Shown here piece after piece: positions 1 to 32,826 of a stretch of 32,826 nucleotides of DNA. The DNA comes from Chloroflexota bacterium (GTDB taxonomy: Bacteria; Chloroflexota; Anaerolineae; DUEN01), in contig JAADGJ010000047.1 of NCBI GenBank assembly GCA_013152435.1, forward strand, positions 1 to 32,826, written 5' to 3'. How positions within the stretch are numbered: position 1 is the first letter of the stretch; each line of letters opens with the position of its first letter. The notes under the pieces are model-generated. The model was not told where the DNA came from, ran no database searches, and saw nothing but the letters and a program-made list of their open reading frames with translations. Position numbers and translations under genes: made by a program.

Positions 1-546
1 TCAACGAGGCGGCAAGCGTGAGTGAACGGCAGCAAGTGAAATGTCTGTCAGAAGCGGTTAGGCGGCGCACAGATCAGGCTGTCCGACCTCCAGCGACCAG
101 ATCAGGCGCTCGCAGAGAGGTGACAAGTCCGACAACGGGCACGTCCCACGCCCTCTCGTGGGGGCGATTTGAGGTCATCGGTGGGGTCTAAGAGGGAGTC
201 GGTGGAGATGTTCAAGATATTTGCGACAGCAACTATGCCCCAGTAAGAGGGGCTTCAGTGACCGTTTCCAGTCCGGAGCGATACGGCTCAAGAGAAGGCT
301 TCCTGGCATCAAAAAGATGATGAGCCCAAATTCGAATCCATCTTTATGATCCCTTACAACCTTCCCAGCATTTTTGATCTCATCTCCCCGAGATGATATC
401 CGTATCCCTATTGTATCAGAAAAGATCCACGGGGAACCTTAAAATTCTTCCCGCCACGGATGTCAACGTCGACAAACCGGTCCGTATGGGGTTCAACCGT
501 GGGGCGTCTAACAGCGAGTCCGCACCAGGCATGATTAGGCTGTCTG
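1..546. other. Left-edge region without a recognisable gene
   Basis: I see no gene here that I can support. A reading frame is open from the window edge on the plus strand (positions 3-191, 62 codons, ending in TAA). It could be the tail of a gene that starts outside the window, but its translation is low in complexity, rich in Arg, Thr and Ser, and matches no family I recognise. The rest, to the end of the membrane protein gene at 547, shows no ribosome-binding site followed by a plausible reading frame, and no repeat or RNA. Confidence 0.3.
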
Positions 547-909
547 CTATTGTGCCCGTAGCTCTGTCCTGTACGCCCAATTGACCAGAAAGAGAACGCC
601 GACCAAGGCCAAGGGGCCGGAAATCGCCAAGTAGGCGACCCAAGGAAAGCGCCCCCAAGTCCAGGCCACGTAGAACACCGCCAAAGCGCTGAACAGGATC
701 GCCCCGACCCACTCCCACCGCCACGCGACGATCAACGCGATCACAACGATGTATGTCGGGACGAGATGGATCAGCAGGGCGAGAATCGTTTCCCAGAAGC
801 CATACCCCTCACTGAGGACATCCAGGGCAAATAAGCTCGAGAACAGTGCGAAAAGGATGCCCAGAATCCTCGGAGCCCAGAAGAAAAGCCTCTTGGTGCT
901 CGTATTCAT
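547..909 (-). CDS. Four-helix membrane protein, DUF7670-like
   Basis: A 120-aa integral membrane protein of unknown function. Four hydrophobic segments are visible: about 10-30, 40-60, 63-80 and 90-110. Short Arg/Trp-rich loops separate them, and a motif reading ALDVLSEGYGFWETILAL follows helix 1. The pattern resembles small bacterial proteins of the DUF7670 type. The assignment is from memory of the family and is not certain. The ATG at 909 was preferred over a start 14 codons upstream because a good ribosome-binding site (GAGGAG) lies just upstream of it. The gene stands alone, with the DinB-like gene about 160 bp upstream on the same strand. No catalytic residues are apparent. Confidence 0.65.
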   Translation of the reverse strand: MNTSTKRLFFWAPRILGILFALFSSLFALDVLSEGYGFWETILALLIHLVPTYIVVIALIVAWRWEWVGAILFSALAVFYVAWTWGRFPWVAYLAISGPLALVGVLFLVNWAYRTELRAQ

Positions 910-1068
910 TGATCTCTCCTCTATACTATCGCCCAACAGGACTGGGTTCATCGGCCATCAGGTCTCAAGGCGCCATCCCACCACCCCCCGGAACGCTCCC
1001 AGGAGGAGTTGGCAGCGCGAGCCAATGCGGTTTTCAGCGCGACGCCCCCACCGTCACCGCTTCCTCGA

Positions 1069-1554
1069 TCAACGCCAGGTCTCCTTCCTTATCCCGAAAT
1101 GAGACTGCAAAGCCACCAATTGCCCCTGGTGATGCATCGTATGCCTGAGAGCGTAGATGAGATGGGAGAGAACCGTCCCGCCCGACCACTCATACAAGTC
1201 AAATCCTTTCACCAGATCGTCATCGGTTGCGCTCTCAAAGAATGCGCTCACCTTCCCCGCCACTTCCTCCAAATAGGCAGCACATTCCTCTTTCGTTGGC
1301 CAATCTTCAGGCCCCGTCTCCCACCAGGGGCCTCGGAATCGATGGCCCCACTCAAACTCCTCGTCGGTCTTGCCGCTGAAATAGAAGTCTAACGACTCCA
1401 GGGTGTGGTATGCAATCACAGCCGGCACGAACGTTTCCGAGAAGCCTGTTAACCATTTCTCCGGAGGAATATTTCCGATCACTTCCCGGAGCATACCGAG
1501 TGACCGGTCAAATTGATCGAGGAGTCCACGACAGATGACCCGGGTATTTTCCAT
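1069..1554 (-). CDS. DinB-family protein
   Basis: A 161-aa protein of the DinB/YfiT-like four-helix-bundle superfamily. Members usually bind a divalent metal through three histidines, and many are thiol-dependent transferases or have no known role. The expected pattern is visible: His50 in the motif VIAYHTLESLDFYF, then a C-terminal His138-x3-His142 in RHTMHHQGQL. Length is normal for the family. The start has a G-rich ribosome-binding site (AGGGGG) about nine bases upstream. The name DinB does not imply a DNA-damage role here. It lies just downstream of an IS3 remnant on the same strand, which suggests a site that has received insertions. Confidence 0.8.
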   Translation of the reverse strand: MENTRVICRGLLDQFDRSLGMLREVIGNIPPEKWLTGFSETFVPAVIAYHTLESLDFYFSGKTDEEFEWGHRFRGPWWETGPEDWPTKEECAAYLEEVAGKVSAFFESATDDDLVKGFDLYEWSGGTVLSHLIYALRHTMHHQGQLVALQSHFGIRKETWR

Positions 1555-1558
1555 TGCC

Positions 1559-1727
1559 CTACCCCCTGTTTGAAGTCACCCTGTCTGGGTGGACACTTTC
1601 AGGCTTGGGACGTTGATGGGGAAGAGCATGAGCTCTTTCGAATTGGATAGGCGACATGGAGTGGATAGACGAATGGCACCGATGCAGATTGTACGAATCC
1701 TCGATGAACCCAAACACGGTCTTCAGT
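1559..1727 (-). pseudogene. IS3-family transposase OrfB, C-terminal remnant
   Basis: The translation contains FGFIEDSYNLHRCHSSIHSMSPIQFE. Its FI-x2-YN-x2-R-HS-x5-SP-x2-F/YE pattern marks the last part of the rve integrase core in IS3-family OrfB proteins. Everything upstream, including the DDE residues, is missing. The reading frame runs on to 1744, but codons beyond about 1727 come from a separate inverted-repeat element that cuts into the gene. The matching OrfA start lies on the far side of that element (1886-1960). The remnant is not functional. Confidence 0.75.
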
Positions 1728-1898
1728 GCGTGTCTGAGAAACATACCACGAAGCCACTAAGACACCAAGAGGAGTATCAAAGGGAGTATATTGAGGACTC
1801 TTCTTACATCCGTAGGCTCTCCATAGTGCATTTCCGCTTTCTCTATTTAGGGTCTTAGTGCCTTAGTGGTTCCTACTCGTACTTTTCAGACACACTCC
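1728..1898. repeat. MITE-like element with imperfect terminal inverted repeats, inside an IS3 copy
   Basis: About 170 bp with matching ends. GTGTCTGAGAA at 1730-1740 mirrors TTTTCAGACAC at 1883-1893. Further in, CCACTAAGAC near 1754-1763 mirrors GTCTTAGTG...TAGTGG near 1852-1869. No reading frame is present. It replaces the middle of an IS3-family transposase: the OrfB end lies on one side and the OrfA start on the other. Related GTGTCTGAGA ends occur at 6665-6678 and, inverted, at 27043-27056. It is most simply read as a non-autonomous mobile or dispersed repeat. Confidence 0.6.
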
Positions 1899-1960
1899 CA
1901 GACCAATTCCAGGACCCACCGGCGGAACTCTGTTGGACACAGTGGACGGGTCCTGGACAT
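1886..1960 (-). pseudogene. IS3-family OrfA, N-terminal remnant
   Basis: A short frame begins at the ATG at 1960, preceded by GAGGAG. It encodes 24 residues starting MSRTRPLCPTEFRRWVLELV, the typical helix-turn-helix start of IS3-family OrfA proteins (usually R-P-x-Y-P-x-E-F-R then a helix). It runs into the inverted-repeat element and stops at once in the terminal GTGTCTGA sequence. Together with the OrfB tail at 1559-1727 it shows that a complete IS once lay here and has lost its interior. I could not place the outer ends of the IS with confidence. Confidence 0.6.
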
Positions 1961-2018
1961 CTTTCTCTCCTCGGGTAACACCTGCATCGACCCAACCGAT
2001 TTATGTCGGATCAGAAGC

Positions 2019-2464
2019 CTATTTCAGGAAATCCGATAGATCCTCTGGGAATGGAATCAGACCAATCCGCCTCGCAGCCATCCACAAGTGCCGATCGAAC
2101 GTGGCCATGATGACAGGATCGCTCATCGCATCCTGCCCGACGCCGCTGCCAGATGGATAGCATTATATCCCCGCAGCGAGTGTTCCCAGGCCAGCATCTC
2201 CGCACGGGCGGCCACCGCCTCCGTGATCTGAATGCGCACGAGGTCCGACCACTCGCCCCAAAAGGTATGCAATGCGGCCATTGCCTCTTCTCGGCTCAAC
2301 GCCCCGAGGCGCACACCTTTGGCCAGGGCGGCCCCGCCCTCGGCCCGGGTGATGAGAGCAGTCCCCGCCACTGCAATTGTGGATATAACCTCGCTTACCT
2401 CCGGCGAACCCGGCTCAGCCACATAGCGCTTCACCAGAGCGCTGGCATCGAGATAGAGAATCAT
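2019..2464 (-). pseudogene. vapC: VapC-like PIN-domain toxin, frameshifted
   Basis: PIN-domain ribonucleases of the VapC type cleave tRNA or other RNA unless bound by VapB. The open frame (2123-2464, 113 aa) has the N-terminal MILYLDASALVKRYV with Asp6 and the acidic Glu42 region, and then stops after AIHLAAASGRMR. In a second frame the sequence continues at once with DPVIMATFDRHLWMAARRIGL and ends at TAG 2019-2021. This is the expected C-terminal PIN strand with its last Asp. One lost base near 2150-2157 would join the two parts into a normal-length protein of about 138 aa. The usual Asp of the Y-D-A-I-H-L motif is Asn here. The gene overlaps vapB by ATGA. The frameshift is either a real inactivation or a sequencing error. 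Confidence 0.8.
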
Positions 2465-2736
2465 TCCCGATCTTCCAGAAGCATCTCGGCGATAGTACGG
2501 TCACCCTTCGTCTCAGCTACTGAAGCCAGTGGGCCCAACTTCCGCCCGCTCCAGGAGACCAGGCCGGCCTGGACCAGATCCTGCACGCGCTCCTCCCTCG
2601 AGGGCCGCATGGGAACGCTTCGAGCGATGGGCTTGCCGCGCTCTGTGATCACCACGGTACCACCGGCCTTCACCTGCCGCATATATCGACTCAAGCGCGC
2701 CTTCAACTCCCGAATGCTCACCGCCGTTTCGCCCAT
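2461..2736 (-). CDS. vapB: VapB/Phd-family antitoxin
   Basis: A 91-aa antitoxin of the Phd/YefM type. The N-terminal half, with ELKARLSRYMRQVKAGGTVVITERGKPIAR, is the dimeric DNA-binding fold. The C-terminal half (about 50-91) is the segment expected to wrap the PIN toxin. The start has GGAGG nine bases upstream. It is translationally coupled to vapC, whose ATG overlaps the vapB stop. A good promoter lies upstream, with a TGTGG/CCACA inverted pair around the -10 box that could be the autoregulatory operator. With the toxin frameshifted, the antitoxin may persist as a relic or as a protector against related toxins. This last point is inference. Confidence 0.85.
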   Translation of the reverse strand: MGETAVSIRELKARLSRYMRQVKAGGTVVITERGKPIARSVPMRPSREERVQDLVQAGLVSWSGRKLGPLASVAETKGDRTIAEMLLEDRE

Positions 2737-2785
2737 CGTCTGTATCCTCCACCACCTATCGGATGCAACCGCCCTTTGTGGTCAC

Positions 2786-2814
2786 ATCATATCTGTTTGG
2801 GCCACATACTGCAA
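2786..2814 (-). promoter_or_regulatory. Sigma70-type promoter of vapBC
   Basis: Reading the minus strand, TTGCAG (2814-2809) and TATGAT (2791-2786) are separated by 17 bases, about 50 bp upstream of the vapB ATG. The inverted pair TGTGG/CCACA (2777-2781 and 2802-2806) brackets the -10 box and is a plausible site for repression by the antitoxin complex. Confidence 0.6.
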
Positions 2815-2962
2815 GGCGAGCAGAAACACGCCCATCGTCAGGGGGTGCGGAGTGAAGCTGAGGGCAACGCCTGTCGCGCACGTTTCTTAACATTTCATCC
2901 GTGAGGTCTCCAACATGTCGGTGGGATATGCCGAGGGGTCGGGAAGAGGACTTCAGGACAAT

Positions 2963-3008
2963 TGGAAACCCCACGGATAGTCGATTCGCACCATCCGTGG
3001 GGTTTCCA
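2963..3008. repeat. 16-bp perfect inverted repeat next to tRNA-Pro
   Basis: Arms 2963-2978 and 2993-3008 are exact reverse complements around a 14-nt loop. It lies about 20 bp beyond the 3' end of the tRNA. On the minus strand it could act as a transcript-end or processing hairpin, but there is no T-tract after it, so a classic intrinsic terminator is not shown. Confidence 0.6.
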
Positions 3009-3027
3009 GTAAAGCCGAACGATAATC

Positions 3028-3104
<77 letters not shown>

Positions 3105-3125
3105 ATGTCTCTATGATACAGGCCC

Positions 3126-3154
3126 ATTATACCCGAGCCCCCTCGCTTTGACAA
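3126..3154 (-). promoter_or_regulatory. Sigma70-type promoter of tRNA-Pro
   Basis: On the minus strand, TTGTCA (3154-3149) and a perfect TATAAT (3131-3126) are spaced 17 bp apart. The predicted start near 3119 gives a 5' leader of about 15 nt ahead of the tRNA. Confidence 0.8.
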
Positions 3155-3255
3155 GTTCAAATCGTTGATCGTAGTGTATCCAAAAGGGTGGAAATGGGGT
3201 ACACAGCCCCGTTGATAAACGCCTCCACGCCACCACGGACAGCCTGCCGCCCCCC

Positions 3256-4584
3256 TTACCCGCCGCCAAACACCCGCGCAAACAGCGCCCTGTGCTCATC
3301 GAGCACGTCCCGATAACCCGGATCCCGGGCGGCGTTTCGCATCTCGCCTGGATCCCGGCGGAGATCGATCAGTTGCTCCCGGTTCTCACCATGATCATAG
3401 AGCATGTACTTGTAACGGCCGGTGATCACCATGCGGCCGATCTCGCTCTCCACCGGGAGATACGTCCGCCAGGATCGAGGCGTCCTGCCCTCGGCCAGAG
3501 GGCGGAAGCTCATCCCCTGTAAGTCCTCCGGCGGCGCGATCCCCGCGTAATCACACAACGTCGGGAACAGATCCAGGCCATTGGAGATCAGATGCGCATC
3601 ATCCACTGCGCCCGCCGGCGTCACGCCCGGCCAGCTGACGATCAGCGGGACCCGACAGGCCTCCTCGTAGAAGGCGGTCTTGTGTTCCATGCGGTGCGCC
3701 GCGTCCATGTCCCCGTGGTCGCTGGTGAAGATGATCACCGTCTCCCCCTCCCGTCCGGCCTCGCGCACGGCCTCGCAGATCCGGGAGATCTGCGCGTCGA
3801 CCATCTCGGTCAGCCGGCCATAAGCCCAACGATGCATCCGCCACCGCTCGGCCGTATACCGCTCGCGAGCGAGCTGGCGGAACGGCCTCTGCGCCAGCAA
3901 CATCCGGATCGCCTCCGGCTCGTCCTGCTGCGGCTCGTGATTGGGAGGGAGCGGAGGACAATACCGATCGAAGAACTCCTCCCTGCTGACGCCATCCGGG
4001 ATCCGAAGCGCCTTATCCAGCGTTTCCAGCTCCACCCGGCCGCTCTTCACCAGGCGCGCCTCCGCCTCCGTCGCCGGGAAATCCCGGATCGCCATGTAGC
4101 AGATATCGTGAGGATTGATGAAGGAGGCGAACAGGAGAAAGGGCTTCTCATGCTCCCGGCGGATGTACTCCGCACAGGTTTCCGCCAGGCCATCGCGCTC
4201 ATCGGGCGTGAGGTAGTCGAATCCGAGCTCCTGGACGCTCAAATTAGGCAGGTGAACCTTACCACCATAGGCGGCCTCGTAGCCCGCCCGGCGAAACAGC
4301 CAGCCCAGCCCTCCCCGTTTGATATGATCCGGTATGTCCCCCAGATGAGCGGTATCGTTGCTCCGCAGCCCGATCTCGCTCGGCATGCGTCCGGTCATCA
4401 GGCTGAAACGGGAGGGCACACAAACTGGATTCGTGCAATAGGCCCGTTCAAAGCGGATCCCCGAGGCCGCCAGACTGTCCATGGCGGGCGTGCGTATATA
4501 CGGATTGCCCGCGCAGCTCATCATGGTAGCGCTCTGTTGATCCGTGAGAATCACGATGATGTTCGGCCGCGTCCGCCCTGCCAT
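3256..4584 (-). CDS. Sulfatase (arylsulfatase/choline-sulfatase type)
   Basis: A 442-aa alkaline-phosphatase-superfamily sulfatase that would hydrolyse sulfate esters of carbohydrates or small molecules. Metal-binding Asp15-Gln16 appear in NIIVILTDQQ. The active-site motif Cys55-V-P-S-R is the C-x-P-S-R signature, in which Cys is converted to formylglycine. Later, TSDHGDMDAAHRMEHKTAFYEE supplies the Asp/His metal ligands and the conserved Lys. Length fits single-domain family members. No signal peptide is seen, so it is probably cytoplasmic. The ATG has GGGGAG upstream. The histidine-kinase frame upstream runs 137 bp into this gene, so the two are on one transcript. The formylglycine-generating enzyme is not in the window. 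The substrate is unknown. Confidence 0.9.
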   Translation of the reverse strand: MAGRTRPNIIVILTDQQSATMMSCAGNPYIRTPAMDSLAASGIRFERAYCTNPVCVPSRFSLMTGRMPSEIGLRSNDTAHLGDIPDHIKRGGLGWLFRRAGYEAAYGGKVHLPNLSVQELGFDYLTPDERDGLAETCAEYIRREHEKPFLLFASFINPHDICYMAIRDFPATEAEARLVKSGRVELETLDKALRIPDGVSREEFFDRYCPPLPPNHEPQQDEPEAIRMLLAQRPFRQLARERYTAERWRMHRWAYGRLTEMVDAQISRICEAVREAGREGETVIIFTSDHGDMDAAHRMEHKTAFYEEACRVPLIVSWPGVTPAGAVDDAHLISNGLDLFPTLCDYAGIAPPEDLQGMSFRPLAEGRTPRSWRTYLPVESEIGRMVITGRYKYMLYDHGENREQLIDLRRDPGEMRNAARDPGYRDVLDEHRALFARVFGGG

Positions 4585-6601
4585 GCGTGTCTCTCCCCTG
4601 GGGAGCCTCCTGATCCCCCCGCTCAGCCTGCTCGTCGCTTCCCGTCGAGAGGGGATGCTCCACTTCCCTCGGAGGCCTCAATGGCAGCATCACGTAGAAC
4701 GTGCTCCCTCTTCCCTCACCCTCGCTCTCAGCCCAGATGCGACCTCCATGCAGCTCCACAATCCTGCGGCACAACGCCAGGCCGATTCCCATGCCCCCGA
4801 AGCGTCGAGTTGATCCCCCATCCACCTGATAGAAGCACTCAAAGATCTGCTCCAGCTTGTCCGGCGGGATCCCCACGCCCTGGTCGGATATGGCCATCAG
4901 AACAGCTTCCTGCTCTACCCAGACCCGTATGCGCACCTGGCCACCGCCGGGGCTGAACTTGACGGCGTTATCGATCAGATTGCACAGCACCTGGTAAAGC
5001 AGGTGAGAATCCGCCACCAGAGGGGGCAGATCGGGAGGCACATCGATGAGAAACTGGACGCCGCTTTCCTCCGAGCGCGTCTCCCAGGCCCGTATCGCCT
5101 TATGCAACAACGGCTCCAACCGCAACTCCGTCGCCTGCACCGCGGTCACATCCAGCGTCTGCAGCATCAGGAGCCGGTCCACCATATAGCGCAACCGCTC
5201 GCTCTGCACATCCAGGGTGGTCACCGCCTCCACCTGCGCGGCGGTCAACGGTCCCAGCAATCCCTCCTTCAGCAGCTCCACATATCCCTTGATCAGCGTC
5301 AGCGGGGTGCGCAGCTCATGAGAGACGTTGCCGATCATCTCATCCCGGGCCTTCAAGGCCGCACGGAGCTGGGCATTGGTCCTCTGAAGCTGCTCCTCCG
5401 CCTGTTTACGCTCGGTCACATCCAGGAGGGTCCCGACGATGGCAGGGCGCCCCCGGTAGTCCACGCGCCGCCCCAACACCTCGCAATACACGCAAGAGCC
5501 GTCCTTACGCCTGCCCCGGAACACGTAATGAGCGAATTCCACCTCGCCCGTAAGGCGCTTCGCGACATACTGCTGCACCCGCTCGTGATCCTCCGGGAAG
5601 GTGAGATCCAACGGCCCCATCTTGTCGATCAATTCCTCGGGCGTGTAGCCGAACGTCCGGGCCAGCGCGGGGTTGACGTAGCGGAACTTGCCATCCTGGA
5701 AGATGTACACGCCCGCCAACGACTCCTCGGTGATCATGCGGAAGCGCGCCTCGCTCTCCTTCAGCATCTGCCAGACGCGCTGTCGCTGGGTGACATCCCT
5801 CAGAAGGTGCAAGATCGCCGGCCGATCCTCCCACAGGATCCGCATCACGTTGGTCTCCACCCACCGCACGCTCCCGTCCCGATGGACGATCCGGAACGGG
5901 GGGATCCGGGAGAGCCGGACGCCCTGAAGCAGCTTGCGCTGATACCGGGCCACCGCCTCTCGATCCTCCGGGTAGACGAACGAGATGAAAGGACGCGAGA
6001 CAAGCTCCTCCTGAGAATACCCGGAGAGACGGGTCGCCTCGGGGTTGACGAACTTCAACATACCGTCCTGGGCCACCACGACGGCCTCGCTCGCGTTCTC
6101 CATCAACAAGCGGCTCTTCTCCTCGGACTCCCACAGCGCCCCCTCGATCCGTTGGCGCTCCGCCAACTCCCGCTTCACCCGTTCATGCAGATCGTGAAAC
6201 CGCCCGATGAGCGTTCCCACCAACGCGATGGACAGGGAGCCAAACAGGACCCCGCTCTGAAAGAGGAGATACTCCTCCCGCACGCCCTGGGCGACCAGGG
6301 CGACGAGAAGAAAATTCAGGAAGAAGATCGAGAAGCCCACGAGGGCTCCGGCCCGCATGCCGAAAAAGCTGCCGGCGGACAGCACGGGGACCAAGGAGAG
6401 GATGACCGTCTGCGGCCCCAAGGCGCGAAAAACGGGGACAAACAGCACCGCGTAAAGAGCTGTTGTGCCCAGGACGAAAAACAAGGATCGCGCCCGGTGG
6501 GGCGGGACTCCCAGCCGCCGGATATAGCGGCTGAGCCCCGCGCGATCGTCGGTCCGCGAAGGGTCGGTCTGTGGAGAGCGAGGCGTTTGATATGCTTTCA
6601 T
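4448..6601 (-). CDS. Membrane PAS-PAS sensor histidine kinase
   Basis: A 717-aa hybrid-free sensor kinase. Three or four membrane helices lie at about 39-60, 63-81, 84-105 and 112-132. A short coiled linker follows, then PAS domain 1 (about 160-275) and PAS domain 2 (about 288-400), each ending in a PAC-like D-V-T-x-R-x segment. HisKA has the phospho-acceptor His428 in NVSHELRTPLTLIKGY. The HATPase has the N-box NLIDNAVKF (about 541), G1 DQGVGIPP (573) and G2 GMGIGLAL (603). The domain ends near residue 642. The remaining 75 residues are rich in Asp, Glu, Arg and His, and the last 45 overlap the sulfatase in another frame. No response regulator is adjacent and the signal is unknown. No strong ribosome-binding site is visible at the start. 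Confidence 0.9.
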   Translation of the reverse strand: MKAYQTPRSPQTDPSRTDDRAGLSRYIRRLGVPPHRARSLFFVLGTTALYAVLFVPVFRALGPQTVILSLVPVLSAGSFFGMRAGALVGFSIFFLNFLLVALVAQGVREEYLLFQSGVLFGSLSIALVGTLIGRFHDLHERVKRELAERQRIEGALWESEEKSRLLMENASEAVVVAQDGMLKFVNPEATRLSGYSQEELVSRPFISFVYPEDREAVARYQRKLLQGVRLSRIPPFRIVHRDGSVRWVETNVMRILWEDRPAILHLLRDVTQRQRVWQMLKESEARFRMITEESLAGVYIFQDGKFRYVNPALARTFGYTPEELIDKMGPLDLTFPEDHERVQQYVAKRLTGEVEFAHYVFRGRRKDGSCVYCEVLGRRVDYRGRPAIVGTLLDVTERKQAEEQLQRTNAQLRAALKARDEMIGNVSHELRTPLTLIKGYVELLKEGLLGPLTAAQVEAVTTLDVQSERLRYMVDRLLMLQTLDVTAVQATELRLEPLLHKAIRAWETRSEESGVQFLIDVPPDLPPLVADSHLLYQVLCNLIDNAVKFSPGGGQVRIRVWVEQEAVLMAISDQGVGIPPDKLEQIFECFYQVDGGSTRRFGGMGIGLALCRRIVELHGGRIWAESEGEGRGSTFYVMLPLRPPREVEHPLSTGSDEQAERGDQEAPQGRDTHGRADAAEHHRDSHGSTERYHDELRGQSVYTHARHGQSGGLGDPL

Positions 6602-6918
6602 ACGCTCTAAACATGCCTCATCTCTCCACGATGGTCAATAGCCCCACGGTAGTCATCCCTATGAGCGTGTCTGAGAAATGCCGCTGCTTCTGCGATGGAG
6701 AGGCCTGAAAGGGCGAAGTCCCTCCGGAAAAAAGCCTTTCTCCCGCCCTCGACCCGCCCGGCCTCGGCCCAGATCCCTGCGGCAAGGGCCGAGAAAGGCA
6801 GGTCCAGGCCGGAAAAGCGGGGTTTCCGTGGAGGGGAGGTCCCCACCACATCTTCCCTCGTGGGGAATGTGATCCCGCAGGAAACCAAAAGCAGGGGAGT
6901 CACAACGCCCCATCGAGG
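6602..6918. repeat. Intergenic dispersed repeat with a GTGTCTGAGA end
   Basis: No gene is supported here. From 6665 rightward, the sequence begins GCGTGTCTGAGAAATGCCG, then CTGCTTCTGC, a GGAGAGGCC block and CCCTCCGGAAAAA. The same order of blocks is found inverted at 26990-27059, between livG and livF. The first 14 bases match the end of the MITE-like element at 1728-1898. The second end of this copy is not recognisable. The several short reading frames across it are all Arg/Pro/Gly-rich shadows. Confidence 0.55.
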
Positions 6919-8034
6919 TCAACGATGAGGCAGCTCCCCCTCCAGGACGTAATGCCGCAGCTCCGTCACGCTCAGATTCTCGATGCCCAGCTTGTCCAAC
7001 GTGCGGCCGCGGCGCCAGTAGTCCGTGCCATGGATGATGCACGCCAGCTGGATGATGGCCTCCATCCCCCGCACGGAGACGCCATACCGGGCCCCCAGGG
7101 AGGCGATGGGCACCAGGCTCATGGGCACGTCCTCGAAGATGTATCGATGCTCCAACGTGCGCGGGGCCTTGATGCCATAGTAGCCGGGATTGGCATGAAT
7201 GGCCTCGTTCAGATTCGATCCACGGGCGTCATACGCCATCCGCAGCCACTCGATCGCCGACCGCACCTCAATGCCCAACGCGGCCGCCACCGTGATGCGC
7301 TCCCGATCCAACACCTCCAGCACGCGTGCCACGGAGGGCGTCACCCCGTCGATGTAGAACTGAAACTCCCCACGGGTGGACTCGATGCGCCCCGCGTTCA
7401 GGATCGTCAGGGCCGGGTGAAAGATGGCCCCCATATTGTTCAGGCTGGTGTGCAACACGTCCTTGCCATCGATAAATTGGGGATACGCATCCGTGAGAGC
7501 CTCCAACACCGCCCCCGTGCGAAAGGCGGGCAGGGCAGCCAGAGGCACGGCCTCCTTGATGCGGAAGATCCGCACCTGCGCCGGGCCAACGGAGCGGCTG
7601 GCGTAGATGAAGGTCTCCGTCTCCGCCACGGTCACCCGGGCCGTACACCCCTCGTCCCGCAACACCTTGACGAACTCCAGGGTGCCGCCGGTTCGCCCGG
7701 GATTGAGAACCACGATCTGATCGTCCTGCAGATAGGGCGCCATCGACATGGCCACATCCCGGTGGGCCGAGGATGGCACCACCACCATGATCACCTCGGC
7801 GCCATCCAGCGCCTCTTGGATGTCCGAAGTCACACGCTCCAGCCGGGCGAACCCGTGGGGCCCGCCGTCGAAGCTCTCCAAATCGAGCCCTCGACGCAGC
7901 CGGATCGCCTCAATGTGACCGGGCGTTCGATTATAGAGGGTGACGGGGAACCCCTTCAGTGCCAGGTGAGCGGCCATCGCCTTGCCGCCATGTCCAGCGC
8001 CCACGATCGTAAAGCGAGTCACTTCTTGAGTCAT
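6919..8034 (-). CDS. Opine (octopine/nopaline) dehydrogenase-family NAD(P) enzyme
   Basis: A 371-aa dehydrogenase. The N-terminal Rossmann domain has the dinucleotide motif FTIVGAGHGGKAMAAHLALKG, and it continues to AEVIMVVVPSSAHRDV, typical of glycerol-3-phosphate- and opine-dehydrogenase-like proteins. The C-terminal half (about 180-370) carries the octopine-dehydrogenase helical domain with the conserved NNMGAIFHPALTILNAG segment, whose His is the likely catalytic residue. These enzymes reductively join an amino acid to a 2-oxo acid, or run the reverse. The ATG at 8034 follows GAGAGAGGA and is preferred over a TTG seven codons upstream. It follows the B12-binding gene by 58 bp and is probably co-transcribed with it. 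The substrate cannot be read from sequence. Confidence 0.85.
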   Translation of the reverse strand: MTQEVTRFTIVGAGHGGKAMAAHLALKGFPVTLYNRTPGHIEAIRLRRGLDLESFDGGPHGFARLERVTSDIQEALDGAEVIMVVVPSSAHRDVAMSMAPYLQDDQIVVLNPGRTGGTLEFVKVLRDEGCTARVTVAETETFIYASRSVGPAQVRIFRIKEAVPLAALPAFRTGAVLEALTDAYPQFIDGKDVLHTSLNNMGAIFHPALTILNAGRIESTRGEFQFYIDGVTPSVARVLEVLDRERITVAAALGIEVRSAIEWLRMAYDARGSNLNEAIHANPGYYGIKAPRTLEHRYIFEDVPMSLVPIASLGARYGVSVRGMEAIIQLACIIHGTDYWRRGRTLDKLGIENLSVTELRHYVLEGELPHR

Positions 8035-8092
8035 GGCTTCCTCTCTCACGCACAATAGCCTCGCCGGCCCTCATGGCCGACAGGATACACGC

Positions 8093-9745
8093 CTACACGT
8101 CCCCAAGCTCCAGCCGAGTGATACGCTCCGCCTCCGAAAGGGGCCGGCGGGTCTCCGGGTCGATGGCCTCACAGCAGCCATTGATGATACGGGTGACGAT
8201 CTGCCCACGAGCGATCGGGCTGTTGCGCAGATGGGGGGCGTCCAGGATGCCCGTCGTGATCGCCCGGGCCAGCGTGCCGGGATCGGCCAGAGGATCCGAG
8301 ACGCCCGGCCCGGCCAGGGAACGAATCGCATCCAGCGTCACCCACGCCTCCGAGATCAGGTGGTCCTTGCGATCCTGCACGGCCGGGTCGGCCGTCATAT
8401 CCGGCGCGCCCCGCAGCGCGTTCTCAATGGCCCGCCGGGCGATGCGCACGCTTTCGATGAGCTCCTCCGCGGTGGTGGCATGATCGGCCTCCGTGGCCCC
8501 CACCACGTGCACGATATGGGGATGCACGGCCATCTGAAGATACACGGAGGCGGCCAGGTGTCCACGAGCCGCCGCCGGCTCCACCGGATAGCTCAACAGG
8601 CCCGTACGCGTCTGCCGGTACACGCGAAACTCCGGCCCGGCCAGCGACTCGGACATCTCAATGCACGCCAGGATCTTGGCCAGATCCATGCGATCGGAGA
8701 CGCCCGCCGGGCTGTTGAACATGTACTGCGCGATGTAATCCCGCACGCCCATGGCGCGGGCATTGTACGCGGACAGGTAGCTGGCGACCACGTAGATGAC
8801 GTCGGGTGCCTCCCGCATTCCCCAATGGTGCGGCTCGTTCACCTCCACCGGGATATCCCGCTGGGCGTACCAGCACATCAACTTCTGATGCTCCCGCAGC
8901 GATCCCTCCAGGTCCCACGGGCCACGGCCGTCCAGCTGATTGAACCAGAACAAGGGGATCGCCGCCCAGGCGATGTGAATCGTCTCCACGTACATCTCGG
9001 CCAGCCGAATGAAATCATCGGTGCCGGTATACGTCCGCATGAGCGGATAGTTCCCCCGCCGGCTGGCGGCGTACAATCGACGGAAGTCCTCGGCGCTGCG
9101 AACGGGCACCCCGCCGGCCCCCTTGCGGCGCGGGTCCTGGCGCTCCGGGTGGAAAAAGTTCTCCTGGGCGTCCTGGTCCGTCCCCAGGGAGATCACATCC
9201 AACACCCGGGATTCGGCGATCTTCTCGATGCCCGCCACGGTATCCTCCACCGTGGGCAGGCCGAAATGGTGGCGGATGATGGGATACGGGGCCTTCCATC
9301 GAATGCGCTCCACCAGCGTCTGCGGATAGGCCTCCTCGCCCTCCTGGGCCACCCGCTCCCCCTTCAGGTACGCGATGACCTCCTCAATGGGCTCCTCCCC
9401 ACTGAAGCAGATCTCGAACAACGCCAGTTTGCGGGCCAACTCCACCACAGGGGGCGTCCCCCCGAAGGCGAAGCGGCGATCCGCCAGCCCAGCCTCGATC
9501 ACAGCCGCCTGGAACTGGCGCAGCAGCGGCTCGGCGGTCTCCGGCATGAGCCGATAGCTCACAGCCACCAACTCGGGATCGTGTTCCCGGATGGCCGCCA
9601 GGAAATCCTCAATGGAGACGGCCGGCCCCAGGAAGACCGTGCGCCATCCCAGCTCCTCCGCCAGATGAAGCACATGAGCGATCCCAGCTACATGTACGCA
9701 CTCCCCCAATGCACCGCCTATCATCACACCAGGAACAGCCACCAT
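8093..9745 (-). CDS. B12-binding-domain protein with a mutase/methyltransferase-like barrel
   Basis: A 550-aa protein. Residues about 4-130 resemble a cobalamin-binding Rossmann domain. The usual D-x-H-x-x-G motif appears as C16-V-H18-V-A-G21: the His that would ligate cobalt is kept, but the first Asp is Cys. From about 150, a TIM-barrel-like region of the glutamate-mutase-epsilon/cobalamin-enzyme kind follows, with IPLFWFNQLDGRGP, EVNEPHHWGMREAPDV and YIAQYMFNSPAGVSDRMDLA as striking conserved blocks. The fused order and size fit a single-chain B12 enzyme. The reaction is unknown, and naming a mutase would be a guess. AGGAGG lies just before the ATG. It is first in an operon with the opine-dehydrogenase-like gene, behind a strong promoter and structured leader. 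Loss of the motif Asp makes true B12 binding uncertain. Confidence 0.75.
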   Translation of the reverse strand: MVAVPGVMIGGALGECVHVAGIAHVLHLAEELGWRTVFLGPAVSIEDFLAAIREHDPELVAVSYRLMPETAEPLLRQFQAAVIEAGLADRRFAFGGTPPVVELARKLALFEICFSGEEPIEEVIAYLKGERVAQEGEEAYPQTLVERIRWKAPYPIIRHHFGLPTVEDTVAGIEKIAESRVLDVISLGTDQDAQENFFHPERQDPRRKGAGGVPVRSAEDFRRLYAASRRGNYPLMRTYTGTDDFIRLAEMYVETIHIAWAAIPLFWFNQLDGRGPWDLEGSLREHQKLMCWYAQRDIPVEVNEPHHWGMREAPDVIYVVASYLSAYNARAMGVRDYIAQYMFNSPAGVSDRMDLAKILACIEMSESLAGPEFRVYRQTRTGLLSYPVEPAAARGHLAASVYLQMAVHPHIVHVVGATEADHATTAEELIESVRIARRAIENALRGAPDMTADPAVQDRKDHLISEAWVTLDAIRSLAGPGVSDPLADPGTLARAITTGILDAPHLRNSPIARGQIVTRIINGCCEAIDPETRRPLSEAERITRLELGDV

Positions 9746-9861
9746 TCGCCTCCTGTGGTAGGTTCATGATCGCGAAAGCCGAAGACGAGGATGTATCCGC
9801 CCAAGAAGACGGGGCAGATGTGCGAAGAGCCCGAAGAAGCCCCCAAGCCCCCGACGCAAAA

Positions 9862-10030
9862 AATGGGCCAGGAACGAACCTGGCCCACTGATCACGAAGA
9901 AACGGCTTCCGACGGTTACGTCGCAGATATTCCGTTGAGACGGCCCCAACCCCACGGAGCCAGACAGAGCCTGGACCGGGCTCATCGCAGTTAGGCAGGC
10001 AAACTCCGCACCAGGATCGTCCTAGAGTTC
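9862..10030 (-). ncRNA. Candidate structured small RNA or regulatory leader
   Basis: Between a near-perfect promoter (-10 at 10038-10043) and an intrinsic terminator (9866-9889) lies a GC-rich transcript of about 165 nt with no reading frame that has a ribosome-binding site. Short hairpins can be drawn on the minus strand: CGACG-TAAC-CGTCG near 9910-9923, CCGT-CTCA-ACGG near 9932-9943, and GAGCC/GGCTC near 9966-9982. The ATG of the B12-domain gene is about 120 nt past the terminator. It could therefore be a stand-alone RNA of 6S-like size or an attenuating leader of that operon. It lacks the cobalamin-riboswitch B12 box, and I could not match it to any RNA family. Confidence 0.5.
9866..9889 (-). 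terminator. Intrinsic terminator upstream of the B12-domain gene
   Basis: On the minus strand, GGGCCAGG-TTCGTT-CCTGGCCC forms an 8-bp GC stem with a 6-nt loop, followed by ATTTTTT. This is a textbook Rho-independent terminator. Its place between the promoter and the coding region is what would be expected of an attenuator, or of the end of a separate small RNA. Confidence 0.85.
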
Positions 10031-10037
10031 ATGAAAC

Positions 10038-10066
10038 ATTATACGGCCCAGCGCACCGGAAGTCAA
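10038..10066 (-). promoter_or_regulatory. Near-consensus sigma70 promoter
   Basis: On the minus strand, TTGACT (10066-10061), a 17-bp spacer and TATAAT (10043-10038). Predicted start is near 10030-10032. This strength is typical of stable RNA genes or highly regulated leaders. It drives the candidate RNA at 9862-10030 and perhaps the B12/opine-dehydrogenase operon beyond. Confidence 0.85.
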
Positions 10067-10299
10067 AAGCACCGGGCCAGCCCCCCATCCAGCATCAACG
10101 GCAGCGCTCGCGCCGCCCCAAAGACTCAGTGATGCTCGAACCTCTATGACGTCGCTCACCGAAATGCACAGCTTCCATCCGGTCAAGTCGTCCCGACGCC
10201 CGGCCTGTGCGCATACGCGGCGGATATGGTAGGATGGAACTGAGTCCGCTCGCCCTTCGGCCGAGCAACGACCCGCGTACAATCCCGAGAGGAGATTTG

Positions 10300-11112
10300 A
10301 TGGCCTCCAGCTCTCACAAGCGTGTCGCCTGGCTGACTGATATCCATCTGGAATTCCTCGAGGCGGGTATGGCCGCCTTTCTCGATCGCCTGGCCGCCTC
10401 CGAGCCGGATATCGTCCTCATCGGCGGCGACACGGGCACCGCCCGCGATGTGATCCCGTTCCTGTACATGCTGGAGAAGAGCCTGCGACGTCCTATCTAC
10501 TTCGTCCTCGGCAACCACGACTTCTACAGAGGCTCGATCCGTCAGGTCCGAGCGGCCGTACAGGAACTCTCCCAAGCCTCACGATGGCTGCGATGGCTCC
10601 CCGCACAGGGGGTTGTACGGATCTCCGACACAACCGGCCTGTTGGGGCACGGTTCGTGGGCAGACGGACGCCTCGGAAACGGGCGGCGCTCGCTGGTCGA
10701 GCTGAACGACTACTACTATATCCAGGAGCTGATGGGACTCTCCCGGGAGGAACGCTTCGAACGGCTCGCCACCCTGGGCGATGAGGCGGCGGCGCACTTT
10801 CGCCGCTGGCTGCCCGAAGCCTGCAGCCGATTCCGGGATATCTTGCTGCTGACCCACGTGCCGCCGTTCCGAGAGGCCAGCCGGCACAAAGGACAGATCT
10901 CCGATGACGAGTCGCTCCCGCATTTCTCCTGCCAGGCAGTCGGCGACGTCCTGCTGGACGTCATGACGCGACACCCAGAGAATCGCCTGACCGTGTTGTG
11001 CGGGCATACGCACAGCCCGGGGGAGGTCTCGATCCTGCCCAACCTCCACGTCAAGACGGGAGGTGCCGAATACGGCCGGCCGGACCTGCAAGAGATCCTC
11101 CTCATCGATTAA
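10300..11112 (+). CDS. Calcineurin-like metallophosphoesterase
   Basis: A 270-aa phosphoesterase with the complete two-metal motif set: Asp14-x-His16 in LTDIHLEF, Asp44 in IGGDTG, Asn72-His73-Asp74 in GNHDFYRG, His186 in LTHVPP, and His236-x-His238 in CGHTHS. It would hydrolyse phosphomono- or diesters; the substrate is unknown. No signal peptide is present, so it is probably cytoplasmic. The ATG at 10300 follows GAGAGGAG and begins just before the first motif. The frame opens 31 codons earlier, but that extension has no ribosome-binding site and reads as non-homologous. It converges with the uracil-DNA glycosylase gene, with a stem-loop between their ends. Confidence 0.9.
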   Translation: MASSSHKRVAWLTDIHLEFLEAGMAAFLDRLAASEPDIVLIGGDTGTARDVIPFLYMLEKSLRRPIYFVLGNHDFYRGSIRQVRAAVQELSQASRWLRWLPAQGVVRISDTTGLLGHGSWADGRLGNGRRSLVELNDYYYIQELMGLSREERFERLATLGDEAAAHFRRWLPEACSRFRDILLLTHVPPFREASRHKGQISDDESLPHFSCQAVGDVLLDVMTRHPENRLTVLCGHTHSPGEVSILPNLHVKTGGAEYGRPDLQEILLID

Positions 11113-11173
11113 GGCCAGATCCCAAGCGAGCGACTGCAGACGCCTGGCACATGGGAATCGGGTCTGCAAGGAA

Positions 11174-11197
11174 GGGGCGATCAGCCGACATCGCCCC
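11174..11197. terminator. Stem-loop between convergent genes
   Basis: GGGGCGAT and ATCGCCCC form an 8-bp stem around an 8-nt loop, between the convergent ends of the phosphoesterase gene (plus) and the glycosylase gene (minus). No T-run follows on either strand, so a bidirectional terminator role is only suggested by position. Confidence 0.4.
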
Positions 11198-11205
11198 CGA
11201 GCCCC

Positions 11206-11910
11206 TCACCGGGAGTCCCCCTCCACCAGCGCACGCGCCCGCTCGAAGATCGCATCCAACATGGCCTCGGTCAGGCGCCCGGTCTGGGTGTTCTGGCGGC
11301 TGGGGTGATACGAGGCGAGAAGACACGGCAGGCCGCCGGGCAGATGATAAAGCGCCCCATGGCCAAAGCGATACCGCGGGAGATCATGCCCCATGCCACG
11401 CAACGCGGCCAGATAGCCGTCGAAGGCGATGCGCCCCAAAGCCACTGTCACCCGCACCCGCGTCAGAAGCTCAATCTCCCGCTGCAGGAACGGACGGCAG
11501 TTGGCGATCTCCTGGGCGGTGGGCCGATTCTTCGGCGGCACGCATCGCACCACTGCCGTGATGTACGCGTCATGCAGGCGCAGGCCGTCGTCGCGATGCT
11601 CCGTGGTCGGCTGATTCGCGAACCCGAACCGATGCAACGCCCGCATGAGCCAGGCGCCCGAATCATCGCCGGTGAACATGCGCCCGGTCCGGTTGGCGCC
11701 GTGGGCGCCCGGGGCCAGCCCCACGATCAGCAAACGGGCCTCCCGGTCGCCGAATCCCGGCACCGGACGCCCCCAATACTCCCAACCCTGGTAGGCGCGT
11801 CGCTTCGTCCGGGCGACCTCCTCCCGCCATGCCACCAATCGGGGACACGCCCGGCAGGTGATCACCTCCTCCGTCAGCCGATCCCAAGCACCATCCCGAG
11901 ACGAACGCAT
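11206..11910 (-). CDS. Uracil-DNA glycosylase, family 5 (UDGb type)
   Basis: A 234-aa DNA-repair enzyme that removes uracil, and in this family often hypoxanthine, from DNA. Motif 1, GLAPGAHGANRTG (64-76), followed by R-M-F-T-G-D-D-S-G, is the family-5 version, which lacks the catalytic Asp or Asn of other families. The HPS-containing block SYHPSRQNTQTG is near the end. Cys19-x2-Cys22 and two later cysteines (in VRCVPP and ANCRPF) fit a 4Fe-4S cluster. Family-5 enzymes are common in thermophiles and actinobacteria. The ATG at 11910 lies ten bases after GGGAGG; a GTG one codon earlier is an alternative. The longer open frame upstream overlaps the divergent gene's promoter and is not coding. 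Confidence 0.92.
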   Translation of the reverse strand: MRSSRDGAWDRLTEEVITCRACPRLVAWREEVARTKRRAYQGWEYWGRPVPGFGDREARLLIVGLAPGAHGANRTGRMFTGDDSGAWLMRALHRFGFANQPTTEHRDDGLRLHDAYITAVVRCVPPKNRPTAQEIANCRPFLQREIELLTRVRVTVALGRIAFDGYLAALRGMGHDLPRYRFGHGALYHLPGGLPCLLASYHPSRQNTQTGRLTEAMLDAIFERARALVEGDSR

Positions 11911-12077
11911 CACACGCAAACCTCCCCCGATCAACATGCCACGTAGGATAGGACACCCCCGCCGATCCGTCAATCCGGCGCCGCACCCGCGCCGAACAGG
12001 CCGCCGCCGCCCCACCCACTCGACGCCGGATGTGGTATACTCGGAGGGAACCCCGAAGGGCGCGAGGAGCCGAAACC

Positions 12078-14030
12078 ATGAACGCAACCAAGGCGACCAT
12101 CCGAACCGTGGCCGTGGGAATCGCATGTGCGATCTGGCTGCTCGGGATCGCCCTTCCCATCGCCCTGGCGGACACCCTCCCCGAAGGCACCTCCCCTCCG
12201 CAGGTGTTCCTCCCCTCCATGCTCTCCGAACTCCCCTTCGTCGGACAGGAGATCCGCATCAGCGCCATCTATTACGATGCTTACGGGTCCGGGGAGAGAG
12301 ACGAGGCGATCCAACTCTGGAACGTGGGGAAGCAGTCCGTCTCGCTGGAGCGGTGGCGGCTGGAGGACGGGACCCGTACGGCCGTGCTCCCTGCCCTCTG
12401 GCTGGCCCCTGGCCAATTCCTGTGGTGCACCCGCGAGGCAACCGCCTTCGCCGCCGAGTTCGGCCACGCGCCCGACTGTGAATGGGGGGATGACACCGAT
12501 CCCGCCGTGCCCAACACCCAGGGGGGCGTGCTGCGCCTTTCCAACAAGGGCACACGGGTGACGTTGCGCTCCCCCGACGGCACGCTGGTGGACGCGGTGG
12601 TCTATGAGGACGCGAGCCCGGGGCCCGGCTGGGAGGGCTCCCCGCTGGAGCCGTACACGGCCGGGGGATTCGGGGCCGAGGGCCAGATCCTGTACCGCAA
12701 GCTGGACGCGCACGGACAGCCGGTGCCGGACACCGATCGCCCCGAGGATTGGGCCGTCGATCTGCAGGATCCTCTAACCGGGCGACGCGTGCGCTACCCC
12801 GGCTGGGATCTGGAGACGTTTTGGCCCGCCTACGTGGTGACAGACACGGCCTACCTGACGGTGACCATCGCCCCGGACAACCTCTTCGAGACGACGCTGG
12901 CGCACATCCAGGCCGCCCGGGAGAGCATCGCCTTTGAGGGATACGTCCTGGAGAGCGTACCCATTGGGCTGGCGCTGGCCGAGCGCGCTCAAAAGGGGGT
13001 GGACGTCCGCATCCTGCTGGAAGGGACCCCAACAGGCGGTATCGGCGATACCCAGCGCTGGATCACGCAGCGCATCGTGGAGGCCGGCGGCCACGTATAC
13101 TACATGGTCAACGATCGCCAGGACGCCCATGATCGCTATCGCTATCAGCACGCCAAGCTCATGATCTTCGACGATCGGATCGCGCTGATCAGCTCGGAGA
13201 ACCCCACGCGGGATTCCATGCCGGACGACGACAAGAGCAACGGCACATTGGGGCGGCGTGGCGTCGCGCTGCTCACCGACGCCCCCAGGGTGGTCGCACG
13301 TGCTCGGGCGCTTCTGGCGGCCGATCTGGACCCGGAGCACCACCGGGACATCTTCGCCTGGGACGCGGCCGACCCGGTCTACGGGGCCCCCCCACCGGGC
13401 TACAAGCCGTCCCCTATCGAGGATGCGACCCTCTATCCCGTCCGGTTCCCCACGCCGCTCACCATCACCGGCACCTTCGCCTTCGAGATCGTGCAATCCC
13501 CGGAGACCAGCCTGAGGCCCGACGCGGGGCTGCTGCCCATGATCGCCCGCGCGGGCCCCGGCGATACGGTGCTGGTGGAACAACTTTACGAGCATCACCA
13601 CTGGGGCCCCAGCGACAGCAACCCGGAGGTGGACCCCAACCCTCGCCTGGAGGCGTATCTGGCCGCGGCGAGACGGGGTGCCCGCGTGCGGATCCTCCTG
13701 GACAGCTTCTTCGACGACCCACGCAATCCGCGGAGCAACCTGGCCACCATCGCCTACCTGAACGAGATCGCCCAGCGAGAGGGATTGGACCTGAAAGCGC
13801 GTCGGGGCAACCCGACCTATCTGGGCATACACAACAAGATGGTACTGGTCGAGGCGAACGGCCGGGGATGGGTCCATGTGGGCAGCATCAACGGCTCCGA
13901 GGGATCGGCCAAGGCCAACCGGGAGCTGGCCCTGCAGGTCCAATCGAACGAAGCGTACCGCCTCCTGGCGACGATGTTCTGGCAGGATTGGGCGGCCGCG
14001 GAGCCGTGGTACCCCAGCGCCACGCCCTGA
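12078..14030 (+). CDS. Secreted lamin-tail and phospholipase-D-like protein
   Basis: A 650-aa exported protein. A signal peptide spans about residues 1-32 (hydrophobic IACAIWLLGIALPIALA). A lamin-tail-like domain follows (about 55-175), with ISAIYYDAYGSGERDEAIQL, W-N-V-G and a late TRVTLRSPDGTLVDAVVY strand. Two phospholipase-D modules follow. The first HKD is His358-A-K-L-M-I-F-D, followed by ISSENPT. The second is His585-N-K-M-V-L-V-E, with Glu in place of Asp, followed by HVGSINGSEGS. Such proteins may be extracellular nucleases or phospholipases; the substrate is open. The ATG follows GAGGAG. A TATACT box at about 12032-12037 may be its -10. It is transcribed divergently from the glycosylase. 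Confidence 0.85.
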   Translation: MNATKATIRTVAVGIACAIWLLGIALPIALADTLPEGTSPPQVFLPSMLSELPFVGQEIRISAIYYDAYGSGERDEAIQLWNVGKQSVSLERWRLEDGTRTAVLPALWLAPGQFLWCTREATAFAAEFGHAPDCEWGDDTDPAVPNTQGGVLRLSNKGTRVTLRSPDGTLVDAVVYEDASPGPGWEGSPLEPYTAGGFGAEGQILYRKLDAHGQPVPDTDRPEDWAVDLQDPLTGRRVRYPGWDLETFWPAYVVTDTAYLTVTIAPDNLFETTLAHIQAARESIAFEGYVLESVPIGLALAERAQKGVDVRILLEGTPTGGIGDTQRWITQRIVEAGGHVYYMVNDRQDAHDRYRYQHAKLMIFDDRIALISSENPTRDSMPDDDKSNGTLGRRGVALLTDAPRVVARARALLAADLDPEHHRDIFAWDAADPVYGAPPPGYKPSPIEDATLYPVRFPTPLTITGTFAFEIVQSPETSLRPDAGLLPMIARAGPGDTVLVEQLYEHHHWGPSDSNPEVDPNPRLEAYLAAARRGARVRILLDSFFDDPRNPRSNLATIAYLNEIAQREGLDLKARRGNPTYLGIHNKMVLVEANGRGWVHVGSINGSEGSAKANRELALQVQSNEAYRLLATMFWQDWAAAEPWYPSATP

Positions 14031-14525
14031 CCCCGTTGTGGTCTCACGCGCCCCATAGACCATCCACCGCAGCGCCCAACAGGGCGATCCCCTCCAAAGC
14101 CCCCCTCTCCCTGCCCTCGCCGCCTGAGTCTTACCTGAAACCTCCCAGACATCCCGGCGCCGCTCGAAATCGCTGTCCTTCGATTATCCCCTCCGGATTT
14201 CCAAATCCTCTGTGAACAGATTGACCTTCATGGATCAAAATAACCAGAAAGAATTTATGTTAAAAATATGGTTGACAGGTGGAAAATGCCGGACTATAAT
14301 ATTCTATAGAATTGAGAGATGCTCTTTCCCCTCTCAACTCCTCCCAAGTGGCATGTGACGAAGTCCACTGCCAAGCAATGCTGAGACCGCCAACCAGAAG
14401 AATACCCGTAAGACCTTCATGAAAGGAGGTGATGTCCGGGTCAACCACTAAGGCTGCCCAGCTTACTGGCGCTGCACACGAACGTTTTCCGACCCTTCCA
14501 AACATCACTTCTCAGGAGGTCAACC
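14031..14525 (+). other. Leader region of the polyol-transport operon
   Basis: No supported gene. Apart from the promoter at 14272-14300, the predicted 220-nt leader has a 7-bp hairpin (TTGAGAG/CTCTCAA near 14312-14338) and a strong Shine-Dalgarno AAAGGAGGT at 14422-14430. That Shine-Dalgarno lies inside a possible 10-codon leader peptide (ATG 14419, sequence [10 protein letters not shown], stop TAA). The true Shine-Dalgarno of the binding-protein gene is AGGAGGT just before 14526. GTCAACCACTA after the first one resembles the start of the gene, as if the ribosome-binding region had been partly duplicated. Confidence 0.4.
14272..14300 (+). promoter_or_regulatory. Consensus sigma70 promoter of the polyol-transport operon
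   Basis: TTGACA (14272-14277), a 17-bp spacer and TATAAT (14295-14300) give a perfect match to the vegetative consensus, in a locally AT-rich stretch. The predicted start near 14307 leaves an untranslated leader of about 220 nt before the binding-protein gene. A promoter this strong on a catabolic transporter usually needs a repressor, but no operator is obvious. Confidence 0.9.
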
Positions 14526-16010
14526 ATGACTACCAAGCGTGTCAGTACCCTCTTCAGCCTGATCGTCGTCGTGTCCATGTTGTTGATCGCGTGCGCGCCA
14601 CCCGCAGCTCCCGCACCTGCGGCCCCAGCCGAAGAGAAAGCCCCGGCGGAGGAGATGTCCTGGTGGGCCAAGGCGGCCGAGCCCTACAAGGGCGTGACGA
14701 TCAAGGGCATCTCCGAGAGCACACCCCCCTCCAAGTACATGCAGCAAGTACTGGCCCCAGCCTTTGAGAAGGAGACCGGCATCAAGGTCGAATTTGAGGT
14801 CACATCCTGGGACCAGATGTATGACAAAGAGATCAAGGACATGGAGTCCGGCACGGGCATCTACGACTTCGTCTACATCGAGCAGGACATCATCTACGCA
14901 TATCTGGCCCGCGACTTCCTGGTCGATCTCACCAATTTCATGGACGAACACCCCGAGCTCGTCTACGCGGACCTGGATCTGGACGACTTCACCTCCTTCA
15001 TCGACTACTTCAAGGATGATCAGGGCCACATCTACGGGCTCCCGTTCGAGGCGTTCCTGAAGGTCTACCTGTACCGGAAGGACCTGTTCGGAGATCCTGA
15101 GGTTCAGGCGGCCTTCAAGGAGAAGTACGGCTGGGACCTGCGTCCGGCGACGAACTTCGACGAGTACGCCCAGATCGCGGAGTTCTTCACCGAATGGGGC
15201 CAGGAGAAGGGCCTGGAGCTGTGGGGCACCACGGTGCAGGCTGGATCGCATCCGGCAGCCTTCTACGAGATGGCTGAGACGATCTGGCCCTCATGGGGCG
15301 TGTACAACTGGGGCATCAACATGGAGACCTGGAAGGCGACCACCGCCAACGGCGGCTCGCTGGACAGCGACAAGGCCAAGGCGGCGCTGGGATTCTGGGT
15401 CGGCATGCTGAAGTACGCCCCGCCGGAGGCCACCAGCAGCACCTGGGATGAGGTCGCGGCGACCTTTGCGGCCGGAAGAGCCGCCCAGGGCTGGGTCTAC
15501 GGCGAGAACGCCGCCTGGATCGCCACGGACGAGACCCGCTCCAAGGTGGTCGGCAACGTTGGCGTCGCCCTGCCGCCGACGGCCCCCGGCGTGATGGAGG
15601 AGGCGGAGGCGGGCAAGGGCTACATCGGCTACTACGACGGCGGAGCCCTGGGCATCCCGCACTCGTCCAAGAACAAAGAGGCCGCCTGGCTCTTCCTCCA
15701 GTGGGTGAGCCGCAAGGACTTCCAGGGCGACTTCGCGGCCGCGGCGGCCCGCATCGTTCGCAAGTCCACCTTTGACGATCCAAAGGTCAAGGAACTGGAT
15801 CCCAAGGTGGATGGTTACTTCACGCTGATGAAGGAGAAGGGATACCTGTTCGCCGGTGCGCCACCCTTCCCCTTCCACGCCCAGATTCGGGAGGTCATCC
15901 TACCGTACGTGCTGAAGGCGATCTCGGGTGAGATGACGCCGGAAGATGCCCTGGATGCGGCGGCACAAGACGTCGACGCCGAGCTGATCCAGCTCGGGTA
16001 TGGTCAATAA
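14526..16010 (+). CDS. ABC transporter sugar/polyol-binding lipoprotein (family 1)
   Basis: A 494-aa extracellular solute-binding protein. The signal peptide ends in the lipobox LLIAC (Cys about 23), followed by an Ala/Pro/Glu-rich tether (about 24-42) typical of lipoproteins from monoderm or Chloroflexota-type bacteria. The mature part has the family-1 pattern: [20 protein letters not shown] near the start, [20 protein letters not shown] at the hinge, and [15 protein letters not shown] near the end. It binds a carbohydrate or polyol outside the membrane and delivers it to the two permeases encoded next. The downstream threitol-dehydrogenase-like enzyme hints at a C4 polyol, but this is inference. 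AGGAGGTCAACC precedes the ATG. Confidence 0.92.
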
Positions 16011-16047
16011 CGATCATGCCAGCTGTCATGCAGGGGGTAGAACCTCA

Positions 16048-16920
16048 ATGAGATCAAACCGCACAGCGTGGGGGCTTCTGGCCCCCACGCTCCTCGTTCT
16101 CGGGTTTGCAGGGCTTTTGCCCTTCTTTTATGTCGTCTACGTCGGGTTCTTCGACTGGAACGTATTCTCCAAGACAGGCGATCTGGTATGGGCGGGCGCC
16201 AACAACTACCGGCGGCTGGTCTTCGACACCGAGTTCCTGGCCGCCCTCAAGCGGGGCATCGTCTTCACCCTCTGGACCGTCACCCTGGAGATGGTCCTGG
16301 GTATGGCGCTGGCCCAGCTCCTCATGCGGGAGTTTAAAGGCAAAAGCTTCTTCCGGGCCGTACACGCGCTGCCATTGACGGTAGCCCCCATCGCGGTCGG
16401 CGCCACCTGGCGCCTGATGACCATCCCCGGCCTGGGGCCTCTCCCCTACTACCTGCGCCGCATCGGCATCGATTACAACATCGGCCGGTATGCGGGACAG
16501 GCTTTTGCGACCACAGTGCTTATGGATGTGTGGCACTGGACCCCTTTCGTCACCCTGACCCTGCTGGCGGGTCTGACCGCCCTACCTCGCGAGCCCTTCG
16601 AGCAAGCCATGGTAGACGGCGCCAACCGCTGGCAGATCCTGCGCCACCTCACCCTGCCCATGCTGCGTCCTGTGATCCTTACCGCTCTCTTCCTGCGCAT
16701 CATGGACGCGCTGCGCATCGTGGATGAGGTGTGGATGCTCACGGGCGGGGGGCCGGGCACGGCCACCCGATACGTCGGCATCCACGTCTGGCGCGTGGTC
16801 TTCCCCAAGACGGACTACGGTTACGGCTCCGCCATGTCGGTGCTGCTGCTATACTTCACCATCGTGCTGTGCTGGCTGCTGCTAACCGCCATCACACAGG
16901 CGCGCAGGGAGACCGACTGA
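16048..16920 (+). CDS. ABC transporter permease (MalF/UgpA type)
   Basis: A 290-aa inner-membrane permease with six predicted helices and the cytoplasmic EAA loop [22 protein letters not shown], which contacts the ATPase. The N-terminal helix [24 protein letters not shown] is typical of the first-encoded sugar permease. I chose the ATG at 16048 over the frame opening at 16000. The earlier start would overlap the binding-protein stop and add 16 polar residues before the first helix, and the later one has GGGGG upstream. It ends by TGATGA overlap with the next permease, so the two are translationally coupled and form the usual heterodimer. Confidence 0.9.
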
Positions 16921-17771
16921 TGAAACCCAACCTACGCAAAAGCCTCTCACAGGCGATCAACTACATCGTCTGGACCTTGCTCACCCTGATCACACTGTTC
17001 CCCATCTACTGGATGTTCCTGGTCTCGGCCCGGACACGTGTGGAGCTCTTCGACAAGCCCAAGCTGTATCAGACGAGCTTCTACGCCGAGAACTTCATCC
17101 GCCCGTTATTCCGAGACGTCTACGGGCGCTATCTGCTGAATTCGTTTATCATCTCCACGGGAAACATGCTTTTGGTGGTCGTCCTGGCCATCCTGGCCAC
17201 GTACGCCCTCTCGCGATACCGCATCCCGGGCGATCAGAACATCTTCTTCTGGACCATCACCAATCGAATGGCGCCGCCCGCCGCGTTCATGCTGCCGTTG
17301 TTCCTGCTATACAGCCGCGTTCTGCGCATAGGTGACTGGCGCCTGTTCGACACGCACATCGGCCTAATCCTGGCTTATTGCGTCTTCAACCTGCCATTCG
17401 CCATCTGGCTGCTGAAGGGGATCGTGGACGGCATCCCCATCGAGCTGGACGACGCGGCCATGGTAGACGGGGCCTCGGTCATGCAGGTCATCTGGCGCAT
17501 CATCGTGCCGCTGGCCGCCCCAGGCATCGCCATCACGGCGCTGCTGAGCTGGATCTTCGCCTGGAACGAGTTCCTGTTCGCCGCCACCCTGACCAGCGTA
17601 AGGGCCCGCACCATCACCACCGGCCTGTCGGAGTTCGTGACGGTGGTGGGGACCAACTGGGGGGAGATGGCCGCCATGGCCATCGTGTGCCTGGCGCCTG
17701 CTATCCTATTCCTGGCGCTCGTGCAACAGTACATCGTGGTCGGCCTGACCTTCGGCGCCGTGCGTGAGTAG
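16920..17771 (+). CDS. ABC transporter permease (MalG/UgpE type)
   Basis: A 283-aa permease, the partner of the preceding one. The first helix is near residues 17-38. The typical [29 protein letters not shown] segment follows, then the EAA loop [29 protein letters not shown] and a final [16 protein letters not shown]. The ATG overlaps the previous stop codon. A frame opening earlier (16731) is a shadow inside the first permease. The product completes the membrane channel. The ATP-hydrolysing subunit is not encoded in this operon, so a shared ATPase elsewhere in the genome would have to serve it. Confidence 0.92.
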
Positions 17772-17780
17772 GAGGCGTAC

Positions 17781-17978
17781 ATGACACGAACGCAGAAGCC
17801 CCCGAGGCGTGGATTCCTGCCGATGGAGACGAACCTGTTCGATCGGATCTTCATCGGCGTCGTCCTGTTCGTGGCCATCCACTTGCTTTGGATGCGATTT
17901 GTGGAACAATATATCCCACTGACCGTGGCAACGATTCTATCCGTGGTCCTCATGTACGTGATCGCCAAATGGGGGTAG
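17781..17978 (+). CDS. Small two-helix membrane protein of the transport operon
   Basis: A 65-aa protein, confidently real because GAGTAGGAGG precedes its ATG, it lies 9 bp after the permease, and the dehydrogenase gene starts 6 bp after it. A basic N-terminus (TRTQKPPRRG) is followed by helix 1 (about 21-38, FDRIFIGVVLFVAIHLLW), a short acidic loop (FVEQYIP) and helix 2 (about 46-63). Small membrane proteins of the DUF2160 kind occur in some polyol/glycerol ABC operons. This one is shorter and I do not claim membership. It may stabilise or regulate the permease pair. Confidence 0.75.
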   Translation: MTRTQKPPRRGFLPMETNLFDRIFIGVVLFVAIHLLWMRFVEQYIPLTVATILSVVLMYVIAKWG

Positions 17979-17984
17979 GACGAC

Positions 17985-19061
17985 ATGGTTCCTAAGACGA
18001 TGAAAGCTGTCGTGGTACACGGCATCCGGGACTACCGGCTGGAGGAGGTGCCGGTCCCGCAGATCGGGCCGGGCGAGGTATTGGTGCGCGTGCTGGCCAC
18101 CGGCATCTGCGCCAGCGACGTGAAAACGCACGAGGGGTATCGCGTGTGGGGATCCGAGGAGATCCCGGCCTATATCGAGGCACCCGTGATCCCCGGCCAC
18201 GAGTTCGTGGGCCAGGTGGTGGCCCTGGGGGAGGGCGCCGGCGAGAAGTACGGCCTGCAGGTGGGCGACATGGCCGTGTCCGAGCAGATCGTGCCGTGCT
18301 GGCAATGCCGATTCTGCAAGCGCGGCCAGTATTGGATGTGTCAGCAACACGACATCTACGGCTTCAAGAAGGACCGGGCCGAGGGCTCCTGGGCGGAGTA
18401 CATGCGCTTCCCAGCCAACGCCATCAACTACAAGGTGCCCTCGGATATTCCGCCCGAACACGCGGCCCTGATCGAGCCGCTGGCCTGCGCCATCCACGCC
18501 GTGGAGCGGGGCGATATCCAGCTGGGCGACGTGGTGGTGATCGCCGGGATGGGGCCCATCGGGCTGTGCATGCTGCAGGTGGCGAGGCAGAAGGGGCCGG
18601 GGCTGCTCATCGCCCTGGACATGAAGCCCAAGCGCCTGGAGCTGGCCAGACAGCTCGGGGCGGACCTGGCCATCGATGTGAGCCAGGGGGACGCCGTGCA
18701 GCGGGTGTTGGACCTGACCGACGGTTACGGGTGCGACGTGTATATCGAGGCGACGGGAGCGGGTCCGGCCGTGGGGCAGGGGCTGCAGATGCTGCGCCGG
18801 CTGGGGACGTTCGTGGAGTTCAGCGTCCACGCCGGCCCCGTCTCCGTGGACTGGTCCGTCATCGGCGACGTGAAGGAGCTGAACATCCACGGCTCTCACC
18901 TGGGGCCGTACTGTTACCCGCTGGCCATCGAGTATCTGCGCAATGGCGTGGTCAACGGCGGCGCGCTCGTGACCCATCGGCTTCCTCTGGAGAAATTCGC
19001 CGAGGGGTTGGAGATCGCCCACCAGGGCGACGAGTCCATCAAGGTGGTGCTGATACCGTGA
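17985..19061 (+). CDS. Zinc-dependent MDR dehydrogenase, erythritol/L-threitol dehydrogenase-like
   Basis: A 358-aa medium-chain alcohol dehydrogenase that would oxidise a polyol with NAD. Catalytic zinc ligands are Cys42 (GICASDVK) and His72-Glu73 (PGHEF). Structural zinc is held by Cys105, 108, 111 and 119 in PCWQCRFCKRGQYWMC. The coenzyme domain has GMGPIG (about 188-193). Blocks such as SEQIVPCW, CKRGQY and LTDGYGCDVYIEATG, and the ending with GSHLGPYCYP, are closely like the erythritol/L-threitol dehydrogenase group as I remember it. Position directly behind the transporter supports a role in breaking down the imported compound. The ATG at 17985 follows GGTAGGACG; codon 6 is another ATG. 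Confidence 0.85.
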   Translation: MVPKTMKAVVVHGIRDYRLEEVPVPQIGPGEVLVRVLATGICASDVKTHEGYRVWGSEEIPAYIEAPVIPGHEFVGQVVALGEGAGEKYGLQVGDMAVSEQIVPCWQCRFCKRGQYWMCQQHDIYGFKKDRAEGSWAEYMRFPANAINYKVPSDIPPEHAALIEPLACAIHAVERGDIQLGDVVVIAGMGPIGLCMLQVARQKGPGLLIALDMKPKRLELARQLGADLAIDVSQGDAVQRVLDLTDGYGCDVYIEATGAGPAVGQGLQMLRRLGTFVEFSVHAGPVSVDWSVIGDVKELNIHGSHLGPYCYPLAIEYLRNGVVNGGALVTHRLPLEKFAEGLEIAHQGDESIKVVLIP

Positions 19062-19177
19062 GGCGGGGAACGGAGGACGGAGGGCGTGGAACGCAGGGCG
19101 GAGGGTGACGATCGCCACCTCCTCCTCACTTTTTCACTCCATCACTCTTTACGTTTCGCCTCTAACGGAGGTCAACC

Positions 19178-19948
19178 ATGGGCATCCTGGATCGCTTCCG
19201 ACTGGACGGCAAGACGGCGCTGGTGACCGGCGCCGGGCGGGGAATTGGCCAGGGCTACGCCCACGCGCTGGCCGAGGCCGGTGCCGATGTGGCCATCGTC
19301 GACATCGATGCGGAGGCGGCGCAGAGGGTCGCCGAGGAGATCCGGGCGCTGGGCCGCCGCTCCCTGGCCATCGTCGCCGACGTGACCCGAAAGGCCGACG
19401 TGCAGCGGATGGTCGACACGATCGTACAGGAGTGGGGGAAGCTGGACATCGGCGTGAACAACGCGGGCATTGGCGGCTGGGCCAACGCCGAGGATATGAC
19501 GGAAGAGGAGTGGGATCGCGTCATCGACGTGAACTTGAAGGGGGTGTTCCTATGCGCCCAGGCCGAGGCCCGGGTGATGATTCCTCGCCGCTCGGGGAAG
19601 ATCATCAACACGGCCTCCATGTCAGGCACCATCGTGAACCGGCCACAGAACCAGGTCGCATACAACGCGTCCAAGGCGGGCGTCATTCACCTGACCCGGA
19701 GCATGGCGGCCGAGTGGGCCAGGTATGGGATCTGCGTGAACTCCATCAGCCCGGGATATACCTACACGCCGCTGGTCGAATCACCGGAAGTGCGGGACAT
19801 GATCCCGCTGTGGTTGAAGGACATCCCCATGGGCCGCATGGCACAGGTGAGTGATCTGCAGGGGGCCGTCGTGTACCTGGCGTCGGAGGCCTCGGATTAT
19901 GTGACCGGGCACGATCTGGTCATCGACGGCGGGTATACGGTGTGGTAA
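19178..19948 (+). CDS. Short-chain dehydrogenase/reductase (classical SDR)
   Basis: A 256-aa classical SDR. The cofactor motif TGAGRGIG is at 17-24, an acidic Asp42 region (VDID) favours NAD over NADP, NNAG is at 94-97, and the catalytic residues are Ser147, Tyr162 and Lys166 (YNASK). The C-terminus has the usual Y-V-T-G-x-x-L-x-I-D-G-G. It probably oxidises or reduces a sugar or polyol intermediate in the same pathway as the upstream MDR enzyme. The gap of 116 bp from that gene is G-rich and shows no terminator, so it is likely in the same transcript. The ribosome-binding site GGAGGTCAACC is identical to that of the binding-protein gene. The exact substrate is unknown. Confidence 0.9.
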
Positions 19949-20042
19949 CCGGGCCCTTCCCTCGCGGCCTATCCCCCACCCTGGAGCGCTACACCGACAT
20001 CACAGCGCGAGGCCGCCACGAACAAGCCGATACGAGAAGATC

Positions 20043-20097
20043 ACGCCGCCTGCCTCGGGATGGTATCCCCATCCGGCGCAAACGAGGCAGGCGGCGT
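20043..20097. repeat. 15-bp perfect inverted repeat after the polyol operon
   Basis: Arms 20043-20057 and 20083-20097 are exact reverse complements. The 25-nt loop contains a smaller hairpin (GGATGG/CCATCC). It lies about 95 bp after the SDR stop. A transcript-end role is plausible, but there is no T-run after the stem. Elsewhere in 19949-20403 I find only the direct and dispersed repeats listed separately. Confidence 0.55.
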
Positions 20098-20204
20098 CGT
20101 CATGTATGACCACGGCAAACATACGACATATAGGGGTATGCGCCCTTCTGGATACAAAATAGCGGAAAAAGGAATCCCCTGAGGCACGATCGGCCGAGCC
20201 ACGT

Positions 20205-20403
20205 CCACCGTTTATCCAGCGCCCCATTCGCATCAACTGAACAGCATGGGCGAGGCCCTTGCCTGTCGCTTTTTCCCTCCACAGGCGGCCGCACCTGAAA
20301 GGGGAGGTGCGGAGGGGAAGCCCCTCCGAGCCACCCCGGAGATGCGGGGCCACGCTTCCGTATCGCTTAACTTGATACCAATGCCACCGTTTATCCAGCG
20401 CCC

Positions 20404-20404
<1 letters not shown>
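20205..20404. repeat. 21-bp direct repeats flanking a dispersed palindromic repeat
   Basis: The 21-mer starting CCACCGTTTATCCAGCG occurs at 20205-20225 and again, identical, at 20384-20404. Between them lie 158 bp that include a GGAGGGG/CCCCTCC stem and a 64-bp segment (20320-20383). That segment recurs at 32011-32074 with five mismatches. The right-hand 21-mer includes the last base of the stop codon of the tandem-repeat protein. This layout resembles an element bounded by a duplicated target, although 21 bp is long for a target duplication. Confidence 0.65.
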
Positions 20405-22368
<1,964 letters not shown>

Positions 22369-22603
22369 GAGGGGGACCTCCACTCCAGAGGACAGATTAC
22401 GGGCGGGATAATCAGACGATCCTCACAAGTCTTCAGGCTTCAGGGTTGCCATCCAACGGCCAAGGCCGGTCACATGCTGGGCGTCAGCAACCCACGCCAA
22501 TCGACTGGATGATAGCGACGTATCGCTTAACGGCAGTGCCAACGACTGGCAAAGCCAAGCGGGCGTAACGAGCGAAGGCGAAGCCAGCCTGCTGGATGCA
22601 GGG

Positions 22604-22936
22604 TCAAGCAGAGTCCTCCTCTGCCTCGCCTGATTCTCGTCCCAGCCCACGCCTCTTCAGCCATTTCTGCAGCGAGCGTTGGCTTTCTTGTGACGGAATC
22701 CCGGCCAGCAAATGCTGCACTTCAATATCTTCATCCAGATCCGGCCAATGAATGCCTTCCCCATCCCCAATCAACCGCCAATTCGCTCGCTCCTCCGGCC
22801 TTCCATGGAGAAGTCGGGGGAACCAGGCCAAAGGCACACTAATCGTGCGGCCGTCATCCAACTCCACGATGAGTTCCTCTGCAGTTACCTTCACCGTTTG
22901 CGCTCGCGCCTGCCGCTCAATCACCAAAGTATTCAT
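22604..22936 (-). CDS. DUF2442 protein, partner of DUF4160
   Basis: A 110-aa protein with the DUF2442 pattern: VKVTAEELIVELDDGRTISVPLAWFPRL, then a R-P-E-E-R-x-N-W stretch, and G-I-H-W-P-D-L-D-E-D-I near residue 75. Its function is not established. DUF2442 genes are very often found directly after DUF4160 genes and have been suggested to form toxin-antitoxin-like pairs. The ATG at 22936 lies 20 bp inside the end of the DUF4160 gene, so the pair is coupled. The longer upstream frame is the shadow of the partner gene. The C-terminus is acidic (EAEEDSA). A second, orphan DUF2442 is at 25901. Confidence 0.85.
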   Translation of the reverse strand: MNTLVIERQARAQTVKVTAEELIVELDDGRTISVPLAWFPRLLHGRPEERANWRLIGDGEGIHWPDLDEDIEVQHLLAGIPSQESQRSLQKWLKRRGLGRESGEAEEDSA

Positions 22937-23153
22937 GCCATGCCTCCAGAAACTCCTGCTCATGCTCTTCGACGAGCTGTTGAATTCGCCGTATCTCATG
23001 GGGTCGGAACCGACCACTGGACTGCAAACGTACTGGATTGAGCCAGAATTTGGCCACTTTCTGTTCCCGTTCGACATGAATATGGGGTGGCTCGGAACGG
23101 TCACCGGCGTAAAAGAAAAACCGATATGGTCCTACCTGTTTGATAGTGGGCAT
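22917..23153 (-). CDS. DUF4160 protein
   Basis: A 78-aa protein with the DUF4160 hallmark block YRFFFYAGDRSEPPHIHVER, in which E-P-P-H-I-H-V is the family signature, followed by KVAKFWLNPVRL and an acidic helical C-terminus. The family has no agreed biochemical role. Its constant pairing with DUF2442 and frequent placement in variable regions suggest a toxin-antitoxin or regulatory pair. The ATG follows AAGGA. The promoter is not certain; TACACT near 23190-23195 on the minus strand could be a -10 box. It sits in the block of cassette-like genes at 22.5-25.4 kb. Confidence 0.85.
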   Translation of the reverse strand: MPTIKQVGPYRFFFYAGDRSEPPHIHVEREQKVAKFWLNPVRLQSSGRFRPHEIRRIQQLVEEHEQEFLEAWHEYFGD

Positions 23154-23265
23154 TATCCTTTACCATCGGGCAGACGGAGAATTCGCTTTTAGTGTAGCAT
23201 ATCTACGAAAGGCTAGAACTCCACCGCTCTCGCGCTGCATTCCCACCGCCGAAGGCGGGTCGGCT

Positions 23266-24108
23266 CTACGCAGGGTTGGGCGGCATCTTAGACCAATACT
23301 CAGAAAGGTGTTGGTAAACTGGAAACAAAGTATCGAGGAACTCTATTAGTATTTCTACAAATGATCTAGTCGTTTGCATAATTTGTGTGATGAGTTGGCG
23401 TCGCTCAAGCCTATATAGGTCTCGTACTATACGCGGGTTCATTAGCGGGTCAAACACATCTGAGGATTGTCTTTCTATCTCTAGTTCTTCCATCGATTCT
23501 TGAACAAAACGAAGGCTGTCGAGTTGATCTAAGAAGTCTAAACCAGGAACATGTCCACGATGCACATATAAATGGCGTGTCTCTCGATAATCGCCAATCG
23601 CCGCTTTTAATCTATCCAACGCCCCCTTTACTTTTGTCTTCCTAACCAACTTATTCTTTGCCACGCCCTTCTTATCGCAATACCTGGGATTTATGCCTAA
23701 CGCGAAGACAGCATTTGTGAGCAAGAGGGCAATATCGTACAGATTTACAACTACTACAAGATAGTGGGAGTAATGATAGTTTACCCATTTATGAAGAGTT
23801 ATACTGTGTTCGTTGAAAAACTTGGAATTCGGAAATCTCCTGAGATATATTGGCACTTCTTCCATACGCGAAACAGCACCTATCAGATTGCTTGCATAGT
23901 GAAACACGCCGTTATGATATACAATCTCTGGAGTAATATCAAGACCAGGGGACTCGCCCAATTGAAGTGCTTGAATTGCTTGTTTGCTCAGTGAGCTGGT
24001 TAATGATCTTTGATTCTCGAGCACCCTTACGAAAAAAGGATGCGTTAACAACTTGTAATATTCGGGTTTGTCGTTAACCCCTTTACCTGTCAATTCCCTT
24101 TTCTCCAC
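23266..24108 (-). CDS. Cthe_2314-type HEPN protein
   Basis: A 280-aa protein resembling the Cthe_2314 HEPN family. HEPN proteins are often RNases in toxin-antitoxin or abortive-infection systems, with an R-x4-6-H active site. Here Arg178-H-L-Y-V-His183 in YRETRHLYVHRG gives R-x4-H. Helical segments rich in leucine surround it, and a segment at about 115-140 (YLVVVVNLYDIALLLTNAVFALG) is hydrophobic. The coding sequence looks clearly AT-richer than the genes around it, a sign of transfer. The only start is a GTG without a clear ribosome-binding site. The gene is bracketed by the 11-bp inverted pair GTTGGGCGGCA/TGCCGCCCAAC, and its last codons lie inside one of these. No antitoxin is adjacent unless the AbiJ-like gene has that role. 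Confidence 0.7.
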   Translation of the reverse strand: MEKRELTGKGVNDKPEYYKLLTHPFFVRVLENQRSLTSSLSKQAIQALQLGESPGLDITPEIVYHNGVFHYASNLIGAVSRMEEVPIYLRRFPNSKFFNEHSITLHKWVNYHYSHYLVVVVNLYDIALLLTNAVFALGINPRYCDKKGVAKNKLVRKTKVKGALDRLKAAIGDYRETRHLYVHRGHVPGLDFLDQLDSLRFVQESMEELEIERQSSDVFDPLMNPRIVRDLYRLERRQLITQIMQTTRSFVEILIEFLDTLFPVYQHLSEYWSKMPPNPA

Positions 24109-24126
24109 GGTTTTAAATCATCTGCC

Positions 24127-24253
24127 GCCCAACGGCGCGGCGGATAAGCCGCCGGCAAAGGGCTAGACAGCCCAAGCCAGTCGGCTTAACGGAGATGCTC
24201 AGCCGCCCGCCGAAGCGCCAGCGGAGGTGGGTCGGCTGCAGCGGATGTTAGCC
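24127..24253 (-). other. Integron attC-like recombination site
   Basis: Read on the minus strand, the first 70 bp (24253-24184) have the full attC order. An R''-like GGCTAAC is followed by L'' GCTGCAGCCGACCC (24242-24229), a loop, L' GGGCGGCTGAGC (24208-24197) and R' GTTAAGC (24190-24184), which fits GTTRRRY. L'' pairs with L' with one extra unpaired G (GCT-G-CAGCCG against CGGCTGAGC), as in genuine attC sites, and that extra base orients the site with the AbiJ-like gene upstream. A second core, GTTGGGC at 24133-24127, follows 50 bp on, just before the HEPN gene. The first core has one departure from RYYYAAC. Confidence 0.6.
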
Positions 24254-24267
24254 CGCATTTACTTCGA

Positions 24268-25197
24268 CTATGTAATATGCCTTCTTTGTTCATCCTGTCC
24301 TCTCGAAGATGCAATTAGGTACCGGATAAGAGCTATCCCTAAATGTAGGCAAAACTCGGCATCATTCAATAAAACTCTTGAAGGCACAGGAGCACCGTGT
24401 CTCACTGCTGGCTCCGCGCTTGCATAGCCATAGAATTTCTCAATCACTGATACAAGAAGCGGAGGAATGGCTTGGGCCTTTCTCAGTTCCTTCGCGACAT
24501 CGCCCAGAGTTGATGTTCGGGGGTAAAGAACCCTGCCCACACTTTCCAACGCACTAACGATTTCTTTGATGGAGTTCTCTGGGTCTACCGGTCGCTCATA
24601 AATGTATCGAACTGCCTTTCTGTAATGCTCGCGGGCTGGTTCAAACTCATCCTTCAACTCTTCTTGGGCTGCCTGCATTCTGCGTCCTAGAACTGAAGGG
24701 ATTTCCCTTTTTAGCAAGCCGTCAGCGTCTAGCCTCCAACTTATTCTCTCCTCAATGAACAATTCATTCACCCGGCGCCGATAAGCTTCAAAGCCGTAGC
24801 GGTCTACTTGCTCTTTGTCAGAGGGCCAGACCGACCACTCATCTTCCGCCGCTTTAACCTGCTTCCCAACAATTTCGACAATGTCGTAGAACTCGTACCA
24901 TTGGCATTCTTTTATCAAACCAGTGAGATATTCCCAGCAGTACCACGAGTCGTATGCAGCATCATCTATTTCCTGGCGTAGTTGGACGCTGATTATCTCG
25001 TTCAGGGCTTTGATGCCAAGAGGTTTTCCCTCAGGGTTAGGATAACGGCTATCGCGGTCTACATAGGTGAAATCACTAAGCACGCCATTGATATATGCAA
25101 TGCGAAGCCATATTGGTGCGTCCTCGAGAATAGGCTCTGAGGGAAGTCTTGGATCATACCCATACCTTCGCGAGAATGTGGTCACCTTATTGTACAC
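24268..25197 (-). CDS. AbiJ-NTD4-like abortive-infection protein
   Basis: A 309-aa protein. The N-terminus FSRRYGYDP (8-16) and a middle block FEAYRRRVNELFIEERISWRLDADGLLKREIP (about 136-167) resemble the AbiJ N-terminal domain 4 found in phage-defence proteins. The C-terminal part (about 205-295), with NSIKEIVSALESVGRVLYP, ...AVRHG (266-268) and a final helix, resembles the HEPN-like or Abi C-terminal domain that carries the toxic activity. The start is a GTG at 25197 or at codon 5, because AAGGAG lies close by. It is AT-richer than the flanking genes. An attC-like site follows its stop by 14 bp and palindromes lie before its start, the structure of an integron cassette. The family call is from pattern memory only. 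Confidence 0.6.
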   Translation of the reverse strand: MYNKVTTFSRRYGYDPRLPSEPILEDAPIWLRIAYINGVLSDFTYVDRDSRYPNPEGKPLGIKALNEIISVQLRQEIDDAAYDSWYCWEYLTGLIKECQWYEFYDIVEIVGKQVKAAEDEWSVWPSDKEQVDRYGFEAYRRRVNELFIEERISWRLDADGLLKREIPSVLGRRMQAAQEELKDEFEPAREHYRKAVRYIYERPVDPENSIKEIVSALESVGRVLYPRTSTLGDVAKELRKAQAIPPLLVSVIEKFYGYASAEPAVRHGAPVPSRVLLNDAEFCLHLGIALIRYLIASSRGQDEQRRHIT

Positions 25198-25226
25198 TCC
25201 TTGGACAACGACAATGTGACTTATCC

Positions 25227-25436
25227 GTTGGGCGGGCTAACGGCGCCGCGGATAACCCGCCGGCGACAGCCCACGAAGCCCGACCGGAGGGAGGGCTTGG
25301 TGGGCCGAGCCGGTCGGGTTCATCCGCTGGTTATGCGGCGAAGCGGAGCGAAGCCGCGATAACCAGCGGATGGCCGGAGCGTAGCGGAGGCATCCGCGGC
25401 GCCGTTATGGCGGCGAGCGAAGCCGCCGGCCATAAC
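25227..25436. repeat. Nested palindromes with attC-like TAAC/GTTA borders
   Basis: Four inverted repeats lie within 210 bp. The outer one has 16-bp perfect arms (25238-25253 and 25392-25407) starting TAAC and ending GTTA. An inner one has 14-bp arms (25321-25334 and 25359-25372) with a further GCGGC/GCCGC stem inside. CCCGACCGG/CCGGTCGGG is at 25279-25287 and 25310-25318. A last one has GTTATGGC/GCCATAAC arms (25404-25411 and 25429-25436). GTTGGGC at 25227-25233 fits an attC core. The block lies directly upstream of the AbiJ-like gene and shares the GCCGGCGG-x-TTATCCGC series with the region ahead of the HEPN gene. Confidence 0.6.
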
Positions 25437-25442
25437 TATTGA

Positions 25443-25498
25443 ATATACGGAATCCGTATTCTATGCTAATTTGAGGATGCTATGTGGATTCCGTATAT
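25443..25498. repeat. 13-bp perfect inverted repeat, AT-rich
   Basis: ATATACGGAATCC (25443-25455) and its exact complement GGATTCCGTATAT (25486-25498) are separated by 30 bp. The repeat begins just outside the GC-rich palindrome block, in an AT-rich stretch. It could be a protein-binding site or the end of an element. The rest of 25499-25685 shows no gene I can support. Confidence 0.5.
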
Positions 25499-25685
25499 AC
25501 TTCTGGATAATCGATAAATGCGGAAACATTCCGTGTAATATGGCCGCTGAACGTGGGACCATCCTACGCACAGTGGAGGCTTTGCAACCTCTTGCACGCC
25601 ATTGTACCCGAAGGAGCTTCTTACGTCAATACAACCAGCGCTATTTTGGCGAAATACGCACGTTCCGATGCACGACCGCATCGCG

Positions 25686-25718
25686 AAAAACCCCGGAGCC
25701 TTCGATGGCCCCGGGGTT
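25686..25718 (-). terminator. Intrinsic terminator downstream of the liv operon and DUF2442
   Basis: On the minus strand, AACCCCGGGGCC...GGCTCCGGGGTT forms a GC-rich stem with an ATCGAA loop and one mismatch, followed by TTTTT. It lies about 180 bp beyond the DUF2442 stop at 25901. Another small hairpin (CTCGCTGA/TCAGCGAG near 25828-25857) lies between them. It is the probable end of the transcript from the livKHMGF-DUF2442 genes. Confidence 0.75.
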
Positions 25719-25900
25719 CTGTTCGGTTATCCGCTCGTAAGCGCAAGACACCGACCTCTCGGAGAAGCCGGACGCCTACTCGACGATGATCGATTCGGCA
25801 TGCCTATCCGACATCACGGTCTCTCGCGCTCGCTGACGTTACTCCAGACATCAGCGAGAGTGACGAATCGTCGCGGATCCAGAGCTGCTGCTGACGGTAA

Positions 25901-26191
25901 CTAACGCGATTGGCGACTCTCCAGCCAGCGCCGCAGGGAATCTTGACTCTCTCCGGAGCGTCGCCCCAAAAGTATCCCCATAACACTCAGATCCTCATCC
26001 AAATCAGGCCAGTGGATATAAGCTCCATCGGCCAGAAGCACGAAGTTCTGCCTTTCCTCCGGTGTGCCATACCACAACCGCGGATACCATGCTAAGGGGA
26101 CACTGATGACACGCCCGTCAGTTAGCTCCACGGTAAGTACGTCTTCATCCACCCGTACTTCCCGGGCTCTAATCTCTTGCAGTCCAGTCAC
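25901..26191 (-). CDS. Orphan DUF2442 protein at the end of the liv operon
   Basis: A 96-aa DUF2442 protein, a paralogue of the product at 22604: VDEDVLTVELTDGRVISVPLAWYPRLWYG, then P-E-E-R-Q-N-F and IHWPDLDEDLSVMGIL. The start is a GTG that overlaps the livF stop as GTGA, so translation is coupled to livF. No DUF4160 gene is present beside it. It may be a stray antitoxin-like or regulatory protein that moved into the operon end. Whether it affects the transporter is unknown. An intrinsic terminator follows about 180 bp on. Confidence 0.8.
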   Translation of the reverse strand: MTGLQEIRAREVRVDEDVLTVELTDGRVISVPLAWYPRLWYGTPEERQNFVLLADGAYIHWPDLDEDLSVMGILLGRRSGESQDSLRRWLESRQSR

Positions 26192-26856
26192 CGCTGCAAG
26201 CCTCCTTTCGACGCCACGATCTCCCCGCGCTCGATGGTGTACACGACGTCAGCAAGCCCGGCGACCCGCCGCGGGTCCGAGTCGGTCACCAACACGGCCG
26301 CGCCCCGCCCGGGTAGCTCACGGATCACCTCGGCCAGCCGCTGCGCCAGCGCGGGCGCGAGCCCCTCGAACGGCTCGTCCAGGAGCAGCAGCTCCGTGCC
26401 GCAGACCAGAGCCCGCGCCAGGGCGACCATCTTCTGCTGGCCCCCGCTCAACTGGGCCGCCCGCCGGCCGGCCAGCTCCCGCACCTCCGGCATCAGCTCG
26501 TACACTATCTCCAGACGCTCAGCGCAGGCCGGGGAGGCCGTCGCCCACGCGGGCAGCAGGATGTTCTCCTCCACCGTCAGCGCGCCGATCAGCCGGCGAT
26601 CCTCCGGCATGTAGCCGATGCCCAGCCGGGCCCGCTCATGCGCGGGCACCTCGGTCAGATCACGGCCATCGAGCCGGATGGCACCCGCGTGCACCGGCAC
26701 CAGCCCCATGATGCCCCGCAGCGTCGTCGTCTTCCCGGCGCCGTTACGCCCCACCAGTCCCGCGATGCCGCCCTCCGGCACGGTCAGGTCCACCCCACGC
26801 AGGATGGGAAAGCCCCGGATATGCACCTGCACGCCTTCCAACGTCAACCTGGCCAT
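26188..26856 (-). CDS. livF: Branched-chain amino acid-type ABC transporter ATPase LivF
   Basis: A 222-aa ATPase of the LivF group. Walker A is GRNGAGKT (36-43), the Q-loop lies in the region after IMGLVPVHAG, the signature is AAQLSGGQQKMVALARAL, Walker B is LLLLDEPFEGLAP, and the switch is a D-S-D stretch (LVTDSDPRR) rather than the usual His, which is unusual. Y-M-P-E-D-R-R is typical of LivF. The ATG at 26856 follows GGGGAG. The frame opens 66 codons earlier, but that extension translates the intergenic repeat. It is separated from livG by 313 bp of repeat sequence, whereas liv ATPase genes are normally adjacent. Confidence 0.92.
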   Translation of the reverse strand: MARLTLEGVQVHIRGFPILRGVDLTVPEGGIAGLVGRNGAGKTTTLRGIMGLVPVHAGAIRLDGRDLTEVPAHERARLGIGYMPEDRRLIGALTVEENILLPAWATASPACAERLEIVYELMPEVRELAGRRAAQLSGGQQKMVALARALVCGTELLLLDEPFEGLAPALAQRLAEVIRELPGRGAAVLVTDSDPRRVAGLADVVYTIERGEIVASKGGLQR

Positions 26857-27169
26857 CGCTCCCCTTTTGAAGAACCGCAGAGGACGCAAAGCAAGTAGGG
26901 CAGATTTCCATATCTGCCTTAGAAAATTTACCGGCAAGGTACCTGAGGGAGCTCCCTCAACGACCAGCTCCACAGGGGGAGGTGTGGAGGGGAGCCCCCT
27001 CCACTTTTTCCGGAGGGCCTCCCCACAGCAGAAGCAACGGCATCTCTCAGACACACTCTAAGGGCGGATTCCCATATCTGCCCTTGCCTTTTGAAACCCG
27101 CAGAGGACGCAAAGGGCGCTAAGGATGCCTAGATTTCTTTGCGATCTTTGCGCCCTTTGCGGTTCATCT
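26857..27169. repeat. Repeat-rich insert between livG and livF
   Basis: No gene is supported. The part at 26990-27059, read on the minus strand, has the GTGTCTGAGA end followed by TGCCGTTGCTTCTGC and CCCTCCGGAAAAA, as at 6665-6720. Flanking it are two similar copies of GGGCAGATTTCCATATCTGCC (near 26907 and 27061, the second with a few changes) and two copies of CCGCAGAGGACGCAAAG (26874 and 27097). The second of these forms an inverted repeat with GCGCCCTTTGCGG near 27150. The layout suggests a repeat inserted into, or duplicated within, the operon junction. Confidence 0.6.
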
Positions 27170-27901
27170 TTAAAAGACCATCCCCTCCGTAGCGACATCC
27201 GCCAGGACGGCCTCCGGTGGACCGTCGGCGATGATCCGCCCCTGATGCAGCACCAGGACCCGCCCGGCATAGCGTCGGATCACCTCCATATCGTGCTCGA
27301 CGAAGAGGGTGGTCACGCCGGCGCTCTGCAGCACCCCCATCAGCGTATCCATGACCCCAAACTTGTCTCGCATGCTGACCCCGCTGGTGGGCTCGTCCAT
27401 GAGCAGCAGCCGGGGGCGCAAGGCGAACGCCAGGGCGATGTCCAGCAGCTTGCGCCCTCCCTCCGGCAACGCCACCACCGGCTGGTCCGCATAATCCCGG
27501 ATTCCGAACGGTCCCAGGATCGCCAGCGCCTCCGAGATCAGCGCATCCTGTCTCAGCGGACGCCACGGGTCCAGCCCCCGCCCCTCCCTCGCCGCCAGGG
27601 CGATGAGGACGTTCTCTACGACGGACAGGCCGGTGTAGAGCTGGGGGATCTGGAAGGACCGGGCGATCCCCAACCGGGTGATCGCCCGGGGCGGCAGCCC
27701 GGTGATATCCCGCCCCAGATAGCGAATGCGGCCCCGCTGCGGTCGGACATAGCCGGTGATCAGATTCAAGAGCGTCGTCTTCCCGGCGCCGTTGGGCCCA
27801 ACGACGCCCACCCGCTCACCGGCCGTGATCCGGAGATCGATGCCATCGGCCGCCACGACCTGCCCGAACGTGCGGGTCAGCCCAACCGCCTCCAGGACCA
27901 C
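27170..27901 (-). CDS. livG: Branched-chain amino acid-type ABC transporter ATPase LivG
   Basis: A 243-aa ATPase of the LivG group. Walker A is GPNGAGKT (35-42), GIARSFQIPQLYTGLSVVENVL is the LivG-specific Q-loop region, Walker B is LLLMDEPTSGVS, and the switch His is in FVEHDMEVI. The signature region reads VVALPEGGRKLLDIALAFA, a departure from the common L-P-Y-G-x-Q-R form. There is no ATG. The best start is the GTG at 27901 (V-V-L-E-A-V-G-L-T), with AGGA eight bases upstream, overlapping the end of livM by 25 bp. The open frame extends far upstream, but only as a shadow of livM. Confidence 0.9.
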   Translation of the reverse strand: MVLEAVGLTRTFGQVVAADGIDLRITAGERVGVVGPNGAGKTTLLNLITGYVRPQRGRIRYLGRDITGLPPRAITRLGIARSFQIPQLYTGLSVVENVLIALAAREGRGLDPWRPLRQDALISEALAILGPFGIRDYADQPVVALPEGGRKLLDIALAFALRPRLLLMDEPTSGVSMRDKFGVMDTLMGVLQSAGVTTLFVEHDMEVIRRYAGRVLVLHQGRIIADGPPEAVLADVATEGMVF

Positions 27902-28842
27902 CGGCGTATCCTGATCCGTCTCACGGCGGACGTGTAGATCGTCCAAAGTCCCTCCGGCATGAACAGGATGATGAGCAGCATGGCGCTCCCCATGATCATC
28001 TGCCAGATGTAGGGAGCGTACTTGAAGGCGTAGGCCCGCAGGATCTCGAAGACGACGGCGCCGCCCAGGGGGGCGAGCACGTTCCCGATCCCGCCCAGCA
28101 ACGCCACGAACACGAACTCGCCCGAGGTGGTCCAGTAGGCCAGTTGTGGATCCACGTGCCCGACATTGAGCGCCATCAGCGCGCCGCCCAGCCCGCTCAG
28201 CCCGCCGGCCAGCACGTACGTCAGGTAAATGGTGCCCCACGTGGAAAGGCCCAGGTACTCCAGCCGCACCTCGTTGTCCCGCACGGCCCGGGCCGCGTAG
28301 CCCAGCGGCGAGTTCATGTATCGGAAGGTCAGGTAGGCCACCGCGGCGGTGCAGCTCAGCGTGAGCAAGTACAGCCCCGAGCGCAGCCGCTCGGCCTCCA
28401 GCGCGAGCCCTGCGATCGTCGGCGTGGCGACGGCCATGCCATCGCTGCCGCCGGTGAGCGCGTACGCCTTCACCAGGATCCCGTACAGGACCATCGAGAA
28501 CGCCAGGGTGAGCATGGCGAAGAAGATCTCCCGATATCGGGCCAGGAGCAGGCCCGTCACGCCGGCCACGAGGACCCCGGCCGCCGTGCCCAGGGCGGTG
28601 GCCAGGGCTGCCTCCCGCACGCCCCATGCCCTCATGACGAACGCCACGGTGTAGGCGCTGGCGGCGAAGAAGAGCCCCTGCCCGAAGGAGACCAGCCCCG
28701 CCCGCAGGAGCAGCGCCACGCTCAGGATCGCCAGGCCGCGGGCGAACGCCAGCGATAGCAGGAAGATGATCCACGCCGGCAAGACGAAACCCAGCCCGGC
28801 GAGGAGCGCCAGCAGGGCGACGGTGATCAGCAAGGGCCTCAT
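27877..28842 (-). CDS. livM: Branched-chain amino acid-type ABC permease LivM
   Basis: A 321-aa permease with eight to nine hydrophobic segments. Conserved LivM blocks are present: LVSFGQGLFFAASAYTVAF, RYREIFFAMLTLAFSMVLYG, SPLGYAARAVRDNEVRLEYLG (the cytoplasmic loop that contacts the ATPase) and GTIYLTYVLAGGLSGLGGAL. The ATG at 28842 overlaps the livH stop as ATGA. The upstream part of the long open frame is a shadow of livH. With LivH it forms the membrane channel. The substrate may be branched-chain amino acids, short-chain amides, urea or other small molecules, because the liv family is broad. Confidence 0.92.
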   Translation of the reverse strand: MRPLLITVALLALLAGLGFVLPAWIIFLLSLAFARGLAILSVALLLRAGLVSFGQGLFFAASAYTVAFVMRAWGVREAALATALGTAAGVLVAGVTGLLLARYREIFFAMLTLAFSMVLYGILVKAYALTGGSDGMAVATPTIAGLALEAERLRSGLYLLTLSCTAAVAYLTFRYMNSPLGYAARAVRDNEVRLEYLGLSTWGTIYLTYVLAGGLSGLGGALMALNVGHVDPQLAYWTTSGEFVFVALLGGIGNVLAPLGGAVVFEILRAYAFKYAPYIWQMIMGSAMLLIILFMPEGLWTIYTSAVRRIRIRRWSWRRLG

Positions 28843-29735
28843 ATGCGGCGCCTCTCCTCGCGGGCGAACAGGCCCTGGGGACGCACCAGCAGCACCGCGG
28901 CCATCACCAGATAGATGGCGAACAGCTCCAGATCCGGGATGTGATGCACGGCCGCCGCCCGCACGATCCCCACGATCAACGCGCCCAGCGCCGCGCCCTC
29001 CAGGCTCCCCAGCCCGCCGATGACGACCACGGCGAAGGCCAGCACGATCACCTCGACAGCGATGCCCGGCGCCACGGAGATCATCGGCGCGGTGAAGGCG
29101 CCGCCCAGGGCAGCCAGCACGGCCCCCAGCGTGAAGGTGATGACGTAAACGCGCGGGACGTTCACCCCCATCGCCGTGCTGATCTCCGGATCCTCGATGA
29201 CGGCCACGATGAGCTTCCCGAATCTGGTGCGGTTGATGAAGAGCCATAGCGCGCCGCCGGCCGCCACGGCGATGCCCAGCAGCAGGAAGCTATATCGCGG
29301 ATAAGCGATCCCGCCCAACTGGACCTGGCCCAGCAGCTGGTAGGGCTTGTACGCGTAGTACGGATCCGCCCCCCAGCCGAGCTTGATCGCGTCCTCCAGG
29401 ATCAGGAACAGGGCGTAGGTGACCAGGAGCTGGACGGCCGGATCGCGGTCATAGACCCAGCGCAGCAGGCCGCGCTCGATCAGCGGGCCCGCGATCACGC
29501 CGACCAGCAGGGCGGCCCCGAACAGGACGAGATAGCTCCCGTAGGGCCAGAGGTCGTGCCGAAAGTAGGCGATGATCAGCGAGGCGCCCGTATAGGCCCC
29601 CAGGGCATAGAGGCTGCCGTGGGCCACGTTCAGGATGCGCAACACGCCGTAGATCAGCGTCATGCCCACGGAGATGAGGAACAGCCACGACGCGAAGGCC
29701 ACGCCGTCCACAGCGATGATGAGCCATGTGTTCAT
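28839..29735 (-). CDS. livH: Branched-chain amino acid-type ABC permease LivH
   Basis: A 298-aa permease with about eight helices. Typical LivH segments are VGMTLIYGVLRILNVAHGSLYALGAY near the N-terminus, ALFLILEDAIKLGWG, the cytoplasmic loop AVIEDPEISTAMGVNVPRVYVITFTLGA, and AVVVIGGLGSLEGAALGALIVG. The ATG at 29735 (MNTWL) was chosen; a GTG two codons earlier is also possible. The ribosome-binding site is weak (TAGGTG). A perfect palindrome lies between this gene and the binding-protein gene upstream. It is coupled to livM by ATGA overlap. Confidence 0.9.
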   Translation of the reverse strand: MNTWLIIAVDGVAFASWLFLISVGMTLIYGVLRILNVAHGSLYALGAYTGASLIIAYFRHDLWPYGSYLVLFGAALLVGVIAGPLIERGLLRWVYDRDPAVQLLVTYALFLILEDAIKLGWGADPYYAYKPYQLLGQVQLGGIAYPRYSFLLLGIAVAAGGALWLFINRTRFGKLIVAVIEDPEISTAMGVNVPRVYVITFTLGAVLAALGGAFTAPMISVAPGIAVEVIVLAFAVVVIGGLGSLEGAALGALIVGIVRAAAVHHIPDLELFAIYLVMAAVLLVRPQGLFAREERRRI

Positions 29736-29760
29736 AGACACCTATCGGGATAGGGGCGGG

Positions 29761-29789
29761 GTAGGGGCGGGTTTAAAACCCGCCCCTAC
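29761..29789. repeat. 29-bp perfect palindrome between livK and livH
   Basis: GTAGGGGCGGGTTT and its exact complement AAACCCGCCCCTAC meet around a single base. It is nine bases from the livK stop and about 25 bases before livH. It could act as a transcript-attenuating or stability hairpin that sets binding protein above permease. Its TAGGGGCG ends match the palindrome upstream of livK at 31232-31262. Confidence 0.7.
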
Positions 29790-29798
29790 CTCACGGGC

Positions 29799-31187
29799 TC
29801 ACGGGCATTTGGCACCTGGGAACCCCTGAGCGATCCATTCCTCGCCCTTCATGCCCTCGGGCGGGTTGACGCACTCCGCCGGGAACACCATCCGGTCGGT
29901 CAGCTTCACCTCGCCCGCGGCCGGGTCGAACTCCCCGGTGATGCCGAAGGCCATGGGCTCGATGGCCTGATGCCCATTGGCCAGCGCCATCTGGATCACG
30001 CCGCTGGGGCTGTCGAATTCCAGATGCTCGAAGGCGGCGATGACCTGATCCTGGGTGGGCCACTTGCCGCCGTTCTCGGCGATGGCTTTCTCATACGCAG
30101 CCTTGACCCCGAACAGCGTGAGGGCCATATGGTAGGCTGGATGGATGGGACGGGCATCGTATCGCTCCCTGTAGATGCGCGTGAACCAGCGGTTTAGCTC
30201 GTTGTCCGGGGCCAGCGCGCCGTGCGTGCCCTCGGCGCCGATGATCAGCCCGGGCGGGACGTCCTCGCCCAGCGAGGGGAGCATCGCCTCGCCGATGATG
30301 AACACCCCGATGCTCTGATCGAAGAGACGGCGCGGCGTCGCCTGGATCAGGAACGCCTCCAGATCGCTGCCCCAGAAGCTGGAGTGGATGGCATCGGGAC
30401 GCGCCACCAACAGGGCCGAGATCTCGGCCGAATACTCACCGGCGAAGAGCTTGGGGAACTGCTCGCTGACCACCTGGACGTCGGGTTTCAGTTGAAGCAC
30501 GGTGTCCCGGAAGGCCGTCCAGGAGTCCTGTCCCCAGGCGTAGTTCTGATTCATCCCGGCGATGGTCTGCAAATCCGGCTTCACCTTCAGCAGGTAGCGC
30601 GCCGCCCCCACGTTGTAGACCAGGTCGGTCCCTTTCGTGCGGAAGACGTACTTATAGCTCGCCTCCTCGAAGATGCGGCGGGTGGCGCATGTGTAGAACA
30701 CGGTGAGCTTCTGCAGCTCCTCGGCCACGGGCGCCACGGCGAGACAGGAGGCGCTGGACACGTACCCTAAAACCAGATCCACCTTCTCGTCCAGGACCAG
30801 CCGACGATACTCGGCCACCTGCTTGTCGGGGCCGCCCGACTCGTCCACGTACACGAGCTGGATCGGCACGCCGCCGATGCCCGCTTGATCGTATGGGGCG
30901 GGCGCCTGGCCCGCGTTCAACGCCTCGACGATGACGTCCGCCGCGTTCTTGGACGGGATGCCGAAGGGCGAGCCGGGGCCGGACAGGAAGGTGACGATGC
31001 CGATCTTCACCTGCGACGGCGCACCCGCGGTCGGAGCCGCTGGCGCCGCGGCGGGCGTCTCCCCCATACCCGCCTCCGGGACGGTCACCGGGGGCGCGCA
31101 GGCGGCCAGGAGCGAGAGGATGATCGCCCCGATCAGCATGCCGGCGAATATCCCTCTCGAACGCACGACGATATGGCTCTTACGCAT
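29799..31187 (-). CDS. livK: Branched-chain amino acid-type substrate-binding lipoprotein LivK
   Basis: A 462-aa binding protein. The signal peptide ends in the lipobox LLAAC (Cys about 30), followed by a Pro/Ala/Gly-rich tether. The mature domain has the family pattern VKIGIVTFLSGPGSPFGIPSKN, a Gly-Gly loop (IGGVPIQLVYVDESGG), VDLVLGYVSSASCLAVAPVAEE and FRTKGTDLVYNVG. Two extra cysteine pairs are possible (C near 153 and 171; two near the C-terminus in ECVNPP and AKCP). The length is about 60 residues above that of E. coli LivJ. The ATG at 31187 follows GGAGGAGGT. It is the first gene of livKHMGF, with palindromes on both sides. Confidence 0.92.
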   Translation of the reverse strand: MRKSHIVVRSRGIFAGMLIGAIILSLLAACAPPVTVPEAGMGETPAAAPAAPTAGAPSQVKIGIVTFLSGPGSPFGIPSKNAADVIVEALNAGQAPAPYDQAGIGGVPIQLVYVDESGGPDKQVAEYRRLVLDEKVDLVLGYVSSASCLAVAPVAEELQKLTVFYTCATRRIFEEASYKYVFRTKGTDLVYNVGAARYLLKVKPDLQTIAGMNQNYAWGQDSWTAFRDTVLQLKPDVQVVSEQFPKLFAGEYSAEISALLVARPDAIHSSFWGSDLEAFLIQATPRRLFDQSIGVFIIGEAMLPSLGEDVPPGLIIGAEGTHGALAPDNELNRWFTRIYRERYDARPIHPAYHMALTLFGVKAAYEKAIAENGGKWPTQDQVIAAFEHLEFDSPSGVIQMALANGHQAIEPMAFGITGEFDPAAGEVKLTDRMVFPAECVNPPEGMKGEEWIAQGFPGAKCP

Positions 31188-31231
31188 GGAACCTCCTCCC
31201 AACTCTGAGTAGGAATGGACAACTCAATTCG

Positions 31232-31262
31232 CTGTAGGGGCGACCGGCGGTCGCCCCTACAG
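31232..31262. repeat. 31-bp palindrome upstream of livK
   Basis: CTGTAGGGGCGACCG and CGGTCGCCCCTACAG are exact complements around one base. It lies 45 bp before the livK start and 55 bp after the niaR stop. It could end the niaR transcript or lie in the livK 5' region. A degenerate copy is at 32073-32106 (GGGGCGACCGGCC...GCCCCCACAG), followed in both by a GTTATG-like sequence. Confidence 0.7.
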
Positions 31263-31317
31263 TTATGTAAATATATGCGTTACCCAGAAGCCCCCCGACT
31301 TCCGGTCATCCCGGATG

Positions 31318-31833
31318 CTATTCGATCAGATACCCCGCCTCCCGAAGGGCCGCTTGAGCCGCCTCCAGGCGGGCCGGATCGTCGGCCTCCAGCGTGTGGA
31401 GATGGACGCCCTCGGTCAGCTCGCTCAGCAGATGCGCGCCGGTCTCATGCAGCTGCTCCATGAAGGCGTAGACGTCCGACCGGCTGCTGTGCATCAACTG
31501 TCCCCTCACCTCGCCATAGATGGGGTGCTCCACGATCACGTCGATCACGGTGACCCCGGCATCGACGAGACGCTCCAGCTCGTCCTGGGTCTGCTCCGGC
31601 GTGTGACGCACGGCGACCACCGTACGGGCCCGGGCATGTTCGCGCGCGGGCAGCCAGATATAGCCACGAGCCGTGGCCATGATGGGATGTCCGGCCGCGC
31701 GCAGCACGCTGATGTCCTGAACGATGATCTGGCGGCTGACGCCGAAGCGCTCCGCCAGAGCGCGGCCCGGCACCGGCCCCCCGGCCGCCTGCAGATAGGC
31801 GAGGATCTCCTGCCGCCGTGCTTGCGTGTCCAT
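31318..31833 (-). CDS. niaR: NiaR-like transcriptional repressor (HTH_11 plus 3H domain)
   Basis: A 171-aa regulator. Residues about 4-60 form a winged helix-turn-helix (PGRALAERFGVSRQIIVQDISVLRAAG). Residues about 70-168 form a 3H domain, with three conserved-His blocks: VVAVRHTPEQT, DVIVEHPIYGEVRGQL and LTEGVHLHTLEADD. Characterised members (NiaR) bind nicotinic acid and repress NAD-precursor synthesis and niacin uptake genes. The ATG at 31833 has GGGAG upstream; a GTG seven codons earlier is weaker. No nad or nia genes are in the window. The adjacent liv operon is a possible but unproven target. Its own promoter may be the operator-like site at 32259-32299, 430 bp away. Confidence 0.88.
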   Translation of the reverse strand: MDTQARRQEILAYLQAAGGPVPGRALAERFGVSRQIIVQDISVLRAAGHPIMATARGYIWLPAREHARARTVVAVRHTPEQTQDELERLVDAGVTVIDVIVEHPIYGEVRGQLMHSSRSDVYAFMEQLHETGAHLLSELTEGVHLHTLEADDPARLEAAQAALREAGYLIE

Positions 31834-32258
31834 CTCCACTCCCAAAGTGCTCACTCAAGGACACCCCAGGCAAACATCGTGGCTCATCTCATAATCGCTT
31901 CGCTCATATTTTTCTCGTCTTCTCCCTGCCTGGCTGGGGCTTTGGCCAGTGGCCTTCGGCCCCACGGGGCAGGTGAGGGGCTGAAAATAGAGTCCTTCGG
32001 AGGGGCTACCGCCCCTCCGAGCCACCCCAGAGATGCAAAGCCACGCTTCCGTATCGCTTAAGTTGATACCAATGGGGCGACCGGCCAGTTGCCCCCACAG
32101 TGTTATGCAAAGACGCTCGCACGTTTTCGTCGCGTATGCCCATACGAGCGACACGCTTAAATTGATTGATGCCTATAGGGCTGTAGCCGCTGCGTCCCCT
32201 GCTTCCTGGACACAGCGAGGGCGTTGCGTGCATGTGTCGTGTATGCCGATGCATATTC
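31834..32258. repeat. Repeat-filled region upstream of niaR
   Basis: No gene is supported. The segment 32011-32074 is the second copy (59 of 64 positions identical) of the dispersed repeat at 20320-20383, preceded by a GGAGGGGC/GCCCCTCC stem. It runs directly into a degenerate copy of the livK-upstream palindrome (32073-32106). A further degenerate piece of the same type (CGCTTAAATTGAT...CCTATAGGG) is near 32154-32180. The reading frames across it are shadows. Confidence 0.55.
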
Positions 32259-32299
32259 AGTGTAGGCGACCCTTCCTGTCTTGTCAAGTGTCAAGACAG
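32259..32299 (-). promoter_or_regulatory. Promoter with an overlapping palindromic operator-like site
   Basis: On the minus strand, TTGACA (32287-32282) and TACACT (32264-32259) are 17 bp apart. The -35 box lies inside a 24-bp inverted repeat with arms CTGTCTTG/CAAGACAG (32276-32283 and 32292-32299). TTGACA occurs twice in it, seven bases apart. A palindrome over the -35 box is typical of autorepression. The next minus-strand gene is niaR, so this may be its promoter, separated from it by repeats. Confidence 0.55.
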
Positions 32300-32597
32300 C
32301 TAAATTCCTCTTTTACTCACACCCCTTTTGTCTACTAGATTTAAAAAATATTATCGTATCTGCGTAACGAACGCCTCTCCAGCCTCGTTTATAAGAGTGG
32401 TTTCCATGGTTCGCTCTTCACCAACCGATCCGCAGGTCCTCTCGCCCGCCCGCCGGCCTCATGACGGCCGGCTTCCCCACACTCCCGTCGGGATAACCTT
32501 CCTTTAACATTGCTCTAAAGCGGGATTAAGCACGGCGAGGCCCCCATGTGGTAGGGTAAGAGCGAGCCGAACTTGTACACTTTAAGGAGGTGTTGTG
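32300..32597. other. Intergenic region before the DUF5666-type gene
   Basis: The left half is AT-rich (TTTAAAAAATATTAT near 32340-32354). A GCCGGCC/GGCCGGC hairpin is near 32451-32471. No convincing -35/-10 pair for the plus-strand gene was found. No coding sequence is supported. Confidence 0.4.
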
Positions 32598-32826
32598 ATG
32601 TTGAGGACGCGTCGATGGATGGTTACGTTCATAGCGATCCTGCTGGTCAGCCTGTTGGTGGCCCCGATCGCTCTGGCCGACGACGACGAATATGAGTTTC
32701 GGGGTACAGTGGAGAGCCTGCCCAGCAGCGGCCTGATCGGCGACTGGGTGGTGAGCGGCCGCACGGTGCACGTCAGCGCCGAGACCCGGATCGACCAGGA
32801 GGACGGCCCCGTGGCCGTGGGCGCCC
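32598..32826 (+). CDS. Secreted DUF5666-type protein (partial, cut by window end)
   Basis: The ATG at 32598 lies eight bases after a strong AAGGAGGTG. The first 76 codons are in the window. A clear signal peptide (MLRTRRWMVTFIAILLVSLL..., cleavage probably after ALA near residue 27) is followed by DDDEYEFRGTVESLP, S-x-G-L-I-G-D-W-V-V-S-G-R-T-V-H-V and TRIDQEDGPVAVG. The F-x-G-x-V-x-x-L-P, W-x-V-x-G and T-x-I then P-x-x-G spacing is that of DUF5666 repeats, beta-rich secreted domains of unknown function that often occur in several copies. The remaining length and the number of repeats lie outside the window. Confidence 0.75.
   Translation, partial: MLRTRRWMVTFIAILLVSLLVAPIALADDDEYEFRGTVESLPSSGLIGDWVVSGRTVHVSAETRIDQEDGPVAVGA

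Follow-up and report, generated by a model that had tools for sequence, protein, structure and literature searches.

A Conserved Promoter–Terminator Leader, Probably a Transcription Attenuator, before a B12-Mutase/Opine-Dehydrogenase Operon in One Genus of Chloroflexota

1. Introduction

Among described RNAs, the c-di-AMP riboswitch (ydaO/yuaA, RF00379) comes closest in genomic position to the leader considered here, as in some relatives it is located before the orthologous operon. In Bacillus thuringiensis, the kdp operon is controlled by a c-di-AMP riboswitch, which acts by promoting intrinsic termination (PMC6488665). Two other points of comparison are 6S RNA (RF00013), which the leader resembles in size, and the orphan leaders regarded as attenuator or riboswitch candidates, with which it shares a promoter, a conserved upstream part, and an intrinsic terminator near the first gene.

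Here, we analyze a leader on the minus strand of the window, i.e., the whole stretch of 32,826 nt examined, which is one contig of a 5-Mb Chloroflexota genome (G000) in 149 contigs. An earlier note, made from the sequence of the window, had proposed an attenuating or riboswitch-type leader, or else a 6S-like small RNA, at this position. The window leader differs from each of the described systems. It matches neither the sequence nor the fold of RF00379, and when scored as a diverged member of that family, using a model based on 25 members from Chloroflexota with filters off, it reached at most about −1 bit. Unlike 6S RNA, it has no Rfam match and is kept before one gene. Unlike orphan leaders in general, it occurs in two genomes of one genus, too few to define a motif by covariation. 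We conclude that it probably acts as a transcription attenuator of a B12-mutase/opine-dehydrogenase operon.

2. Promoter, Predicted Leader RNA, and Terminator in the Window

Table 1. Coordinates, strand, and basis of the features of the leader and its operon in the window.
Feature	Position	Strand	Basis or remark
Sigma-70-type promoter, TTGACT-17-TATAAT	10038..10066	(-)	11/12 consensus matches
Predicted leader RNA, ~170 nt	9858..10031	(-)	Inferred start to end of U run; ends inferred from promoter and terminator
Leader block common to window and G001, ~90 nt	9944..10029	(-)	Local alignment
Candidate conserved hairpin, 5′ arm, GA-Y-CCUGG-UR-CGG-A-GUU	10002..10018	(-)	Two-genome consensus fold
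Candidate conserved hairpin, 3′ arm, AGCCCGGUYCAGGCUC	9967..9982	(-)	Two-genome consensus fold
Intrinsic terminator hairpin	9862..9889	(-)	U run to 9858; core GGGCCAGGTTCGYTCCTGGCCC common to window and G001
Shine-Dalgarno AGGAGG of first gene	9749..9754	(-)	Sequence
First gene, predicted B12-binding domain fused to a glutamate-mutase/aminomutase-like barrel	8093..9745	(-)	Pfam B12-binding; AlphaFold/Foldseek
Second gene, octopine/nopaline-dehydrogenase family protein	6919..8034	(-)	Pfam Octopine_DH, E 4e-48

The leader is bounded by a promoter and an intrinsic terminator, both of which the earlier note had described and both of which are present (Table 1). The promoter exceeds chance, with 0.2 sites of that quality expected in shuffles. 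The terminator is strong, its 11-pair stem leading into a T run; a lax scan expects 0.7 such hairpins by chance, and a stricter scan also recovers it, with a comparable one in ~10% of shuffles. Taken alone, the window terminator is only moderately unusual, and it is its conservation in the sister genome (Section 3) that makes it convincing. The unit defined by these two elements is the one noticed earlier, with a predicted length of ~170 nt instead of ~165 nt, and the first gene, placed by the note ~120 nt further on, has its ATG (9745) 116 nt from the terminator stem. A scan of the window found no promoter-like site between the terminator and the first gene.

The earlier note had also described the leader as GC-rich and able to form hairpins, and this part fares worse. 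The fold of the entire leader has a z-score of −2.8, but this value comes from the terminator: minus the terminator, the fold is no better than shuffles, with z-scores of −0.34 for the window and +0.45 for the sister genome G001. A claim of a structured RNA therefore cannot rest on stability. A search of the leader against Rfam release 15 returned nothing at the gathering threshold, and the minus strand stayed without a match even at E <= 10. This agrees with the remark that no B12 box or familiar riboswitch core is present, and a cobalamin riboswitch was rejected, as the leader matches none of the Rfam cobalamin models.

3. Conservation in the Sister Genome

G001 (DUEN01000075.1, ‘Caldilineae bacterium isolate J4’) is the one other genome compared within the genus of the window. 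At about C213:2207-2405, it has the same unit, consisting of promoter, conserved block, and terminator, before the same B12 gene. The promoter (TTGACA-17-TATAAT, 12/12 consensus matches) sits at the equivalent place, and the terminator has the same 8-bp core as in the window, with a single base difference in the loop. The two leaders align locally with a score of 35, whereas none of 3000 shuffled pairs scored above 16. Four-fold degenerate sites in the neighboring genes are 51% identical between the two genomes, and neutral (synonymous) sites are thus near saturation. The conserved block is single copy in the window genome and in G001, always before the operon.

The two loci differ upstream of the leader. 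In the window, the UDG gene is separated from the leader by a phosphoesterase gene (10207-11112, +), whereas G001 has no such intervening gene, and the UDG stop codon falls inside the promoter spacer. Thus, it is the operon, rather than the upstream gene, that the leader accompanies. On the downstream side, the terminator stem of G001 ends 28 nt before the ATG, with a Shine-Dalgarno in between. This gap leaves no space for a separate promoter, and transcription of the gene would therefore have to cross the terminator. As in an attenuator, the 5′ untranslated region in both genomes contains, downstream of the promoter, an intrinsic terminator. That the first gene would depend on read-through is supported in G001 by this geometry and in the window by the absence of a second promoter-like site.

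4. A Candidate Hairpin in the Conserved Block

The consensus fold of the two sequences contains an imperfect 13-bp hairpin between the two best-conserved strands, in which block columns 12–28 pair with columns 49–64, and every pair forms in both genomes. The hairpin arms are identical at 30/33 positions between the window and G001; of the three differences, two are unpaired and one changes a G-C to a G-U. The apical loop is identical at 9/20 positions, and the contrast between arms and loop, drawn post hoc, gives a Fisher p of 7.5e-4. Each of the 20 consensus pairs is formed by both sequences, with one pair switched from G-U to U-G, a few changes confined to one side, and, from two sequences only, no clear compensatory change and no real covariation. 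The consensus energy of the hairpin is no better than that of column shuffles (60/500 at least as good), and the G001 leader folded alone favors a different structure, not the candidate hairpin. Alternative pairings that might form an antiterminator exist, none of them conserved, and the 5′ arm of the terminator uses different leader segments in the window and in G001.

5. Distribution of the Leader beyond the Genus

The leader block was found neither upstream of ~60 orthologs of the first gene nor at any other position in 298 genomes of the class. A gene-linked riboswitch spread over the class was rejected on the ~60 orthologs that lack the leader. A covariance-model search of 400 genomes of the phylum gave no convincing block: its matches of 22–24 bits are at the level expected from searching 400 genomes, and one weak match that was inspected has no promoter–terminator leader. 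A degenerate pattern scan of genome contigs returned the known relative and four further matches. Three of these four were inspected; they fall within coding regions and look like chance. In the fourth (L079), the match position is identical to that in one of the three. Scanning the orthologs for leader terminators gave 8/70 observed vs 1.8 expected, and those of G062 and G029, read closely, look like the end of an upstream gene before a separate promoter.

On present data, the leader thus appears restricted to one genus (two genomes). Conservation of stems among relatives, on which the earlier note had staked its proposal, holds to the extent that one relative, G001, keeps the stem-forming strands, and fails for the ~60 orthologs without the element.

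6. The Mutase/Opine-Dehydrogenase Operon

At the level of domains (Pfam B12-binding and Octopine_DH), the earlier description of a B12/opine-dehydrogenase operon is correct. The first protein is predicted to be a fused AdoCbl-mutase-like protein. Its AlphaFold model (25 orthologs) has a pLDDT of 83, and the best Foldseek match of the model is glutamate mutase (E 1.4e-14, TM 0.57), with ornithine/lysine aminomutases also matched; no Pfam family covers the C-terminal mutase-like part. The usual B12-binding motif is DxHxxG, and at its site the protein carries an invariant ECVHVAG. The window also has a tRNA gene at 3031-3104 (-). We found no paper on a B12-mutase/opine-dehydrogenase operon, nor on its part in a Chloroflexota c-di-AMP regulon.

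7. Orthologous Operons and c-di-AMP

Immediately upstream of the orthologous operon and in the same orientation, RF00379 occurs in G061, G092, G244, and G076, in the last of these ahead of the opine dehydrogenase gene. These loci (L038:1195-1362, L040:1341-1467, L052:88-224, and L133:9761-9893) come from four families of the class. RF00379 has 74 matches in the 298 genomes of the class, and four before one operon would be far above chance. In addition, genes for two-domain (double) CdAMP_rec receptors precede the B12 gene in G003, G065, G130, and G111. Thus, the operon belongs to the c-di-AMP regulon in part of the class. Genes for a Na+/H+ exchanger and a P-II-like protein are found near the operon in G016, G024, G029, and G003, and an exchanger gene also in G212. 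The loci with CdAMP_rec, P-II-like, or Na+/H+ exchanger genes near the operon include L136:1-2200, L138:2111-3709, L045, L068, and L043.

G003 belongs to the window's own family, and there the riboswitch and the receptor gene have been kept and the B12 gene is a decayed fragment. At this locus (G003:C26; L129:9975-11450), the B12-mutase gene downstream of RF00379 and of the double CdAMP_rec gene has been disrupted by a deletion and by stop codons. Both the window genome and G001 carry genes for a c-di-AMP synthase and for CdAMP_rec proteins, RF00379 was not found in either genome, and the genus of the window has a different leader where relatives carry RF00379. For the majority of orthologous operons, neither RF00379 nor the window-type leader was seen.

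The presence of RF00379 before the operon suggests an osmolyte or ion-stress role, and the Na+/H+ exchanger and c-di-AMP receptor neighbors suggest that the product may be an amino-acid-derived compatible solute.

8. Attenuation and Its Alternatives

If the leader is an attenuator, as we think probable, RNA polymerase would start at the strong promoter and make ~170 nt, and by default transcription would stop at the intrinsic terminator. Expression of the operon would then need read-through, and a signal sensed by the conserved upstream part, i.e., by the two arms of the candidate hairpin, would be expected to alter it. We infer that read-through is regulated in this direction, with the conserved hairpin as the sensor. 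The attenuating or riboswitch-type leader of the earlier note is supported by a unit kept before the same gene and by the position of the G001 terminator. Counting against it are that there are two sequences, with no real covariation between them and no conserved antiterminator, and that all other orthologs examined lack the element.

The main rival, which we regard as unlikely, is an independent small RNA that has a promoter and a terminator of its own, acts in trans, and lies before the operon by coincidence. It would account for a discrete promoter-to-terminator unit with a strong consensus promoter and a conserved sequence, and the terminated product of an attenuator could itself be an abundant RNA. 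However, another promoter would not fit between the terminator and the start codon in G001, the window has no promoter-like site in the same interval, and the unit stays with the operon, one copy per genome and always here, despite a differing upstream neighbor. As transcription in G001 would have to pass the terminator, the attenuator is favored over the free small RNA. The small RNA of the earlier note is disfavored by the same lack of space in G001, and its 6S-like version is rejected, the only 6S match of the window genome being a canonical one elsewhere (C70:22006-22182, L075; 82 bits).

Quite unlikely, in turn, is a constitutive leader, whose strong promoter and partial terminator would set the level of expression, with the block serving as a DNA operator (dyad GAGCC-N7-GGCTC) or as a stabilizing 5′ hairpin. 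The perfect 5-bp dyad in the block and the weak structure statistics of the leader agree with this explanation, but conservation covers both hairpin arms and extends beyond the dyad. An operator ~50–60 bp inside the transcript would also be unusual.

An improbable special case of the attenuator is a new RNA sensor of c-di-AMP, or of a linked osmotic or ionic signal, where relatives have the c-di-AMP riboswitch. The RF00379 loci at orthologous operons would favor it, together with two genomes that have the synthase and CdAMP_rec proteins and in which RF00379 was not found; against this, the argument is indirect, an analogy of regulon, and most orthologous operons have neither RF00379 nor this leader. 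More doubtful again is that the leader represents a new riboswitch class for c-di-AMP, an ion, or the osmolyte product, replacing the known c-di-AMP riboswitch before a B12-dependent osmolyte operon. Leader-peptide (ribosome-coupled) attenuation is highly improbable: the block of both genomes contains ATGAGCCCGGTYCAGGCT (MSPVQA), with a silent difference, but in both genomes the shared ATG lacks a Shine-Dalgarno, and beyond this stretch the reading frames diverge immediately.

9. Implications

For the attenuator, our guess by analogy is that the signal may be osmotic, ionic, or linked to c-di-AMP; a signal of any of these kinds is the first candidate, given the c-di-AMP riboswitches at orthologous operons in other families. 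If true, attenuation at this locus would add an orphan leader with a concrete ligand list, and it points to a part of the Chloroflexota c-di-AMP regulon made up of an AdoCbl-mutase-like enzyme and an opine dehydrogenase.
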